Notes under the pieces: generated by a model
Told to the model about the DNA's origin: nothing
Seen by the model: only the letters and a program-made list of their open reading frames with translations
The model's database searches: none
Made by a program: the position numbers and the translations under genes
DNA from: Coriobacteriales bacterium OH1046
GTDB taxonomy: Bacteria > Actinomycetota > Coriobacteriia > Coriobacteriales > Atopobiaceae
Length of the DNA: 64,000 nucleotides
Direction: 5' to 3'
Assembly: GCA_004010535.1 (NCBI GenBank)
Contig: RQYE01000004.1
Span: forward strand, 186,001-250,000
Part shown: positions 1 through 64,000 of the stretch, piece after piece
Numbering within the stretch: position 1 is the first letter of the stretch
How the letters are laid out: the number at the start of each line of letters is the position of its first letter

Positions 1-749
1 TAGGCACCGATATCGCGGCTTTCGATGCAGTGGCAGCCGTGGCGCGTGCCCCTGTGCTTGAGCTTGCGGAACTCGAGGCCGTTGGCTTCGCCCAGCATCC
101 CGAGCGTCATACAACCGGAGGGGTGGATCCCGTAACGCGACCAATCGCCATTCGTCCCGCAGGTCTGGATCCGGATACCATGCCCATTTGCGATGCGGCC
201 CAGCCCCTCGGCCAGCCGATCCATATCCTTCTCGGTCAGGGGAATGAGTTCGGGCATGTTGAACTCGAGCTTCCGGTACATCTCGACGAACGAGAAGATG
301 CAGCGGTCCACATGACCCGCGAGACGTCCGCAGAGATGCGCGAAGGTCTCGAGATGCCGCTCGACGGTATAGTCGCGCGTCAGCAGCACCGGGTCGTAAC
401 GCCAGCAGATGCGGCGGGCACCGACGATCTCCTCGAGCTCGTAGAGCGTATCGACCGAGGCGTCTATGCCGGGCACGCGGGGCTCGATATCGCGCCCGTA
501 TGCGGTGATGGTGTACTGGAAATGCGTGTTGAAGCGGTCCGTGATCTCGTGCAGGTGCGGCAGTATGGGGCGGTAGTCCTTGGAGCAGAACTCGACCACA
601 TCGACAGCCTCGGGCGTGAGCTCGTAGCGCGTCACGCTGCCCGGGAAGAGCGGATTGCGTGCGAGCACATAGCCCTCCTCGAAGCGTTTGAGCAGCCAGG
701 GGGTATACCACCGTACGGTATCGGTACGCGCGCCCGTGTTGATGATCAT
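1..749 (-). CDS. DUF1848 family protein, C-terminus cut by window edge
   Basis: The gene reads leftward from ATG at 749 and runs off the window, so the C-terminus is missing. The ATG is preceded by GGAGGACGAAC, a strong ribosome site. The visible 249 residues begin MIINTGARTDTVRWYTPW and contain GYVLARNPLFPGSVTR, matching the opening of DUF1848 proteins. Near the edge there is a cysteine cluster (CGTNGD, HPSGCM, RHGCHCIESRDIG), which in this family is thought to bind an iron-sulfur cluster, so it resembles a radical-SAM-like or DNA-repair-type barrel. The biochemical role of the family is not established. It is divergent from the NifX-like gene at 902. Confidence 0.8.
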   Translation of the reverse strand, partial: MIINTGARTDTVRWYTPWLLKRFEEGYVLARNPLFPGSVTRYELTPEAVDVVEFCSKDYRPILPHLHEITDRFNTHFQYTITAYGRDIEPRVPGIDASVDTLYELEEIVGARRICWRYDPVLLTRDYTVERHLETFAHLCGRLAGHVDRCIFSFVEMYRKLEFNMPELIPLTEKDMDRLAEGLGRIANGHGIRIQTCGTNGDWSRYGIHPSGCMTLGMLGEANGLEFRKLKHRGTRHGCHCIESRDIGA

Positions 750-901
750 GTTCGTCCTCCAAGGGTCGGCACATCTCCTTGCAGTGTACCACAATATACG
801 TACATACGTTCTATACCAGTTGGAGATCCCCTTGGGACGAGCGGTGGAAAGCCTGCTATCCTTAAAGCGGATACGTCCCCTGCCCATCGAGAGGAACCAT
901 C

Positions 902-1309
902 ATGCGTGTTGCGGCAACCTACGAGAACGGCGAGATCTTCCAGCACTTCGGGCGCACGCCTGCGTTCAAGGTATACGAGATCGAGAGCGGCTCCGTCGTG
1001 CGTTCCGGTATCCTCGACCCCGAGGGTGCCGGCCATGGCGCGCTCGTAGGCGTGCTCGTGGAGTCCGGTACCGATGCCCTCATCTGCGGAGGCATCGGAC
1101 CGGGTGCGGCGAATTCCCTCGCCCAGGCAGGCATCGTGCTCTATGCGGGGATCTCCGGCAGCGCCGATGCAGCCGCCGAGGCGCTTGCTGCAGGAACGCT
1201 CGAGCAGAATACGGATGCCAATTGCGACCATCACGACCATGACCACGAGCACGGGCACGGCGAGGGCTGCGGTCACCACGGCACAGGCGAGCACCACTGC
1301 TGCCACTAA
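902..1309 (+). CDS. Dinitrogenase iron-molybdenum cofactor (NifX/NifB-C) family protein with His-rich tail
   Basis: This is a 135-residue protein starting at ATG 902 after GAGAGGAACCATC. Residues 1-100 carry the NifX/NafY-type fold (start MRVAATYENGEIFQHFGRTP, then ALICGGIGPGAANSL). In nitrogen fixers this fold holds iron-molybdenum cofactor intermediates. Residues from about 105 onward are very rich in His with some Cys (HDHDHEHGHGEGCGHHG), ending HHCCH, so metal binding is likely. No nif gene is visible nearby, so a general metal-cluster carrier or chaperone role is more likely than nitrogen fixation. The gene is monocistronic in appearance. Confidence 0.85.
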   Translation: MRVAATYENGEIFQHFGRTPAFKVYEIESGSVVRSGILDPEGAGHGALVGVLVESGTDALICGGIGPGAANSLAQAGIVLYAGISGSADAAAEALAAGTLEQNTDANCDHHDHDHEHGHGEGCGHHGTGEHHCCH

Positions 1310-1688
1310 ACGCGGCGTAATCGCTGCGTCGCTCCAATCCTGCAGGATTTCCGGTCCCCCAAGCTGATTTTCCCTTGCGACGCCGCCCGTCGATGTGTTG
1401 AATCGACCGCATCTACATGCTTGTCATGAGCAGATTGGACTTGTAGGAAGATTCTCTGGCAATAAGGCGCTGAGAGCTTTAAAAGCTCTTAAGAAAGCGC
1501 AGGTAGACGGAGTGGCTTCGTCTCATAGCAAAAAAAGATGGGGCCGAATCTTCCTACAACTCCAATCTGCTCATAGGTAAGAAGCTCTCGCCATGCTTTT
1601 TGCGCGGTATCTCGTAAAAGACAGGGGCTTTTCCGATGATCCGTCATGATATTCTCTGTGGTGTCGACAGCGATTCCGAGGAGAATCC
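1310..1688. other. Intergenic region holding a 150-bp two-arm inverted repeat
   Basis: No convincing gene is present between the NifX-like gene and the Nudix gene. Short open frames here run through the repeat arms and have no good ribosome site. The main content is the inverted-repeat element at 1426-1575, listed separately. Confidence 0.6.
1426..1575. repeat. Inverted-repeat element, copy A (about 150 bp)
   Basis: Left arm 1426-1454 and right arm 1546-1575 are inverted copies agreeing at nearly all of 29 positions. Read inward, both begin ATGAGCAGATTGGA and end TTGTAGGAAGATTC. About 90 bp lie between them, including a small hairpin (AGAGCTTT/AAAGCTCT). An element with the same arms and almost the same total length lies at 60092-60242. 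There is no transposase gene inside, so a MITE-like or structured-RNA element are the main options. Confidence 0.8.
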
Positions 1689-2261
1689 GTGCCGCTCGCC
1701 GATGACATCCGCGCTTTCGCGCCTGCAAACGATCAGGAAGAAGCCGATCGCGCCCTCATGCTCGAGCGGCTTGCAACCGATCCGCAGGTCCTCGATCGTG
1801 TATCCCCCGCACACTTCACCGCCTCAGCATGGGCTGTCGATGCGGCAGGCGCACGGGCACTGCTCGTCTACCATAGGATCTACGACTCATGGAGTTGGGT
1901 GGGCGGACATGCCGATGGCGAGGAGGACCTTGCGGTCGTAGCCCGTCGCGAGCTCGAGGAGGAGACGGGCGTTTCGAACGCGCGGCTTGCCGACGTGGGC
2001 ATAGACGGCATCTTCTCGCTCGAGGTGCTCCCCGTCGCAGGCCATATGCACCACGGCATATGGGTCAGCTCGCACGCGCACCTCAATGTGACCTACCTCT
2101 TCGTCGCCGACCCCGCCGCACCCGTGCGGGGAGAGCCCGCCGAGAATGCGAGCGTACGTTGGGCACCGCTCGAAGATATCCTGACGCTCTCGACCGAACC
2201 GTGGATGTGCGAGCATATCTATGCCAAGCTCATCGAACGCACCCATAGGTTGCTGGGATAA
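1689..2261 (+). CDS. NUDIX hydrolase
   Basis: A 190-residue protein starting with GTG at 1689, chosen because GAGGAG lies just upstream. It carries a full Nudix box near residues 75-97: GHADGEEDLAVVARR followed by ELEEETGV, matching GX5EX7REUXEEXGU. The fold hydrolyses nucleoside diphosphates linked to another group, with Mg bound by the glutamates. The substrate cannot be read from the sequence, though the overall layout (HFTASAWAVD, then WVGGHADGEED, then HLNVTYLFVAD) is that of the common 180-190 residue bacterial Nudix proteins. It converges with the GH3 gene, with a shared terminator between them. Confidence 0.9.
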   Translation: MPLADDIRAFAPANDQEEADRALMLERLATDPQVLDRVSPAHFTASAWAVDAAGARALLVYHRIYDSWSWVGGHADGEEDLAVVARRELEEETGVSNARLADVGIDGIFSLEVLPVAGHMHHGIWVSSHAHLNVTYLFVADPAAPVRGEPAENASVRWAPLEDILTLSTEPWMCEHIYAKLIERTHRLLG

Positions 2262-2306
2262 ACCACACCGAGGGGTAGTCCACGATCTTTCGATTGCCTA
2301 TACGGG

Positions 2307-2342
2307 AAGGGAGGGATGCTCCGCATCGGGCATCCCTCCCTT
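2307..2342. terminator. Bidirectional intrinsic terminator between Nudix and GH3 genes
   Basis: Perfect 13-bp arms AAGGGAGGGATGC (2307-2319) and GCATCCCTCCCTT (2330-2342) around a 10-base loop, placed between two convergent genes. Confidence 0.8.
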
Positions 2343-2368
2343 GGGAAAAGGGGTTCTGCTGTATAGCC

Positions 2369-5221
2369 CTACACGACAGCGCGTCGCTTCCTCACCGCCA
2401 TGGCGATACCGCCGATGACGACTGCTGCGATGACCGCATCCGCTACGTAGAAGGCCATCTTCCATCTCTCGACGCCACCTTGGCCGGATCCGTCATAGGC
2501 CCAGCTGTTGGCGGTGGTGTAGAGGATGTTGTGCATGGCCGTGCGCATGTACTGCACGTTGGAGGCGGCGGCCTTGTCGCTTACCTGGTTCGGACCACCC
2601 TCGAACGTGGAGAGCATCGCATCCACACCGTTGGCGAGCGCCATGTCGGCGTTCATGAAACCGTGACCGTTGTTGCGGAAGAAGTCGGAGACGATGAACC
2701 CGCAGAAACCCCATTCACCGCGCAGGATATCGTTGTTGAGCACGGAGATCTCGCCCACCCATTTGTTGCCGATGAAGGCCCACGACTCCATGGCCGCATC
2801 GGCACCGCCCTCCTTGACGGCGATCTCGAAGGGTTTGAGGTAGATCTCGCGCATCGACTGCTCCGTGGCCCAGGCGCAGACCATCTTGCCGTTGGAATCG
2901 TACATCGCGAAGTGCTTGATGGTGGAGTAGACGCCCTGGGAGTGCGCACCGCGAACCGCATCGGCGGCCATCCAACCGGCAAGCACGCCATCTTCGGAGA
3001 AGTACTCGTAGTTGCGAGCGGTGAAGGCCGACCGGTGGGTGTTGAGCGCTGGAGCGTACCAGCCGGTGGCGTTCATCTCCCTGCTCATCTTGCCCATCAT
3101 CTCGCCCCAGGAGTAGGCCAGATCATGGTTCCACGTACAGGTGATGACGACCTCGATCGGGAAGCCGATGGAACCGGCGCCCGTGAAGTTGTTGTTGATA
3201 GCGGCGGGACCGTCGCAATCCACATTCTGGACCTTCCCGATGGATTCGATGGCCGGAGTCTGATAGCCGGCAAGAGCGATGGTAGCGGCCATCTCATCGA
3301 TCGTAAGCTGGTCGAGCAGGGAGTCCCACAGAGGGTCGTCGTAGTCGAGACCGCGCACATCGTAGATCGTGAGCGAACCCTCGGCACCTGTGGTGGGCAT
3401 CTCGGCATCGGGATCGATATAGGCGGCGGGATCGTAGCTGGCGTTCAGATGGTAGCCGACGACATATTCCTCGGGCATGTCAAGATTGCTCGGGGCAGCC
3501 GTGGCCTCTGCGTAGTTGGCAAAGCGATCGGCACGTGAGAGGAACACCACGTCGCCCTGAGCGTCCTGCAGCCTGTTGACGGCGGCAACATCGTCGGACG
3601 CTCGTGGATTGGACTCATCGTAGGTGATGGTGGAGCCGACGGTATAGGTCCTGCTATCGAGGACGGTATGCGCATCGGCGTTGATCGATATGACGTAGTC
3701 GCCGGCCTCGAGGACATAGCAGCCGGCGCCATCCTCATCGTAGGAGGCCATATCCTCGACGGGGAAGCTGATCGTGATGGTCTGGCTCGCACCCGGTTCG
3801 AGAAGCTTGGTCTTGTCGTAACGCACGAGATTGGCGCTGGCCTTCTCGATGCCGCCGTTGGTGTAGGGCGGGTTGAAGTAGACCTCGACGGTATCCTTGC
3901 CGGCTTGGCTGCCGGTGTTGGTGACGGTCACATCGAAGCTGATGGTGCCGTTGGACTCGGATATCTCTCCCATCTCCTGCGTGAAGGAGGTGTAGCTGAG
4001 ACCGTAGCCGAACGGATACTGGATCGTGGCGTCGTAGTCGATGATGCCCTCGGCATCGGCAGTTTCATAGAACTTATAGCCCACGTAGATGTTCTCGACG
4101 TAGTTGATGAAGGCCGGCGAATAGTTGGTGGGGACGCCCGCGTTCATGCCCTCGACGGTCATGTCGAGCATATTGGCATAGTCGGTCTTCTCGGCGTTAT
4201 TGTAGTACGGAGCGGAGTCGATATCGTACACGAAGGTGTCGTTGGTCTTGCCGGAGGGGTTCACGGTCCCGGCGAGGATCTCCCCGAGCGCCGTGAAGCC
4301 CACATTGCCCGGACCGGGAGTCCAGATCAGGGCCTTGATCTGCGGATAGTCCTCGACGAAGCCCAGCTCGAAAGCGTAGGCGCCGTTATAGACCACGATG
4401 ACATCGTCGAAATTCCTGCACACGAGATCGACCATGTCCGCCTCGGACCTCGAGAGCTGGAGGTAATGGCCGCCGGCCTCGAAGTCGGCATAGCTCTCGG
4501 AATTGTTCTGGTAGACAGCCTGCGACATGTCCTGCGGAATGTCGGTGTGGCCCTCTCCCGCAAGACGGCTGATCACGATGACGGCGGTGTTGGAGAAACC
4601 CTGTGCGCCGGCGATGAGCTCGTCGGTGTAGGTGGATGCCGGCGGCTCGGGAAGATCCCAGTTCTGGGCTGTGATCGAGACGGCAGCACGGCTCTCGGCA
4701 TAACCGAGGTAGAAGTCGACGAGATCCTGATTGACCTCGAAACCGGCTTCCTCGAGGCCATCGATAAGGCTCACAACCGGGAAGAGGTCGTTGATGCCGC
4801 CGGAACCCGCACCGCCGTAGATCGGATTGGTGGAGGCCCAGCCGAAGAGATTGAGCTTGGCACCCTCGGAGAGCGGCAGTGTGGCGTCCTCGTTCTCGAG
4901 CAGGACGAAGCCCTCCTCAGCGATATCGAGGGCAACGGCGGAAGCCTCGTCGGTGGTTTCCTGCGAAACCTGTCCTCCGCCCGAAACCAAGCTGATGAGC
5001 GTGGACATCGGCCCGAAGCAGATCAGGTTGACGATCACGGCGATGCTGGCGAGGGCACCGAGCCAAGTTACCGTGCGCGTGAACGATTTCCTCTCCTTGA
5101 GCTGGCCCTTGACCGCTATGCTGATTGCGATCGCAGCCACGATGATGAGCCCGATGGCGACCAGATAGGGGGTAAGCCCTTGGAGGACGCCGATGAGGTC
5201 TTCCATCTCGAACGAAATCAT
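2369..5221 (-). CDS. Membrane-anchored GH3 beta-glucosidase-type enzyme with swapped domain order
   Basis: A 950-residue protein. Hydrophobic segments lie near residues 17-37 and 50-75, and again at the C-terminus (about 920-943, followed by the basic RKRRAVV), so the enzyme is probably tethered to the membrane with the catalytic part outside. The GH3 C-terminal lobe comes first (LLENEDATLPLSEGAK, then FGWAS), followed by a fibronectin-III-like part (VTVTNTGSQAGKDTVEVYF). The GH3 N-terminal barrel comes last (near residues 600-900), with the likely nucleophile Asp in GFIVSDFFRN. This permuted order is known from Ruminococcus and Butyrivibrio enzymes. Substrate is probably a beta-glucoside, by family only. 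A TetR-type gene lies divergently upstream and may regulate it. Confidence 0.9.
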   Translation of the reverse strand: MISFEMEDLIGVLQGLTPYLVAIGLIIVAAIAISIAVKGQLKERKSFTRTVTWLGALASIAVIVNLICFGPMSTLISLVSGGGQVSQETTDEASAVALDIAEEGFVLLENEDATLPLSEGAKLNLFGWASTNPIYGGAGSGGINDLFPVVSLIDGLEEAGFEVNQDLVDFYLGYAESRAAVSITAQNWDLPEPPASTYTDELIAGAQGFSNTAVIVISRLAGEGHTDIPQDMSQAVYQNNSESYADFEAGGHYLQLSRSEADMVDLVCRNFDDVIVVYNGAYAFELGFVEDYPQIKALIWTPGPGNVGFTALGEILAGTVNPSGKTNDTFVYDIDSAPYYNNAEKTDYANMLDMTVEGMNAGVPTNYSPAFINYVENIYVGYKFYETADAEGIIDYDATIQYPFGYGLSYTSFTQEMGEISESNGTISFDVTVTNTGSQAGKDTVEVYFNPPYTNGGIEKASANLVRYDKTKLLEPGASQTITISFPVEDMASYDEDGAGCYVLEAGDYVISINADAHTVLDSRTYTVGSTITYDESNPRASDDVAAVNRLQDAQGDVVFLSRADRFANYAEATAAPSNLDMPEEYVVGYHLNASYDPAAYIDPDAEMPTTGAEGSLTIYDVRGLDYDDPLWDSLLDQLTIDEMAATIALAGYQTPAIESIGKVQNVDCDGPAAINNNFTGAGSIGFPIEVVITCTWNHDLAYSWGEMMGKMSREMNATGWYAPALNTHRSAFTARNYEYFSEDGVLAGWMAADAVRGAHSQGVYSTIKHFAMYDSNGKMVCAWATEQSMREIYLKPFEIAVKEGGADAAMESWAFIGNKWVGEISVLNNDILRGEWGFCGFIVSDFFRNNGHGFMNADMALANGVDAMLSTFEGGPNQVSDKAAASNVQYMRTAMHNILYTTANSWAYDGSGQGGVERWKMAFYVADAVIAAVVIGGIAMAVRKRRAVV

Positions 5222-5395
5222 TGCTTCCCCTTCCCCTCTTCCGCTGATGTTCTTGACTGTAAAACAATATGTTATTTTTTGAACATCTGTCTATAATTAC
5301 ACTATGCGTCTATTTGTAAAGCAATGAACGGTTCCTTTCATATGTTGATGAACGTACGGATTCGGGAAACTGACGGGGAGGAGCGACCCGATACC
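5222..5395. promoter_or_regulatory. Divergent promoter region between GH3 and TetR genes
   Basis: This AT-rich stretch contains a TATAAT box at 5292-5297 pointing to the TetR gene, a TTGACT at 5253-5258, and a small dyad AACA-ATA-TGTT at 5263-5273 that could be an operator. Assignment of -35 elements is uncertain. Confidence 0.4.
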
Positions 5396-5938
5396 ATGGA
5401 TGATGAGACGAAGCGCGAGGACAGGCGCGTGCGTTACACAAGGCAGGTCATCCACGAGGCCTTCTTCGAGCTCTTGCGCAAAAAGAGTTTCGAGAAGATC
5501 ACGGTAGCCGACATCTGCCGACACGCCGAGATCAATCGCGGCACCTTCTACCTGCACTATATCGATAAGTTCGCACTGCTCGACGAAGTCATCGACGAGG
5601 CACTCGATACCGAGCCTCCCTATGAGGAGCGCCTGCATACCTTATGCCAGCGCATACCCGCAAGCGATGAGTATCGGCTGCTCTACTCGGACCCCGAGAC
5701 CCTCCCCCGTGTGACGCAGCACATCGTCGATCGCGGAGCCCGGCAGATGGTTCCCCAGATCAGGGAGCGGACAGGCCTCGATGAGGATCAGGCTTGGCTG
5801 GTGTTCGTATTCGCGGTTTCGGGAAACCTTGCGGTCAATAACCAGATGGGTTGGAAGCGCGGCAAGAGATTCAACGAGATGCAGGCTCTTCTCCGCGATT
5901 TCATGGAGGGCGGTCTCGACCGCATCCGCTTACGATAA
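5396..5938 (+). CDS. TetR/AcrR family transcriptional regulator
   Basis: A protein of about 180 residues if started at ATG 5396 (MDDETKREDRR), which has GGAGGAG about 12 bases upstream. An upstream start at 5324 in the same frame would add 24 residues but lies in the promoter region. The N-terminal helix-turn-helix is clear: RRVRYTRQVIHEAFFELL, then ITVADICRHAEINRGTFYLHY, the canonical TetR recognition helix region. The C-terminal half is a variable ligand or dimer domain. Divergence from the GH3 gene suggests it controls that gene and itself. The effector is unknown. Confidence 0.9.
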   Translation: MDDETKREDRRVRYTRQVIHEAFFELLRKKSFEKITVADICRHAEINRGTFYLHYIDKFALLDEVIDEALDTEPPYEERLHTLCQRIPASDEYRLLYSDPETLPRVTQHIVDRGARQMVPQIRERTGLDEDQAWLVFVFAVSGNLAVNNQMGWKRGKRFNEMQALLRDFMEGGLDRIRLR

Positions 5939-6000
5939 CGGATAGATTGCATGCGCGGGGTGCTCCCCTTTTAACCGCTCGGGCATTCCTCGCACGAAAC

Positions 6001-6056
6001 GTGCGGATAAAAGCGTCCGGTTCGCGAAACGTGTGCACGGTTCATGAACTGCGCGG
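6001..6056. repeat. TTCRYGAA-dyad intergenic repeat, copy 1
   Basis: A stretch starting GTGCGG and carrying two small dyads, GGTTCGCGAAAC and GGTTCATGAACT, about 21 bases apart. A similarly arranged sequence (GTGCGG, then GGTTCGTGAAAC, then GATTCGCGAACC) lies at 57416-57468. The copy here sits between convergent genes. Confidence 0.6.
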
Positions 6057-6103
6057 ATACGGGGTGCAGATGAAAGGCCGTTCCCTTTCAGTACGCTTCT
6101 TCT

Positions 6104-7519
6104 CTAGTCCCGCCACACCGCAGGACCGCAGCCCGGCAGGATGGTATAGCCTGCATACTTCTCGGCAAGCTCTTCGCGGCAGGCGGCGGCGAGTGCGGGA
6201 TTGGCGTCGTAGCTCGTCATGAGATACGGTTGCAGGGATTCGTATTCCAGCTGCTCAGCCGTCATGCCCTCGCGGTTCGCGAGCAGATCGCCCGTGAAGA
6301 CGATGCGCAGCTCGGGGCAGGCGATGACCGTCTCGCCCGCAACGTGGCCGCCCGCACCCTCGCAGACCTCGAAGAACCAGTTGCCGAAGCGGATGGAGCC
6401 GATGAACTCCAGCGGGTCGTCGCCTTGACGCTCGCCGATCACCGCGCAGTGGCCGAGCTGCGGCGGGGCGTAGTTCGAGACGATCTTCGAGAGCGCGACG
6501 AACGGAGCGTTGGATGCCTTGCGCTCGCGCAGACCCCCGCGCCCGCGCTGCTCGGCGGCGAAGTTGTCGTAGCTGTCGCGTACCAGATAGACGGTATCGA
6601 ACATGCTGCCCAGACCGGCAGCGTCGACATCTGCCTGGGTAAGCACGATGCTCTTGCGCCTGGCATCGAAACCCGGGAAGAGCTTGTCCAGCAGAGCCGC
6701 CATCTCGGCCTTGAAGCAGCCGAGCCCGCAGTCGATGAACAGCAGCGCCTCGTAGTACTCGAGAATGTAGGTGTTGCCGCCGATCGGCGGTTCGATGATA
6801 TGCAGCATGAGCTCATCGTCCAACCTGCGTGACGACACCTTGGCCGTGAAACGATCGCCGCGATGCAGGGCGACGAGATCCGCGAACCTGAGGATGGCGT
6901 CGAAGGCTTTGCGCGGCGATTCATGGCGCTTGTCGAGCACCTGCATGACCTTGTTCGCGCTGGATAGAGCGCCGTTGGTCTCGTCTTGGCTGAGTCCGAG
7001 CAGCTCGCGCAGCTTATTCGCGAAGGTGACGTAGAAGATCGTGCTGTCGAGCAGGCGGTCCGTCGCCTCGTAATCGAGCACGCGCACCTCGCAGATCTGG
7101 GAGAGCTCGTCGAGCAGGTCCTTGATCTCGGCGGTGTTCTCCACGAGCAGGCCCAGCTTGAAGTTCTGGTAGGGCGTGCCGTTCTCCTGCGAGTTGATGT
7201 AGGGGATGTTGACCTCGTGGTTCTTGATGACCTCGAGCGCGGGCAGCAGCGCGCCGGGGCGGTCTGGCAGGACGAGCTCGATGAGGATGATCTGGCGCAT
7301 GCCGGGATCGTCGACGAGGTACTTGACCTCCTCAAGGCGCCGTGAGATGAGCTTCTGCTGCTCCTCGTCGGCCTCGACCTCGATGAGCAGGGTGTGCGTA
7401 TCGACCGCGCGGTTATAGTTCACGCGGACGATATTGCCGCCGATCTCCGTGATGACCTTGGTCGCCGTGAGGAACGCGCCGGCCTTATCGGGCATGTTGG
7501 TGATATAGGTCTTGCGCAT
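6104..7519 (-). CDS. ACT-domain / metallo-beta-lactamase-fold fusion with degenerate metal site
   Basis: 471 residues from ATG 7519 (MRKTYITNMPDKAGAF). CCAGGAGGCCCC precedes it, and this is far better than the longer in-frame extension, which overlaps the AAA gene. Residues 1-80 and about 85-155 look like tandem ACT-type modules (DKAGAFLTATKVITEIGGNI; LPDRPGALLPALEVIKNHEV), which usually bind amino acids. The rest resembles an MBL-fold hydrolase (ALLFIDCGLGCFKAEMAALL; ELRIVFTGDLL). At the usual HxHxDH site the sequence reads LTQADVDAAG, so the three metal-binding His are missing, although a later His (GGHVAGET) and Asp (FTGDLL) remain. A regulatory or sensor role is therefore plausible. Confidence 0.8.
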   Translation of the reverse strand: MRKTYITNMPDKAGAFLTATKVITEIGGNIVRVNYNRAVDTHTLLIEVEADEEQQKLISRRLEEVKYLVDDPGMRQIILIELVLPDRPGALLPALEVIKNHEVNIPYINSQENGTPYQNFKLGLLVENTAEIKDLLDELSQICEVRVLDYEATDRLLDSTIFYVTFANKLRELLGLSQDETNGALSSANKVMQVLDKRHESPRKAFDAILRFADLVALHRGDRFTAKVSSRRLDDELMLHIIEPPIGGNTYILEYYEALLFIDCGLGCFKAEMAALLDKLFPGFDARRKSIVLTQADVDAAGLGSMFDTVYLVRDSYDNFAAEQRGRGGLRERKASNAPFVALSKIVSNYAPPQLGHCAVIGERQGDDPLEFIGSIRFGNWFFEVCEGAGGHVAGETVIACPELRIVFTGDLLANREGMTAEQLEYESLQPYLMTSYDANPALAAACREELAEKYAGYTILPGCGPAVWRD

Positions 7520-7599
7520 GGGGCCTCCTGGCTCTCGCTCGATGCATACGTGATGATAGCCTATCCGCAAGGTCGGAGCATATGGGTGACACGTGCGCG

Positions 7600-8322
7600 T
7601 TACAGATATCCCCTTGCCAGCACATCCTCGGGATCGTCGAAGAACGCATGCATGACCTTGAAGGCGTCTGTCTCGTCGTAGGGGCATTCGTGCACGACGC
7701 CCCCGTCGAACGAGAGGACCTGCGCGCCGGGGATGGCGAGCAGGATCGGGGCATGCGTGGCGATGATGAACTGCGAGCCCTCCGCAGCCATCTGCGCGAC
7801 GTACCGGGCGAGTACCAGCTGCCTGCGTGGAGAGAGGGCGGCCTCGGGCTCGTCCATGAGGAAGAGGCCCGGCTGCCGGTACTTGGTGAGAAACGACAGG
7901 AAGCTCTCGCCATGCGACTCGGCATGCCAATCCTCCATCATGCCGTCATCGTTGTACTCATACATGGCCGCGCTCGCCACATTGAAGAAGCTCTCGGCAC
8001 GCAGGAAGCTCCCCAGCTTGATACGACGGAACCCGCGCACGAGGCGGACGGCGCGGACAAGCTCCGACACGTCGTCGTAGGTGCTGAAACGGTAGTTGCG
8101 CGTGCCGCCCTCGGCGTTGAATCCGCTCGTCACGGCGATCGCCTCGAGGAGCGTGGACTTGCCCGTACCGTTATCGCCCGCGAAGACCGTAACGGGCCGC
8201 TCGAATACGAGGGTGCCGAGCCGGGCGAGGGCCGCGATGCCGTGCAAGTACGATGAACTGGGGATCTCCTCCCAGTCTATGTCCAGCTCGCGTACGAAGA
8301 GATTGTTCACGGACGCTCCCAT
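7600..8322 (-). CDS. AAA / ABC-type ATPase (P-loop)
   Basis: 240 residues from ATG 8322. Walker A is GDNGTGKST near residue 50, Walker B is LFLMDEPEAALSP near residue 150, and a switch His follows in FIIATHAPILL. This is the compact AAA_15/AAA_23-like layout of stand-alone SMC/RecF-type ATPases. No nuclease or other partner domain is visible. Its job is unknown. It lies just upstream of the ACT/MBL gene on the same strand with an 80-base gap, so co-transcription is possible. Confidence 0.85.
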   Translation of the reverse strand: MGASVNNLFVRELDIDWEEIPSSSYLHGIAALARLGTLVFERPVTVFAGDNGTGKSTLLEAIAVTSGFNAEGGTRNYRFSTYDDVSELVRAVRLVRGFRRIKLGSFLRAESFFNVASAAMYEYNDDGMMEDWHAESHGESFLSFLTKYRQPGLFLMDEPEAALSPRRQLVLARYVAQMAAEGSQFIIATHAPILLAIPGAQVLSFDGGVVHECPYDETDAFKVMHAFFDDPEDVLARGYL

Positions 8323-8358
8323 CGCATGCTGTTCTCTTCATGGGCCATAGCACGCAAT

Positions 8359-9573
8359 TTATGTGGTCACCCGGCGGTACAGCTCTTCGAGCTCATGGAT
8401 GATGGCAGCCTGGGAATAGTTGGCTTCCGCATAAGCGGCGATCTTCTCACGCCATGATGGGTCCGCGAGCGCACGGCCGAGCGTATCCTCGATACTGCGG
8501 GCGAGATCGGCTGCATCCTCGGGATTGGCGAGGGCACCCACGGAATCATCCACGAAATCGGGGAGGCCGCCCTGATTCGTGGCGACGACGGGCGTCCCGC
8601 ATCCCATGGCTTCCACCGCCACGAGTCCGAAGGGCTCGCGCCGCGACGGCACGAGGTCTATGTCGGCGATGCAGTAGAGCTTTGCGAGTTCGTCTTGGGC
8701 GACGTTGCCGATGAACATCACGCGCGAGAGGCCCAGCTCAGCTGCCATGGCCTCGAGATTCGCACGTTCCTCTCCATCGCCGGCGAGCACGGTGATGGCG
8801 TTCCCGAGGCGGGGCTCGTAGATCGCCGCAGCCTCCAACAGCACGTCGACGCCCTTGAAGCGCGCCATCTTGCCTGCGAAGAGGATCACATCCCGCCCGG
8901 CGCAGTCGATGCCGTGGCGGGCCAGCACCTCCGCGCGATCGAGCGCCTGCGGATGGAAGATGTCGGGATTGTAGCCGTTGCGCATGCGCACGATCTTATC
9001 CGCATGGGAAGGGAATAACGTGCGCACGAGCTGCTCGTTGTCAGCCGAGATGCAGATCACCGCAGCGGCACCCGTGAGGGCGGTCTCGGAGAAGTGGCGC
9101 ATCCCGGGCCACTTGTCATAGCCCATGAGGTCGGTTCCGTGAGCCGTGAGCACCAGCGGGACGCCGCAACCGACCGCAAGGGAGGGCAGGGCCCAGACAT
9201 GCTGCCCGTGCACCACGTCGGGCTGGAACGCGCGGATCTCCTCGTCGATCGCCTCCTTGAAAGCACCGAGATAGGCGGCCATCTGATCGTCGGTCAGATC
9301 GCCGAACGACACCGTGCTCACCGGATGGGTGGTGAAGCAGGGGAAGTTGAAGGGCAGTGCGCCCTCTACAGCCTCGAGCTCGGGAGCATCGGTGTTCGTG
9401 AAATACACGGGATGCAGGCGCATGGACTCGTAGCGGGGGAAATCCGCAGTGTTCTCGGGTAGGATCACGCACACCTCATGCCCCTGCTTCGCCAGCTGCA
9501 TGGCAAGATTCTTCGTATACGTGCCACTGCCGGAGCCTTCCAGCGGGAAATGGTTGATCATCAGGACCTTCAT
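8359..9573 (-). CDS. Glycosyltransferase family 4
   Basis: 404 residues from ATG 9573 (MKVLMINHFPLEGSGSGTYT), preceded by GGAGGCGCAG. The longer open frame upstream has no ribosome site. The N-terminal Rossmann domain has the glycine-rich loop GSGSGTYTKNLA and VVHGQHVW. The C-terminal half has the GT-B nucleotide-sugar site, including the E-x7-E motif in EPFGLVAVEAMGCGTPVVAT. It should transfer a sugar from an activated donor at the cytoplasmic membrane face, such as onto lipid or polysaccharide, but the substrate is not readable. No polysaccharide cluster surrounds it. Confidence 0.9.
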   Translation of the reverse strand: MKVLMINHFPLEGSGSGTYTKNLAMQLAKQGHEVCVILPENTADFPRYESMRLHPVYFTNTDAPELEAVEGALPFNFPCFTTHPVSTVSFGDLTDDQMAAYLGAFKEAIDEEIRAFQPDVVHGQHVWALPSLAVGCGVPLVLTAHGTDLMGYDKWPGMRHFSETALTGAAAVICISADNEQLVRTLFPSHADKIVRMRNGYNPDIFHPQALDRAEVLARHGIDCAGRDVILFAGKMARFKGVDVLLEAAAIYEPRLGNAITVLAGDGEERANLEAMAAELGLSRVMFIGNVAQDELAKLYCIADIDLVPSRREPFGLVAVEAMGCGTPVVATNQGGLPDFVDDSVGALANPEDAADLARSIEDTLGRALADPSWREKIAAYAEANYSQAAIIHELEELYRRVTT

Positions 9574-9679
9574 CTGCGCCTCCCTATGGCCCGTGCACCT
9601 GTTTTCCGCTATGATACCCGATTGCGCACGCATGTGAGGAAAAGGCCCTTCTCGACCAGAAGGCGAAGGGGATGTGGGC

Positions 9680-10459
9680 CTACCATCTATCCCTGATATA
9701 CCGACACGCTGGAAATCCGCTGCATCCGATGAAAAGACCGCCATCGGATTTACGGTGACGTTCAAGCAGCGGCTTACCGCATTTCGGGCATGTCCTCATC
9801 GCCGCCTGCACCTGCTCGATATGGGTTTGGCGGGCTTCACGGCTAGAACCTGCGGCAAGCTCATCGAGACGCTGCATCACATCCTTAAGCCCATCGGATT
9901 CGAGAACGGTCCTCCGTTTCCTGAAGTCGCGCCGAAGAGTTTTGATGAGGCGTCTACGCTGGCAGATATGGTATTCCTCGGTATTTTCGGGCACCTGTTT
10001 GAGCTCGCACCGCTCGCCGAAGACGATATACGAGCGGAACATGCCCTCGGGAAGCTCGAGATACGCCGCTACAGCCTTCACATGCGCCCGATTCTGCATG
10101 ATAGGGTTGTAGAAGCGCTCTTTCGTATACCTATTCAGACTCGCAGTCCATTGGCGCTGGTCGGCGCATCCGAAGATCAATCCGGCATAGTTCTTCGATT
10201 CGAGCACGAAGATACCCTTGTCGCTAACCATCAGCACATCGATCTCGGAGGTCCGATCCTCCCCTTCGACTCTGGGTACCAGAAGGTTCTTATAGGTTTT
10301 GTAGACGTTCACAAGCAAGGCGTTGTTGAGAGCGTACTCGATGATGTACTCGAGAGCGGCACCCTTATCATCGGGCACACGAAACATGCCGATAGGGCCG
10401 GGCATCTCGCCTTTGACAACATCGACCATATAATCGAACAGGTTACAGCGGCTAACCAT
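9680..10459 (-). CDS. NERD-domain protein with C-terminal topoisomerase-type zinc ribbon
   Basis: 259 residues from ATG 10459 (MVSRCNLFDYM), with AGAGGGG upstream. A start at 10501 would add 14 residues without a ribosome site. The NERD nuclease-related core is at about 50-150, with TSEIDVLMVSDKGIFVLESKNY giving the Asp and ExK residues of the PD-(D/E)xK-like active site. The C-terminus has four Cys (RTCPKCGKPLLERH, then FIGCSGFPACRYI), a zinc ribbon like those at the end of topoisomerase I. The likely role is DNA processing, by family. Substrate is unknown. Confidence 0.85.
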   Translation of the reverse strand: MVSRCNLFDYMVDVVKGEMPGPIGMFRVPDDKGAALEYIIEYALNNALLVNVYKTYKNLLVPRVEGEDRTSEIDVLMVSDKGIFVLESKNYAGLIFGCADQRQWTASLNRYTKERFYNPIMQNRAHVKAVAAYLELPEGMFRSYIVFGERCELKQVPENTEEYHICQRRRLIKTLRRDFRKRRTVLESDGLKDVMQRLDELAAGSSREARQTHIEQVQAAMRTCPKCGKPLLERHRKSDGGLFIGCSGFPACRYIRDRW

Positions 10460-10599
10460 ATATGGAGCCCCTCTGGTAACGGTACTGATTCCGTCTTGCA
10501 TATCGCAGCTTCAACCACGTTGCAAACCCAGCTGCAAATCTATGGTATTCCATCGGGATGCGGATGCAAAACACCTTATCAAGTTCAGGGGCTACCCAT

Positions 10600-10940
10600 G
10601 ACTGTACAGTCAATACGACCCGTGCTGGAGAAACGCGTTGTGGGGCACCTCCAGGGTAAACTCCCAAAAGGAGAATCCCAGCATAGTCCCTGCCGACTGT
10701 ACAGTCGGCAGGGACTATGCTGGGCAAACATCCCGAAGATGGCTTCTCGGGTGGGCCCCTCGAAGAGAATCCGCAGGAAGACCCTCAGTGACTGTACAGT
10801 CAGCAGGACCTGTCCTGGGAAAACACATTGGGATTGGCTTTTGAAACGGCTCCTATTCCGCATTTTCCCAGCAATGCCCCCGGCGACTGTACAGTCGCTG
10901 GGAACTGTGCTGGGGAAACGCGCTCGGATACATCTCGCTA
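10600..10940. repeat. Array of four GACTGTACAGTC palindromic repeats at 95-bp intervals
   Basis: Cores occur at 10600-10611, 10695-10706, 10790-10801 and 10885-10896, so the period is 95 bp. After each core a related tail follows, of the form GG-A-CT-TGCTGGGNAAAC. The copy at 10677-10724 is a perfect 48-bp palindrome. Units are otherwise diverged, so this is not a recent tandem duplication. Two more copies lie at 48002 and 48097, again 95 bases apart. Confidence 0.85.
10677..10724. repeat. Perfect 48-bp palindrome inside the repeat array
   Basis: Every base from 10677 to 10700 pairs with 10701-10724 in reverse complement, starting CCCAGCATAGTCCC and ending GGGACTATGCTGGG. The DNA could extrude as a cruciform and an RNA copy would fold as a hairpin. 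Confidence 0.9.
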
Positions 10941-10948
10941 CGAAACCC

Positions 10949-11944
10949 CTACCTATCCTCCCTGAAGTAGGGCAGGCCCAGGCTTTCGGGCGGTTGGTTC
11001 TCGCGCTTGTTGCGCAGGGACGAGAAGACCAGCACGACGATCGTCACCACGTACGGCAGCATCTTGTAGAGCTCCTTCACGGCCAGATTGGTGCCCGTGG
11101 GAATGTAGAGGTAGATGATGTAGAGACCGCCGAACAGGATCGATGCGGGAATGCTCACCTCGGGATGCCAGATGGTGAAGATGACGAGCGCGATGGCGAG
11201 CCAGCCGCGGTCGCCGAAAGCGTCGTTGGACCAGACGCCGTTGGCATAGTCCATGACGTAATACAAGCCGCCGAGACCTGCGATCATGCAGCCCAAGCAG
11301 GTGGTGATGTACTTGTAGCGCGTGATGTCGATGCCTGCCGCATCGGCCGTGGCAGGATCCTCGCCCACGGCACGCAGATGCAGACCCACACGGGTGCGAT
11401 TAAGCACGAACGCCGCGACCAGCGCGATGATGATGGCGAGATACGCCAAGAAGCCGAACGAGAGGAACACCTTCCCGAACCAGCCCGTGCTATCTGCGAA
11501 CGGGAGCGTGGTCCTGAAGAGGCGGCTCGTCGCCGAGAGCGCGATGGAGGGGACCTCGGCACCCGTGAGCTTGATGAGCGAGCCTCCGAAGAAGTTGCCG
11601 AAACCCACGCCGAAAGTGGTCATGGCAAGGCCCGTCACATTCTGGTTGGCGCGCAGCGTGACCGTGAGGAAGCAGTAGAGCAGCCCCATCAGAAGCGACC
11701 CCAGAAGGCAGCAGACCAGCGGGATGAGCACTGCGAGGACGGCGTTCATCTGGGTGGGATCCGCGAAGCTGTGCTCGTACATGAACGATCCGATGACGCC
11801 CGAGATGGCACCCACGTACATGACGCCGGGAATGCCGAGGTTGAGATTGCCGGATTTCTCGGTGATGATCTCGCCGGTGCTGCCGAAGAGGAGGGGAATG
11901 CCCTGGGCAACGGCCCTTGGGATGAACGACACCAGATCAAACAT
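10949..11944 (-). CDS. nupQ: Nucleoside ABC transporter permease (NupQ/YufQ-like)
   Basis: 331 residues, about eight membrane segments. Its start MFDLVSFIPRAVAQGIPLLFGSTGEIITEKSGNLNLGIPG is typical of the second permease of BMP-dependent nucleoside importers. It overlaps nupP by 8 bases and is the last gene of the xpt-bmp-nupOPQ operon. With nupP it forms the membrane channel for nucleosides (guanosine-type in the Bacillus relatives). The substrate here is by family and by the xpt neighbour. Confidence 0.88.
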   Translation of the reverse strand: MFDLVSFIPRAVAQGIPLLFGSTGEIITEKSGNLNLGIPGVMYVGAISGVIGSFMYEHSFADPTQMNAVLAVLIPLVCCLLGSLLMGLLYCFLTVTLRANQNVTGLAMTTFGVGFGNFFGGSLIKLTGAEVPSIALSATSRLFRTTLPFADSTGWFGKVFLSFGFLAYLAIIIALVAAFVLNRTRVGLHLRAVGEDPATADAAGIDITRYKYITTCLGCMIAGLGGLYYVMDYANGVWSNDAFGDRGWLAIALVIFTIWHPEVSIPASILFGGLYIIYLYIPTGTNLAVKELYKMLPYVVTIVVLVFSSLRNKRENQPPESLGLPYFREDR

Positions 11945-13016
11945 CGCGCTCGCCCTCCTTCTTGGAGAAAACGATCCTATAGGTTATGAAGAACTCGCAG
12001 CCGATGATGAAGAACAGGATGATGCCGGTGAGGATGTCTCCGAAGCTGTGGTTGAGGCCGAACGCCGTCGAGATCTCGCCGGCACCGCAGCTCATGAAGA
12101 CCAGAAGAAGGCTCGACGCCACCATGGTGATGGGGTTGAACTTCGCGAGCCACGCGACCATGACGGCAGTGAACCCACGCCCGCCCGCGATGGTGGTCGT
12201 GATGGTGTGAGCCGTCCCGCCCACGAGGAGCAGGCCGGCGAAGCCGCAGATGGCACCCGAGAGCAGGAGCGTGCGCACGATGACCTTCTCGACCTTGATG
12301 CCCACGTAGCGGGCGGTATTGGGGCTCTCGCCCACGACCGAGATCTCGTAACCGTGCTTGCTGTACGCGAGGTAGATGTGCATGATGACGGTGAGGATGG
12401 CGACGAGCAGGATGTTGAGCAGGTACTTGTAGCCGCCGACCTGCGGGAGCCAACCGGCTTCGGTGCTCTGGTTGATGATGCCGATGTTCCCGGAACCCTT
12501 GGGAACCTCCCACACGATGACGAAGAAGGCCACGAGCTGGGTGGCGACGTAGTTCATCATGAGCGTGAACAGGGTCTCGTTGGTATTCCACCGCGCTTTG
12601 AAGAGGGCGGGCAACAGCGCCCACAGAGCGCCGGCGCAGGCCGATGACACGAACATAAGGGGGATGAGCAGGGCATTGGGCAGCCTGTTTCCCAAGATGA
12701 TCATGCACGAGGCCGCAGCGAGACCCCCCACGAGGATCTGGCCCTCGCCGCCGAGGTTCCAGAACCTCATGCGGAAGGCCGGCGTGAGCGCAAGCGAGAC
12801 GCAGAGCAGGATGGCCAGCTCCTGGAGCAGGATCCAGACCTTGCGCGGGGTTCCGAAGGCGCCCTTGACCATGGCGGCGTACACATCGACGGGGTTGAGG
12901 CCCGTCGCGATGGCGGTGATCACGCCGCACGCGACCAGCGCGGCCACGATCGCTCCGAGGCGGATCGCCAGAGCCTGGGGCAGGGGCATCTCCTTGCGTT
13001 TGGCGATATGGATCAT
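11937..13016 (-). CDS. nupP: Nucleoside ABC transporter permease (NupP/YufP-like)
   Basis: 359 residues, polytopic, with the hallmark stretches RMRFWNLGGEGQILVGG and VMVAWLAKFNPITMV of the first BMP-family permease. It begins at ATG 13016, directly after the nupO stop at 13017-13019, and overlaps nupQ at its end, so translation is probably coupled. It pairs with NupQ in the inner membrane and is powered by NupO. Confidence 0.88.
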   Translation of the reverse strand: MIHIAKRKEMPLPQALAIRLGAIVAALVACGVITAIATGLNPVDVYAAMVKGAFGTPRKVWILLQELAILLCVSLALTPAFRMRFWNLGGEGQILVGGLAAASCMIILGNRLPNALLIPLMFVSSACAGALWALLPALFKARWNTNETLFTLMMNYVATQLVAFFVIVWEVPKGSGNIGIINQSTEAGWLPQVGGYKYLLNILLVAILTVIMHIYLAYSKHGYEISVVGESPNTARYVGIKVEKVIVRTLLLSGAICGFAGLLLVGGTAHTITTTIAGGRGFTAVMVAWLAKFNPITMVASSLLLVFMSCGAGEISTAFGLNHSFGDILTGIILFFIIGCEFFITYRIVFSKKEGERDV

Positions 13017-14549
13017 CTAGGCCTCCTCCCCTCCCAGTTTGGTCATCATAAGCCCCACCTCGTTCTTGGTGGCGCCGCGGCCGTCCACGATGCCGCTCAC
13101 CTTGCCCCCGCAGAGCACGAGGATGCGGTCGCAGAACTCGAGCAGGACATCGAGGTCCTCGCCCACGTACACCACGGCGACTCCCCGCTCCTTCTGCTGG
13201 TTGATGAGGTCGTAGATGAGATATGACGAGTTGACATCGAGGCCGCGGACCGCGTATGCTGAGAGGAGCACGGTGGGAGATGAGGAGATCTCGCGCCCCA
13301 CGAGCACCTTCTGCACGTTGCCGCCCGAGAGCTTGCGCACGGGGGTCGAGATGCTGTCGGTGCTGACCTCGAGCTCCTCGACGACCTTCTCGGCAAGATG
13401 GCGCGGGCCCTTCCGGTCGGTGAAGATACCGCGCCCCTGCCTGAAGGAGCGCAGCATCATGTTGTCGGTGAGGTCCATGTTGCCCACGAGCCCCATGCCG
13501 AGACGATCTTCGGGCACGAAGGAGAGCGCCACGCCCAGAGCGGCGATCTCGAGCGGATCCTTGCCGATGAGCTGCTCGGAACGGCCGTTATCGTGGATGT
13601 ACTCGATGCTGCCCACCTCGACGGGCTGGAGTCCCGCGATGGCCTCGAGCAGCTCCTTCTGGCCGCAGCCGGAGATGCCGGCGATGCCGAGGATCTCGCC
13701 CGAGCGTGCCGTGAACGAGACGTTGTCGAGCTTGACGACGCCCTCCTGGTTGCGCACGGTGACGCCCGAGACGCGGATGCGCTCCTTGGGATCGACCGGT
13801 GCGGGACGGTCGATATTCAGGCTGACCTGATGGCCGACCATCATGTTGGTCATCTCCTGCGGGCTGGTCTCGGCGGTTGCCATCGCGCCCACGTATGCAC
13901 CCTTGCGCAGGACCGCCACGCGGTCGGAGATATCGAGCACCTCGCGAAGCTTGTGGGTGATGATGACGATCGCCTTGCCGTCGTCGCGCATGTTGCGCAG
14001 GATCGCGAAGAGCCTGTCGGTCTCCTGCGGGGTGAGGACGGCCGTGGGCTCGTCGAGGATGAGGATATCCGCACCGCGATAGAGGAGCTTGACGATCTCG
14101 ACCGTCTGTTTCTGGGAGACGGACATGTCGTAGACCTTCTGGTCGGGATCCACGTCGAAGCCGTAGGAATCGCAGATCGCGCGGATCCGCCCGCACGCCG
14201 CAGCGATGTCGAAGGCATCCTCATCCTCGAGGCCGAGGATGATGTTCTCGGCGGCGGTGAAGACGTTCACCAGCTTGAAGTGCTGATGGATCATGCCGAT
14301 GCCCTTGTCGAAGGCATCTTTGGGCGAGGCGATGACCACGGGCTCGCCGTCGATCTCGATCTCGCCGCTGTCGGGGAAGTAGATGCCCGACAGCATGTTC
14401 ATGAGGGTGGTCTTGCCGCTGCCGTTCTCGCCGAGAAGCGCCAAGATCTCGCCTCGGTAGATATCCAAGCTCACCGCGCTGTTGGCTTGTATCTGGCCGA
14501 AGGATTTGCTGATATCGCGCATCCGCACGGCTGGTTGTCTCTCTGCCAT
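13017..14549 (-). CDS. nupO: Nucleoside ABC transporter ATP-binding protein (NupO/YufO-like)
   Basis: 510 residues with two ABC domains. Domain 1 has Walker A GENGSGKTT, signature LS-like region MSVSQKQTVEI, and Walker B ILILDEPTAVL. Domain 2 has a degenerate P-loop (GISGCGQKELLEAI) as usual for this family, and signature LSGGNVQKVLVG. Its Walker B region reads LLSAYAVRGLDV rather than the common QPTRGLDV. The protein drives nucleoside import through NupP and NupQ. It is separated from the upstream lipoprotein gene by a terminator-like hairpin. Confidence 0.9.
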   Translation of the reverse strand: MAERQPAVRMRDISKSFGQIQANSAVSLDIYRGEILALLGENGSGKTTLMNMLSGIYFPDSGEIEIDGEPVVIASPKDAFDKGIGMIHQHFKLVNVFTAAENIILGLEDEDAFDIAAACGRIRAICDSYGFDVDPDQKVYDMSVSQKQTVEIVKLLYRGADILILDEPTAVLTPQETDRLFAILRNMRDDGKAIVIITHKLREVLDISDRVAVLRKGAYVGAMATAETSPQEMTNMMVGHQVSLNIDRPAPVDPKERIRVSGVTVRNQEGVVKLDNVSFTARSGEILGIAGISGCGQKELLEAIAGLQPVEVGSIEYIHDNGRSEQLIGKDPLEIAALGVALSFVPEDRLGMGLVGNMDLTDNMMLRSFRQGRGIFTDRKGPRHLAEKVVEELEVSTDSISTPVRKLSGGNVQKVLVGREISSSPTVLLSAYAVRGLDVNSSYLIYDLINQQKERGVAVVYVGEDLDVLLEFCDRILVLCGGKVSGIVDGRGATKNEVGLMMTKLGGEEA

Positions 14550-14635
14550 AATCCCCGCTGTCCGTTGCCGTGAATGGGAAGGGAATACCCCTCTCCATCC
14601 GCCCCGTTCTGTTCAAAGGAAGACAGCCCCGAAAA

Positions 14636-14667
14636 GAAGACGGCCCCCTGGAGGGGGAACCGTCTTC
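14636..14667 (-). terminator. Intrinsic terminator or attenuator between bmp and nupO
   Basis: In the minus strand, GAAGACGG...CCGTCTTC arms enclose a second CCCCCT/AGGGGG stem and are followed by TTTTC. In the middle of an operon this should leave fewer transcripts for the transporter than for the binding protein. Confidence 0.75.
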
Positions 14668-14684
14668 GATGGGACCGAGATCCC

Positions 14685-15932
14685 TTAGAACGCCGTGTCG
14701 AGGAGGTTGATACCGTCGATCTGGAGATCGAAGTACGGAGCGGAGCGGAACTCGGACTCGTGGAAGTAGCCGTCGGCGATGACCTCGGTGTCGGGCGTGT
14801 AGTCGGCATCGGTATCGACATCGGCAAGATAGCTGGTGAGGGTCTGGCCGTTGACGGTGAAGGCGGCGGTATCGAAGACATGGACGGAGCCGCTCTCGAG
14901 GCCGGCGCGGACCTCGGCGATCTTATCGACGGTACCGGCGGCGGCAACGGCCTCGTTGACGTCGGTCAGCATGACGGAGCCGGTGCCCAGGGTGCCGGTC
15001 CAGTCGGCATCGATGGCGCCGCCGCCCTTGGCGGTGTTGACCGCATACTCATAGTACGGGGCCCAGTTGATGCGGGAGGATACGATGAAGGTGTTGGGGC
15101 AGGCGTCGAGCGTGCTGCCGTTGTAGGAGACGTTGGGCACGCCGGCATTCTCGCACGCGGTGGGAGCGCCCATGGAGTCGGCATGCTGGGAGATGAGGAC
15201 GCAACCGCCACCGATGAGCTTGTTGGCGCCCTCCTTCTCGGCGGTCTCATCATACCAGGAGCCGGTGAACGTGACATCCATGGTGACCTCGGGGACGATG
15301 GACTTGGCGCCCAGGTAGAAGGAGGTGTAGCCGGAGACGACCTCGGCATAGGTGAAGGCGCCCACGTAGCCCATCTTGGCCTCATCGGCGGCGATGGTTC
15401 CGGCCTCGACCATCTCCTGGAGCTTCATGCCGGCAGCAACGCCCGCGAGGAAGCGGCCCTCGTAGATGGATGCGAAGGCGTTGTGGTAGTTGGCAAGGCC
15501 CTCGGTGTGCGCCTTGGTGCCGGTCGCATGGCAGAACTGGACCTCGGGGAATTCCTTGGCAGCTTGGATCATGTAGTCCTCATGGCCGAAGGAGTCGGCG
15601 AAGATGACGGCGCAGCCGGCGTCGGCGAGCTCGGCAGCGGCATCGTAGCATTCCTGGCCCTCGGGGATGTTGGTCTTGATCATGGAGTCGCCATCGGCGA
15701 TGCCGAGGGTGGCCATGGCCTCCTTGAAGGCGTTGATGAAGTTGAGGTCGTAGGTTGAGTTCTCATCGTGCAGGCAGATGAGGCCGACTTTCATGCCGGC
15801 TTCCGGGGTCTCGCCACCATCGGTGGGAGTCTCGCCGCCATTGTCGTTACCGCCGCAGGCGGCAAGCGCGAGGGCGGCAGCGCCGGTAAAGCCGGCACCG
15901 AGAAACGAACGGCGGCTGATGCTGTTTTCCAT
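14685..15932 (-). CDS. nupN: BMP-family nucleoside-binding lipoprotein
   Basis: 415 residues from ATG 15932 (MENSISRRSFLGAGFTGAAA). The signal carries twin arginines and a lipobox (LALAAC), so the protein is probably Tat-exported and lipid-anchored on the outside. The low-complexity linker GGNDNGGETPTDGG is followed by the PnrA/BMP fold (GLICLHDENSTYDLNFINAF). It should capture nucleosides for NupOPQ. An extended frame to 16010 overlaps xpt and is not used. The gene lies 52 bases after xpt. Confidence 0.9.
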   Translation of the reverse strand: MENSISRRSFLGAGFTGAAALALAACGGNDNGGETPTDGGETPEAGMKVGLICLHDENSTYDLNFINAFKEAMATLGIADGDSMIKTNIPEGQECYDAAAELADAGCAVIFADSFGHEDYMIQAAKEFPEVQFCHATGTKAHTEGLANYHNAFASIYEGRFLAGVAAGMKLQEMVEAGTIAADEAKMGYVGAFTYAEVVSGYTSFYLGAKSIVPEVTMDVTFTGSWYDETAEKEGANKLIGGGCVLISQHADSMGAPTACENAGVPNVSYNGSTLDACPNTFIVSSRINWAPYYEYAVNTAKGGGAIDADWTGTLGTGSVMLTDVNEAVAAAGTVDKIAEVRAGLESGSVHVFDTAAFTVNGQTLTSYLADVDTDADYTPDTEVIADGYFHESEFRSAPYFDLQIDGINLLDTAF

Positions 15933-15984
15933 GTTGGATTCCCTTTCCTTCTTGGAACTGATGACCGTCTCTCTACAACGCAGG

Positions 15985-16560
15985 CTAGGAGCGGAAGCGG
16001 ATCCGCCCATCGTCTGTCATTGACTCGATCGATGCGAGGGCGTCCACGCGGATGCCCTTCGCCCTGAACTCGTCGCCTCCGGACTGGAAGCATTTCTCCA
16101 CCGCCACTGCCACGCCCACGACCTCGGCGCCCGATTGGCCGACGAGATCCACGAGACCGCGCAGGGCGCTGCCGTTGGCGAGGAAGTCGTCGATGATGAG
16201 GATCTTGTCCTGATCGGATATGCAATCGCTGCTCACGACCACATGGTAGTCCTCGTTGTGGGTGAAGGAGTGGACGATGGTCATGTGGACCGTGCCATCG
16301 ACATTGGTGGTGCGGTGCTTCTTGGCAAAAACAACGGGCACGCCCATCGCCATGCCCGTCGCAACCGCAAGCGCTATGCCGCTCGCCTCGATGGTGATGA
16401 TCTTGGTGACCTCGGTATCCTTATAGAGCGCTGCGATCTCGGCGGCCATCGCACGCAGAAGCTCTGTGTCGATACAGTGGTTGAGGAAGCTTCCAACCTT
16501 GAGAACCCCTCCAGGCAGCACCTTGCCGTCCTCGAGGATCCTTTCTTCTAACTGCCGCAT
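15985..16560 (-). CDS. xpt: Xanthine phosphoribosyltransferase
   Basis: 191 residues from ATG 16560 (MRQLEERILEDGKVLPGG), after GGAGGAAGCCTGAGC. The size and start match Xpt enzymes (about 190 residues). The PRPP-binding loop is KILIIDDFLANGSAL near residue 125, and ITIEASGIALA is also typical. It converts xanthine and PRPP to XMP in the cytoplasm. Its place at the head of a nucleoside import operon links uptake to salvage. No purine-riboswitch core was recognised in the leader upstream. Confidence 0.92.
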   Translation of the reverse strand: MRQLEERILEDGKVLPGGVLKVGSFLNHCIDTELLRAMAAEIAALYKDTEVTKIITIEASGIALAVATGMAMGVPVVFAKKHRTTNVDGTVHMTIVHSFTHNEDYHVVVSSDCISDQDKILIIDDFLANGSALRGLVDLVGQSGAEVVGVAVAVEKCFQSGGDEFRAKGIRVDALASIESMTDDGRIRFRS

Positions 16561-16746
16561 GCTCAGGCTTCCTCCAAATGCGCCCACGACCGTACAGAAA
16601 TTGAGTATGAATTGGTGTGATTGGCAGCTGCGTTCAGCACGTATGGAGCTATTAAAGCACAACAGGACGGGCGTGCCGGGGACACCCCCCATTTGATTCC
16701 ATATGTAACACGTTCTTCATCGGAACGCGAAGCGGTTCCCCCGACC
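16561..16746. promoter_or_regulatory. xpt leader and promoter region, unassigned
   Basis: About 186 bases. On the minus strand there is a GGGGGGTGTCCCCGGCACGC stretch that could form hairpins, but neither a purine-riboswitch core nor a clear PurBox was found. A promoter cannot be fixed by eye. Confidence 0.3.
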
Positions 16747-16812
16747 GTGACAGGGGGACAGGTCATTTGTCACGCCTCAAGAGGCGTGACAAATGACCTG
16801 TCCCCCTGTCAC
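16747..16812. repeat. GGGGACAGGTC-type hairpin repeat, copy 1 (perfect 31-bp arms)
   Basis: Arms 16747-16777 and 16782-16812 are exact reverse complements of 31 bases with a CAAG loop. The arm begins GTGACAGGGGGACAGGTC and ends TTGTCACGCCT. Related repeats lie at 30829-30981 and 51161-51210. Located between the SGNH gene end and xpt. Confidence 0.95.
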
Positions 16813-16844
16813 GCGCGTGTGTCACGCGCTGCGACCACGTTCGT

Positions 16845-17537
16845 CTAAGCTGAGCGGATCGTATCCGCAATGCAGGCGGCGATAGCCTCGTTGCCCTCGG
16901 CATTGGGATGGAGCCCGTCGTCGAACCATTCGGGGTGGTCCATGGTGAGGGTGTAGAGATCGACGAGATCCGCGCCCGCACGCTCCTGCACACGCCTGAT
17001 GGCAGGGATGGCCTCCCCGACCAACGTCTCATCAAGAGCGGGGCTCGCGAAGATGCGCGGGGGCAGCATGACGATGACGCGCGGATTCCCCGCCTTGTGC
17101 TGGACACGCTCCACCAGCTCGCCGTATTCGCTCTCGAAACGCTCGACATCCCATGCGGCATCGGCCACGTCGTTGGTGCCGAGCATCACGATCACGAGAT
17201 CCTCCTCCATAGCCCAGAACTCACGGGCCCGAGGGCTCTCCAACCACGGCAGAGAGCCGTCCGAGAGCACGCAGCTGCCCGAGAGGCCGTAGTTGCCTGT
17301 CTCGCAGCCGTCTGCGAGAAGCGCTGGAAGCAGGGAGACCCAGCACTCCTCCTCGCGGTTCCCGAGGCCGAACCCGAAGGTGATGGAGTCCCCCACGCAG
17401 GAGATGCGGGCTGGAGCGATGCGGACCCGTCTGCCCTGCATGAAAAAACCCAGCATCAGAGCCCCCATTGCCAGCACAGCCATCAGCACGACCGCTGCCA
17501 GTTTAGCCGCCGCTCCCCTTGCACAAAGCTTCTTCAC
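16845..17537 (-). CDS. Membrane-anchored SGNH/GDSL hydrolase
   Basis: 230 residues from GTG 17537 (VKKLCARGAAAKL), with AGGGGATC ahead. A hydrophobic helix at about 11-32 (AVVLMAVLAMGALMLGFFM) anchors it, leaving the catalytic domain outside. SGNH blocks are clear: block I CVGDSITFGFG, the Gly block NYGLSGS, GTND block MLGTNDV, and the catalytic pair DGLHPN. It should hydrolyse an acyl or acetyl ester, such as on cell-wall glycan or lipid. It starts 10 bases after the SDR gene ends, so the two are likely one operon. Confidence 0.88.
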   Translation of the reverse strand: MKKLCARGAAAKLAAVVLMAVLAMGALMLGFFMQGRRVRIAPARISCVGDSITFGFGLGNREEECWVSLLPALLADGCETGNYGLSGSCVLSDGSLPWLESPRAREFWAMEEDLVIVMLGTNDVADAAWDVERFESEYGELVERVQHKAGNPRVIVMLPPRIFASPALDETLVGEAIPAIRRVQERAGADLVDLYTLTMDHPEWFDDGLHPNAEGNEAIAACIADTIRSA

Positions 17538-17547
17538 CGGCGATCCC

Positions 17548-18327
17548 CTATCCGCGCCTGGATAGCACCTTGCCGCAGACCCACGTGGAGAGGCGCCTCG
17601 GCACAAGGCGTGCGGCGATGTTGGCGAGGTGCGTTGCGGGAGAATGCAGAGCGACGGGCCTGCCCGCCATGAGGGCGCGGTACCCCAGCTCCGCGACCGA
17701 GCGCGGCGATTGAGCGCGCATGAGCGAGAAGACGCGGGTCGCATCCATGCCGGCGGCGTCCCAGAAGCCCGTATCCGTTGTGCCCGGGCACAGCGCCGTG
17801 ACGGTGACGCCGCTTCCCCGCAGCTCCTCCCCGAGTGCCTGCGAGAAGCTCAGGACGAAGGCCTTGCTCGCGAAATAGACGGGCATGAAGGGACCTGCGG
17901 TAAACGCCGCCACGGAGGCCATGTTCAGGATGCGGCCGTGCCCGCGTGCGCGCATCTCGTTGCCGAAGAGGTACGAGAGCCTCATGAGCGCACGGATGTT
18001 GAGATCCACCATCCCCGTCTGGCGTTCCCAATCGGAGTCGAGGAAGGCGCCCTGATCGCCGAAGCCCGCATTGTTAGCAAGGATATCGACCACGATACCC
18101 GCCTCGGTCACCGCCTGGAAGAGCCGGTCGGCGCAACCGGGTTCGGAGAGATCGACGGGGAAGGCAGGCGCTTCGACGCCGTAGGCCAGTTCGAGATGCT
18201 CGGAAAGCCGCGCGAGCTTCCCCTCGCTGCGGGCGACGAGCACGAGATCGTATCCGTTGCCCGCGAGGATGGCGCAGAGCTCGGATCCGATGCCGCCTGT
18301 CGCCCCCGTGACCAATGCGCATGCCAT
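17548..18327 (-). CDS. Short-chain dehydrogenase/reductase
   Basis: 259 residues from ATG 18327 (MACALVTGATGGIG), with GGGAGGGA at a good distance. The six-base-longer TTG frame is not needed. NAD(P)-binding TGATGGIG, NNAG, catalytic Ser in NMASVAAF and YFASK are all present, so it should be an active oxidoreductase. The C-terminus contains HSPATHLANIAARLVPRRL, like the family of short-chain dehydrogenases acting on lipids or ketones. The substrate is unknown. It precedes the SGNH gene closely. Confidence 0.9.
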   Translation of the reverse strand: MACALVTGATGGIGSELCAILAGNGYDLVLVARSEGKLARLSEHLELAYGVEAPAFPVDLSEPGCADRLFQAVTEAGIVVDILANNAGFGDQGAFLDSDWERQTGMVDLNIRALMRLSYLFGNEMRARGHGRILNMASVAAFTAGPFMPVYFASKAFVLSFSQALGEELRGSGVTVTALCPGTTDTGFWDAAGMDATRVFSLMRAQSPRSVAELGYRALMAGRPVALHSPATHLANIAARLVPRRLSTWVCGKVLSRRG

Positions 18328-18340
18328 AGACAATCCCTCC

Positions 18341-19051
18341 CTAGATACCGAGCAGCGAGAACAGCGGCACGATGAGGACGGGCATGAACGCCGCCGGGAT
18401 CATATTCGCGACCTTGATATGGATCACACCCATGAGGTCGAGACCGATTGCAAGGAGCAGCAGCGAACCGGTCACCGCCATATTCTCGATGACGGCTGCA
18501 GAAAGCAACGGGGAGATATTCGCGGCGAGCAGGGTGAGCAGCCCCTCGTAGACAAAGACCGCCACACCGGAGAACGCCACGCCGATCCCCAGCGTCGAGG
18601 CCATGACCATGCAGATCACGAAGTCGAGCAGGCCCTTCGAGAGCAGGGTGGCATGATCGAGCTGGATCCCGCTCTGCAGCGATCCCATGATGGCCATGCT
18701 GCCCGTGCAGACGAGGATCGAGGCCGGGACGAAACCCCGCGAGAAGACTCCGAGGCTTTCGTTTCCCTTGAAGTCTTTGTCGAGACGGGCTTGGACGGCA
18801 TCGCCCACGCGACGAAACCAGCCATCGATATCGAGCAGGAAACCGAACGTCGAACCCAACGCCATGGAAAGCGTCACGATGACGGCGGAGCCGCCCTGCA
18901 TGCCCTGGATGGCGATCAACACCACGCAGAGGCCCTGGCCTGCGATGAGGAAGTCGCCCATGTCTTTCTTGATCCAACGGCGCAGCACGACGCCCAGCAC
19001 CCCGCCGAGTGCCGCCTCGATCCCGTTGACCAGCGCACCGAATAATACCAT
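18341..19051 (-). CDS. DUF554 family membrane protein
   Basis: 236 residues from ATG 19051 (MVLFGALVNGIEAALG), with AAAGGAACCCC ahead. A longer frame to 19210 has no ribosome site. It has about seven hydrophobic segments and the conserved start LVNGIEAALGGVLGVVLRR, VIVTLSMALGS and LIAIGL-like C-terminal parts of DUF554 (YdfK). Function is unknown, and transport is often suggested. It sits 13 bases before the SDR start on the same strand. Confidence 0.85.
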   Translation of the reverse strand: MVLFGALVNGIEAALGGVLGVVLRRWIKKDMGDFLIAGQGLCVVLIAIQGMQGGSAVIVTLSMALGSTFGFLLDIDGWFRRVGDAVQARLDKDFKGNESLGVFSRGFVPASILVCTGSMAIMGSLQSGIQLDHATLLSKGLLDFVICMVMASTLGIGVAFSGVAVFVYEGLLTLLAANISPLLSAAVIENMAVTGSLLLLAIGLDLMGVIHIKVANMIPAAFMPVLIVPLFSLLGI

Positions 19052-19206
19052 GGGGTTCCTTTCAAGACGACGCGCCCATTGTAGCGCATGGGCCTTCCGG
19101 GCATTCGGTGCGGCAGGAGCAGGGGTGGCCATCATGCAGCCTCTACATGGGGAAAGGCCACAATGATTCCGAGACACGCGGCGGCAAGCAGGGGCTGCGG
19201 ATACGC

Positions 19207-20022
19207 TCACTCCAGCACGAAGCGTTCGATGACCTCGGCAACGCCGCCGGCGTTATTGTCGGCCTGGCAGATATAGGTGCTCGCTGCCTTGACCTCATCG
19301 TAGGCGTTCGCCACGCAGGCACCGAGGCCCGCAGCGCGGATCATGGGGATGTCGTTGGGACCGTCGCCGATGGCGATGGTATCGGACGGATCGATGCCGA
19401 GATGCGCCGCAAGCGCGAGCAATCCCGCACCCTTGTTGACGCCTGCGGGATTGAACTCGATGTAGCGGCGTGCCGAATAGCTCACATCGAGATCGGCCGC
19501 GAGGGTCCCGAGATCTTCGTGGATTGCACGCAGGCGGGCAGGATCGAGATCCATGAAGAGGACCTTCACGAGCGACGTACCGCGCAGGAAATCGAGGCCG
19601 CGCTCATGCGTCTCTATGACATGCATGCGGCTGCCCACGTACGCGCGTTCCTCGGGCACGTAGTTATACACATAGACGACGTCGTCGATCGTATAGACGT
19701 GAGTGCAGAGATTCCTCATCGTCCCATAGCGCCAGAGCCCGTCCGCGTGCTCCCACGGCAGCGTGACGCTTTTGAACGGCGTCGGCCCCACGTTGCCGGC
19801 GAGCACGCCGCCGTTGAAGGCGATGCAGTATTCGCCCGGCACATCGAGGATGCCGAGAGCGGCAAGCTCGCGCGAGATGGATCGATGACCGCGGCCCGAA
19901 GCGGCGACGAAGCGCACGCCCATCTCGCGGGCAGCACGGATAGCCTCGAGGTTGCGCTGGCAGATACGGTGATCGGTGCCGAGAAGGGTCTCGTCGAGAT
20001 CGGATGCGATGAGCTTGTACAT
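19207..20022 (-). CDS. HAD superfamily phosphatase (Cof type)
   Basis: 271 residues. The first motif is SDLDETLLGTD, motif II is AASGRGHR and motif IV is IGDGPNDIPMI, all typical of the IIB subfamily with a cap domain in the middle (about 85-190). Cof-type enzymes dephosphorylate sugar phosphates or flavin-type metabolites. The substrate is unknown. There is a hairpin (20073-20103) between its start and the ADH gene upstream. Confidence 0.9.
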   Translation of the reverse strand: MYKLIASDLDETLLGTDHRICQRNLEAIRAAREMGVRFVAASGRGHRSISRELAALGILDVPGEYCIAFNGGVLAGNVGPTPFKSVTLPWEHADGLWRYGTMRNLCTHVYTIDDVVYVYNYVPEERAYVGSRMHVIETHERGLDFLRGTSLVKVLFMDLDPARLRAIHEDLGTLAADLDVSYSARRYIEFNPAGVNKGAGLLALAAHLGIDPSDTIAIGDGPNDIPMIRAAGLGACVANAYDEVKAASTYICQADNNAGGVAEVIERFVLE

Positions 20023-20072
20023 GGGGACCTCCCCGATGGTCGTCTGGCCGGGGCTGGCTGGGAGACGCGCGG

Positions 20073-20103
20073 CGGAAGCCCGCCCCCGTCGGCGGGCGTT
20101 CCG
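20073..20103 (-). terminator. Terminator-like hairpin after the iron alcohol dehydrogenase gene
   Basis: Arms CGGAAGCCCGCC and GGCGGGCGTTCCG with a short loop, just downstream of the ADH stop at 20116. No long T run follows. Confidence 0.5.
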
Positions 20104-20115
20104 ATGGCGGCGCTC

Positions 20116-21297
20116 CTACTTGAAGGCGCGCCGGTAGATGGAAAGGCAGACCTCCTCGGTGATCTCGGCGGCATCCAGCACGAAGCCGTTCCCGGTATCC
20201 ATGGCGTTCCTCGCCATCTCGGGGAGCATCTCCTCGGTGAAGCCGTAGTCGCTCATCTTGAGATCATCCACGCCGCAGGCATGCTCGAGGGCGAGCAGGC
20301 AGGTGAGGAAGTCCTCGGGCCTCGTCGCACCGGCCATGCCCATGGCTTGCGCCATGCGGATGAAGCGCTCGTCGTAGATATGGGTGCCGATGTAGAACTC
20401 GTAGAAGGCCTCGGCGATCATGATGAGGCCGGCACCGTGGGGAAGTTTGGGGCAGTAGGCGCTCATCGTATGCTCGAGCGTATGGCAGGCGATGCAGCCG
20501 GTAAAGTCCATGGAATAGCCGCTCATGGTGTTGGCGAAGGCAAGATGCGTGCGCGCCTCGAGATCGCTGCCGTCATCGACCGCCCGCGCGAGATAGGCTG
20601 CGACGTTCTCGATGGCGGCGAGCTGCAGCGGCTCGCTCATGAGGCAGCACCCGTTGCCCAGATAGCCTTCGGTGGAATGGAAGAGCGCATCGAAGCCCTG
20701 ATAGGCGGTGAGTCTGGGCGGAACGGTGAGCATGAGCTCGGGATCGACGACCGCATAGGCCGAGAAATGGTCGGGAGCGCCGATGAGGATCTTCTCGTTG
20801 GTGTCGAGACGGCTGATGATGGCACCGGAATCGACCTCTGAGCCGGTACCGGCCGTGGTGGTGATGGCGATCCACGGGAGCACGGGGTTCACGAGCGGGA
20901 GGTTCCTCCCCGTGATGCCGCCGGCGTAATCCCAAAGGTCATCGGAGGGCTGCGGGGCGAACAGTGCGATGCACTTGGTCGAGTCCATCACCGAGCCGCC
21001 GCCGAGCGCCACGATGACATCGCAGCCGTTCTCGCGTGCCATGAAGGCACCCGCCTCGACGATATCCTTGGTGGGGTTGGCCTCGACCCCATCGAAAACG
21101 ACGGAATCGATGCCGGCGAGCCCGAGCTCGTTCCGGACACGATCGAGATGGCCGAGCGTCTTGGTGAAGGGGTCGCTCGCGATGACGACAAGGGCCTTGG
21201 TGCCGGGCAGCTTGTGCTCGTGCAGGTGGTTGAGCTGACCTGCGCCGAACAGCACATGCGTGGGTGCGAAGAACTCGAATTCGCCAACGTTCATCAT
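20116..21297 (-). CDS. Iron-containing alcohol dehydrogenase
   Basis: 393 residues from ATG 21297 (MMNVGEFEFFAPTHVLFGAG), preceded by GGAAGGAGATACAACC. The longer frame lacks support. It has the group III layout: GGGSVMDSTK for nucleotide binding, TTTAGTGSEV, and metal ligands in the HTLEHTM and LPHGAG region. It should reduce aldehydes or oxidise alcohols with NAD(P) in the cytoplasm, probably in fermentation. Rhamnose breakdown ends in lactaldehyde, but the rha genes are far away, so a link is only a suggestion. Confidence 0.9.
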   Translation of the reverse strand: MMNVGEFEFFAPTHVLFGAGQLNHLHEHKLPGTKALVVIASDPFTKTLGHLDRVRNELGLAGIDSVVFDGVEANPTKDIVEAGAFMARENGCDVIVALGGGSVMDSTKCIALFAPQPSDDLWDYAGGITGRNLPLVNPVLPWIAITTTAGTGSEVDSGAIISRLDTNEKILIGAPDHFSAYAVVDPELMLTVPPRLTAYQGFDALFHSTEGYLGNGCCLMSEPLQLAAIENVAAYLARAVDDGSDLEARTHLAFANTMSGYSMDFTGCIACHTLEHTMSAYCPKLPHGAGLIMIAEAFYEFYIGTHIYDERFIRMAQAMGMAGATRPEDFLTCLLALEHACGVDDLKMSDYGFTEEMLPEMARNAMDTGNGFVLDAAEITEEVCLSIYRRAFK

Positions 21298-21385
21298 GGT
21301 TGTATCTCCTTCCGATCGACTTACGACCTTTGTACAGCCTTCGAAAAGCGGGCTCCGGCGGGAGCTCGTTGCATGCGGGGCACCG

Positions 21386-22228
21386 CTAGCCCTCCAGAAC
21401 GGCATTGCCGATCGACCTGAAGCGCCTCATCATCTCGCCCGTGAGGCTCACCTTGTCCTCGGCGCGATCGGGCATCTCATCCCGGCCGAGCCAGCTGGCC
21501 TCCTTGAGCTCGGAGCGATCGACGGTGATGGCCGTAGCGCCATCGACCTCGCAATAGAAGCCCACGAGCAGGGTATCGGAGAACGACCACGGCTGGCTCT
21601 TGTAGAACACGAGGTTCTTGACCTTGAGCCCGACCTCCTCCATGACCTCGCGCGCAACCGTCTGCTCGAGGCTCTCGCCGATCTCGGCGAAGCCGGCGAC
21701 GAGCGCATAACGGGTATACGCGCGTCCTGCATACTTAGTGAGGATGATGCGCTCGGTCGCGGGGTCGATGACGCCCACGATCACGCCCGGAGCGATCTTA
21801 GGGTAGATGACGAGGTCGCAGGCGGGGCAGCAGAGCTCGCGGCTTGTTGGGGCGGCCTGGGCGGGGTGCCCGCAGCGCCCGCAGTAGCGGTTGGCCTCGT
21901 ACCAACGGAACAGCTGCCAGCCGGTCACCACGGCGAAAAGCAGGTGCTGCGGCTCGGCAGCACGCAACCGGGCAACGGTCTCGTACGAGAAACCCCCGAG
22001 AGAGACCTGCTCGCTGCGGGCGAGGAAGAAATTCTCCCCATCGATGGCGAAAAGGTACTGGAGAGGGGGCTCGACGGCGAAATCGGAGAGCCTCGGTACC
22101 TCGATCACCCCGCCCTCCAGTTTGCAGAGTACGGTGTCGCCCGCATAGTGCAGCACATAGCTCCCAGGCATCGCCTCGCGGTGCTCGAAATGATTGTTGT
22201 AGACGTGCTCCCCTATATCCTGGATCAA
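21386..22228 (-). CDS. nudC: NAD(+) diphosphatase NudC
   Basis: 280 residues. The zinc ribbon is CGRCGHP near residue 117 and CCPACD near 132. The Nudix box is GFAEIGESLEQTVAREVM followed by EEVGL. SQPWSFSDTLL just after is the NudC-specific motif for NAD(H) hydrolysis and NAD-cap removal from RNA. The start is ATG 22228. It is divergent from the nitroreductase gene across about 75 bases. Confidence 0.93.
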   Translation of the reverse strand: MIQDIGEHVYNNHFEHREAMPGSYVLHYAGDTVLCKLEGGVIEVPRLSDFAVEPPLQYLFAIDGENFFLARSEQVSLGGFSYETVARLRAAEPQHLLFAVVTGWQLFRWYEANRYCGRCGHPAQAAPTSRELCCPACDLVIYPKIAPGVIVGVIDPATERIILTKYAGRAYTRYALVAGFAEIGESLEQTVAREVMEEVGLKVKNLVFYKSQPWSFSDTLLVGFYCEVDGATAITVDRSELKEASWLGRDEMPDRAEDKVSLTGEMMRRFRSIGNAVLEG

Positions 22229-22302
22229 TGCTCCCCCTCACATTGCCAGCTTCATAATGGTACAACTGAACATACGGGAGCTACGTATGAAAGGGGAATA
22301 CC

Positions 22303-22842
22303 ATGGCTTTTCTCGAGCTGGCAAAAAGGCGCTTCTCGGTCCGCTCGTTCGCGCCGGCAGCAGTCGAGGATGATAAGCTCACGCTCGTCCTCGAAGCGAG
22401 ACGCATCGCCCCGACTGCGGCGAACAAGCAGCCCCAGCGCATCTTCGTCATCCATGCGGGAAGCGAGGCGATGGACAGGCTCTGCTCGGCGACATCCATG
22501 ATCTACGGTGCCCCCGTCGCCCTCGTGGTGTGCTGGGACACGGAGGCCGTGTGGCACAACAAGCGCGAGGCATGGCGCCGCTACACCTCGGGCGATATGG
22601 ATTGCTCGATCGTGGCCACGCATATGATGCTCCAAGCAACCGAGCTCGGCTTGGGCACGCTGTGGGTACGCGGGTTCGACGCCCGGGACATCCACGAGGC
22701 GCTCGAGCTGGATGATGCCCTCGAGGTCTCCTGCATCATCGACGTAGGCTATGCTGCCGAGGGCTGCACCGCCTCGCCCCATCACGAGATCCGCTTCGAT
22801 CTCGAGCACAGCGTCTCTGCGCTCTCGGATATCTCCCGATGA
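22303..22842 (+). CDS. Nitroreductase family flavoprotein
   Basis: 179 residues from ATG 22303, with GAAAGGGGAATACC ahead. The N-terminus FLELAKRRFSVRSF and PTAANKQPQRIFVI match FMN-dependent nitroreductases, and LGTLWVRGFD is typical. FMN should bind between two subunits. The substrate (nitro compound, quinone or flavin) is unknown. It sits alone between NudC (divergent) and EamA (convergent). Confidence 0.9.
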   Translation: MAFLELAKRRFSVRSFAPAAVEDDKLTLVLEARRIAPTAANKQPQRIFVIHAGSEAMDRLCSATSMIYGAPVALVVCWDTEAVWHNKREAWRRYTSGDMDCSIVATHMMLQATELGLGTLWVRGFDARDIHEALELDDALEVSCIIDVGYAAEGCTASPHHEIRFDLEHSVSALSDISR

Positions 22843-22870
22843 GGCCGCATCGATCTTATCTCGGCACAGC

Positions 22871-23803
22871 CTATCGGTGGGGAGATTCAGCCTGCACATT
22901 CCTTGCAACCGACTTGCCTAGGAGCGGCGGCAGGGTCTCGCTTACCAGGATCGCGAGGAAGATGAGCACGAAGCCGACGATAAGGCGCGGTGTGAGCGCT
23001 TCATGGTAGAAGACGACGCTGAACACCACGGCGAAGACGCTTTCGAGCGAGAGGAGCAGGGCGGCCGTTGCGGGTTCCACGATGCTCTGCGCCACGTTCT
23101 GCACCACCATCGCAAAGCACGAGGAGAGGATCACGAGATAGGCGAAGGAAACCCAGAAATCGGGTCCCGCCGCTCCGAGGGCGGGAAAGGGCTCGAAAGC
23201 CACCGCCCAGACAAGGGAGATACCGGCCGAGACGGCGATCTGCACGATGGTGAGCGTCATGATGTCGCTGTCCTGCGCATAGCGGGCAACGCACACGATA
23301 TGGAGCGCGAAGAGCACCGCGCAGGCAAAGGTTATGAAATCCCCCTCGGTGAGCACCATCGAGAAATCCCTGCCGAAGGAGATGAATCCGATGCCCGCGA
23401 GTGCCAATGCGGCGGCAACCAAGTGGAGGCTCCGGGGGTGCCTGCGCACGATGATCCAGTTCAGGAATGGGACGAGGACGCAGTAGGTCGCCGTGATGAA
23501 AGCGCTCTTGCTGGGAGTCGTATCGGCGAGACCCGCGAACTGGGCCATGAAGGCAGGGCCCGAAAGCGAGCCGAGCACGGTGCCCCTGCACAGATGCCCG
23601 GCATCGAGGTGCTCCTTGAGCCTGCGATGGAAGACCACGCAGAGGATGGCGGCTGTTGCGCCGAAGCGCAGGGCGAGCATCCATACGGGCGGGGCATCGT
23701 CGAGCGCGCCCTTCACAACCACGAAGGCTCCGCCCCAGATGGCGGCGACGAGAGCGAGCGCCGCTTTCCAAACCCAAACCGGTATGTCGTGGAACCTCAT
23801 CAT
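22871..23803 (-). CDS. DMT-family (EamA) transporter
   Basis: 310 residues with ten predicted membrane helices in two EamA repeats. The motif AAIWGGAFVVVKGALDDAP is at about 20-38, and the second repeat ends with LGFVL-type helices (VVFYHEALTPRLIVGFVLI). It is probably an exporter of small metabolites, substrate unknown. It converges with the nitroreductase gene. Confidence 0.88.
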   Translation of the reverse strand: MMRFHDIPVWVWKAALALVAAIWGGAFVVVKGALDDAPPVWMLALRFGATAAILCVVFHRRLKEHLDAGHLCRGTVLGSLSGPAFMAQFAGLADTTPSKSAFITATYCVLVPFLNWIIVRRHPRSLHLVAAALALAGIGFISFGRDFSMVLTEGDFITFACAVLFALHIVCVARYAQDSDIMTLTIVQIAVSAGISLVWAVAFEPFPALGAAGPDFWVSFAYLVILSSCFAMVVQNVAQSIVEPATAALLLSLESVFAVVFSVVFYHEALTPRLIVGFVLIFLAILVSETLPPLLGKSVARNVQAESPHR

Positions 23804-23821
23804 CGCTGCGGATGCCGAATC

Positions 23822-25243
23822 CTACTCGCGACCATCCCAACAGTACGTGCAGAGCATCCTGCGGTCGATGCCGATGGCCTCGAGCATGCCGTCGAACGAC
23901 TGGTAGGATAGCGAGTCGAAACCCATCTCCTCGCAAATCGAGCGCAGCAAGCACCTGCCGCGCTCGGTGCGGCCGTCAGCATATTCGGCGATGTGCCGCT
24001 CGCCTTCCTCGCCCTCGAGCTCGAGGACCTTGCGACGGGCGATGAGCTCGTATTCCGAACGGCTGCGCGAGAACGACAGGTACTTGCAGCCGTACATGAT
24101 GGGCGGGCAGGCAGAGCGCATGTGAACCTCGGCAGCACCGGCACCGTAGAGGAAGTCCACCGTCTCGCGCAGCTGCGTGCCGCGCACGATGGAATCGTCC
24201 ACGAAGAGGAGCTTCTTGCCCTTGATGAGCTCGGGCACGGGGATCTGCTTCATGTGGGCGATGCGGTCGCGCAGCGCCTGGCTCGCCGGTATGAACGAAC
24301 GCGGCCATGTGGGCGTGTACTTGACGAAGGGACGCGCGAAGTGCTTGCCGCTCTCGGTGGCGAAGCCGATGGCGTGCGGCAGGCCGGAATCGGGCACGCC
24401 CGCAACGTAGTCCACATCGGGAAGGATGTTCCGCTCCCTCTCGTCACGGGCCATGCATGCGCCGTTCCTATAGCGCATGACCTCGACGTTCACGCCTTCG
24501 TAGTTGGAATTGGGATAGCCGTAATAGACCCAGAGGAATGCGCAGATGCGCATCTTGTCCTGCGGTGGCACGAGCGTCTCGTATCCGTCGGCGGTGATGG
24601 AGACGATCTCGCCGGGACCGAGCTCATGCTCATCCTCGTAGCCCAGCTTGCCGTAGGCGAACGACTCGAACGTGACGCAGTAGCCCTCGTGGTTCCTGCC
24701 GACAAGCACCGGCAAGCGCCCCCATGGATCCCGCGCCGCGATGAGCTCGCCGTCCTCGCGCATGACGAGCAGCGTGAGGGAGCCCTCGACCTGCTCCTGC
24801 GCATACCTGATGCCCTCGACCAACGTCTCCTGGGTGTTGATGAGCGCGGCGATGAGCTCGGTAGTGTTGACCTCGCCCGAGCTCGTGGCCATGAACTGAT
24901 GGCCCACATGCGAGAAGGACTCGATCAGCGCGGCTGCGTTGTTGACGGCACCGACCGTGGCGATGGAGAAGAGGCCGAGGTGCGAGCGCACGAGCAGGGG
25001 CTGGGGATCGGAATCGGAGATGCAGCCCATGGCGGAGGTTCCGCGGAAACCGGGCAGATCGTTCTCGAAGCGCGTGCGGAACGGCGAGTTCTCGATGGAG
25101 TGGATCTCCTTCTTGAAGCCGCCCTCGGGCAGGCACGAGACCATGCCGGCACGCCGTGTCCCCAAGTGGGAGTGGTAATCGACCCCGAAGAACACGTCCA
25201 TGACGACATCGCGCTTGGATGCCGCCCCGAAGAATGCCCCCAT
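23822..25243 (-). CDS. PurF-like amidophosphoribosyltransferase homologue without the N-terminal catalytic Cys
   Basis: 473 residues from ATG 25243. The order is a class II glutamine amidotransferase fold (about 15-230), then a PRTase domain with PRPP loop LLFVDDSIVRGTQL near 345. True PurF starts with a processed Cys (CGI/CGV). Here the matching place is MDVFFGVDYHSHLGTRRAGM with no Cys, so glutamine hydrolysis by the usual mechanism looks impossible. A paralogue with another nitrogen source or a regulatory role are the options. It lies downstream of the giant fusion gene on the same strand, with a gap of about 107 bases. Confidence 0.85.
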   Translation of the reverse strand: MGAFFGAASKRDVVMDVFFGVDYHSHLGTRRAGMVSCLPEGGFKKEIHSIENSPFRTRFENDLPGFRGTSAMGCISDSDPQPLLVRSHLGLFSIATVGAVNNAAALIESFSHVGHQFMATSSGEVNTTELIAALINTQETLVEGIRYAQEQVEGSLTLLVMREDGELIAARDPWGRLPVLVGRNHEGYCVTFESFAYGKLGYEDEHELGPGEIVSITADGYETLVPPQDKMRICAFLWVYYGYPNSNYEGVNVEVMRYRNGACMARDERERNILPDVDYVAGVPDSGLPHAIGFATESGKHFARPFVKYTPTWPRSFIPASQALRDRIAHMKQIPVPELIKGKKLLFVDDSIVRGTQLRETVDFLYGAGAAEVHMRSACPPIMYGCKYLSFSRSRSEYELIARRKVLELEGEEGERHIAEYADGRTERGRCLLRSICEEMGFDSLSYQSFDGMLEAIGIDRRMLCTYCWDGRE

Positions 25244-25350
25244 CGACCCGTCTCCCCTCGATCAGGATCCCGTCGCATTCAGTGTAGTATCGCCCATCTG
25301 CGGGACGGTAGACGCCGCCCCCTTGCTTTCATAAGCGTTAACACGCGCTC

Positions 25351-28300
25351 CTAGTACGGATGCTCCGCATAGTAGGTATCGTTGTATGGATTGACATTGC
25401 CGGTGAACTCCCAGTTGTCGAAGTCGCTCACGTCCCCATCGATGACATATTCCCACAGGCCCATGTCGTCGCCGAAGGATCCGTCTTCCTTGACCTCGCG
25501 ATCGAGCATGTAGAAGTAGCGCGGGCGATCCTCGCCCTCTTGGAAGGTGTGGATGGCAGGGCCGTAGGCGGAGAGCATCTCATCGTCCGCACCCATGGCG
25601 GAGAGGATGGTGGGCATGAGATCGGTGATGGTCACGGGTGCCTGGGAGATCTGGCAGGGTTGCGACGCCCCCTCTGCGGTCTCGGCAAGCTTCACCAAGA
25701 TGACGGGCGAGGTGGCCCCGTCGATCGGCTCCAGCTCGTTGCTGTCGACCGGAAGCCACACGCCATGGTCGGCGGTGATGACGACCGTGGTCTGATCGTA
25801 GATACCGAGACGCCTGAGCTCATCCAGATACGCCTTGACGATATTGAACGCACCGATGCACTGTTCGTTCCACGAGGCGGCGGATGATTCGATCCGCTCC
25901 CCATCGCGCGTCATCGTATAGGGCCAGTGGGAGCCGTTGAGGTGGATGAAGCGGAAGCTCTTCTCCTCGTCGTTGAACTCGAGGCCGTAATCCAAGAGCT
26001 TCTCGAGGTAGCGGACGTCATCGGTCTGGTAGATCCGCTCGTCTCCGCTTGCGCGCTCGGAGCGGGTATCGACGATACCCTGGTTGATGTCGTCGGTGTA
26101 GTACCAGAAGGGGGGCTTGAAGAGCCAGGGCAGGTGACGGTAGAGCGCGCAGCGGTACAGGATGCCCAACGCGCCCCGCTCGTCGAAGTTTGCCGTGACG
26201 ACCTCGACGGCCTCGCGCTCGTCGTGGTTGTTGATGGTATAGGATGCGGGGAGGCAGGCTTCCTCGTCGCTCATCGCGATCGAGTCGGTATAGATGCCGA
26301 TGGAGTAGCCGAGCTCAGCGATGTCGGGCAGGAAGCTCGAGTTAGGATAGCGGCTGTCGATATAGTCGGAGATCGTCTGACCGGGCTGGGGCGTCGTTCC
26401 CGTGAGCAGCAGCGCAAGGCCGTAGCGCGTGGGGATCATGCCGCCGGCGGAATTCTCGTAGAAGGTGAAGCCCTCGAGGCCGTCGAGGATCTCGGGATAA
26501 TAGCCGTCCAGCAACGTGCGGATATAGGACGAGTCGGTCATATCGAGCACGAAGACGATGACGTTGTCCTGCCTGGAGACATCGAAGAGGCCGAGCTCGG
26601 TCGTGACGTTCACGTAGTTCTCGGGTGCGATGCCGTTCTCGTCGCCATCCTGCAGGACGGCGGTCCCCGCCCCCTTCACCGTCGAGAGGCTCGCCACGCC
26701 CGCCAGCTGGATGATGATGAGCACGAGTGAGAGCACGGCACCGATCGAACGCGAGAGCTGGGGCTTCTTGGCAGCGAATCCGACGGTGCCCGCGACGGTC
26801 GCGATCCACAGCGCAAGGCTCGGCACGGTGATGCGGATATAATCCCCCCATTCGACGGGCGTGCCGTCCGCGAGCGGCAGGTAGCGTCCGAAGAAGAGCG
26901 ACTCGAGATATGCCGCCAAACCGACGGCGGTGATCACGGCAAGCAGAATATGGAACGGCTTGCCGCGGACGAGCGAGACCGCAAGCGCTCCGATGGCTAT
27001 GGCGATGGCGCCGGCGCGCACGATCGGGGTCCCTATCATATCGACGCCGAACACCAGGCTCGACGCGTTGGTCGCCACAAGCTCGATAGGAGCGACCACG
27101 AACACCGTGAAGATGGGGAGCCCCACCGCGAGCACAGACAGCGCAAGGCGCACAGGCCAGGCAACGCTCACCTGACGCCTCCTGTAGGCCGCCGCGCCCG
27201 CTTCGCGTTCCCGGTGCACGAGCTCGTCGGTCGCAGCCTTCTGCTCGGGTGAGATGCGGTGGACGGGAGGCTCGACGAGCAATCCGCCCTTCTCATCGAT
27301 GTGGAGCAGCTTGAAGATCACGGAACGGGTCTTGCGGAACGCCACGCCGATGATTGCCGAGAGCGCCACGGCAACCGCCGCGAGCGCCTGGATGGCATAG
27401 GTCATGACCGAGGGATCGACATAGGCGAGCGCAGGCTGCGGCACGAGCACCAGACCGGCGACAACGCCGAGCAGGGCGCAGGCCACATCGACCGGCGAGA
27501 TGTGCGCACGGGCATAGTGCTTGCCTCTTGAGCCGGATACGCTACCGGCATAGTGCTTGCCGAGGGAGTCGTCTGCGGGCTCGGGCGGCTGCTCCTCGGG
27601 CGCATCCCCCTGCCCCTCCCCGCCTTGATGTGCGAGGACGAGCTCCAAGAGCCGCTCGCCGGCCCGCTCGCCTCCATGGCCCAGATGCGCGATCATGCGC
27701 GCGCGGACCGTACCGATGTCATCCTTCCACTGCGATGCATGGGCGAGCAGATCATCGATGAGATCGGGCAATCCGGAGAGGGCTTCGGGCGCCAGCGAGC
27801 GCCCGATCTCGTTGCGGATGCTGATGTCGGTCGGGACGATGTCCAGCTTCTCCCAATCGGGGTTGTTGGCCTTCATCGTCGTGTCGATGAAGATCGAGGG
27901 CTTGAGCGTGGTGAACGAGAACTCGAGGTTGACGGTCGACCAATCGGTGATGATGGTGTCGGCCCCGAGGATGCTCTCGTTGGACGAGAAGTCCCGCTCG
28001 AAGCGGAGGCGTTCCTCGGGGATGTGCTCGTAACGGCCGATCAGGGCCTCCCATTTGGGCCGATAGCGCTTGGTGTACTCGGGATGGGGGCGCACGATGA
28101 CACGGTAGCCGCGTGCGAGCAGCACGTCCAGCATCCCATCGATGCAGGAATCGAGGATATTGTCCCGATTCCATGACGGTGCGATGAGCACCACGGGGGG
28201 CGTATGCGCATCCTCGTGCGCAACCGATTCGTAGGCACGGATCTCCTCGTCGATCAGATCGTAACCGATGAGCGATAGTTTCTTGGCATGCGCGCCATAC

Positions 28301-29511
28301 AGCTCCTCCAGCCCGCGCATCTCCGCAACCTGGTGGGGCCCCACGCAGAACACCTCGTCGAAGTGATCGTAGTCGTGCTCGTGACTCGTGAGATGGAAGC
28401 TCGTCGTATGGTGGGGTATGTAGACGTAGGTGCTGTCGTCGCGCACATAGGAGCGCTTGAGGTAGTAGTTATCGAGACCGGGTATGCTCATGGCCACGAC
28501 GTCGGCGTCCATCTTCATCATGAGGGTGATGAGGCGGCGCTGCCCGACGTAGTACGGAAGCAGCCTCGGCTCCTGCTCGGCGATGGCGAAAACCTGATCC
28601 TCGGGGTCGCTCGTGACGTAGTGGATCTGGATGTCGGAATGGAGAAGCAGCCATTCGATGGCACCCTTGAAGTACTTGTAGAAGCCGCTCCCCTCCGAGT
28701 AGAACACGAGGTGCTTGCCCTCGATGGAGAAGAAGCGCCGATAGTCTGCGCGCTCCTTGCGCGCAGAGGGATCGCGCTCGTACCATGCGCGCTGCGACGC
28801 AGTAGATGCCTCGAGCGTCTCGTACTCTTTACGGGCTGCGGCGAGCGCCTCGTAATCGATGTAGTTTGCGGGTCTGATGATGGCGTTGCAGGCAAGCTGC
28901 ACCGCGATGGCCATGAGATTCGAGCAGATCCAGTAGAACGCCATGCCGCACACCACGAAGGCGGCAAGGAAGAGGGAGAGGGCGATGGAGATGCCGTTGG
29001 TCGTGGCCTTCTCAGCACGCGATTGCTCGCGCTGCAGGGGATTGATGCGGTTGGCAGCCAGCCCCTGCGCGAGCGATGAGAGCGCCGCCAGCAGCGGGAT
29101 GACCGCAAGGAGGGGGAATCCCGCCTCGGAGGGCACGATGCCCAAAAGCCTCACCTCGGCATCCCCGCTCTGCACGATGGTGCGGATGACGCCCGAGAGG
29201 CCGAAGAGGATGATGATCTGGGCGATGAGCGGCACGAGCGAGAGCAGCGCATGGTAGCGGCGCTCATGGTACAGCTCGTTCTGCTTCTCCTCGATGGTCT
29301 CGCGGTCGCCGAAGAACCGCAGCCTGATGCGGAAGAGATCGGGCATGAGCTCGACCATCGTGATGGCATTGCGATGGCTCCAAAGCGAGAGCGGCATCAG
29401 GAGCACCTTCGTGATGGCGGTGAAGAGCAGGATGGCCACCCACCAATTCCCCACGAGGGCATGGCACCATTCCACGATCGGATAGAGGATCTGCGTGATG
29501 GATCCGGTCAT
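25351..29511 (-). CDS. Fusion: YidC-like insertase + TagF-like glycerophosphotransferase + LtaS-like sulfatase domain
   Basis: About 1386 residues from ATG 29511 (MTGSITQILYPIVEW), with AAGGGGCGAG ahead. Residues 1-230 are YidC/Oxa1-like: IVEWCHALVGNWW, FTAITKVLLMPLSLWSHR, ALLSLVPLIAQIIILFG. Residues about 260-620 resemble CDP-glycerol glycerophosphotransferase (HLVFYSEGSGFYKYFKG; HHTTSFHLTS; VIVRPHPEY; IITDWSTVNLEFSF). After a hydrophilic linker there are five or so membrane helices at about 660-975. The last 400 residues are a sulfatase/alkaline phosphatase-fold domain: VFVLDMTDSS, HLNGSHWPY and ITADHGVW. The protein should make and move glycerol-phosphate type polymers at the membrane. All domains are in one frame with no stop. 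A linker repeat GKHYAGS/GKHYARA is seen at about 637-655. Confidence 0.85.
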   Translation of the reverse strand: MTGSITQILYPIVEWCHALVGNWWVAILLFTAITKVLLMPLSLWSHRNAITMVELMPDLFRIRLRFFGDRETIEEKQNELYHERRYHALLSLVPLIAQIIILFGLSGVIRTIVQSGDAEVRLLGIVPSEAGFPLLAVIPLLAALSSLAQGLAANRINPLQREQSRAEKATTNGISIALSLFLAAFVVCGMAFYWICSNLMAIAVQLACNAIIRPANYIDYEALAAARKEYETLEASTASQRAWYERDPSARKERADYRRFFSIEGKHLVFYSEGSGFYKYFKGAIEWLLLHSDIQIHYVTSDPEDQVFAIAEQEPRLLPYYVGQRRLITLMMKMDADVVAMSIPGLDNYYLKRSYVRDDSTYVYIPHHTTSFHLTSHEHDYDHFDEVFCVGPHQVAEMRGLEELYGAHAKKLSLIGYDLIDEEIRAYESVAHEDAHTPPVVLIAPSWNRDNILDSCIDGMLDVLLARGYRVIVRPHPEYTKRYRPKWEALIGRYEHIPEERLRFERDFSSNESILGADTIITDWSTVNLEFSFTTLKPSIFIDTTMKANNPDWEKLDIVPTDISIRNEIGRSLAPEALSGLPDLIDDLLAHASQWKDDIGTVRARMIAHLGHGGERAGERLLELVLAHQGGEGQGDAPEEQPPEPADDSLGKHYAGSVSGSRGKHYARAHISPVDVACALLGVVAGLVLVPQPALAYVDPSVMTYAIQALAAVAVALSAIIGVAFRKTRSVIFKLLHIDEKGGLLVEPPVHRISPEQKAATDELVHREREAGAAAYRRRQVSVAWPVRLALSVLAVGLPIFTVFVVAPIELVATNASSLVFGVDMIGTPIVRAGAIAIAIGALAVSLVRGKPFHILLAVITAVGLAAYLESLFFGRYLPLADGTPVEWGDYIRITVPSLALWIATVAGTVGFAAKKPQLSRSIGAVLSLVLIIIQLAGVASLSTVKGAGTAVLQDGDENGIAPENYVNVTTELGLFDVSRQDNVIVFVLDMTDSSYIRTLLDGYYPEILDGLEGFTFYENSAGGMIPTRYGLALLLTGTTPQPGQTISDYIDSRYPNSSFLPDIAELGYSIGIYTDSIAMSDEEACLPASYTINNHDEREAVEVVTANFDERGALGILYRCALYRHLPWLFKPPFWYYTDDINQGIVDTRSERASGDERIYQTDDVRYLEKLLDYGLEFNDEEKSFRFIHLNGSHWPYTMTRDGERIESSAASWNEQCIGAFNIVKAYLDELRRLGIYDQTTVVITADHGVWLPVDSNELEPIDGATSPVILVKLAETAEGASQPCQISQAPVTITDLMPTILSAMGADDEMLSAYGPAIHTFQEGEDRPRYFYMLDREVKEDGSFGDDMGLWEYVIDGDVSDFDNWEFTGNVNPYNDTYYAEHPY

Positions 29512-29526
29512 CTCGCCCCTTCGCAC

Positions 29527-29629
29527 GCGTTAACAAAGCTTGAAAAGTATAGCCCAGCAGGTCCGGAGACGTATGTCGCCTCTACAATTACACCAGAACA
29601 GACAGGGCCTTGGAACCGAGGAGAACAGC
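29527..29629. promoter_or_regulatory. Divergent promoter region of the fusion gene and icd
   Basis: On the minus strand a TATACT box (29545-29550) can serve the fusion gene. On the plus strand a TACAAT at 29584-29589 can serve icd. The -35 boxes are unclear. Confidence 0.35.
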
Positions 29630-30832
29630 ATGGAGAAGATCGCGATGACGACCCCGCTCGTCGAGATGGACGGCGACGAGATGACCCGCGTTATCTGGCA
29701 GATGGTCAAAGACCAGCTCGTCCGCCCCTTCGTCGACCTGAAGACCGAGTACTACGATCTCGGACTCGAGATGCGCGATGCCACCGATGATGCCGTGACC
29801 ACCGAATCGGCACGCGCAACCATGCGTCTCGGCGTAGCCGTGAAGTGCGCCACCATCACCCCCAACGCCGCGCGCGTGGAAGAATACGGCTTGAAGCAGA
29901 TGTGGAAGAGCCCCAACGGCACCATCCGAGCGCTGCTCGACGGCACCGTCTTCCGCGCACCCATCATGGTCGGGGGTATCGAGCCCTATGTGCGCACGTG
30001 GAAGCGCCCCATCACGCTCGCACGCCATGCCTACGGCGATATCTACCGCAACGTGGAGCTGCGTGTGCCCGGTCCCGGCAAGGTCGAGCTCGTCCACACG
30101 GCATCCGACGGCTCCGAGACCCGCACGCTCGTCCACGACTTCACCGACGCGGGCATCGTGCAGGGCATCCACAACCTCGACCGCTCCATCGCGAGCTTCG
30201 CGCGGGCGAGCATGGGCTTCGCCCTCGACACGCATCAGGACCTCTGGTTCGGCGCCAAGGACACCATCTCCAAGACCTACGACCACCGCTTCAAGGACAT
30301 CTTCCAGGAGATCTACGACGGCGAGTACCGCGAGCGCTTCGATGAGGCGGGCATCTCCTACTTCTACACGCTCATCGACGATGTGGTCGCACGCGTCATC
30401 CGCTCCGAGGGCGGCTTCATCTGGGCCTGCAAGAACTACGACGGCGACGTGATGAGCGACATGGTCTCGACCGCGTTCGGCAGCCTCGCCATGATGACGA
30501 GCGTCCTCGTCTCGCCCGACGGCGCGTGGGAGTACGAGGCCGCGCATGGCACCGTGCAGCGCCACTACTACAAGCACCTCGCCGGCGAGGAGACCTCCAC
30601 CAACTCCGTGGCCACCATCTTCGCGTGGTCGGGGGCGCTGCGCAAGCGGGCCGAGCTGGACGGGCTCGACGATCTGGCCGCCTTCTCGGACCGCTTGGAA
30701 CAGGCCGTCATCGATACCATCGAAGCGGGCGAGATGACCGGAGATCTGGCCGCCATCACCACGCTCGAGGATCCCCAGCGTTTGAGCACTCAGGAGTTCA
30801 TCGCCGCAGTGGCATCACGACTGCAGCCGTGA
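29630..30832 (+). CDS. icd: NADP-dependent isocitrate dehydrogenase
   Basis: 400 residues from ATG 29630 (MEKIAMTTPLVEMDGDEMTR), after GAGGAGAACAGC. It is the type II (eukaryote-like) NADP-IDH, with VEMDGDEMTRVIW, SPNGTIRALLDGTVFRAPI, WKRPITLARHAYGD and KNYDGDVMSD carrying substrate and Mg residues. It converts isocitrate to 2-oxoglutarate, supplying NADPH and the glutamate skeleton. The stop codon TGA (30830-30832) lies in the first bases of the palindromic repeat at 30829. Divergent from the fusion gene. Confidence 0.95.
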   Translation: MEKIAMTTPLVEMDGDEMTRVIWQMVKDQLVRPFVDLKTEYYDLGLEMRDATDDAVTTESARATMRLGVAVKCATITPNAARVEEYGLKQMWKSPNGTIRALLDGTVFRAPIMVGGIEPYVRTWKRPITLARHAYGDIYRNVELRVPGPGKVELVHTASDGSETRTLVHDFTDAGIVQGIHNLDRSIASFARASMGFALDTHQDLWFGAKDTISKTYDHRFKDIFQEIYDGEYRERFDEAGISYFYTLIDDVVARVIRSEGGFIWACKNYDGDVMSDMVSTAFGSLAMMTSVLVSPDGAWEYEAAHGTVQRHYYKHLAGEETSTNSVATIFAWSGALRKRAELDGLDDLAAFSDRLEQAVIDTIEAGEMTGDLAAITTLEDPQRLSTQEFIAAVASRLQP

Positions 30833-30981
30833 CAAGGGGACAGGTCGCTTGTCACGCCTGCACGCGAGACGAGCACATCGAGACAGAATCCGCATCGAAA
30901 CCGTCCCGATGTGCTCGTTTGACCGCGCTAAACAGCCAGAAACCGTCCCGAGGCGTGACGAATGACCTGTCCCCTTGTCAC
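30829..30981. repeat. GGGGACAGGTC-type repeat pair, copy 2, with inner dyad
   Basis: Left arm 30829-30858 (GTGACAAGGGGACAGGTC...) and right arm 30952-30981 form an inverted pair of about 30 bases with a few mismatches. Between them lies a second dyad, GAGCACATCG (30876 region) against CGATGTGCTC (30907 region). The left arm includes the icd stop codon. It sits between convergent icd and the isomerase gene. Confidence 0.85.
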
Positions 30982-31006
30982 GTGTCACGTGTCTGCGGGC
31001 AAGATC

Positions 31007-32434
31007 CTACCGTGTGACGACCTCCACCTGGACGTCCAAGATCTTGGCTACCTTGAGGATGGTGTCCGTGTGGCTCCCTGCCGCTGCAGCCATGTGGTGT
31101 GTGGGGCCGGCCTCGGCCCAACGGTTGCTGAACGCGCGCGCACCGCAGGAGAAGCGCATGCGCATGTTGGTGTCGCCGAACTCGAAGATGGGGCCCTCGA
31201 CGTTCTCCCCCTCGGCCACCACGAACTTGAAGGCGCCTTGGGCATCCTGGGTGATGGCGAGGTAGGTGATGGTGCCGAGTGGCGGGTAGAACTGCGTGAG
31301 GTAGCCGCCGCCCGTCTTGCCGTGGAACACGGGGACAACCTTGAGCGTGGGCTTGCGCGCTTGGGAGATATCTGCATCGCCTGAGCCGCTGTGACCGATG
31401 ATGCAGAGGTCCTCGTCGAAGTCGATGGAGTACATCTCGGAGAGCTGGCCCGTGCCTGCGATGGTCTTGAGGATCGACATGGCCATGGCCACCTTCATGT
31501 CGCCCTCGACGGCGCATGCGGTGCCCTGCTTGATGAGCATGGAGAACGCGGGGATGAGCATCGAGTCGAGCACACCCGCCTGGCCGGTCGCCTTACCGGC
31601 GTAGTGGCTTGCCACAAGACCGAGCTCCTCGTCACGGGCCCACTGCTCGAATGCAAGCACGTACCTGGCCATCTGCCGGATAGCCTCGCTCTCGGGTGTC
31701 TCGCCGCCCAGCATGTCGAAGGTCTCGCAGATCTCGGCCGCCTTGGCATCGATGGCAGACTGGTCGGCGATATCGTCGGCAATCGCCCACATGTCCTCCC
31801 AGTCGAACTGCTTGGTGTAGAGGCCCATGCGGTGGTAGAGGTTGGTCTCGTCGATATAGAGGTCCATCATGCCGGGATACGGGCGCCCGATCTGCGCGAT
31901 ATTGGTGCGGCGGAGACGCCGACGCACCTGGGCGGCACGGCACCAGTCCTCGATCTCGGCCGCAACCTCGGGATCGCCGCCCTCCACGACGCCGGTGATC
32001 ACGGCGTGGCGCTTGCCGGCGCGCTCGAGATCGGCCACCATCTCGCCCACGGCACCGCAGGCGTAGAGGTCGCCCAGCCACGTGGGGATATCGGTCGTCG
32101 CATAGTCGGGCCGGCGCTTCTTCTGCACGTTGACGAGGATGACCGGCACACCGAGGTCGCGGATGGCGGGCAGCATGTTGTAACTCGTAGCATAGGTGAG
32201 CAGCTGCAAGAAAACGATGTCCACATCGGCCGCGCGGAAGAGATCGCCCGCCTCCTGCGCCTGCTCTTTGGTGGTCACCATGCCCCCGTCCACGATATCC
32301 ACCGTGGCGGGGATGGTAGCCTTGAAGGCCGCGTACTGGGCCTCGAAGTTGGGTACGAGCTGGGGAAACTGAGGCAGATACGCGCCGAGCGCGACGGAGA
32401 AGACGGCCGCCTTCGCCTTGGTCTCTACGAGCAT
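31007..32434 (-). CDS. AraA/FucI-like sugar isomerase in the rhamnose cluster
   Basis: 475 residues from ATG 32434 (MLVETKAKAAVFSVALGAYL), with AAAGGATCCCATC ahead. The longer frame overlaps rhaD and is not used. The sequence resembles the L-fucose/L-arabinose isomerase superfamily: DIVFLQLLTYATSYNMLPAI, GRPYPGMMDLYIDETN, and metal-site regions near ALVASHYAG and DIDFDED. It lies next to rhaD and rhaB but is not a RhaA-type enzyme, so it probably converts L-rhamnose to L-rhamnulose, inferred from context. Confidence 0.82.
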   Translation of the reverse strand: MLVETKAKAAVFSVALGAYLPQFPQLVPNFEAQYAAFKATIPATVDIVDGGMVTTKEQAQEAGDLFRAADVDIVFLQLLTYATSYNMLPAIRDLGVPVILVNVQKKRRPDYATTDIPTWLGDLYACGAVGEMVADLERAGKRHAVITGVVEGGDPEVAAEIEDWCRAAQVRRRLRRTNIAQIGRPYPGMMDLYIDETNLYHRMGLYTKQFDWEDMWAIADDIADQSAIDAKAAEICETFDMLGGETPESEAIRQMARYVLAFEQWARDEELGLVASHYAGKATGQAGVLDSMLIPAFSMLIKQGTACAVEGDMKVAMAMSILKTIAGTGQLSEMYSIDFDEDLCIIGHSGSGDADISQARKPTLKVVPVFHGKTGGGYLTQFYPPLGTITYLAITQDAQGAFKFVVAEGENVEGPIFEFGDTNMRMRFSCGARAFSNRWAEAGPTHHMAAAAGSHTDTILKVAKILDVQVEVVTR

Positions 32435-32502
32435 GATGGGATCCTTTCTGTGGAGGGCGGGACGTGCGGGTCGGACAGATACCTCCGGGAAAAGTGCCTG
32501 AC

Positions 32503-33336
32503 TTAGCCGATGAACGCCTCGTTGATGACGATAGCGAAGTCCTTGCAGGTCTGGATGAGACCCGCATCCTCGATCTTGTTGAGCCAGTCCTCGGAGCCGC
32601 CGTTGGCAGCGCGGGCGGCCACGTAGAGCTGGGCGGCCTTCTCCACGGTGTGCGCCAGCCCGAAGGTGGTGTCGAAGTCGGGGCCGGCGGCGAAGAGGCC
32701 GTGGTGCGCCCAGACGGCGGTGGAGTAGGTGGCCATGAGCTTGCTCGTCGCCTCGGCGATGGCCGCACCTCCCGGCACCATCCACGGAACCACGCCCACT
32801 CCGGCAGGGAACACCACCACGCACTCGGTCATCATCTGCCACAAGCGCCGCGTGAAATCGCGGGAGGTCAAGGGCACGACGAAGCTCATCTCGATAATGC
32901 CGGGGGTATGGGCATGGTAGATGACGCGGTCAGCGCCGTCCGTGGCTACTACACGCACGCTGTGGTTCATGAAATGGCTGGGGAATTCGCTCGTGGGCTT
33001 TGCGCCGTCGAGCAGGCCCCACACGATACGGTAGGCGGTGCCTTTTCCGTCGATCCCGACGATGCCGATGTTGCAGGCCGGATCCTCGGCCACGTTGCGC
33101 ATGTACTTGCCGGAGCCGGTGGAGAGGAAATACGCGCCGGCCAGATTCTCGCCCGTGACACCCATCTCGACCCACGGTCGCGGCTCGGCAGCGAAGAAGG
33201 GCCGCGCCGCCTCGACCTCCTCGTCCGTCATGCGGTAGGTGAGGTTGCCCCCGTTGCGCTCGTGCCAGCCTTGCAGCCAGCCATCGGAGCACAGGCGGGT
33301 GAAACCCTTGATGAAGCCCAGATCCTCGATTGCCAT
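32503..33336 (-). CDS. rhaD: Rhamnulose-1-phosphate aldolase
   Basis: 277 residues from ATG 33336 (MAIEDLGFIKGFTRLCSDGW), with AAAGGGAGTTCATC ahead. It is a class II aldolase/adducin-fold protein. Zn ligands are in VIYHAHTPGI and AVWAHHGLFAAG, and GSGKYMRNVA plus HERNGGNLTYR match RhaD. It splits L-rhamnulose-1-phosphate to DHAP and L-lactaldehyde. It follows rhaB with a gap of about 35 bases in one operon. Confidence 0.9.
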   Translation of the reverse strand: MAIEDLGFIKGFTRLCSDGWLQGWHERNGGNLTYRMTDEEVEAARPFFAAEPRPWVEMGVTGENLAGAYFLSTGSGKYMRNVAEDPACNIGIVGIDGKGTAYRIVWGLLDGAKPTSEFPSHFMNHSVRVVATDGADRVIYHAHTPGIIEMSFVVPLTSRDFTRRLWQMMTECVVVFPAGVGVVPWMVPGGAAIAEATSKLMATYSTAVWAHHGLFAAGPDFDTTFGLAHTVEKAAQLYVAARAANGGSEDWLNKIEDAGLIQTCKDFAIVINEAFIG

Positions 33337-33371
33337 GATGAACTCCCTTTCGTCGTTGCCTGGCATCGGCT

Positions 33372-34805
33372 TTACCTAGGTTGGTATTCCTCGATAGCGA
33401 AGCTCGCCCGAAGAGCCGCGCGGGCATCCTCCAGACTCGCGTACGTTCCCACGTAGATGAACTGCACCATGAGGTTGCCGAGCGCCGTGCCCTCGGTGGG
33501 ACCGGCGAAAACGGCGAGCCCGCAGGCGTCGGCCGTGGCCTGGTTGAGATAGGCGTTGGCAGAGCCCCCGCCCACGATGTTGATGCTCGTGTAGTCTACG
33601 CCGGTAAGCTCGCGCAGCTGGGCGACCGTACGCGCGTAGTCGGCCGCCAGGGAGTCGTACACGGTGAGCGCGTACTCCCCCATCGTCTGGGGAACCTGCC
33701 GCCGACCGGACCGGGCGGCCACCTCGCGAAGCGCCGCAAGCATGCTCGCAGGGGCGAGGAATGCGGGATCGTCGGCGTCAACCACGCAGGAGAAGCCCGC
33801 CGCGCGCGCATCCTCTGCCGCGGCGACGAGATCTTGCCAGCTGGGAGCTTTGCCGCTCCGGACGCCGAACTCCCTGCGCACGCTCTGGATCATCCAGAGG
33901 CCCATGATGTTCTTGAGGTAGCGGAAGCGCCTCCCGTAGCCGCCCTCGTTGGTGAAGTTCAATCCAGCGCTCCGGACGGTGCAGATCGGCTCGCGCATCT
34001 CGACGCCCATGAGGCTCCATGTACCGCTCGAGAGGTACACCGCCCGCTCATCGCGTGCGGGCACGGCGAGCCAGGCGGATCCGGTATCGTGGCTTGCCAC
34101 AAGCATGACTTCGGCATCGAAGCCAACGCGTGCGGCGATCTCGGGACGAAGACGTCCCAACGAAGCACCGGGCATGGAGATGGGCTGAAACATGCCGCGC
34201 GGCAGGTTGAGGCGGGCGATGAGCTCCTCGTCCCAATCGCCCGTCAGGGCATTCACGAGCGCGGTCGTCGACGCGTTGGTGTACTCGTTGGCCTTCACGC
34301 CGCAGAGCACCCAGTTGAGGTAGTCGGGTACCATGAGGAAGCTGCATGCGGCCTCGAGCTGCCCGCGATCGTCGCGCGAAAGCGCGCAGAGCTGGTAGGC
34401 GGTGTTGAACTGCTGGTACTGGATGCCCGTGCGTCCATAGTGCTCCTCAAAGGAGAGGATGCCGGCGAGCTCCAGCGCGTCGCGCACGCCGTCGGTGCGG
34501 GGATCGCGGTAGCCCACGCAGTCCCCGATGCGCTCGTCGTGCTCATCGAGCAGCACGTAGTCCACGGCCCAGGTGTCGATGCCGATGGTGGCGGGCGCGA
34601 ATCCCCGCTCGTGCGCAGCGGCAAGCCCGGCGATGACGTTCTCGGCCAGCGTATCGATGTCCCACACGAAATGCCTGCCGCGACGCGCGAGGCCGTTCTC
34701 GAAGCGGTAGACCTCGGTGAGCTCCATGCGCCCGTCGACGACCTGCCCCACGATATGACGGCCGCTCGATGCGCCGATATCGATGGCGAGATGGCACTCC
34801 TGCAT
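33372..34805 (-). CDS. rhaB: Rhamnulokinase
   Basis: 477 residues from ATG 34805, with GAAAGGACATGCT ahead. The FGGY-type sugar kinase fold is clear: phosphate-1 LAIDIGASSGRHIVGQV near residue 6, GIDTWAVDYVLLDE, and NIVGGGSANAYLNQ near 400. The name RhaB is chosen because the protein opens with DIGASSGR and its neighbour is rhaD. It phosphorylates L-rhamnulose. First gene of the rha operon. Confidence 0.9.
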   Translation of the reverse strand: MQECHLAIDIGASSGRHIVGQVVDGRMELTEVYRFENGLARRGRHFVWDIDTLAENVIAGLAAAHERGFAPATIGIDTWAVDYVLLDEHDERIGDCVGYRDPRTDGVRDALELAGILSFEEHYGRTGIQYQQFNTAYQLCALSRDDRGQLEAACSFLMVPDYLNWVLCGVKANEYTNASTTALVNALTGDWDEELIARLNLPRGMFQPISMPGASLGRLRPEIAARVGFDAEVMLVASHDTGSAWLAVPARDERAVYLSSGTWSLMGVEMREPICTVRSAGLNFTNEGGYGRRFRYLKNIMGLWMIQSVRREFGVRSGKAPSWQDLVAAAEDARAAGFSCVVDADDPAFLAPASMLAALREVAARSGRRQVPQTMGEYALTVYDSLAADYARTVAQLRELTGVDYTSINIVGGGSANAYLNQATADACGLAVFAGPTEGTALGNLMVQFIYVGTYASLEDARAALRASFAIEEYQPR

Positions 34806-35093
34806 AGCATGTCCTTTCTGCGCATTCGGTGAGAACGTATCTTGTTTTAAGAATATGCTGTTAAGTTATGCCGTACCATATCTTCAACACGCCTGCGCTT
34901 TCGAAAATTGCTCATAATCTGCAGAATGAAAACCGGAGAAACTCGCTTTGGCATCCATGTTCCGTCCCACAGTGGCCAAGCTCTGCAAAAAAGACACCTT
35001 TACAAGCTCTGTCTATTATTTTTGATAGATATAACTCGCAAATTTGCTAATATACTCTCTATACTCTCATAAGAAAAAGGGCGGGAGGCGGCA
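34806..35093. promoter_or_regulatory. rhaB / AAA-ATPase divergent promoter region
   Basis: About 288 bases, AT-rich toward the right. TAATAT (35048-35053) with TTGATA (35022-35027) could drive the ATPase gene, though the 20-base spacing is long. No gene or clear operator was seen. Confidence 0.35.
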
Positions 35094-36272
35094 ATGTATC
35101 GCAGAGAATCATCCAAAACGGTCGAAAGCAGGCTTCTCGAGCCGCGCAGGTTCATACAGATCGTCAGCGGACCCCGCCAAACAGGAAAGACGACCGCAGT
35201 CAAACAGGCCCTGCAGTCCGCCTGCGTGAGCAGCCGCTACGCCACCGCCGACGGACTTGTGGTCCCGCCCGCCTCGTGGCTGGAATCGGAGTGGTCGCAG
35301 GCACGCGATCTTGCCCGCGTGAACGGCAGGGCCATCCTCGTCCTCGATGAGATTCAGAAGATCAAAGGATGGGCTGACCTCGTAAAGCGCCACTGGGATG
35401 AGGACAGTTGGAACGACGTCCCTCTTCTCGTAGTGCTCACCGGCTCTTCATCCCTCCTTCTCCAAAAAGGGTACTCGGAATCTCTGGCAGGTCGATACGA
35501 GGTCATACGCTCCGGCCACTGGTCTCTCACAGAGATGGAGACTGCATTCGGGTACAGTATGGAAGACTATCTGCTCTTCGGCGGATACCCTGGCGGCGCT
35601 GCACTCAAAGATGACGAGGGGCGCTGGCTCGAATACATGCGCGATTCCATCATCGAGGCAACGCTCTCGCGCGACGTTCTGCAGATGGAGGAGATTCGCA
35701 AGCCCGCTTTGCTCAGGAACCTCTTCATCCTCGGGGTACAGTACTCCGCACAGGAACTCTCGTACCGCAAAATGCTGGGTCAGCTGGATGACAAGGGCAA
35801 CACGGCCACGCTCGCCCATTACTTGGAGCTTCTTTCGCAGGCGGGACTCCTTACGGGACTCCAGAAGCACGGTGCGAAAAACATCAACTCCCGCGCGAGT
35901 TCCCCCCGCCTCCTCGCCTACGACCCCGCACTCATGTCAGCTATATGGAGCGAAGCTCGGGAACGTCTGCTCGGCATTCCCGATAATCGCGGGCATCTTG
36001 TGGAATCTGCAGTTGGCGCACGCCTGCTCGCCCGCAAGGATCGCGAGCGTTTCGAGGTCTACTGGTGGCGGGACGGAGACAAGGAAGTCGACTTCGTGCT
36101 CAAGAAAGGCGATGCGCTCATTGCCCTCGAGGTGAAGAGCGGACGCGTGAAACCCGCAGATGGCATGACAGAATTCCGAAAGCTCCACCCCCATGCCCTT
36201 CCCATGGTCGTGGGCGACGTCAACACGCCTGTGGAGACATTCCTGCGCGACGAAGTGCACCTGTTCGAGTAG
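35094..36272 (+). CDS. AAA_14 / DUF4143 ATPase
   Basis: 392 residues from ATG 35094, with GGGAGGCGGCA ahead. Walker A is GPRQTGKTT near residue 26 and Walker B is ILVLDEIQ near 80. VLTGSSSLLL and SLAGRYEVIRSGHWSLTEM follow, typical of this family. The C-terminal DUF4143 domain has DKEVDFVLKKGDALIALEVKSG, a PD-(D/E)xK-nuclease-like motif. Such genes are common mobile-type accessory genes with no firm role. The region around it is a little lower in GC than its neighbours. Confidence 0.9.
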   Translation: MYRRESSKTVESRLLEPRRFIQIVSGPRQTGKTTAVKQALQSACVSSRYATADGLVVPPASWLESEWSQARDLARVNGRAILVLDEIQKIKGWADLVKRHWDEDSWNDVPLLVVLTGSSSLLLQKGYSESLAGRYEVIRSGHWSLTEMETAFGYSMEDYLLFGGYPGGAALKDDEGRWLEYMRDSIIEATLSRDVLQMEEIRKPALLRNLFILGVQYSAQELSYRKMLGQLDDKGNTATLAHYLELLSQAGLLTGLQKHGAKNINSRASSPRLLAYDPALMSAIWSEARERLLGIPDNRGHLVESAVGARLLARKDRERFEVYWWRDGDKEVDFVLKKGDALIALEVKSGRVKPADGMTEFRKLHPHALPMVVGDVNTPVETFLRDEVHLFE

Positions 36273-36310
36273 ATGCTTTTCGAGCGACACATCGCAGAAA
36301 GGAACCCGCT

Positions 36311-37177
36311 ATGCTCAGCTATACGATGGACGTCGAGGATCGCAGCCGCTGGATCATCGCCACGCCGAGCGCCGCCGAAGCTTCACAGCCCTTCTTCTGC
36401 AGCGAGGTGGGCGACTTCTATGCACGCAGCCAGTTCTCCACGGCGCGTTCGGACAAGATGAGCTACATCGTGTTCTACACGCTGGGAGGAGCCGGGTTCG
36501 TGCAACAGGGCGGGCAGACGGTCACGCTCACCAAGGGGCAGGCGCTTCTCATGGACTGCCGCATGCCCCAGAGCTACGGCACGGCACCGGAGCGCAACCA
36601 TTGGTACCACCTCTGGGCGCACGTGGACGGAAGCGGCGTCGCGCAGGTTGCCAAGCGGCTCGGCCTTCCGCGCCTCTCCCCCATAGAGCTGCCCCTCTCG
36701 CGCGTGCAGCCGCATTTCTCCACCCTGCTCGACCATCTCGGCTACGAGACGGTCGAGGTGCGCGCCCGCACGGGCGTCGCCGTCCATGCCATCATGGCGG
36801 AGCTGCTGATCGCGCACGCCCAGCCCATCTCGGATACGGGCGAGGATCCGGTGGCGATCGCATGCGCCCACATCGACGCCCACCTTGCCGATCGGGTGAC
36901 CCTCGAGGATCTGGCACGCATCGCATCGGTGAGTCCCAGCCACCTCATCCGGCTCTTCAAACGCCAGATGGACACCACTCCCCACGACTATCTGCTGCGC
37001 AGGCGCATCACGCGGGCAAAAGCCCTGCTTGCCGAGACCACGCTCACGAGCGCCGCGATCGCAGCCCAAGTGGGCTTCAACTCCGAGAGCAACTTCTCGT
37101 ACCGATTCTCCAAGATGGTGGGTCAGAGCCCACGTGCGTATCGCCATTCGACGCCCGAACTGGTGCTGGAAGGGTGA
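36311..37177 (+). CDS. AraC-family regulator (cupin + HTH)
   Basis: 288 residues from ATG 36311 (MLSYTMDVEDRSRWII), with AGAAAGGAACCCGCT ahead. The frame open upstream overlaps the ATPase gene and is rejected. The N-terminal half is a cupin sugar-binding domain. The C-terminal half carries the two HTH motifs: VTLEDLARIASVSPSHLIRLF and LTSAAIAAQVGFNSESNFSYR. It is probably a sensor for a local sugar. Target genes are not clear. It starts 38 bases after the ATPase gene. Confidence 0.9.
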   Translation: MLSYTMDVEDRSRWIIATPSAAEASQPFFCSEVGDFYARSQFSTARSDKMSYIVFYTLGGAGFVQQGGQTVTLTKGQALLMDCRMPQSYGTAPERNHWYHLWAHVDGSGVAQVAKRLGLPRLSPIELPLSRVQPHFSTLLDHLGYETVEVRARTGVAVHAIMAELLIAHAQPISDTGEDPVAIACAHIDAHLADRVTLEDLARIASVSPSHLIRLFKRQMDTTPHDYLLRRRITRAKALLAETTLTSAAIAAQVGFNSESNFSYRFSKMVGQSPRAYRHSTPELVLEG

Positions 37178-37214
37178 TGCGGGATGCCATCCCAACCCGC
37201 TCCTACCGCAGAGC

Positions 37215-38943
37215 CTATCTCGTGAAACCCTTGAAGAACTCCCAGAGATAGGCCGCCTCGGGCTTCCAGTTCCAGTGCGCTTGGTTCTTGATCGCCACGA
37301 GCTTCATGATCGGCGTGCCATCGGCACCGTTGAGCACGCCCTCCTGAGCCGATTTCCCGCCGAGCATGATGTCGTTGGTCTCGTCGAAGGCGATGCCATA
37401 CCACTCGTTGAGCGACATATCCATGTCTGCGGAAACCTCGAGGCCGTTGATCCTCTGATAGGCTTGGATGAGCGGGAAGATGGGCACGCGCGGATCGACC
37501 TGCGCGATGGTCACGCCCTCGTCCACGGGGAAGGCATCGGGGCTGGAGAGATCCACGGGGATCATGCCGAAGAAATCATGGTCTCCGCAGAGGTAGGCAA
37601 AGGGTACGGCAGGGCCATCCCAGGCGGCGGCGAGCTCGGAGATCTCCTCCTTGTCGATGCCGGGGCCGGAAACGCCGCCTACAGCAGCAAATGTATCGGC
37701 ATATTTGACACCGTAGAGTTCGGAGGCGCTCGAGCCGGCGGAGAGGCCGGTCACGTACACACGATGCCCATCGATCTGCGGATATTTCTTCTTGATCATG
37801 TCAAGCCAGGTGATGATGCGATCGTCCTGCAGGCCGTCGCAGCCGAAGAAGTTGGAGCGGCTCGTCGGAGCCGGATTCGTACACCACATCCTGCCATTCG
37901 GGAGCTGCCACGATGAGATCCTCCTGCAGCGCGAGCTCCAGCCAGCCGCTCGACTCGGCCTGCGCGCGGGTGTCGTTGAGGTTGCCATGCAGGGTCACGA
38001 TCAGCGGCACGCTGCCCTCGGCAGCATCGGCGAGCCTCGTCGGCACGTATTCGAACCAGGTATAGAAACCCTCCAAACCATCGACCTCGGCATTGTACTT
38101 CTCCACGTAGTCGAACTGCGAGAAGTCGGGAATGCTGTAGAGCGGATAGGGATCGGTCAACTCGGCGATGTTGGCCATGTAGAACTCGGTCCTCTCGTTG
38201 TGCTGACGGTAATTCTTGGAGAATATCTGCTCCCAGCAGCTGGCGGAAGCGGCGGTGATATCGGCATCGCTGGCCACGACCACACGCTTCATCGGATCGC
38301 CGGCATTCTCGTAGATACCTTCGCCAACCTGCTCGGCACCGTTCGCGGCAATGATCGCGTCGACGGCAGCCTGCGGCGCATTGCAGAGATAGGCGGGCAC
38401 AAAGGGCACGCCGGCGGCAGCGGCATCGGTGCCGCCGAAGGTCATGATGCCGGCCACGAAATACAGCTTGGGGGCCAAGGAGCCCAGCACGAAGTCAGCC
38501 CCCTCGTCCACACCGATGACCTTGACGTTGCTGGCGGGACCGGCAGAGGCGGCAAGCTCGATGAAGGCGTCGACGTCTGCGGAGGTGTACGCCTCGCCGT
38601 CTGCGGGGTTCACCACGGTGACCGCACCCGCATAGGCCTCGATGCTCTGCGCCAAGCCCAGTTGGCCCACGAGCTCGGCGGCACCGTCGGCATCCCTGTT
38701 GCCGGCAAAGACGTAGTAGTTGGGCGAGAGGAGGTTGGAGTGGTGCAGCTCCGCTCCGTCATCAGCGGCGTTATAAGAAAAGTTGCCCTCGACCTCGAGG
38801 AGCTTGCCGAACGGCTCGGTCGTGGGCTGGACGGCAGGAGCGTTGCCACCCCCCTTGCGCGAGCAGGCGGCAAGGACGGCTGCGGATGCGGCACCCAAGC
38901 CTGCCAGAAAGCTCCTGCGGGACATACGCGTGTGCTTTTCCAT
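37215..38943 (-). pseudogene. Frameshifted Tat-lipoprotein alpha/beta-hydrolase (esterase)
   Basis: The start MEKHTRMSRRSFLAGLGAAS at 38943 gives a Tat signal with lipobox LAAC. Residues run in frame to VVYESGSDE near 37862, then the frame changes to give SNFFGCDGLQDDRIITWLDM. Total length 1729 bases is one over a multiple of three, so a single extra base in GAGCCGCTCC (near 37856-37862) explains it. Removing one C gives DERSNFFGCDG and an open frame of about 575 residues. The later part has GLSAGSSASEL (GxSxG) and LHGNLNDT, like PHB-depolymerase-type esterases. It is either a broken gene or a sequencing error, as no homopolymer is present. Confidence 0.8.
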
Positions 38944-39020
38944 GACTTCTCCCATCTTGTCCGATGCATTCTATTCGATCCGCTGTATACGAGCGCGCAC
39001 ACGATGATGTGCTTGAGAAA

Positions 39021-39058
39021 AGCGAGCCGCCATCCAACGCTATGAATGGCAGCCCGCT
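39021..39058 (-). terminator. Terminator after the PTS EIIBC gene
   Basis: Arms AGCGAGCCGCCAT and ATGGCAGCCCGCT, followed on the minus strand by CTTTTCTC. The 3' end is about 30 bases after the PTS stop. Confidence 0.75.
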
Positions 39059-39089
39059 CGAAAGGAAGGACGGCTATCTTTCCGCGCCC

Positions 39090-40560
39090 CTACTCCTTGC
39101 CCTCCATCTGCGCGGGAGTGAGGGCGGTGAACCATGCCACCACGAAGGATACGATCATGCCGATAGCGATGGCGATGCAGCCGTTGACCATGTTCGCCGT
39201 ATCGCCGCCGAGGAAGGACAGGGGCGAGAAGATGCCTTGGACGGGGGTATAGAGAACCACACCGGTGAATGCAGCGTAGAGACCGGAAGCGGCACCGCCG
39301 ACTATCGAGGCGATCCAAGGGCGCTTGTAGCGCAGGAACACACCGTAGAGCAGGGGCTCGCCGACGCCTCCCACGAACTGGGTGATGAAATAGCCCAGAG
39401 TGAGGTTCTTCTGTTCAGGATCTCTCATGCGCAGCCAGACGGCAAGCGCAACACCGGATACCGTGAATGCTTGGACAGTGGCGGCAAGAAGCAGCATGGT
39501 GTCGGTACCGGTAGAGGCATAGTCGGCGAGCGCGATCGCGGCCATGCCCACGTGCATGCCGGTCATGACCAACGCGGGCCAGAGGGCGGAGATGACCGTG
39601 ACGGCCAAGAAGCCGAGCGGGGTGCTCGCAAGCCAGAAGAAGAAGCCGGAGATACCCTTGCCGATATAGTCGCCAAGAGGCGCAAGGAGGCACATGGCGA
39701 GCGGCATCATGATGACCATGGTGATGAACGGCGCAAAGATCGTGCGTACGCTGGCCGGCATCTTGGCATTGAGGAACTTGTTGATGGGAGCCATCACGGC
39801 CACGCAGAGCAGAACGGGGATGAGGGTCTGAGCGTACCCGTTGATAGGCGCGGGGATACCGTAAACCGAGAAGGTCGCCTCCCCGACGCCCTGCAGTGCG
39901 ACGAAGCCCGGCTCTATGAGGACGGCACCCATGAATGCGCCGAGGAAGCCGTTCATGCCGAGCTTCTGGGCAGCCGCAAATCCCGCGATGATGGGCATGA
40001 AGTAGAAGGCTGCGTTATACACCATGTTGCAGAGGAAGATGAAGTGCGAATCCTCGGAAACAAGATTCAAGAGCGTGGGTCCGAAGACGGCCGCGAACGT
40101 CTTGAACAGGGCGCCGCCCACGAGCACGGGGATGAGCGCGGCAATTTGGCGGTATACGCGTTCGATGACGAGCGCCGCCCACGAGCACGGGGATGAGCGG
40201 GACGACCGAGCCGGAGAGATAGTTGAGGACATTGTCGAGCACTGCCTTGGGAGTGAACGGAGCCTTCTCGTCGACGGCATCGAGGTTCTCGTCGACGGCT
40301 TTCTCGGCGGCAAGGCCGGCGAGCGAGATGATCTCACCGTAAACCTCCGGAACATTGGTGCCGATAACCACCTGATACTGGCCACCCTGCTTGGCAACGC
40401 CCATGGCACCCCGAACGGCCTTGACGGCCTCATCGTCCACCACCGACGCATCCACCAGATTGAAGCGCAGGCGCGTCATGCAATGCTGCACCGAGCGCAC
40501 GTTCTCCCTGCCTCCTATGGCTTCAAGGACATCGGCTGCGATCTGCTTGTTGTCTGCCAT
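39090..40560 (-). pseudogene. PTS EIIBC (glucose/beta-glucoside type) disrupted by a 61-bp duplication
   Basis: EIIB comes first from ATG 40560 (MADNKQIAADVLEAIGGREN), with the phospho-Cys in VQHCMTRLRF, then EIIC. A 28-bp sequence occurs twice, at 40111-40138 and 40172-40199, 61 bases apart. Since 61 is not a multiple of three, the frame breaks after VVPLIPVLVGGA. Deleting 61 bp gives 1410 bases, exactly 470 codons, and a sensible protein (LIPVLVGGALFKTFAAVFG). EIIC resumes in another frame and is open to the end. The partner EIIA is at 45834 and the GH1 gene at 46390. Confidence 0.85.
40111..40199. repeat. 28-bp direct repeats flanking 33 bp within the PTS gene
   Basis: Two exact 28-bp copies begin GCGCCGCCCACGAGC and end GGGGATGAGCG, at 40111-40138 and 40172-40199. 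The 33 bases between them are unlike the repeats. Recombination between the copies would remove 61 bp and restore the reading frame. Confidence 0.92.
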
Positions 40561-40713
40561 GTCTTCCCCTCTCGTTTCTTGTGTCGTGCTTGTCGCTGCG
40601 GAGTATCCCGCTTGTCAAAGTAACTATATTTTCTTTATATTACCTGCAACAATATTAATTTATGTCATATAAGCTATGAAGTAGTGCGCCCTTGGAAGAA
40701 GTGGGCGATTTTT
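40561..40713. promoter_or_regulatory. PTS EIIBC promoter region
   Basis: On the minus strand a TTGTTG box and TATAGT box with a gap of about 18 bases precede the PTS start, in an AT-rich stretch. A small GCGCCC/GGGCG hairpin lies at about 40687-40712, near the end of the rhamnosidase gene. Confidence 0.5.
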
Positions 40714-42939
40714 CTAAAGTTTTTGCACCTCAACGCCTTCCGGCACCTGCAGGCGCACCTCTATGCCGACGGGAGCGCTGTACGAGAAGCTCAAGGATCC
40801 GTCCGCCGCACGGCTCCAACGGGTCGAAACCTCTCCCTTGCACGTTGAGAGCGAGCACGAAACGGCGTCGGTCAGTATGCTGAAGTGGGGGCGCAGCTCG
40901 AGCTTATCCGCACCCACCGCGTCGTCCGCAATGCGGATGCCTCCCAATCCCTGATAGAACCACTGCAGGTAGCTCGAGAACATCGCATGGTTATACGAGG
41001 AGAGATTCGTCTCGAACTGCTCGGCGAGCGCACGATTGCCGCTTGAGAGCATCGCCTTGAAGCTGGGGGTCTCCTCGCGGGCAAGCCAGGTCTCGATGAC
41101 ATCGGAGTGCCCATGGCGATGCAGGAGATCGAAGGCGATCGTCGTCCCGAAGATGCCCGTGGCAAGGATGCCGTCCCGCTCCCTGATCTTCTCGGCCAGG
41201 GCATCGGCAAGATCCCCCTCATCCGCAAGACCGAGGTCTGCCGCGAAGGCGATGCTCGTCTGCGTGCCGTCGCCGAAGCTCCCATCCTCATGTGCAAAGC
41301 GGCGGATGATCTCTGCCCGCAGCTCCTCGAAACGCGCAGCATACCCGGAATCGGGAAGGCCGAGGATCTCCTCGAAACGTATTGCTGCTCGGGCGAAGCG
41401 GGCGATGCTGCACCAGCCCACGAGCTCCTTGTCGGGCGTCCCACTCTTGAAGCTCTCCTTGGTGAGCACCGAGCCATGATCGCCGAGGCAGCGGGCGGCG
41501 AGCTCCTCCGGATCCCAACCGAGCAGGTAGTCGACGAGCCGCTTGACGTGGGGCCACTCCTCCTCCACGAGGTCGCGGCAACCGTAGAACTGGTAGGCGC
41601 GCAGCACGATATGCGGGTAAGCGAGCTGCCACAGAAGCGGACCCTCGCCGTAGGCGGTGCCGTTGGAGCCGATGCCCACGAAGGGGGCTGTCTCGGGCAT
41701 GCCGCCGGCTTCGGTCTGGTCGTTGCGGAAATCACGGGCCGTCTTACGCGCAAGACCCTCGCAGCCGAAGACCATGAAGTTCGATGCGGCGAGTGCGATC
41801 ATATCACCGCCGTAGCCCAAGCGTTCGCGCGCGCAATCCTCCCAAAGGCCGTGGATATTATTGAGCTTGGTACGCAATGCCGCATCGACAAGGCTGTCGT
41901 AAAAGCCGTTGCCCGTGCTCACCGCTCCGGTTGCGGGCAGGTCGGTGTGCACGGGAACGAGTGCGATGCGCTCGAGGTGGGTGCGATCGATGCCTTCGAT
42001 CAGGGCATAGCGGCAGGAATGCAGCGTGAAGACGTTGGTGAAGCGGTTTTTGCCTTCCGTGCAGATGATACGATCCTGCTGCACGGCAAGCTCTGGGGCG
42101 CCTGGACCGCCAGAAATGCGGAAGCCCTCGGTCGCCGTCATGCCCACCAAACCAGCATAGCTCGACTCATAGGAGGGCAGCCCGTCCGGGCCGAGTTCCT
42201 CGGCATAACGAATCGTCGCCTCGTCACCAGCATGGGCCGTGAAGTCGAGGTCGATCATGCCCGTCTCGAGCACATGGAAGTCAACGAGGATCGAGCCGCC
42301 AGGGAGCTCGCGGATATCCGCTCCCTCGATGGGTTCGAAGCGGCGGCACGGTTCGACGGTCGCGGGTTCGAGCACGCGATCGTTCTCCCATGCGCGCACG
42401 GGAAGCGACACTCCCCCTTCGCACGAGAGGTCGCGGCGCTCGCCAAGGTAGATGTTGTTGAAGAGCAGCTGTCCCTCGTGGCACGACCAGCTCTCATCCG
42501 AGACGATCACCTCCTTCTCGTCCACTGCAAGCGCGGTAAGCACGGCGGGCGTACCGATCTCGGACAAGCGTTCGCGCAGGTTGTATTTGCCGAAGAGCGT
42601 GAGCGGGGACGGATTGTACCAGCCATTGCCCAGCTCGATGGCGATCTCGTTCTCCCCCCGGTGCACGAGCTCCGTCACATCGAAGCTGCGATAGGTCACG
42701 AGCTTATTGTAATTCGTCCAGTCACCGAGAAGCTCCACGTTGCCCAGCGACCATCCGTTCACGCGCACGTCCGCATAGCCGAGGACCGCGATATGGAGCA
42801 CGGCGGAATCGCATGCGCCAAGCGCGAAGGCACGCGAAAGCACGTGGTTGCGATGATCCCCATAATAGAGCGCATCATCCGGTCCGTAATCGTAGTCGGG
42901 ACCCGATATCCACTGTGCGCGCGAAAAGATGCCCATCAT
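40714..42939 (-). CDS. Alpha-L-rhamnosidase (GH78)
   Basis: 741 residues from ATG 42939 (MMGIFSRAQWISGPDYDYG). The N-terminal carbohydrate-binding part (VLHIAVLGYADVRVNG) and the (alpha/alpha)6 catalytic domain are in the usual order. The catalytic region DCARERLGYGGD matches the GH78 DCP..ERLGWTGD motif, and ETAPFVG-type and LLWQLAYPH stretches follow. No signal peptide is visible, so it likely acts inside the cell on imported rhamnosides. It is divergent from an AraC gene across an AT-rich region. Confidence 0.9.
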   Translation of the reverse strand: MMGIFSRAQWISGPDYDYGPDDALYYGDHRNHVLSRAFALGACDSAVLHIAVLGYADVRVNGWSLGNVELLGDWTNYNKLVTYRSFDVTELVHRGENEIAIELGNGWYNPSPLTLFGKYNLRERLSEIGTPAVLTALAVDEKEVIVSDESWSCHEGQLLFNNIYLGERRDLSCEGGVSLPVRAWENDRVLEPATVEPCRRFEPIEGADIRELPGGSILVDFHVLETGMIDLDFTAHAGDEATIRYAEELGPDGLPSYESSYAGLVGMTATEGFRISGGPGAPELAVQQDRIICTEGKNRFTNVFTLHSCRYALIEGIDRTHLERIALVPVHTDLPATGAVSTGNGFYDSLVDAALRTKLNNIHGLWEDCARERLGYGGDMIALAASNFMVFGCEGLARKTARDFRNDQTEAGGMPETAPFVGIGSNGTAYGEGPLLWQLAYPHIVLRAYQFYGCRDLVEEEWPHVKRLVDYLLGWDPEELAARCLGDHGSVLTKESFKSGTPDKELVGWCSIARFARAAIRFEEILGLPDSGYAARFEELRAEIIRRFAHEDGSFGDGTQTSIAFAADLGLADEGDLADALAEKIRERDGILATGIFGTTIAFDLLHRHGHSDVIETWLAREETPSFKAMLSSGNRALAEQFETNLSSYNHAMFSSYLQWFYQGLGGIRIADDAVGADKLELRPHFSILTDAVSCSLSTCKGEVSTRWSRAADGSLSFSYSAPVGIEVRLQVPEGVEVQKL

Positions 42940-43059
42940 CTATATCCTCTCTGTAATTGTTCTCTAGAGTAATTATTAAATAGCCTATTTATCTCAGACA
43001 ATATTAAAATATGTATAATAAGATATGATTCTGTGAACTCATGTCCCCAGGAGGATGAC
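42940..43059. promoter_or_regulatory. Divergent promoter of GH78 and AraC genes
   Basis: A minus-strand -35 TTGTCT (42996-43001) and -10 TAATAA (42973-42978) with a 17-base gap could serve GH78. TATAAT at 43014-43019 could serve the AraC gene. A CTCTAGAG palindrome lies at 42962-42969. Confidence 0.5.
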
Positions 43060-44040
43060 ATGGATTTGGCTTCTCTTCCCCACGCTCTGCGCGCAGCGGC
43101 CGCTCCGCATGGGCACAGCCAGGACAAGGTGCTCGAGCACTTCCGCGAGCTCTACTCCATCATCGCGTATCACGGCAGGGAGGTCTTCCTCTTCGGACAA
43201 GGACGCGAGTTCGGAGATCGGCGCCACATCATCAGCTTCCATGAGAGGGAGTCGCCTGCCATCCCGGAGCACATTTACTCCTATGTCCTCATCACCTATT
43301 GCTACAGCGGGAGCTTTCGGATGGGCGTGGATGGAAGCCCGGTAGCGCTCGATGCTGGAAGCTGCATCGTGATGGACCGTCATGTTCCCCACAGCGTGGA
43401 GCCCACGGGACCCGATGATCTCGTCGTCAACCTCATCCTCGCCGAAGAGTTCTTCGAAGGACGCCTCCTCGATGGCATGGCAGACCTCGCCTCGCCCTTC
43501 GCCATGGAGCTCATGACGCCCAGCAGCGTCCATGAGGGATGGCGCGTCTACCCCACCGCAGATGACGAGCTCGCCCGCATCTGCATCGACCGTATCCTCT
43601 GCGAGTACCTCGAACCCGACATGACGAGCCCCTATCTCGTGGATTTCTTCCTCGCTGCGCTTCTCACCCATCTGCTGCGCAGCTACGAACCCAAAGGGCA
43701 GCTCGATGATGTCGCCTGGGAGCGTGCCGAGTTCGTAGGCACGGTACGCCAGTACATCTCCCAGCATTACCGCGAGGGCAATCTGCAGCAGATGGCCGCT
43801 GATCTGGGATACGAGCGCACGCATCTCTCCAAATTCGTACGTAAAGCGACCGGATCGACCTTCAAGCAGCTCGTGAATCTTGAGCGCATGCGCCGCGCCG
43901 CCGTGCTCCTACGCGGAACGACGCAACCCATCTACGAGATCGCCGAAGAGGTGGGGCTTGCGAATCTCACGAGCTTCTATCAGCGCTTCCGTGCGTATAC
44001 GGGATGCACGCCGCAGGATTACCGCACTCAAAGGGCATGA
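43060..44040 (+). CDS. AraC-family regulator next to GH78
   Basis: 326 residues from ATG 43060 (MDLASLPHALRAAAAPHG), after CAGGAGGATGAC. A GTG at 43033 is in frame but has no better site. The N-terminal cupin has YSYVLITYCYSGSFRMG and HVPHSVEP. The C-terminal double HTH ends EIAEEVGLANLTSFYQRFRAY. Divergent from the GH78 gene, so it probably activates it in response to rhamnose or a rhamnoside. The esterase and phosphatase genes follow on the same strand. Confidence 0.92.
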   Translation: MDLASLPHALRAAAAPHGHSQDKVLEHFRELYSIIAYHGREVFLFGQGREFGDRRHIISFHERESPAIPEHIYSYVLITYCYSGSFRMGVDGSPVALDAGSCIVMDRHVPHSVEPTGPDDLVVNLILAEEFFEGRLLDGMADLASPFAMELMTPSSVHEGWRVYPTADDELARICIDRILCEYLEPDMTSPYLVDFFLAALLTHLLRSYEPKGQLDDVAWERAEFVGTVRQYISQHYREGNLQQMAADLGYERTHLSKFVRKATGSTFKQLVNLERMRRAAVLLRGTTQPIYEIAEEVGLANLTSFYQRFRAYTGCTPQDYRTQRA

Positions 44041-44059
44041 ATGCCAGAAAGGAGAAGGC

Positions 44060-44950
44060 ATGCGCTGCGAAAGGATAGAACTGCGCGATGACGGTACGAG
44101 CTGCCTCGACGTGCTCGCCCTCGACCCCGAGATCGCAGCGGGGAAAACCACGGAGCGCCCCGCGATCATCATCTGCCCGGGAGGAGGGTATCTCACCCAC
44201 GCGCAGCGGGAGGGGGAGCCGGTGGCGGCGCGCTTCCTCGGCATGGGATACCAGTCCTTCATCCTGCGCTACCCCACCTACATCGCCGACCACAGGAAGC
44301 CAAGCGACCTAAGCGACGCGCGCTTCAATGAGAACGCTCCCTGGCCGGAACCCGTTGTAGACGTCATGCGGGCGATGGCATGGGTGAGAGCCCATGCTGG
44401 CGAATTCTGCATCGACGAAAACCGCATCTATATGCTGGGCTTCTCGGTGGGGGCACACCTTGCCTGCTCCCTGGCAGAGCGCTTCGACGACGAGGAGCCG
44501 CTCGCCCGCGCAGGCATCGACGCTCGGACAGCACGCCCCTCGGGCATCGTGCTCTGCTACCCCATGCTTTCAGCTGACGGCGTGCTCAAGATGTCAGAAG
44601 ACGGAGAGGGGTTTGCGCGCATCTTGAAGCGCGCTCTCTTCGGCACGGATGAGCCGAGCGAGGATCAGTTCGAAGCCATGCGCCTCGCCCACCATGTGCG
44701 ACCGGACATGCCCCGCAGCTTCATCTGGCACACGGCGGAAGACGAGCTTGCGAGTCCCCAAGAGACGCTCGATTTTGCGTCGGCCCTGCTCGCTGCCGGT
44801 GTTCCCTGCGAGCTCCATCTTTTCGAGCGCGGACCGCATGGACAGGCGCTCTGCGATGAGACAAGCGCTGCGGACGAGACCCACCTCAATCCCGAGGCGG
44901 CCGTCTGGCCGACGCTCGCCCATGCGTGGATGTCTCTTGGAGGAAGATAG
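44060..44950 (+). CDS. Alpha/beta-hydrolase (acetyl-xylan-esterase-like)
   Basis: 296 residues from ATG 44060 (MRCERIELRDDGTSCL), with GAAAGGAGAAGGC ahead. PAIIICPGGGYLTH gives the oxyanion loop, LGFSVGAHLA the nucleophile elbow, HTAEDELAS the Asp and ERGPHGQAL the His. BD-FAE-type esterases remove acetyl or feruloyl groups from plant sugars. It starts 19 bases after the AraC gene, so it is probably in its regulon. Confidence 0.88.
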   Translation: MRCERIELRDDGTSCLDVLALDPEIAAGKTTERPAIIICPGGGYLTHAQREGEPVAARFLGMGYQSFILRYPTYIADHRKPSDLSDARFNENAPWPEPVVDVMRAMAWVRAHAGEFCIDENRIYMLGFSVGAHLACSLAERFDDEEPLARAGIDARTARPSGIVLCYPMLSADGVLKMSEDGEGFARILKRALFGTDEPSEDQFEAMRLAHHVRPDMPRSFIWHTAEDELASPQETLDFASALLAAGVPCELHLFERGPHGQALCDETSAADETHLNPEAAVWPTLAHAWMSLGGR

Positions 44951-44990
44951 ACAGGGATTTCGGGACCTGCCTCACGAAAGGATGGCACCC

Positions 44991-45767
44991 ATGGATCTTG
45001 CAGCAACATCCGGCCACATCCCCGGGTTCCCTCTGATGATGAACCTGCGCGAGCTCGGCGGCATCGAGTCTGCGGACGGTCGGTACGTTCGTTATGGCCT
45101 GCTGTACCGAGGCGCCGCGCTGACCGGGCTCGGCCCCGAGCAGCGCAGGATCGTCGACGGGTTCGGCCTGCGCTGCATCCTCGACCTCCGGGCAGAGACC
45201 GAGACGGACGGGAGAGAAGACTACGTGCCCGAAGGAGCGGAATACCATCGCATCGCCGGCATGTACGATGCCGCCGGCAACGAAATGGACTTCTCGCCCG
45301 CTGCCGTTGCGAATTTCTTGACGATGAACAACGACCCGATGGAGCTCATGGGGGCGCTCTACACGTCGATGACGCACTCCAACCCGGCGATGCATGCGCT
45401 CATCGATTGCCTTATCGCAGGAAAAGCGCCGCTCTACCTCCATTGCAGCGCGGGCAAGGACCGCACCGGCGTGGCGGCAGCCCTCGTCCTCGCGCTTCTC
45501 GGCGTGTCCGACGCAGCCATCGTGCGAGAGTTCCTGCTCACGAACGAGTACCGTGCGGAACTCATCGAGAACCCTCCCGCAGAGCTTCCGGAGTGGGTCA
45601 CCAGCAGCGGGCTATGGGCCAGGATGAACGGCGTGGACGAGCGGGATCTTCTCGCCGTGTTCGCCTCTATGGACGAGGGGCATGCCACGCGGGAGGAATA
45701 CTTCGCATACGAGTTCGGGCTCGACAGAGCTGCGCTCGCCGCCCTGCGTAATCGCTACCTGGAATAA
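44991..45767 (+). CDS. Tyrosine/serine protein phosphatase-like protein (Y_phosphatase3)
   Basis: 258 residues from ATG 44991 (MDLAATSGHIPGFPLMMN), with ACGAAAGGATGGCACCC ahead. In-frame ATG 44982 lies too close to that site. The CX5R loop is HCSAGKDRTG near residue 157. RELGGIESADGRYVRYGLLYRG at about 19-40 and DLRAETE are typical of the bacterial LipA/PtpB-like family. Substrates may be phosphoproteins, phosphoinositides or other phosphates. It follows the esterase with a gap of about 40 bases and ends at a terminator. Confidence 0.9.
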   Translation: MDLAATSGHIPGFPLMMNLRELGGIESADGRYVRYGLLYRGAALTGLGPEQRRIVDGFGLRCILDLRAETETDGREDYVPEGAEYHRIAGMYDAAGNEMDFSPAAVANFLTMNNDPMELMGALYTSMTHSNPAMHALIDCLIAGKAPLYLHCSAGKDRTGVAAALVLALLGVSDAAIVREFLLTNEYRAELIENPPAELPEWVTSSGLWARMNGVDERDLLAVFASMDEGHATREEYFAYEFGLDRAALAALRNRYLE

Positions 45768-45768
45768 G

Positions 45769-45808
45769 ATCCGGCGGAATACCCTCTGCGGGAGGGGTTC
45801 CGCCGGAT
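45769..45808. terminator. Bidirectional terminator between phosphatase and PTS EIIA genes
   Basis: Arms ATCCGGCGGAA (45769-45779) and TTCCGCCGGAT (45798-45808), with a small ACCCTC/GAGGGG inner stem, in a convergent gap. Confidence 0.8.
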
Positions 45809-45833
45809 ATGCGCTTCTCGTATCTGAAACGCG

Positions 45834-46361
45834 TTACTTCGTGATCTTGAGGAGCTCGGCTCCTGCGGCAACGGCATCCTTGGCGGTAAGCTCCACGTCC
45901 ACGTAGTCGTCGGTGTTGGTGATGACCACGATCACGGTATCATCGAGACCGGCGGCCTTGATATCAGCCGAGGTGAACGTACCGAGAGGGTCGCCTGCCT
46001 TCACGCGCGTGCCCTGCTTGGCGATGATCTCGAAGCCCTTGCCGTTCATGCCCACGGTGTCCATGCCGATGTGGATGAGCACCTCGATGCCGTCGTCTGA
46101 CTTGATGCCGAAGGCGTGGCCCGTGGGGAAAGCCGCTGTGACCTCGCCCGTGACGGGGGCGTAGGCAACGCCCGCGCTTGGCTTGACACCGCAGCCCTTG
46201 CCCATCATGCCGCCGCCGAAAACGGGGTCGGGAACCTCGGAGAGGGGTATGGGCGTACCCGCAACCGGCGAGCACACGACGCCCTCGTCCTCAGCCGCTG
46301 CCACGGCCTCGACGGCGGCTGCCTTCCCCTTGCCTCCGAATAACTTGTCGAACAGTCCCAT
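45834..46361 (-). CDS. PTS EIIA component, glucose type
   Basis: 175 residues. After a charged N-terminal tail (KLFGGKGKAAAVEAVAAAE), the EIIA(Glc) beta-sandwich has FPTGHAFGI and the phospho-His in VLIHIGMDTVGMNGKGF. It takes phosphate from HPr and passes it to an EIIB, probably the nearby EIIBC at 39090-40560, or another. It is downstream of the GH1 gene with a gap of about 28 bases. Confidence 0.92.
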   Translation of the reverse strand: MGLFDKLFGGKGKAAAVEAVAAAEDEGVVCSPVAGTPIPLSEVPDPVFGGGMMGKGCGVKPSAGVAYAPVTGEVTAAFPTGHAFGIKSDDGIEVLIHIGMDTVGMNGKGFEIIAKQGTRVKAGDPLGTFTSADIKAAGLDDTVIVVITNTDDYVDVELTAKDAVAAGAELLKITK

Positions 46362-46389
46362 GATGGCGCCCCCTTATCAATCTCCGCCG

Positions 46390-47907
<1,518 letters not shown>

Positions 47908-48001
47908 TCAACGCCTCATCTTTAGAAAAACGCGCATGCGTTCTCTCAAGCCGCTGCCACAGGATCCTGCTGGGCGAAGCTCATGCAGCAAAGCCTTTAG
48001 C

Positions 48002-48130
48002 GACTGTACAGTCAGTAGGGAGTTTGCTGGGAAAACATGCCGAGATGGACGTGCGCGCGAAGCTCCGGGGAACATTTCCCCAGCAAGGCCCCCAGTGACT
48101 GTACAGTCGATGAGAGCCTTGCTGGGCCGT
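48002..48130. repeat. Two more GACTGTACAGTC palindromic repeats
   Basis: Cores at 48002-48013 and 48097-48108 are 95 bases apart, the same period as the four copies at 10600-10896. Tails TTGCTGGGAAAAC and CTTGCTGGGCC again follow the cores. Confidence 0.85.
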
Positions 48131-48260
48131 CAGGATATTGCCGAAGCGCGGACTGCTCTTGACGCCTACCGTCCCTGCGCACGCCAGAAATCTACCGCGC
48201 GTACCGCACGAAGCGCGCCTGAATGAGCACGGAGGAGGGATACGCCCCTCCCCGCTCGCA

Positions 48261-48342
48261 CGAACATCCCGTCCCGCACACGAACATGCCGGAGATGTTC
48301 GTGAACACCTGCGGGATGATCGTGTGGGAAACGGGATGTTCG
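48261..48342. repeat. Array of CGAACATCCCG motifs in inverted arrangement
   Basis: The motif is seen at 48261 (CGAACATCCCG), 48281 (CGAACATGCCG), and in inverse at 48292-48302 (GGAGATGTTCG), 48312-48322 (CGGGATGATCG) and 48332-48342 (CGGGATGTTCG). The outer 22-base ends 48261-48282 and 48321-48342 pair with four mismatches. A cruciform or RNA stem-loop is possible. Confidence 0.7.
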
Positions 48343-48398
48343 CGTGGCGGGTCCCTCCCCTGCAAGCGGAGGCGCATAAGCAGGGGCACTCCCCGCTG

Positions 48399-49595
48399 TC
48401 ACAGTCCGAACGGCTCGATCACGCGCGGGAGGATCCCGTGCATATGGGCGATGGCCACACCGTAGTTGGTGAAGGGCACCCCCTGGTCCCGCGCGCGTGC
48501 CACCCGCCCGCGCATGGCCCGGGAGCCCAGTGTGCACCCACCGCAGTGGATGACCAGGTCATAGCCCGCAAGATCGGTTGGGAAATCCCCACCCGAGACG
48601 AACTCGAATACCGGGTCCGCACCCGCGTGCTCCCGCACCCATCGGGGCATCTTGACGGTGCCGATATCCTCGCATTGCCGATGATGCGTGCATCCCTCGC
48701 AGATGAGCACGTGAGAGCCATCTGCCAACGCATCGAGCGCCTGGGCGCCGGCCACCTGCACGGCAAGGTCCCCCTTGTAGCGCGAGAAGAGGATCGAGAA
48801 GGACGTGAGGGGAACATCTGCGGGAACCGTGCGGGCAACCGATCCGAACACCTGGGAATCGGTGACCACCATGCGCGGCGGCGCGGGCAGGGCGGCAAGC
48901 GTGCGGGCGAGCTCGGCATCGCGCGTGATGGCGGCGCAGGCCCCCGCCTCGAGCACATCGCGGATCACCTGCTGCTGGGGCAGGATGAGCCGACCCTTGG
49001 GGGCGGCCGAGTCGATAGGCACCACGAGCACCACCATATCGCCGGGATCGAGCAGATCGGCGATGAGCTGCGGCTCGGTACCGGCAGACGTCCCCACGCG
49101 CGCGAGGGTCTCCTTGAGCTCGCCGATGCCCGCGCCGGTGATGGAGCTCACCCGCACGACGGCGGCTCCGGCTGCTGCGGGCAGGACGGCGGCCTGCCGC
49201 ACGAGGTCGCTTTTGGCCAAGGCGATCACGCACGGGATGCCCTGCTCGGAGAAGAGGGCGAGCAGCTCGGCATCGGTCTCGCAGAACCCGCGCGCGGCAT
49301 CCACCACCAGCACCGCGACATCGCAGGTCGCCAGTACCTTGCGCGTGGCCTCCACGCGCAGCTCGCCGAGGGTGCCCTCGTCATCGAAGCCCGGGGTGTC
49401 CACGATGACGACCGGGCCCAGCGGCAGCAGCTCCATCGCCCTGCGCACCGGGTCGGTCGTGGTCCCGGCCACAGCGGAGACCACGGCCATGCTCTGCCCC
49501 GTCACAGCGTTGACCAGGCTCGATTTGCCCGCATTGCGCACACCGAAGAATGCGATCTGCACCCGCTCCCCGCTCGGGGTATCGTTCAGACCCAC
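48399..49595 (-). CDS. hydF: [FeFe]-hydrogenase maturation GTPase HydF
   Basis: 398 residues. An N-terminal GTPase domain has G1 FFGVRNAGKSSL, G3 VIVDTPGFDD and G4 ALAKSD. The C-terminal cluster domain has CTHHRQCEDIG and HCGGC, the Fe-S ligands of HydF. It acts as scaffold on which HydE and HydG assemble the H-cluster subcluster before transfer to the hydrogenase HydA. It is the last gene in the operon after hydG, and HydA is not in this window. Confidence 0.95.
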   Translation of the reverse strand: MGLNDTPSGERVQIAFFGVRNAGKSSLVNAVTGQSMAVVSAVAGTTTDPVRRAMELLPLGPVVIVDTPGFDDEGTLGELRVEATRKVLATCDVAVLVVDAARGFCETDAELLALFSEQGIPCVIALAKSDLVRQAAVLPAAAGAAVVRVSSITGAGIGELKETLARVGTSAGTEPQLIADLLDPGDMVVLVVPIDSAAPKGRLILPQQQVIRDVLEAGACAAITRDAELARTLAALPAPPRMVVTDSQVFGSVARTVPADVPLTSFSILFSRYKGDLAVQVAGAQALDALADGSHVLICEGCTHHRQCEDIGTVKMPRWVREHAGADPVFEFVSGGDFPTDLAGYDLVIHCGGCTLGSRAMRGRVARARDQGVPFTNYGVAIAHMHGILPRVIEPFGL

Positions 49596-49629
49596 TGCTC
49601 CTCCTCTCCAGGCGTCCTGCCAGCTGCGG

Positions 49630-51081
49630 CTAGAACCTGAAATCGTTGCCCTGCCCGGTACGGATGAGCCCGATGCGCTCGCTGCAGAGCGCGCGACGCC
49701 CCTCGTCGGGGATGTTCGCCAGCTCGCGCTCGATCAGAGCCCAGCCCAGCTCCCGGGTCTTGGGCGAGGCGTAGTCGGCGAGGAACTCGGAGAGCGTCAT
49801 CAGGGCGTTGGGATGGCAGTAGTTGAGGATCTGGCCGCTCTTGCAGAAGCTCATGAAGCGGTCGCCCGTGCGCCCCGCGCGGTAGCACGCGGTGCAGAAG
49901 CTGGGGATATGCTCGTTCTCCATGAGCCAGCGGATCACCTCGTCCAGCGTGCGCTGGTCCGACACGTCGAACTGCTCGGTGTCGTGCGGGCGGTCGTTCT
50001 CGGTATACCCTCCCACGCTCGTGCGCGAGGCGCCGCTGATCTGCGAGATGCCCAGCTGCAGGGCCCGCTCGCGCACGCGCTGGCTCTCGCGCGTGGAGAT
50101 GATCATGCCGGTGTAGGGCACGGCGAGGCGGATGAGCGCGATGATCTTGAGGAACATCTCGTCGGTGAGCGAGTTGTCGAACTCGGCGGGGTCGATATCG
50201 TCTGCCGGCTTGACGCGCGGGACGCTGATGGTATGCGGACCGACACCGTTGACGGCCTCGAGGTGCTCGGCGTGCATGAGCAGCCCGGCGAACTCGTAAC
50301 GGTAGCCGTCCAAGCCGAAGAGCACGCCCAGTCCCAGATCATCGATGCCGCCTTGGAAGGCGCGGTCCATGGCCTCGGTATGCCAGTTGTAATCGTGTTT
50401 GGGACCCCAGGGGTGCAGCTTGAGGTAGTTCTCCTTGCGGTAGGTCTCCTGGAAGAGGATGTAGGTGCCGATCTCGGCCTCCTTGAGCATCCGGTACTCC
50501 TCCACCGTGGTCGCGGCGATGTTCACGTTGACGCGGCGGATAGCGCCGTTCCTATGCTTGACCGCGTAGATGGTGCGGATGGAATCGAGGATGTACTCGA
50601 TCGGGTTGTTGACGGGGTCTTCCCCCGCCTCGATGGCCAGGCGCTTGTGGCCCATGTCCTGCAGAGCGATGACCTCATCGCGGATCTGCTCCTGGCTGAG
50701 CTTGACGCGCGGGATGGTTGTGTTGATGGCATGGTAGGGGCAGTAGAGGCAGCCGTTGATGCAGTAGTTCGAGAGGTAGAGCGGCGCGAAGAGCACGATG
50801 CGGTTGCCGTAGTAGGCCAGCTTGATCTGGCGGGCCAGACGGAAGATCTCGGCGTTGACCTCGGGATTCTCGCAGGCGAGCAGGACAGACGCCTCGCGGT
50901 GCGTGATGATGGCGCAGTGATCCTTGTCCGGGTGCAGGTTCGGCCTGCACTTCCCGAGGATCCGATGGATGAGCCCGAGGTCATCCTTGTGCTCGTCGGC
51001 GTAGGCGAGCGTGTCGAGGATCTCCTGGTGGTTGATGAACTCGTCGGCGCAGTGCGATGCAGGGTTGTAGGTGTACGGCAT
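49630..51081 (-). CDS. hydG: [FeFe]-hydrogenase maturase HydG (radical SAM tyrosine lyase)
   Basis: 483 residues. The radical SAM cluster is CINGCLYCPY near residue 107. The C-terminal auxiliary cluster is CTACYRAGRTGDRFMSFC followed by C in NYCHPN, as in HydG. It cleaves tyrosine to make the CO and CN ligands on iron. It follows hydE on the same strand, with a palindromic repeat in the 105-base gap. Confidence 0.95.
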   Translation of the reverse strand: MPYTYNPASHCADEFINHQEILDTLAYADEHKDDLGLIHRILGKCRPNLHPDKDHCAIITHREASVLLACENPEVNAEIFRLARQIKLAYYGNRIVLFAPLYLSNYCINGCLYCPYHAINTTIPRVKLSQEQIRDEVIALQDMGHKRLAIEAGEDPVNNPIEYILDSIRTIYAVKHRNGAIRRVNVNIAATTVEEYRMLKEAEIGTYILFQETYRKENYLKLHPWGPKHDYNWHTEAMDRAFQGGIDDLGLGVLFGLDGYRYEFAGLLMHAEHLEAVNGVGPHTISVPRVKPADDIDPAEFDNSLTDEMFLKIIALIRLAVPYTGMIISTRESQRVRERALQLGISQISGASRTSVGGYTENDRPHDTEQFDVSDQRTLDEVIRWLMENEHIPSFCTACYRAGRTGDRFMSFCKSGQILNYCHPNALMTLSEFLADYASPKTRELGWALIERELANIPDEGRRALCSERIGLIRTGQGNDFRF

Positions 51082-51160
51082 GGCATTCCCCTCTCTTCTG
51101 GCTCGGATCCCCCGATCCTTGCCGTTAGACGATACGATAGACGCGGGACGAGCCCGCTAG

Positions 51161-51210
51161 GGCGTGACAAGGGGACAGGTAGCTTGTCACGCCTGTCCCC
51201 TTGTCACGCC
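51161..51210. repeat. GGGGACAGGTC-type repeat, copy 3, overlapping the hydE stop
   Basis: GGCGTGACAAGGGGACAGGT is followed by an inverted CCTGTCCCCTTGTCACGCC. The hydE stop codon (TGA at 51187-51189 on the minus strand) lies in it, and the last residues of HydE (RGVTRGQA) are encoded by the repeat. Confidence 0.9.
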
Positions 51211-52257
51211 CCGGGGATCTCCGCGGTCGATGACCACCCGATACCCGAACGATTCCAAGCTCCGGTCGAGGTCCCGGCGACACTCCGCCGCCTCGTCGCC
51301 GGTGCAGGCCTTCCCATCGTAGAGCGCGTACCTCGTGCGGACGCCCGCAGGCGACAGGTTGGGCATCGCCACGTTCGCCCCGGCCTCCATACCCAGCTCG
51401 CGGCCGCACGGATCGATGGTGGCGAGCGCCGTGGTGGCGGGCAGCAGCACAAAGGGGTGGATGAGCCGGATGATGGAGAGCAGACCGAGGGTCTGCTCCA
51501 GCGTGCCGGAGGGCCGGTCGGCGAAGGGCGTGGCATGATGGGGCACGAAGGGCCCGATGCCGCACATCTCCGGGCGGAACTCCTGGATGAAGGCGAGGTC
51601 GCGGGCGAGCGCGGCGGGCGTTTGGTAGGGGCTCCCCACCATGAACCCGCAGCCCACGGCATAGCCCAGATCGCGCAGGTCGTACAGGCACCGCATGCGC
51701 CTATCCCAGCTCATCGAGGCGGGATGCAGGCGCGCATAGTGCGCAGGGTCCGCCGTCTCATGGCGCAGGAGATAGCGGTCCACCCCCGCCTCGCGCAGGA
51801 GCCGATAGCTCTCGCGCGTGCGCTCGCCCACCGAGAGCGTCACCGCGCAGTCGGGGTGGGCACCCTTGATCGCGGACACGATGGCGCAGAGACGCTCATC
51901 CGAATACTGCGGGTCCTCCCCGCTCTGGAGCACGAAGGTACGGAATCCCAGGCTATAGCCCTGCTCCGTGCAGGCGAGGATCTGCTCGGGTTCCAGCCGG
52001 TAGCGCTCGCAGGCGGCATTGGAGGCGCGCAGGCCGCAGTAGAGGCAATCGTTTGTGCAGAAGCTCGAGAACTCGATGAGCCCGCGGATGAAGACGCCGT
52101 GGCCGTAGATGGGCTCACGCACAGCACGGGCAAGCGAGGCGAGCTCATCCCGCAGCTCGGCATCGCCGAGCCGTGCGGCGAGGTATCCGTATTCGAAAAG
52201 CGCGAGGGCATGCTCCTCGGCGAGCTTGGAGGCAAGCTCGGCAGCACGGGTGTCCAT
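51187..52257 (-). CDS. hydE: [FeFe]-hydrogenase maturase HydE
   Basis: 356 residues. The radical SAM motif is CTNDCLYCGLR near residue 67. Other signature parts are GFRTFVLQSGEDP, RHETADPAHYARLHP and PNLSP. It makes the dithiomethylamine part of the H-cluster precursor with HydG and HydF. It begins 6 bases after the TM1266-type gene ends. The C-terminus runs into a palindromic repeat. Confidence 0.94.
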   Translation of the reverse strand: MDTRAAELASKLAEEHALALFEYGYLAARLGDAELRDELASLARAVREPIYGHGVFIRGLIEFSSFCTNDCLYCGLRASNAACERYRLEPEQILACTEQGYSLGFRTFVLQSGEDPQYSDERLCAIVSAIKGAHPDCAVTLSVGERTRESYRLLREAGVDRYLLRHETADPAHYARLHPASMSWDRRMRCLYDLRDLGYAVGCGFMVGSPYQTPAALARDLAFIQEFRPEMCGIGPFVPHHATPFADRPSGTLEQTLGLLSIIRLIHPFVLLPATTALATIDPCGRELGMEAGANVAMPNLSPAGVRTRYALYDGKACTGDEAAECRRDLDRSLESFGYRVVIDRGDPRGVTRGQA

Positions 52258-52263
52258 GCGGCC

Positions 52264-52521
52264 CTACTCTTCGGTGATGAAGTTGGAGTAGGCGGTCTTG
52301 GCACTCACGCCGGGCAGGTTGCCGATCTTGCCCGAGAGCGCGGCGATCTTGTCCTGTGGGGCATCCACCGCGATGCTGATCACGTTGATGCCCTTGGCGC
52401 GGTGCGGGATGCCCATGCGGCCGATGATGCAGCGGCCGTACTCATGCAGGATATCGTTGAGCTTGTCCACCGAGGATTCGTCCTCGACGATGATGCCGAT
52501 CACGGCAACGCGCGTTTCCAT
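52264..52521 (-). CDS. TM1266-type iron-only hydrogenase system regulator
   Basis: 85 residues, a small ferredoxin-like ACT-fold domain (VAVIGIIVEDESSVDKLNDI; GRMGIPHRAKGINVISIAVD), the family annotated as a putative regulator of [FeFe]-hydrogenase systems. It heads the operon with hydE, hydG and hydF. Its exact action is not established. Confidence 0.88.
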   Translation of the reverse strand: METRVAVIGIIVEDESSVDKLNDILHEYGRCIIGRMGIPHRAKGINVISIAVDAPQDKIAALSGKIGNLPGVSAKTAYSNFITEE

Positions 52522-52602
52522 ATGCCTCTCCTTCGCTTCGGGATCCTCCCCTGGAACCCTGGTGTCAGGCAGCTGGATACAAAGTATAGCATGCTGCCGT
52601 GC
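52522..52602 (-). promoter_or_regulatory. Promoter of the hydrogenase maturation operon
   Basis: A minus-strand -10 TATACT (52583-52588) is placed well upstream of the 52521 start, with GGGGAGG-like ribosome sequence near it. The -35 is unclear. Confidence 0.5.
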
Positions 52603-53052
52603 CTACACGTTAGTGGCTGCCCTCCTGGGACGACCAGCACGGGGTGTCGCCGCAAGACGCATCTCAACACTTTCTACCGACACCATGCGCGTTCGTCCAA
52701 CCTTCCAGCTGTCGAGAACTGCATCCCTGCAAAGCTGGGAAACCCGCGCATGGGAGATGCCCAGATAGCGCGCTGCCTCTTTCTCGGTAACAGCAGGCAC
52801 CTCAGCAAGACTCGCGTCTATTGCAATTGCCACAATACCGCCATCTTGTCTGGGCTTGTTGCCGAGCGGGAAGCGCGGAACCGGCTCCCCTTTCATAAGG
52901 CAGTCGAGAACCATGGCCTTGAGCCAGTCTGCGGACATCTCCAGCGCATCGTCAAAGCTCTCGCCCTGCGTACCGTCGCTCCTCCCAGGCCAAAAGGGCC
53001 AGCATAGATACCAATTGCCATCTTTCACAAACTCGAATTCGCAGATGTACAT
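52603..53052 (-). CDS. hicB: HicB-family antitoxin with HTH domain
   Basis: 149 residues. Residues 1-75 are a HicB ribonuclease-H-like domain (YICEFEFVKDGNWYLCWPFW; GESFDDALEMSADWLKAMVL). Residues 88-135 are an excisionase-like HTH (VTEKEAARYLGISHARVSQL) that may bind the operator for autoregulation. It starts 2 bases after hicA. The base content of this patch looks lower in GC than the flanks. Confidence 0.88.
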   Translation of the reverse strand: MYICEFEFVKDGNWYLCWPFWPGRSDGTQGESFDDALEMSADWLKAMVLDCLMKGEPVPRFPLGNKPRQDGGIVAIAIDASLAEVPAVTEKEAARYLGISHARVSQLCRDAVLDSWKVGRTRMVSVESVEMRLAATPRAGRPRRAATNV

Positions 53053-53054
53053 CT

Positions 53055-53228
53055 CTACTTCAAGCCCGCCTCTCGCCTAATCGCATCTGCCAGCTGGTCT
53101 TTGATCTCAGTATGTCTGGGAACCATAACCGTAATGCGTCCGCATCTGAACTTGCCGTGTTTTGTACCGCCCGCCTCTCTAAATCCGGCTTTCAAAAGCT
53201 CATGGACAAGATCTTTCCGCTTAGTCAC
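53055..53228 (-). CDS. hicA: HicA-family mRNA interferase toxin
   Basis: 57 residues from GTG 53228, with GGAGGATGA ahead. It opens VTKRKDLVHELLKAGFREAG, followed by GTKHGKFRCGRITVMVPRH with the catalytic-type His, and ends IRREAGLK. This is the small dsRBD-like RNase that cleaves mRNA and is neutralised by HicB. It is directly before hicB, as is usual for the pair. Confidence 0.88.
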   Translation of the reverse strand: MTKRKDLVHELLKAGFREAGGTKHGKFRCGRITVMVPRHTEIKDQLADAIRREAGLK

Positions 53229-53260
53229 TCATCCTCCAAATATATTACATCATGTAAGTA

Positions 53261-54115
53261 TTAAGGATTCTGCCCAGATTCGTCCTCTTGAGGATTCCTC
53301 ACTAGACGGTACACATGGGAACGACCTGTTTTATCTACAGCAGCCCTGCTCTGCTTAACGAGCAGCTGAAGTGCTTTTCTTATACCGCTGTCGCTTGCAT
53401 CGAGCGCAATAGAAAGCGACCGAACGCTCGACGGCCCATTCAGCCCAAGGACACGTTCAATCCTATCTTCAAGCAATGATGGTGCGGATGCCATGGCAAC
53501 CTCGAAGCTTCCTGCAATTGCGCCATCGGCAAACCAATAGAGCTGCCTTTTGCCTCTACGGACGTAATAGCATTTCAAATAGTTTCTATAAGATAGCTCT
53601 GCAAGAGCATCGTCCATACTGTGCTCTTCTAGGTGATTAGCCCTGTAGAGCTCAAATGAAGTAGCCGGCCCGTATTCCTTAAGGAAGGATTCTATATATG
53701 GCTTAAGTGCATCTGCGGCTTTGCGTTGTTCGTGATTCCTCTTCCGCTTCCATTCTGCTGAGCGTTCAAAAGCAGCTGCAGCATCGCGGTATCCCTTATC
53801 GACAAGATCCGGTCGTTCCCGAGCTGCTTCTTCAACAAGCGTTTCGCTGAAATCCTCATAGTAGTCTGCATATGAAGCTTCATATGGAATGCAATCATCG
53901 AGGTCCTTCCCGGCAAGTATGTGAACCCTGCAGCGCTGCCCGCCGATGCACACATAGAGCTTGCCCGTTGACTTTTCACGAGATGCGCAATAGTACACGC
54001 AGTATTCGGGAAGGTCTGGATGATGCTCATAGTCCTCGATCGCCTTCTTAATACCAGCGGCTTCTGCAAGATGCTCGATCTGTCTGAATGATTCCTGATA
54101 TCCCATTTTGCGCAT
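53261..54115 (-). CDS. Unknown protein in the toxin-antitoxin patch
   Basis: 284 residues, starting at ATG 54115 with TTAGGAAGGC directly ahead. ATG 54106 in the same frame has a more normal spacing. No family was recognised. The N-terminal part (residues 35-110) contains YCVYYCASREKSTGKLYVCIG. A charged stretch lies at about 115-150. Two winged-helix-like pieces seem to be at the C-terminus (FELYRANHLEEHSMDDALAE; SIALDASDSGIRKALQLLV), suggesting DNA binding. It lies between the AbiEi-like gene and hicA. Confidence 0.6.
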   Translation of the reverse strand: MRKMGYQESFRQIEHLAEAAGIKKAIEDYEHHPDLPEYCVYYCASREKSTGKLYVCIGGQRCRVHILAGKDLDDCIPYEASYADYYEDFSETLVEEAARERPDLVDKGYRDAAAAFERSAEWKRKRNHEQRKAADALKPYIESFLKEYGPATSFELYRANHLEEHSMDDALAELSYRNYLKCYYVRRGKRQLYWFADGAIAGSFEVAMASAPSLLEDRIERVLGLNGPSSVRSLSIALDASDSGIRKALQLLVKQSRAAVDKTGRSHVYRLVRNPQEDESGQNP

Positions 54116-54123
54116 GCCTTCCT

Positions 54124-54155
54124 AACACCATGGCCAGATACAGGGCCGTGGTGTT
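54124..54155. terminator. Hairpin between the AbiEi-like gene and the unknown gene
   Basis: Arms AACACCATGGCC and GGCCGTGGTGTT with one mismatch and an 8-base loop. T-rich sequence follows on the plus strand rather than on the minus, so it may be a regulatory hairpin instead. Confidence 0.5.
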
Positions 54156-54211
54156 TGTTGATTTGAATACAGTCGATTGATGGAGGGTCTGACGCGCCCC
54201 TGCCCTTATAG

Positions 54212-54769
54212 CTATATGCTGAGTTGGGAAGCGAGCACGTCCAGCCGATCTCCGATGATCAGTCCCTTTAAGGCAGCCCGCTCGAAAGCGTAGGTCAAAA
54301 CCGTTTGAGAAGCGCCTTCAGCTTTGCAATCCAGCAATGTGCGTTGGGGAGTTGTAACGCGCAGGCCATCGCTTTTGCAGATATCATCCGGAGAAACATC
54401 AAGATAGTGAAGGACGTAGCCCTGCTCATTAGCGCGGCGAATCCTCTGATTTTCAGGAACTATGATATGCATGTGTTCTGGTGCTGCATCGCAGAGCCCG
54501 TGAAGGTAGAGCGCTGTCTGGAATCCAAGAACCGCCTCGTCCCTCCCCGTCCAAAGAACGGCTATTTCGAAGGGCGCTTTCTCACTCTCATGTGCTTGCG
54601 GAATTCGGTAGACCCCTTGGGCGACCCGTTCGATCCTACTGCGGAATGCTAATTGGCGAACAGATTCGGAACTCACACCCACAGAAAGCGCTTGTTTACG
54701 TGAAATGACTCCATGTTGATTGGATGCCACCTCACGCATGCGTTCTATGTCAGTAAGAATAAGTTTCAT
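54212..54769 (-). CDS. AbiEi-family type IV antitoxin, apparently without its toxin
   Basis: 185 residues from ATG 54769 (MKLILTDIERMREVASNQHG). A GTG six codons upstream is in frame. Residues 15-60 are the AbiEi winged-helix (GVISRKQALSVGVSSESVRQ). The rest has LYLHGLCDAAPEHMHIIVPE and TTPQRTLLDCKAEGAS, usual for the family. The AbiEii nucleotidyltransferase toxin, normally directly downstream, is not seen. An inverted repeat at its start is likely its operator. Confidence 0.85.
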   Translation of the reverse strand: MKLILTDIERMREVASNQHGVISRKQALSVGVSSESVRQLAFRSRIERVAQGVYRIPQAHESEKAPFEIAVLWTGRDEAVLGFQTALYLHGLCDAAPEHMHIIVPENQRIRRANEQGYVLHYLDVSPDDICKSDGLRVTTPQRTLLDCKAEGASQTVLTYAFERAALKGLIIGDRLDVLASQLSI

Positions 54770-54802
54770 GTCAATAGTGTTACACACTATAACACTATTG
54801 AC
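54770..54802. promoter_or_regulatory. Inverted-repeat operator at the AbiEi start
   Basis: Arms GTCAATAGTGTTA (54770-54782) and TAACACTATTGAC (54790-54802) are exact over 13 bases with a 7-base gap. The repeat abuts the start codon, so a bound regulator would block transcription or translation. Confidence 0.8.
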
Positions 54803-54831
54803 AACACAGAATTTGCTGTTTCCGCAATTCG

Positions 54832-57339
54832 CTACTCTAGCTCCTCGGCAAGATAGCGTCCGGTCACGCTCTCCGGGCAGGCAGCGACCTCCTCGGGCAA
54901 CCCGGCGCAGACGATCAGCCCGCCCGCCTCTCCCCCTCCAGGCCCGAGGTCGATGACCCAGTCGGCATTGGCGATCATATCCAAGTCGTGCTCGATCACC
55001 ACAACCGTCGCACCCTCGTCGAGAAGTCCCTGCAAAACGCCGAGCAGTACCTCGACATCGAGCGGGTGCAAACCGATAGTCGGCTCGTCGAAGACGAACA
55101 GAGCATCATGCTGGTTGCGGCCGATCTCGCTCGAGAGCTTGAGACGCTGGGCCTCCCCGCCCGAGAGCGCAGGCGTGTCCTCGCCGAGAAGCAGGTATCC
55201 CAAACCCAGATCGTGCAGGGTCTGGAGCTTTGCGCGCGCGGGCTTAAGGCCGCTTACCACCCCGAGCACCTCGTCGACGGTCATGTCGAGGAGCTCGGGC
55301 AGCGAGAAGCCGCCCGCCTTGCCGGCACCCTCGACGAGCGCGCAGCGCACGTCGTCGGCTGCGCGCCCGTAGCGCGAGCCTCCGCAGTCGGGGCAGACGA
55401 TGTCAACATCGGGCAAAAACTGCACGTCGAGCGAGATCTGTCCCGTGCCATCGCAGGTTGGGCAGCGCAAGCGCCCCGTGTTGTAGGAGAAATCACCCGC
55501 CTTGTAGCCGAGCGCCTTCGCGGCACCGCTCTTGGCATAGGCGCGGCGCAGATCGTCGAGGACACCCGAGTAGGTGGCCACGGTCGAGCGCACGTTGGCC
55601 CCGATGGGCGTGGCATCGATGAGGTTCGCGCGGCGGATGCCGGGAGCGTCGACCATGCGCACATGCGGCGGCAGGCGCTCGCCTGCGGCGGAGGCCCTGA
55701 GCGCGGGCACGAGGCTCTCGAGCACGAGCGTGGTCTTACCCGAACCCGATACGCCCGTGATGCAGGTGAGGCGCCCGCGCGGGATATCGACCTCGAGCGG
55801 ATGCACGGTGTGGATCCGCCCCGTCTCGAGATGCACCGATCCCGGCCCGAACATCTCCTCCTCGCGGGCACGGGAACGGGTGCGCACGCGCTCCCGACCC
55901 GAGAGGAAGGGGGCGATGCGCGACCCCGGCATCGCAGCGACCTCCTCCGGGCTTCCCTGCGCGAGCAGCTCGCCGCCCCGTATGCCGGAACCGGGGCCCA
56001 GCTCGATAAGGTGCGTGGCACGACGCAGCACCCGCACGTCATGGTCGACCACCACCACCGAATTGCCGTCGGCGATAAGGTCGTCCATCACGCCGAGAAG
56101 CCCCTCCACATTGGAGGGGTGCAGGCCGATGGAAGGCTCGTCGAGCACATAGAGCACGCCGTTCGTGCGGTTGCGCACGGCGCGGGCGAGTTGGACGCGC
56201 TGACGCTCGCCCGTGGAGAGCGTGGCGCTCGCACGGTCGAGCGAGAGGTATCCGAGCCCCAGCTGCCGCAGGCGCACGCAGGGCTCTGCCATCTCGGCGA
56301 TGATCGCCTCCGCCATGGGACGCATCGCAGGCGGCATGGAGGGTGCCACGCCAGGCAGCCATTCCACCAGCCCGTCGAGAGTCTTCCCGCAGGCCTGTGC
56401 GAGTGAGATGCCGCCCACGAGCGAGCTGCGGGCCCGTGCGGAGAGGCGCGTGCCCCGGCAGTCGGGGCAGGTATCCTCGGTAAGATAGCGGGCCACGCGC
56501 TTCAAGCCCTTCTCGTCCGTGACCTTGGCGAGCGCATTCTCCACGGAATAGCGCGCAGAGTAGTAGGTGAAGTCCATCTCGCCGGCAGTGCCGGTTTTCT
56601 CGTTGTGGTAGAGCAGGTGGTACTTATCGGGTTCGCCATGGAGGACGAATTCCCGCTCCTCGTCGGTAAGGTCGCGGTAGGGAACGTCGGTGCGCACGCC
56701 CGCCTGACGTGCGATATCCTTCATGAGCGACCACATGAGATGGCCCCACGGAGCCACCGCCCCCTCATCGATGGTCTTGGACTCGTCGGACACGAGGGCG
56801 GACTCATCGATCGAGCGCACGATACCCGTCCCCGCACAAGTGGGGCAGGCACCTCCGGAGTTGAACGCCAGCTCCTCAGCACCGGGACCGTGGAAATGCT
56901 CTCCGCAGCTCGGGCAGACGATCTCCTGCTCGAGCGCCACGGCCATACTCGGAGGCACGTGATGGCCATGTGGACAGGCATGGCTGCCCAGGCGGCTGAA
57001 CAACAGGCGCAGATGGTTCAAGAGCTCGGTCATGGTGCCGAAGGTGGAGCGGATGTCGGGGATACCCGGACGCTGCCGCAGGGCCAACGCCGCAGGAACA
57101 TGCGCCACCTCGTCCACATCCGCACGGGCGCCCTGCGAGAGGCGCCTGCGCGTGTAGGTGGAAAGCGCCTCCAGATAACGGCGGCTCCCCTCCGCATAGA
57201 GCACGCCGAGCGCGAGGCTCGACTTGCCCGAACCCGATACGCCCGCAATCCCCACCAGCTCGTGCAGGGGAATCTCGACGTCGATGTCCTTGAGGTTGTG
57301 CACGCGCGCACCGCGCACGCGTATGGCAGATGGCTCCAT
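54832..57339 (-). CDS. Short UvrA-like ABC protein (UvrA2/DrrC type)
   Basis: 835 residues, about 100 fewer than UvrA of the main repair pathway. Walker A motifs are GVSGSGKSS and GVSGSGKTT. ABC signatures are LSTGERQRVQLA and LSGGEAQRLKLS. Zn-binding pairs are CPSCGEHF, CPTCAGTG, CPDCRGTR and CPTCDGTG/CPDCGG. The middle part is shorter, and the UvrB-binding region is probably reduced. Such proteins are linked to drug tolerance or DNA repair, by family only. It starts at ATG 57339. Confidence 0.9.
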   Translation of the reverse strand: MEPSAIRVRGARVHNLKDIDVEIPLHELVGIAGVSGSGKSSLALGVLYAEGSRRYLEALSTYTRRRLSQGARADVDEVAHVPAALALRQRPGIPDIRSTFGTMTELLNHLRLLFSRLGSHACPHGHHVPPSMAVALEQEIVCPSCGEHFHGPGAEELAFNSGGACPTCAGTGIVRSIDESALVSDESKTIDEGAVAPWGHLMWSLMKDIARQAGVRTDVPYRDLTDEEREFVLHGEPDKYHLLYHNEKTGTAGEMDFTYYSARYSVENALAKVTDEKGLKRVARYLTEDTCPDCRGTRLSARARSSLVGGISLAQACGKTLDGLVEWLPGVAPSMPPAMRPMAEAIIAEMAEPCVRLRQLGLGYLSLDRASATLSTGERQRVQLARAVRNRTNGVLYVLDEPSIGLHPSNVEGLLGVMDDLIADGNSVVVVDHDVRVLRRATHLIELGPGSGIRGGELLAQGSPEEVAAMPGSRIAPFLSGRERVRTRSRAREEEMFGPGSVHLETGRIHTVHPLEVDIPRGRLTCITGVSGSGKTTLVLESLVPALRASAAGERLPPHVRMVDAPGIRRANLIDATPIGANVRSTVATYSGVLDDLRRAYAKSGAAKALGYKAGDFSYNTGRLRCPTCDGTGQISLDVQFLPDVDIVCPDCGGSRYGRAADDVRCALVEGAGKAGGFSLPELLDMTVDEVLGVVSGLKPARAKLQTLHDLGLGYLLLGEDTPALSGGEAQRLKLSSEIGRNQHDALFVFDEPTIGLHPLDVEVLLGVLQGLLDEGATVVVIEHDLDMIANADWVIDLGPGGGEAGGLIVCAGLPEEVAACPESVTGRYLAEELE

Positions 57340-57415
57340 AGATCCCGATTCCTTCCCGCTGGCAGCGCGCTATCTATTATCGCGCAAGCAGCCCCTGCGG
57401 ACATTCCCTACGACC

Positions 57416-57468
57416 GTGCGGTTTGATCAGCACGGTTCGTGAAACATGCGTACGATTCGCGAACCGAA
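57416..57468. repeat. TTCRYGAA-dyad intergenic repeat, copy 2
   Basis: Starts GTGCGG and carries CGGTTCGTGAAAC and GATTCGCGAACC, the same layout as 6001-6056. It lies upstream of the UvrA-like gene and the DUF4342 gene, which are divergent. Confidence 0.55.
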
Positions 57469-57596
57469 CGATGCGGAACAACACATCCTACCCTCATCTA
57501 CCCTTAATGTTTGCCGAAGAAACGGCTAATCTTGAGGGGGCACCATGTACATGTAGGCAATCAACGGGATTGCCGCACCGTGAAAGGAACATGGTC

Positions 57597-58139
57597 ATGG
57601 ATAAGCTAGAGAAGGTCGAACTCATCCGCGAGAAGACGGGTGTCTCCTACGACGATGCCAAGGTTGCGCTCGAGGCCAGCAACGACGACGTGCTCGACGC
57701 CATCATCTGGCTCGAGCGCATGGGCAAGGCCGCAGCTGCAAGCGCCAGCTACACCACAAGCGCCTCCGAGCCCGGCCCCGTCTCCCCCGAGATGGCCCAA
57801 GCGCAGACCGCCTACGAGGAGTCCAGCAAAAGGAGCAAGTTCGGCGAGAAGATGGAGGGCATCCTCGACTACCTCAAGGGCCTGTGCAGGAAGAGCCTCG
57901 ACACCACGTTCGTAGCCGAGCGCAACGGCGAGCGCGTCATGGCATTGCCGATCCTCTTCCTCATCATCGGCCTCTTCCTCTGGGGCGCCACCATCTGGCT
58001 TCTGATCCTGGGCCTCTTCTTCGGATTCCGCTACCGCATCGAGGGTATCTCCCGCGTGACGGTCGATATCAACCAGATGATGGACAAGGCCGGCGAGGTT
58101 GCCGATTCCATCAAGAAGGACGTGACGAAGGAAGACTAG
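57597..58139 (+). CDS. DUF4342 membrane protein
   Basis: 180 residues from ATG 57597 (MDKLEKVELIREKTGVSYDD), with AAAGGA ahead. The N-terminal region (EKVELIREKTGVSYDDAKVAL) is a UBA-like ubiquitin-fold helix bundle, the DUF4342 hallmark. One or two hydrophobic segments (about 117-145: ALPILFLIIGLFLWGATIWL) lie before a charged tail. Role unknown. The two-component system follows at 2 bases, so probably the same operon. Confidence 0.85.
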   Translation: MDKLEKVELIREKTGVSYDDAKVALEASNDDVLDAIIWLERMGKAAAASASYTTSASEPGPVSPEMAQAQTAYEESSKRSKFGEKMEGILDYLKGLCRKSLDTTFVAERNGERVMALPILFLIIGLFLWGATIWLLILGLFFGFRYRIEGISRVTVDINQMMDKAGEVADSIKKDVTKED

Positions 58140-58141
58140 CC

Positions 58142-58822
58142 ATGGCACGGATTCTCGTGGTCGAGGACGAGGCGAAGATCGCACGCTTCATAGAGCTCGA
58201 GCTCTCGCATGAGGGCTACGAGGTGGACAAGGCGGAAGATGGCAGGGCCGGCCTCGAGCTGGCCCTCGCCCATGACTACGACCTCATCCTGCTCGACATC
58301 ATGCTGCCGCAGATCAGCGGTATGGAAGTGCTCCGCCGCCTGCGCCGCGAGAAGGCCACGCCGGTGATCCTGCTCACCGCGCGCGACGCCATCATGGACA
58401 AGGTCGCGGGCCTCGATGCGGGTGCCGACGACTACATCACCAAGCCCTTCGCCATCGAGGAGCTGCTCGCCCGCATCCGGGTATCCCTGAAGCGCCGGAA
58501 CTCCTCCGCTGCACACGTCGCCACGGAGGCCCTCGTCTCCCATGGAGTCAGCCTGGATGTCGACCGCCACGAGGTGAGCGTGGGCGGCGAGCCCGTCGAA
58601 CTCACCAACCGCGAGTTCGAGATCCTCCATGCGCTCATGGCCGAACCCGGTATCGTCCAGACGCGCGACAAGCTGGCGAGCGCGGCGCTCGGCTACGACT
58701 ACATCGGCGAGAGCAACGTCATCGACGTCTACATCCGCCAGCTACGCTCCAAGATCGACGATCGTTTCGGCGTCAAGCTCATCACCACGGTCCGCGGGGT
58801 CGGCTATGTCATCAGAGACTAG
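58142..58822 (+). CDS. OmpR-family response regulator
   Basis: 226 residues from ATG 58142. The receiver has acidic VVEDEAKIARF, phospho-Asp in LILLDIMLP near residue 52, and Lys in DDYITKPFA. The C-terminal winged helix ends DVYIRQLRSKIDDRFGVKLI and TVRGVGYVIRD. It overlaps the sensor kinase by 17 bases. The signal is unknown, though the neighbour is iron uptake. Confidence 0.94.
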   Translation: MARILVVEDEAKIARFIELELSHEGYEVDKAEDGRAGLELALAHDYDLILLDIMLPQISGMEVLRRLRREKATPVILLTARDAIMDKVAGLDAGADDYITKPFAIEELLARIRVSLKRRNSSAAHVATEALVSHGVSLDVDRHEVSVGGEPVELTNREFEILHALMAEPGIVQTRDKLASAALGYDYIGESNVIDVYIRQLRSKIDDRFGVKLITTVRGVGYVIRD

Positions 58823-60023
58823 GGGCATCGCGCGCGATTCGGGCAAGCGCTTCTCGTCCATCGCCCGCTCCATCGGCTGGAGCTACTGGTGGCGACGCCT
58901 GCTCAACTGGATTTTCCTCGACGCGTTCACCCTGCTCGCATGCTATATCTGCTGGCATGTGGCGCGTGGGCTTCCAATCCCCGCGCCCACGAGCGCCACG
59001 GCAGAGCTCTCGAGCAATTTCGCAGCGTTCTTCTCATTTGCAAAACCCTTCCTCCCCGTCGCGATCTTCATCGCTCTCTGGGAGATCATCGATCTGCTGG
59101 GCATCTTCGGCGACATCCGCCGCGTACGCCGCAAACTCCAACCGCTGAACGAGCTCGCGCTGGTCGCAGAGAGCCTTGGCTCGGCGCCCCTCATGGATAG
59201 CGACAAGATCGAGACGCTCGAGCAGGCCATATCGCGGGCCTCCGTAGACTCCCCCAACATCACGACCGGCGATCAGGACCTGCGTTCCATCGAGGTCGCC
59301 TTGAACGGCCTTTTGAGGCAGATGCAGGAGGCGAAGCTCCAACAGATGCGTTTCGTCTCGGATGCCAGCCATGAGCTGCGCACGCCCATCGCGGTCATCC
59401 AAGGCTACGTCAACATGCTCGATCGCTGGGGCAAGACCGACGAGACCGTGCTCGACGAGTCCATCGAAGCCCTCAAGCTCGAGAGCGACCATATGCAGGA
59501 GCTCGTAGAACAGCTGCTGTTCCTCGCGCGCGGCGATTCCGGTCGCAACACGCTGCAGCGCACAGCCATCAACCTCGCCGAGGTGGTGCGCGAGGTCTGG
59601 GAGGAGTCCTGCATGATCGACGCCACCCATAGCTATCGATGCGCGGTCTCCGATGCCGATACGGTCGATATGCGTTTCTCCATCACCGGAGATCTCGCCC
59701 TTATCAAGCAGTCCCTGCGCATCATCGTGCAGAATGCGGAGAAATACTCGCCCGACGGCACCATCATCGTCCTTTCGGCAACGGCAGATGCAACCCGTGC
59801 AGGCTATACCGTACAGGATGAGGGCATCGGCATGTCGAAAGAGGATGCTGCACATGCTTTCGAGCGTTTCTACCGCTCCGATGGCGCCCGCAACGAGACC
59901 AACGCAGGATCGGGCCTGGGCCTCTCCATCGCCAAGTGGATCGTCGACGCCCATGGCGGCACCATCGACGTGCTCTCCCGCGAGGGCATCGGCACACGCT
60001 TCACGGTGTTCTTCCCACACTGA
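58806..60023 (+). CDS. Sensor histidine kinase
   Basis: 405 residues from ATG 58806, overlapping the regulator's stop. Two membrane segments flank a short extracellular loop (WIFLDAFTLLACYICWHVA; FLPVAIFIALWEIIDLLGIF). The H-box is VSDASHELRTPIAVIQGY near residue 180, N-box IIVQNAEKYSPDG, G1 DEGIGMS and G2 GSGLGLSIA. It autophosphorylates at the H-box His and passes phosphate to the regulator before it. It has no clear sensor domain. Confidence 0.94.
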   Translation: MSSETRGIARDSGKRFSSIARSIGWSYWWRRLLNWIFLDAFTLLACYICWHVARGLPIPAPTSATAELSSNFAAFFSFAKPFLPVAIFIALWEIIDLLGIFGDIRRVRRKLQPLNELALVAESLGSAPLMDSDKIETLEQAISRASVDSPNITTGDQDLRSIEVALNGLLRQMQEAKLQQMRFVSDASHELRTPIAVIQGYVNMLDRWGKTDETVLDESIEALKLESDHMQELVEQLLFLARGDSGRNTLQRTAINLAEVVREVWEESCMIDATHSYRCAVSDADTVDMRFSITGDLALIKQSLRIIVQNAEKYSPDGTIIVLSATADATRAGYTVQDEGIGMSKEDAAHAFERFYRSDGARNETNAGSGLGLSIAKWIVDAHGGTIDVLSREGIGTRFTVFFPH

Positions 60024-60323
60024 TAATACGGCCCGAAGCAGGCTTTGGAAACGCTTCCAAGCCCTGAAAAGAGGCTCATGTACAAGCAAGGTATGGGCAC
60101 ATCGGAGTTGTAGGGAGTTTTTCCCTCGGACATGCATCCTTAAGATAAGGGGCACCTCTTCTGCCTGCGCTTCTTAAAAGCCGTCCTCTCTCTGGCGCGC
60201 ATCAGAACCCGGGAATCTTCCTACAACGCCAATTCGCTCATAGGTACCGAGCACCCGGCTTCCCTATCCGTGGTAATGCGCACAAGACCGACGCGATAGC
60301 GAAGAAGAACTCGGCTCATGGCC
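60024..60323. other. Convergent intergenic region with terminator-like hairpin and 151-bp repeat
   Basis: No gene. A GGCTTTGGAA/TTCCAAGCC hairpin lies at about 60044-60066 after the kinase. The inverted-repeat element at 60092-60242 follows, then the end of feoB. Confidence 0.6.
60092..60242. repeat. Inverted-repeat element, copy B (about 151 bp)
   Basis: Left arm 60092-60121 (starts TATGGGCACATCGGAG) and right arm 60213-60242 (inverse reads TATGAGCGAATTGG then GTTGTAGGAAGATTC) are the same repeat as at 1426-1575. The left arm here is more diverged. Total length differs by one base from copy A. Confidence 0.75.
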
Positions 60324-62687
60324 TCAGCCCAAGCCGGCACCCGACGCGATCAGGCGCACGATAAGCGCCGCGACCCATGCGATGACGGTCTGGAATACCA
60401 CCACACCCACGGCCCAATGCGATCCGAGCTCGCGCCGCACGCAGGCGATGGCGGCGGCACACGGCGTATAGAGCAGGCAGAATACGCAGAGGGCAAGCGC
60501 ACTGGAAGGTGCGAGGAGCGTGGCGAGCGCAGACGCGGACCCCACGAGCACCGAGAGCGTCGACACGACGATCTCCTTGGCCATGAAGCCGGCGACCAGC
60601 GCCACCGCGATCCGCCAATCGCCGAAGCCCAGCGGTGCGAAGACAGGTGCGATGATGCTTGCGACGAGCGCGAGGATGGATTGCGAAGGATCGCCTGCCA
60701 GAGCGAGGTTGGGTCCGAAGCTCTGGAGGAACCACACGATGATCGACGCTGCGAAGACGACCGACGAGGCGCGTGTGATGAAATCCTTGGACTTGAGCCA
60801 CACGAGCCGGCCCACGCTCTTGGGGCTCGGCATCCGGTAGTTGGGGAGCTCCATCACGAAGGGGACCGCCTCGCCCTTGAGAAGCGTCTTGCGTCCGACG
60901 ATCGCCGTGATGATCCCGATGACGATGCCCAGCAGATAGAGGCCGATCATCACGATGGCACCATGGCCGGGGAAGAACGCCGCCGTGAAGAAGCCGTAGA
61001 TGGTGAGCTTGGTAGAGCAGCTCATGAACGGGAGCATGAGGATCGTGAGCTTGCGGTCGCGCTCGGATGGCAGCGTGCGGGCGGCCATGATGGCGGGCAC
61101 GGTGCAGCCGAACCCCATGAGCATGGGCACGATGGAACGGCCCGAGAGGCCGATACGGCGCAGGAGCTTATCCATCACGAAAGCGATGCGTGCCATATAG
61201 CCCGTATCCTCGAGAAGCGAGAGCAGGAAGAACATCGTCACGATGACCGGCAGGAACACGAGCACCGTCCCGACGCCGCCGATGATGCCGGCGACGACAA
61301 GCGAGCGGATGACATCGTTGGTGCCGGCGGCGACGAGGGCATCATCGACCGATACGGTCAACGCATCGATACCCACCTGCATAAGATCCTGCAGGCGCGC
61401 CCCGATGACGTCGAAGGTGAGCCAGAAGATGAGCGCCATGATGGCTATGAATGCGGGGATGGCACTCCATGTCCCCGTGAGCACGCGATCGATGGCGAGG
61501 CTGCGCTCGCGTTCACGGCTCTCGCGCGGTTTCACCACACAGGCTGCGACGACCTTCTCGATGAACGAGTAGCGCATGTCGGCGATGGCTGCCGCACGGT
61601 CGAGGCCGCGCTCATCCTCCATCTGTCCGATGACGCGCTCGATCGTTTCGAGCTCGTTGGGCTTGAGGTTGAGGGCGGAGATGACCCGCCCGTCGCCCTC
61701 GATGACCTTGGTCGCCGCAAAGCGCACGGGGATGTCCGCTTTGGCAGCATGGCCCTCGATGAGGTGCATGACGCCGTGGAGCGCCCGATGGACTGCCCCG
61801 CCATGGTCATCTTTGTCGCAAAAGTCCTGGCGTCCGGGCCGTTCCTGGTACGTGGCCACATGCAGCGCATGGTCGATGAGCTCGTCAACGCCCTGGTTCT
61901 TAGCGGCCGAGATGGCCACGATGGGTATCCCGAGCATGCCCTCCATCTCGTTCACGCGAATCGAGCCCCCGTTGCCTTGGACCTCATCCATCATGTTGAG
62001 GGCCAGCACCATCGGGCGATCGAGCTCCATGAGCTGCATCGTGAGGTAGAGGTTGCGCTCTATGTTGGTGGCATCGACGATGTTGATGATGCCGCACGGC
62101 TTCTCGTCGAGGATGAATTGGCGGCTGACGACCTCCTCATCGCTATAGGGGCTCATGGAGTAGATGCCCGGCAGGTCTGTGACATCGGTACCGGGATGCC
62201 CGCGGATAGCGCCGTCCTTCCGGTCGACGGTGACGCCGGGAAAGTTGCCCACACGCTGATTGGAGCCGGTGAGCTGGTTGTAGAGGGTGGTCTTGCCGCT
62301 GTTCTGGTTACCGGCAAGCGCGAAGGCGAGCGTTGCGCCCTCGGGTAACGGGGCCTCGGTTGCCTTCGCATGATAACGCCCGCCCTCGCCGAGGCCGGGG
62401 TGCTCCGCAGGGGCATGCGGCACCCCGACGGCTCGCTCCGCTCGAACTCCGACGGGTTCGATGGAGATCTTGTCCGCATCCGCCACACGCAAGGTAAGCT
62501 CGTACCCATGGATGAGGAACTCCATAGGATCGCCCATCGGAGCGTATTTCACGAGCGAGATCTCGGCTCCGGGAATAACGCCCATATCGAGGAAGTGCTG
62601 GCGCAAAGCCCCCTCTCCCCCAACGGCGGAGATGCGAACGGTCTCGCCGATCCCGATATGCGCGAGCGTCTTCCGCTCCCCTACCAT
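60324..62687 (-). CDS. feoB: Ferrous iron transporter FeoB with fused FeoA domain
   Basis: 787 residues from ATG 62687 (MVGERKTLAHIGIGETVRIS), with GGAG ahead. A longer frame is not needed. Residues 1-90 are a FeoA SH3-like domain (LDMGVIPGAEISLVKYAPMG). FeoB follows: GTPase G1 GNQNSGKTT, G3 DLPGIYSM, G4 LNMMD, then Gate regions GFGCTVPAIMA and LLYTPCAAAIACVRRE. It imports Fe(II) at the cytoplasmic membrane. It is divergent from mgtA. Confidence 0.95.
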   Translation of the reverse strand: MVGERKTLAHIGIGETVRISAVGGEGALRQHFLDMGVIPGAEISLVKYAPMGDPMEFLIHGYELTLRVADADKISIEPVGVRAERAVGVPHAPAEHPGLGEGGRYHAKATEAPLPEGATLAFALAGNQNSGKTTLYNQLTGSNQRVGNFPGVTVDRKDGAIRGHPGTDVTDLPGIYSMSPYSDEEVVSRQFILDEKPCGIINIVDATNIERNLYLTMQLMELDRPMVLALNMMDEVQGNGGSIRVNEMEGMLGIPIVAISAAKNQGVDELIDHALHVATYQERPGRQDFCDKDDHGGAVHRALHGVMHLIEGHAAKADIPVRFAATKVIEGDGRVISALNLKPNELETIERVIGQMEDERGLDRAAAIADMRYSFIEKVVAACVVKPRESRERERSLAIDRVLTGTWSAIPAFIAIMALIFWLTFDVIGARLQDLMQVGIDALTVSVDDALVAAGTNDVIRSLVVAGIIGGVGTVLVFLPVIVTMFFLLSLLEDTGYMARIAFVMDKLLRRIGLSGRSIVPMLMGFGCTVPAIMAARTLPSERDRKLTILMLPFMSCSTKLTIYGFFTAAFFPGHGAIVMIGLYLLGIVIGIITAIVGRKTLLKGEAVPFVMELPNYRMPSPKSVGRLVWLKSKDFITRASSVVFAASIIVWFLQSFGPNLALAGDPSQSILALVASIIAPVFAPLGFGDWRIAVALVAGFMAKEIVVSTLSVLVGSASALATLLAPSSALALCVFCLLYTPCAAAIACVRRELGSHWAVGVVVFQTVIAWVAALIVRLIASGAGLG

Positions 62688-62885
62688 GGCAACTCCAACG
62701 TCAGCTGAGATGTATATTCTCCAGTCCTGGGCCTTGTGCGAAACCAGCATAGCACGGCCAGTACGCACGATCGGCGCAGCAGGCGTCGAGAAAACGCCCC
62801 TCCCCCGTCGCCTGTGCTACAATGGGCCGGGCTCACCGAGCAACCATGGAGCCGGCGCTCCCGACCTATTTGGAGGTGTTCTTCT
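62688..62885. promoter_or_regulatory. feoB-mgtA divergent promoter region
   Basis: An extended -10 TGCTACAAT (62815-62823) points to mgtA. A ribosome site GGAGG lies at 62872-62876 for the leader peptide. The feoB promoter was not fixed. Confidence 0.5.
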
Positions 62886-62960
62886 GTGAGCAACGAATTA
62901 CCGTCCGGTACCTGCGGTTTCATGGGAGGGCGCCTATCCAACAGGAGGATAGCCGCCTAG
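62886..62960 (+). CDS. Small leader peptide of mgtA (24 codons)
   Basis: A GTG-started frame (VSNELPSGTCGFMGG, then RLSNRRIAA) with TTTGGAGG about 9 bases upstream. It is preceded by a promoter and followed by mgtA after 76 bases. The end of the frame overlaps a hairpin, as in attenuation-controlled leaders. It is not similar to the MgtL peptide I know, so the identity is by position only. Confidence 0.55.
   Translation: MSNELPSGTCGFMGGRLSNRRIAA
62929..62957 (+). promoter_or_regulatory. Hairpin over the end of the leader peptide
   Basis: Arms GGCGCCTATCC (62929-62939) and GGATAGCCGCC (62947-62957) with one mismatch and a 7-base loop. A second hairpin CCCGGC-CAT-GCCGGG lies at 62996-63010, just before the mgtA ribosome site. 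Confidence 0.6.
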
Positions 62961-63036
62961 CGCTCCGACCGCCTGCGCGCATCCGTCTCCCATGACCCGG
63001 CCATGCCGGGAGATCCTGGGATTGCGAGGTGGCGCT

Positions 63037-64000
63037 ATGGTGAAGCGCATCATCCAGCCCGAGCGCTCGCTCGACCGCGTGTGGCTCCGCCACACGTCCT
63101 CCCTCTCGATCGAGGAGCTCTACGACGAGCTCGGGACGAGTCGCAGCGGGCTCACAACCGAGCAGGCGCTCGCGTCGATCGGGGAGCACGGCCCGAACAC
63201 GGTGGCGCTTGCCGAGCGCGATCCCCTGTGGCTGCGCCTGGTCAAATCGTTCGCCGACCCTTTCGTAGGCATCCTCATCTTGGTCGCGGCGGTATCGATC
63301 GCAACCGACGTGGTGCTCGCCGCACCTGGATCGCGCGATGGGGCCACGCCGACCATCATCGCCGTCATGGTGCTCATCTCGGGACTTCTGCGGTTCATCC
63401 AGGAGTCGAAGAGCGGTGATGCCGCCGCTGCGCTCGCTGAGACGATCGAGACCACCTGCACTGTGGAACGTGCCGATGCAGGTCGGCGCGAGATCGGCCT
63501 CGACGAGGTTGCCGTGGGCGACATCGTCCACCTCTCGGCAGGCGACATCATCCCCGCCGACCTGCGCATCGTCGCAGCACGCGACCTTTTCGTGGGCCAG
63601 TCGGCGCTCACCGGCGAGGCTGCGCCCGTGGAGAAGCGGCCCTTCGCAAACGATGACGGGAAGGTCGCCCTGACCGAACTCGAGAACCTCGCATTCCTGG
63701 GCACGACGACCGTCTCGGGCACGGGCGTCGGCGTGGTCGTGGCCACCGGACGGAATACGCTCTTCGGCGCCGTCTCGCGCACGAGCACGGCCGACGGTCG
63801 CGAAACGGCCTACAGCCAGGGCATCGACGAGGTGTCGCGGCTGCTCTTGAGGCTCATGCTCATCATGGTGCCCACGGTGTTCATCTTGAACGGCCTCACC
63901 AAGGGAGACTGGCTCCAGTCGCTGCTCTTCGCCTTCTCGATCGCGGTGGGCCTCACACCCGAGATGCTGCCCATGATCGTCACGACCTGCCTCGCAAAGG
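63037..64000 (+). CDS. mgtA: Mg2+-translocating P-type ATPase MgtA, C-terminus cut by window edge
   Basis: 321 residues visible from ATG 63037 (MVKRIIQPERSLDRVWLRHT), with GAGGTGGCGCT ahead. The N-terminal cation-ATPase domain (ELGTSRSGLTTEQALASIGE; GPNTVALAE) leads into M1-M2, the actuator TGEAAPVEK loop and M3-M4 with the VGLTPEMLPMIV ion site, which is Mg-ATPase specific. The phosphorylation site is beyond the edge. It imports Mg2+. Confidence 0.95.
   Translation, partial: MVKRIIQPERSLDRVWLRHTSSLSIEELYDELGTSRSGLTTEQALASIGEHGPNTVALAERDPLWLRLVKSFADPFVGILILVAAVSIATDVVLAAPGSRDGATPTIIAVMVLISGLLRFIQESKSGDAAAALAETIETTCTVERADAGRREIGLDEVAVGDIVHLSAGDIIPADLRIVAARDLFVGQSALTGEAAPVEKRPFANDDGKVALTELENLAFLGTTTVSGTGVGVVVATGRNTLFGAVSRTSTADGRETAYSQGIDEVSRLLLRLMLIMVPTVFILNGLTKGDWLQSLLFAFSIAVGLTPEMLPMIVTTCLAK

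Follow-up and report, generated by a model that had tools for sequence, protein, structure and literature searches.

A gene joining YidC-like, GT-B, YVDPS and LtaS-like modules in a Coriobacteriales genome, a candidate membrane machine for phospho-alcohol decoration of the cell surface

The window analysed here is a stretch of 64,000 nucleotides from Coriobacteriales bacterium OH1046 (contig RQYE01000004.1, positions 186,001 to 250,000). It carries, flanked by purF-like and icd-like genes and with no lic or phosphonate neighbours, a gene made of a single uninterrupted frame, which encodes 1386 aa from an ATG or 1391 aa from an upstream GTG (Table 1). An earlier note had described an open frame of about 1386 codons with a YidC/Oxa1-like N-terminal domain, a CDP-glycerol glycerophosphotransferase-like domain and an LtaS-like sulfatase domain, all in a membrane setting. 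The frame, the three domains and their setting were recovered in our analysis, but a fourth module (residues ~671-745) had been overlooked, as had the usual two-gene form of the system and a second, differently fused copy in the window genome. Separate translation of the LtaS-like half from an internal start was considered less likely: the fusion junction has no ATG directly ahead of the fourth module and only a GTG without a well-placed ribosome site (judged by eye). It is therefore most likely, from the sequence, that the gene yields a single product.

Table 1. Features of the fused gene in window coordinates
Feature	Position	Strand	Content or basis
Entire gene	25351..29511	-	1386 codons + stop: YidC-like / GT-B / YVDPS segment / LtaS-like
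YidC/Oxa1-like membrane domain, residues 1-215	28867..29511	-	Pfam 60KD_IMP, YidC structures, invariant K35
GT-B domain, cytosolic, Glyphos_transf kind, residues 255-632	27616..28749	-	Pfam, alignment, AlphaFold2 model
Fusion linker, residues 633-670	27502..27615	-	Unconserved; GKHYA x2
'AYVDPSVMTY' membrane segment, residues 671-745	27277..27501	-	Separable module in relatives
Membrane region of the LtaS-like half, residues 746-970, 5 predicted helices	26602..27276	-	AlphaFold2 model, hydropathy
Extracellular LtaS-like / alkaline-phosphatase-superfamily domain, residues 971-1386	25354..26601	-	D990, T1028, H1195, D1248, H1249

The N-terminal domain matched Pfam 60KD_IMP over residues 23-209 (E 7.7e-25, 88 bits against a cut-off of 35), and the core of this family exceeded the curated cut-off in 24/24 relatives. 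YidC structures were matched by the window protein at 1.8e-10, and the YidC part has a helical core in the AlphaFold2 model. K35 is invariant in 24 relatives and aligns with R366, the positive groove residue of the E. coli protein; a passage of PMC8920935 describes a positively charged residue in the groove as required in the YidC/Oxa1 family. The canonical yidC is a separate gene in the window genome (G000:C16).

For the second domain, the match of the window protein to Pfam Glyphos_transf was weak (residues 437-541, E 9.8e-4, 18.6 bits, slightly below the cut-off of 22.1), and that of its relatives was clear, with 23/24 aligned members matching at E <= 0.01 (best 3.8e-14). LicD was not matched, and the fit to TagF-type proteins was distant. 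The AlphaFold2 model (pLDDT 81) has a GT-B fold, and the structures that match it best are WaaG and the CMP-bound capsule enzyme 8a0c; H367/H368, R474-P-H-P and T522-D-W-S are invariant.

The overlooked module, of about 75 residues, consists of a signal-peptide-like helix, a YVDP motif, one transmembrane helix and a basic tail. Outside Coriobacteriia it is a standalone protein of 60-100 aa, encoded within about 8 kb of YidC-GT in 27/28 loci, where the LtaS-like gene is mostly present too. In the C-terminal half, Pfam Sulfatase was matched over its cut-off (residues 1153-1308, E 9.1e-8), and S. aureus LtaS, the best sequence match of this half in the PDB, was found at 7e-8 in a profile search. 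The AlphaFold2 model of the half (pLDDT 80) matches YejM/PbgA, LtaS, LtaP and MCR-1, and 25 relatives share without exception the residues that align with the catalytic positions of LtaS: D990 (at the position of E255), T1028 (the nucleophile), H1195 and D1248/H1249. Alignment and model thus indicate the features of an LtaS-type transferase, namely an alkaline-phosphatase-superfamily fold with a threonine nucleophile and metal ligands after several transmembrane helices. The plain LtaS architecture of transmembrane helices and an extracellular domain only was not matched, as this protein has the extra YVDPS segment and a YidC-GT partner.

The whole fusion was also found in sister species in separate assemblies (L061 and L062, 77% identity) and in further lineages (L031/L056, L032 and L083), and the full fusion has three independent origins. 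Between the window gene and L061, Ka/Ks was about 0.1-0.2 in the YidC, GT, segment, transmembrane and LtaS-like parts, with only the linker free, and the gene is by this comparison under purifying selection. An assembly join, which the earlier note had raised as a concern, or a frameshift can therefore be excluded, because the fusion recurs in independent assemblies of L061, L062 and two further lineages, has three origins and shows low Ka/Ks values.

In Coriobacteriia, the usual state is two adjacent and often overlapping genes (YidC-GT and segment-LtaS), and Clostridia encode the segment as a small protein of its own, with the LtaS-like gene nearby; in GC-rich loci, genes were called by frames conserved between loci. 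A second system in the window genome (G000), also present in L061, has these kinds of part in another combination, as [YidC-LtaS] and [YIDPGTGS segment-GT]. The GT module is found without a fused YidC part in G361 and G159. The system is present in cultured gut and oral bacteria, including Lancefieldella rimae, Atopobium minutum, Olsenella profusa and Eggerthella sinensis, as well as Slackia faecicanis, Angelakisella massiliensis and Eubacterium coprostanoligenes. Since split and re-fused forms occur in other bacteria, they strongly support the view that the four modules form a functional unit, as the earlier note had supposed for the domains that it recognised. No description of a YidC fusion with glycerophosphotransferase, LtaS, PepM or teichoic genes was found in the openly licensed literature.

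These arrangements bear on the role of the YidC part. It might be a mere membrane anchor or assembly platform, with a MATE or ABC protein flipping the GT product and the LtaS-like part acting independently, and flippase-like genes do lie in several neighbourhoods (fam22, identified by eye from sequence). However, the constraint on the YidC core (83% aa identity to L061, Ka/Ks about 0.17, many invariant residues) exceeds the needs of an anchor, and the same fold has been adopted as a partner in two systems; we consider this explanation improbable. A dedicated insertase or chaperone for the N-out/C-in YVDPS segment or for the LtaS-like helices, with the GT merely tethered, is somewhat less improbable; the earlier note had similarly raised a folding or docking role for the YidC part. 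In favour of this, YidC proteins act as membrane insertases, K35 preserves the positive charge of the groove, and small single-pass proteins such as the YVDPS protein are typical YidC clients. Yet the genome has a canonical yidC, such a function needs neither fusion to a cytosolic enzyme nor a new fusion to LtaS in the second system, and the GT modules of G361 and G159 have no fused YidC part.

The gene neighbourhoods point to the substrate. A LicC-LicA (choline/ethanolamine kinase-cytidylyltransferase) fusion is encoded in 24/26 genomes with YidC-GT and in 15/30 without it (Fisher p 0.001, the genomes being related and hence not independent samples), and it lies within 10 kb of YidC-GT in 10 of the 24, where 0.44 would be expected. 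LicB-like EamA and LicD are neighbours in some YidC-GT loci, and an ethanolamine permease (over the curated cut-off) adjoins the system in L047. G092 and G098, which have YidC-GT without the full LicC-LicA, encode a MobA-like nucleotidyltransferase at a distance of about 5 kb. The second system of the window genome is encoded together with LicC-LicA and a nucleotidyltransferase-CobD-like fusion in a run of genes that resembles an operon; this genome encodes LicC-LicA away from the window gene. Outside Coriobacteriia, PEP mutase lies inside the locus in 11/28 loci (p about 1e-17, even assuming one copy per genome), alongside Ppd, a cytidylyltransferase, and Fe-ADH or PhnW, and in G361 the lone GT domain closes a PepM-Ppd-FeADH-GT operon. 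Phosphonates were rejected as a general donor, because no PEP mutase was found in the window organism and it is present in just 3/26 YidC-GT Coriobacteriia. CDP/CMP-activated phospho(no)-alcohol donor genes are therefore linked to the system in relatives and not at the window gene, whose donor we infer from its genome and from those relatives. A donor class of small phospho- or phosphono-alcohol groups, activated with CDP or CMP, is probable.

The earlier note had proposed a glycerol-phosphate (teichoic-acid-like) polymer. In its full form, this explanation makes the protein a one-chain teichoic-acid synthase, with a TagF/TarL-like GT using CDP-glycerol (or CDP-ribitol) and an LtaS-like part using phosphatidylglycerol, and two matches speak for it: the GT domain fits no family better than Glyphos_transf, and the PDB sequence closest to the C-terminal half is LtaS. 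However, no TagD was recognisable in the window genome, and none exceeded the cut-off in 23/26 YidC-GT genomes (3/26 have one); the standalone GT domain belongs to a phosphonate operon; and the neighbours activate choline, ethanolamine, other amino alcohols or phosphonates instead. The polymer thus lacks support here, and we regard a teichoic-acid synthase as unlikely.

The modules, their near-universal co-occurrence, their repeated independent fusion and their link to donor-making genes were observed. Because the four separate modules of relatives adjoin choline, ethanolamine or phosphonate activation genes, the gene product probably carries small charged groups through the membrane to the cell surface. 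We therefore suggest, with a probability of roughly 0.55, a single-chain four-module membrane machine that decorates the surface with phosphocholine, phosphoethanolamine, or amino-alcohol phosphate or phosphonate analogues. The cytosolic GT-B domain would take the group off a donor activated with CDP or CMP, a class supported by gene context, and attach it to an acceptor in the membrane, for which a lipid is the likeliest candidate. The hydrophilic groove of the YidC fold, able to scramble lipids, would then let the headgroup cross the membrane, and the extracellular LtaS-like domain, whose active site is present, would load the group on its threonine and hand it on to a glycan or polymer at the surface. 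This third step would resemble those of LtaS with phosphatidylglycerol, MCR/EptA with phosphatidylethanolamine and PptA with phosphatidylcholine. The YVDP segment (N-outside, one helix) would sit between the YidC and LtaS-like parts. The trans-membrane relay as such is a tentative proposal, and its more specific form, in which the GT loads a lipid, a YidC fold turned headgroup translocase flips it through the groove and the LtaS-like domain unloads it, is slightly more speculative. Some observations speak against the machine: LicD, a known CDP-choline user that could be the true consumer of the donor, lies beside some loci; LicC-LicA also occurs in half of the genomes without YidC-GT, and its full form is missing from G092 and G098, which have YidC-GT; and the window gene itself has none of the neighbours in question.

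If the form with a YidC-fold translocase is correct, it would give this fold a novel role and fill in a transfer step that is missing from phosphonate tailoring in bacteria. Surface placement from CMP-AEP can be tested directly, as the system adjoins those genes and occurs in cultured gut and oral bacteria, and phosphocholine and phosphonates on the cell surface are relevant to recognition by the host. The system would also allow one to test in a natural setting whether the YidC/Oxa1 fold, a lipid scrambler in vitro, serves lipid export in the living cell.

Compared with YidC/Oxa1 insertases, whose lipid scrambling has been seen both in vitro and in simulations (PMC10491306), the YidC part of the window gene shares the 60KD_IMP core, the positive groove residue and the helical core of the model, but it is a paralogue beside the canonical yidC, and an enzyme domain replaces the YidC tail. 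With TagF/TarL (Glyphos_transf, PF04464), the GT domain shares the GT-B fold, the conserved histidines (HH, RPHP) and, for 23/24 members, a match to the family; it differs in its fusion to YidC, in a family match that is partial and weak in the window protein, and in the absence of the TagD partner from most YidC-GT genomes. LtaS/LtaP, EptA/MCR, PptA and YejM share the superfamily fold and aligned active-site residues with the C-terminal half, which here has the extra YVDPS segment and is fused or linked to YidC-GT. In the Lic-1 pathway (LicA, LicB, LicC, LicD), whose kinase, cytidylyltransferase and permease genes adjoin the present system, the transferase is LicD, which uses CDP-choline before export. 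The proposed end result, a phospho-alcohol on a surface glycan, is the same, whereas the present system couples a GT-B domain to a YidC fold and to an LtaS-like transferase outside the cell, and LicD is merely an occasional neighbour. In the phosphonyl tailoring (Pnt) pathway (Ppm/PepM, Ppd, PntC), CTP serves to activate AEP in bacteria, and the steps past installation of the C-P bond were called enigmatic (Rice et al. 2019, PMC6697681); the words YidC and sulfatase are absent from the main text of that article. PepM, the cytidylyltransferase, Ppd, and Fe-ADH or PhnW adjoin YidC-GT in the non-Coriobacteriia loci counted above, although PepM is missing from most Coriobacteriia with the system. 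Rice et al. left the steps after CMP-AEP open, and the present system may be the transfer step in some bacteria.

The window gene, flanked by purF-like and icd-like genes and standing alone between them, is one open frame of 1386 codons. The earlier note had read YidC-, TagF- and LtaS-like parts in this frame; Pfam searches recovered 60KD_IMP (7.7e-25) and Sulfatase (9.1e-8), with Glyphos_transf slightly below its cut-off (9.8e-4), and NCBIfam yielded YidC-type and weak sulfatase-type matches and nothing else. Among the 24 proteins with YidC-like and GT-B domains in one chain (YidC-GT; alignment A1), 23 matched Glyphos_transf, with a best value of 3.8e-14, and a profile of 25 LtaS-like proteins (alignment A2) recovered S. 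aureus LtaS at 7e-8. The AlphaFold2 model of the YidC-GT part (pLDDT 81) showed a helical YidC-like domain and a GT-B fold, for which Foldseek matched WaaG and a CMP-bound capsule enzyme (8a0c). The LtaS-like half (pLDDT 80) was modelled as membrane helices followed by an alkaline-phosphatase-superfamily domain, with YejM/PbgA, LtaS, LtaP and MCR-1 as structure matches. Across the A1 relatives, K35 in the YidC groove and H367/H368 and RPHP in the GT domain are invariant and at their expected places, as are D990, T1028, H1195, D1248 and H1249 of the LtaS-like part across the A2 relatives, T1028 being assigned by motif position rather than from a scored alignment. Elsewhere in the window, a run of genes resembles by eye those for an L-fucose/arabinose-isomerase-like protein, rhamnulose-phosphate aldolase and rhamnulokinase, and these look like an ordinary deoxy-sugar catabolic set.

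Coordinates of the features discussed
Feature	Location	Strand	Remarks
Window gene	25351-29511	-	YidC-like, GT-B, YVDP segment and LtaS-like
Fourth module of the window protein	residues ~671-745		contains ALAYVDPSVMTYAIQALAAVAVALSAIIGVAFRKTR
Putative deoxy-sugar gene set	window 31007-34805
Second system of the window's own genome (G000)	G000:C13:7179-11235 (L055)		outside the window, about 200 kb away
Phosphonate operon of G361	L178, 5023-9740

The fourth module, the YVDP segment, is found in several arrangements. It forms the start of a separate LtaS-like gene in Coriobacteriia, and in Clostridia it stands by itself as a small protein, roughly 60-100 residues long, adjoining YidC-GT; outside Coriobacteriia it adjoins YidC-GT in 27 of 28 loci, fused and partial copies counted. 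Many YVDP proteins are predicted to be single-pass, with the N-terminus outside, the YVDP/YIDP motif, one helix and a K/R-rich tail. A second system with shuffled parts occurs in the window's own genome and in a sister species (L061). Its first gene encodes a 930-aa YidC-LtaS fusion (60KD_IMP 4e-20 in the window's genome), and the next a 415-aa fusion of a 'YIDPGTGSMLF' segment with a GT (Glyphos_transf 2e-7). The YVDPSV and YIDPGTGS segments are likely to be homologous, judging from their form. The fusion of the same kinds of part in two different orders gives the strongest support for the view that the parts are in contact or pass a product on.

YidC-GT was present in 26 of 199 Coriobacteriia genomes, from the families of Atopobium/Olsenella and Eggerthella, and in a sample of 396 Actinomycetota genomes it was confined to Coriobacteriia, apart from a single GT-only match (G361). 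The usual form in Coriobacteriia is a YidC-GT gene followed by a segment-LtaS gene, the two often overlapping. Three groups carry the whole fusion: the window's genus (L061 and L062, 77% identity), one pair of species related to Lancefieldella (G044/G056), and G156 with L083, a pair resembling Eggerthellaceae. This history requires three changes on the tree, forced by the starred branches. Ka/Ks between the window gene and L061 was about 0.1-0.2 in every module, with C-terminal synonymous sites near saturation. Four loci (L034, L065, L068 and L097) carry one YidC-GT gene with two to three tandem segment-LtaS paralogues downstream, and in L131, L126 and similar loci LtaS-like proteins with peptidoglycan-binding (PG_binding_1) repeats lie upstream of YidC-GT. 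Labels of metagenome-assembled genomes, Victivallales and Planctomycetia (L109, L113) among them, may stem from misbinning.

The neighbouring genes bear on the donor. TagD, for CDP-glycerol supply, was above cut-off in 3 of the 26 YidC-GT genomes, and none above cut-off was found in the window genome. LicC-LicA, a fusion of a MobA-like cytidylyltransferase and a choline/ethanolamine kinase, was present in 24 of the 26, compared with 15 of the 30 relatives that lack YidC-GT (p 0.001, kinship uncorrected). It lay <=10 kb away in 10 of these 24 genomes (8 genera), with 0.44 expected and a maximum of 6 in 200,000 simulations. A LicB-like EamA carrier also occurs beside the system, as does LicD, a possible competitor for its donor. 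The L047 system is adjoined by an ethanolamine permease above its curated cut-off. In the G092/G098 lineage (L036, L049), YidC-GT was found without LicC-LicA; some 5 kb from YidC-GT there is a gene for a MobA-like nucleotidyltransferase, and the donor may therefore differ. Outside Coriobacteriia, 11 of 28 loci contain PEP mutase, usually accompanied by a cytidylyltransferase, either fused to it or next to it, by Ppd (TIGR03297, 5e-136), by an Fe-alcohol dehydrogenase or by PhnW. G361, a distant actinobacterium, has an operon in the order CTP-transferase/PepM, Ppd, Fe-ADH and GT; the standalone GT at its end belongs to this family and is the smallest version suited to an enzyme assay. After the second system of the window's genome, on the same strand, comes a fusion of a nucleotidyltransferase with a CobD/HisC-like aminotransferase-fold domain, and the run also holds an octopine-dehydrogenase-like dehydrogenase, an amidohydrolase and LicC-LicA. 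The TagD counts and the Lic, PEP mutase, G361 and second-system contexts are all consistent with small phospho- or phosphono-alcohols carried on CDP or CMP.

Helices and charge bias predict a YidC part in the membrane, a cytosolic GT and an LtaS-like domain outside. Lipid scrambling by YidC/Oxa1 insertases has been described (PMC10491306), and lipid ChoP donors have been discussed (PMC10434233). Given the predicted topology, headgroup transfer of the LtaS type and lipid scrambling of the YidC/Oxa1 type, the simplest cycle would be one of loading, flipping and unloading. A lipid would be loaded on the inside, flipped across the membrane, which is the least secure step, and unloaded outside, the chemistry of loading and unloading being that suggested by the respective families. 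Among known systems, LtaS-type enzymes take headgroups from lipids, and PptA takes phosphocholine from phosphatidylcholine.

Follow-up and report, generated by a model that had tools for sequence, protein, structure and literature searches.

Coriobacteriales bacterium OH1046 carries a PTS EIIBC gene whose reading frame breaks after the EIIB domain, at a point where two identical 28-bp sequences enclose 33 further bases. How did this arrangement arise, and what does it mean for the gene? The original prediction, made from the DNA letters, described a 61-bp duplication and offered two interpretations: a phase switch, in which recombination between the copies would turn the transporter on and off, or a gene in decay. 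Our comparative analysis points to a different origin, namely that the 61 bases very probably record a natural off-target spacer integration by a type I-E Cas1-Cas2 that has since been replaced. In what follows, the window is the whole 64-kb stretch of DNA that was analyzed.

The interrupted gene and its counterparts in relatives

The features of the gene and of the insertion, in window coordinates, are as follows:

39090-40560, minus strand: PTS EIIBC gene, interrupted, with its EIIB and EIIC parts in different frames
40162-40560, minus strand: EIIB part of the gene (PF00367, domain match)
39090-40109, minus strand: EIIC part of the gene (PF02378, domain match)
40111-40138, plus strand: first copy of the 28-bp target, an exact repeat that resembles an I-E CRISPR repeat in the plus orientation
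40139-40171, plus strand: 33-bp insert, interpreted as an integrated spacer, whose length and starting C fit the I-E spacers of the family
40172-40199, plus strand: second copy of the 28-bp target (the duplication), identical to the first

Sequence comparison within the window places the two exact copies and the 33 enclosed bases as the original prediction had them, and the predicted break of the frame likewise holds, EIIB and EIIC no longer sharing a frame. The length expected of the gene once the unit is removed, 470 codons, is that of the uninterrupted gene in G001, the closest relative (a member of the genus with about 92% DNA identity), where 1410 bases make up 470 codons including the stop. 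The wording of a 61-bp duplication has to be corrected: only 28 bp are duplicated, while the remaining 33 bp are new and single-copy in the assembly, such that the 61 added bases do not form a tandem duplication of 61 bp. The feature was absent from the output of the tandem-repeat finder. The pair is nonetheless distinctive, being the only exact repeat of at least 20 bp within 300 bp in the window. Moreover, in the fetched loci that served as a control (644,925 bases in overlapping loci), direct repeats of at least 18 bp at a spacing of 56-66 bp all belong to an array-like series or are CRISPR-type repeats, with the sole exception of the 28-bp pair.

The EIIBC gene was then compared with those of related genomes, a check that had been proposed with the original prediction. 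All ten relatives examined (L109-L114 and L004-L007, where L109 is G001's own record) possess a single 28-bp site without the insert, and in all ten the bases between the two flanks number exactly 28. This uniformly single site indicates that the OH1046 genome gained the 61 bases by insertion. Codon differences between OH1046 and G001 are mostly synonymous on both sides of the lesion, with 22 synonymous and 7 nonsynonymous differences in the first 120 codons and 60 and 16, respectively, in the last 340 codons (stop included); in the EIIC part, the codon comparison with G001 found no further internal stop. Together, these data suggest that the lesion appears to be recent relative to the split of OH1046 and G001, or that parts of the gene are still in use. 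The transporter itself has probably been inactivated, by the shift of frame and the resulting separation of EIIB from EIIC. No plasmid match to the EIIBC gene that would suggest a plasmid origin of the region was found, and no structured RNA was matched by Rfam in the window.

Likeness of the insertion to type I-E units

The insertion, at 28 + 33 = 61 bp, matches the repeat-spacer unit of type I-E arrays exactly. In the G001 array at contig C136, 16 I-E repeats of 28 bp flank 15 complete spacers, all of which are 33 bp long; in a second I-E array fragment of the same genome (C69), this length is shared by 17 of the 19 spacers, the remaining two measuring 34 bp. The commonest repeat-spacer unit is 61 or 62 in each of the 12 family arrays tabulated. 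The E. coli type I-E protospacer is likewise given as 33 bp in the excerpted text of one study, which adds that its PAM-derived first base was formerly assigned to the repeat (PMC10011333). A 29 + 32 geometry, comprising a 29-bp duplication and one later substitution, is also possible, because the insert ends in the base that precedes the 28-mer on its left side in G001.

The first base of the insert was also considered. In G001, C follows the repeat in 16/16 spacers at C136 and in 14/19 at C69, and C is the commonest base at this position in 11 of the 12 tabulated family arrays, the exception being L069, where G exceeds C by 7 to 6. The 33-bp insert begins with C on the plus strand, as most family spacers do; the chance of a C is about 31%, and as a PAM-derived first base it offers weak support on its own.

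The target itself resembles I-E repeats in sequence. In an end-to-end alignment in the plus orientation, the 28-mer shares 18/28 (C136) and 19/28 (C69) positions with the G001 I-E repeats, and 15-19 positions with the 12 family repeats compared; this comparison was chosen after the idea of CRISPR had arisen, although its register is set by where the duplication starts and stops. Among the 127,946 28-mers of the window, 26 reach 18 identities to the C136 repeat, including the feature's own two copies. When the same 28-mers were scored by a matrix built from 14 family repeats, the target ranked as the fourth-best distinct site, with three sites scoring higher. In folding, the target behaves much like its own shuffles (z -0.90), in contrast to the G001 repeats (z -2.8). 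As the folding typical of a CRISPR repeat is missing from the 28-mer, a working mini-array at the insertion is unlikely.

Nor does the insertion fit a functional CRISPR array in other respects, as the target lacks a strong hairpin and the genome lacks matching cas genes.

Cas systems and a shared chromosomal slot

Of 140 family genomes, 15 carry type I-E Cas1 (TIGR03638 above cut-off); G001 is among them and possesses a complete I-E operon. The same model found no I-E cas1 in the OH1046 assembly, nor any I-E Cas1 above cut-off in five further named relatives. Cse1 (PF09481) was not found in OH1046, and among five genomes of the genus it occurs in G001 only. A search of the OH1046 assembly for I-E repeats within 3 mismatches of the genus pattern found none. 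The only Cas1 of OH1046 belongs to an operon of type I-C, the type being read from gene order.

We also considered this resident I-C system as the source of the insertion and rejected it: its array in OH1046 has 32-bp repeats and 34-37-bp spacers, and the target agrees with the I-C repeat at no more than 14/28 positions in any register.

The flanks of the two systems correspond. The sequence before the G001 I-E operon matches, at 90%, the sequence before the I-C system in OH1046; on the other side, G001 contig C69 begins in the I-E array and OH1046 contig C17 ends in the I-C array, and both share the same downstream flank. These matches indicate that the two systems occupy one chromosomal slot, which holds I-C in OH1046 (G000; the ends of C19/C17, L033 and L133) and I-E in G001 (C136/C69, L066 and L094). 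No array was found in the stretch of G003 read at this slot (L105).

Within the OH1046 slot lies a degenerate I-E-like 28-mer in the orientation of the array:

G000:C17 about 109846-109873 (L133 3847-3874), minus strand: isolated I-E-like repeat, degenerate, in agreement with the G001 I-E repeat at 22/28 positions

Such a match is rare, in that none of 265,972 positions in other family loci reached 21 or more, and a score of 22 did not occur at any of 20 million random positions. We read this 28-mer as a putative remnant of an I-E repeat; one repeat hence suggests that a type I-E system was formerly present in the slot of OH1046.

Two further observations concern G001. Beyond its array, contig C69 carries solitary degenerate repeats, identical at 24/28 positions at L094 3544 and at 21/28 positions at 2321 and 1974. 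Separately, a stretch of about 140 bases (L093 about 12313-12453) has about 15 further matches in G001, at 75-97% identity; this dispersed repeat element is not listed in the other four genomes of the genus.

Origin of the insertion and fate of the gene

In the course of events that we infer, a type I-E Cas1-Cas2 formerly present in the OH1046 lineage would have captured a 33-bp DNA fragment, presumably foreign, and integrated it off target, at a 28-bp sequence in EIIBC that resembles a CRISPR repeat by chance. Two strand-transfer cuts placed 28 bp apart, then filled in as in a genuine array, would yield the observed order of repeat, spacer and repeat. The 61 added bases would have shifted the frame and parted EIIB from EIIC, probably at the cost of the transporter's function, and the I-E system would later have been lost from its slot, where type I-C now resides.

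Against I-E integration stand the lack of I-E cas1 and cse1 in the OH1046 assembly, the missing protospacer and the three window sites that are more repeat-like than the target. With regard to the protospacer, the 33 bases were not found at up to 3 mismatches elsewhere in their own genome or in the 139 other family genomes. Three overlapping exact patterns of 19-20 bases from the insert had no match in IMG/VR, and one exact 20-base pattern had none in genome_contigs. When the insert was searched by blastn against phages, none of 38 records covered 80% of the query, and the best match (20/33 bases, enterobacterial phages, E 0.09) was judged to be chance; against plasmids, 3 of 6 records covered at least 80%, at 85.7% identity and E about 3, and were judged likewise. 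Most spacers have no known source, and the lack of a match is for this reason close to neutral as evidence.

A slim chance attaches to a general error of repair or replication without any CRISPR enzyme, whether a template switch or a staggered break that was filled in and patched with 33 bp. The absence of I-E genes from the OH1046 assembly is in its favor, as is the failure of the phage, plasmid and family-genome searches to find a protospacer. Such an error, however, predicts neither the exact 28 + 33 geometry, nor the in-register likeness to I-E repeats, nor the starting C, and a search of the genome with up to 3 mismatches allowed found no second copy that could have served as donor of the 33 bases.

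An artefact of assembly or sequencing is very improbable, as it would need to create both 33 bases that have no other occurrence in the assembly and a duplication with the I-E lengths. What speaks for it comes from the gene next door. Adjoining EIIBC downstream is an esterase-like gene (identified by eye; window 37215-38955, minus strand), which in OH1046 forms two overlapping frames, compared with one frame of 619 codons in G001; the alignment of the two contains one gap, of 2 bases, which shifts the frame, and this gap could itself be a sequencing error.

An off-target spacer integration would not be new in kind. Nivala, Shipman and Church are said to have described in 2018 (Nat Microbiol 3:310) such integration by E. 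coli I-E Cas1-Cas2, with duplication of the target, and reportedly mentioned candidate natural cases. Excerpts of two later papers cite that work for non-canonical spacer integration by the E. coli enzymes (PMC11788318, PMC9456107), and the first of these attributes the observations to overexpressed Cas1-Cas2 (PMC11788318). The E. coli events resemble the one proposed here in placing spacer-sized DNA outside CRISPR arrays; the OH1046 event differs in being native, and in lying within a gene of an uncharacterized bacterium whose assembly lacks I-E genes. For type V-C Cas1, too, the excerpted text of another study mentions off-target integration away from the CRISPR locus (PMC13034035), a laboratory observation on a different CRISPR type whose repeats and spacers are not of the I-E lengths. 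A canonical I-E array shares with the insertion its 28-bp repeat, its 33-bp spacer and the C at the spacer start; the OH1046 feature, unlike such an array, is a single unit in a coding gene, without adjacent cas genes or a strong repeat hairpin. Among the papers listed by our literature searches, none described a natural gene-disrupting case in its title or the start of its abstract, which does not prove that none is in print.

To the kind of event known from E. coli, OH1046 would thus add a scar that arose natively and broke a gene, in a genome where a different CRISPR type now occupies the slot. Such a case would illustrate that off-target spacer integration can leave lasting mutations. It also suggests a search rule, a 28-bp duplication with a 33-bp insert at a repeat-like site that is empty in relatives, by which the rate of host mutation through CRISPR adaptation might be estimated, and scars of this form may serve as fossil markers of CRISPR systems that have since been exchanged. 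A broader proposal is that CRISPR adaptation acts as a natural insertional mutagen whose scars outlive the I-E system, and that chance loss of the unit restores the gene, creating accidental reversible gene switches; we consider this unlikely.

Exact 28-bp repeats can recombine or slip, which makes an evolved phase switch conceivable, and the unit could also be lost passively if its 28-bp copies recombined. As in phase-variable genes with short direct repeats, a frame-breaking unit lies between exact repeats; in contrast to those genes, the repeats are unconserved in relatives, the unit contains unique sequence and a single state was seen. With the pair absent from 10/10 relatives, and with the adjacent esterase-like gene also frameshifted relative to G001, there is next to no chance that the repeats evolved to turn the transporter on and off. 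The original alternatives thus part ways: the switch is not supported, and geometry and sequence point to a one-off spacer integration; decay fits, given the broken EIIBC frame and the lesion beside it. Two lesions in one cluster, unless the second is a sequencing error, favor decay over a switch.

The cluster around EIIBC further comprises genes for an alpha-L-rhamnosidase, an AraC-type regulator, a PTS EIIA and an FGGY kinase. Beside this sugar cluster lies a gene for an AAA_14/DUF4143 ATPase (window 35094-36272, plus strand).
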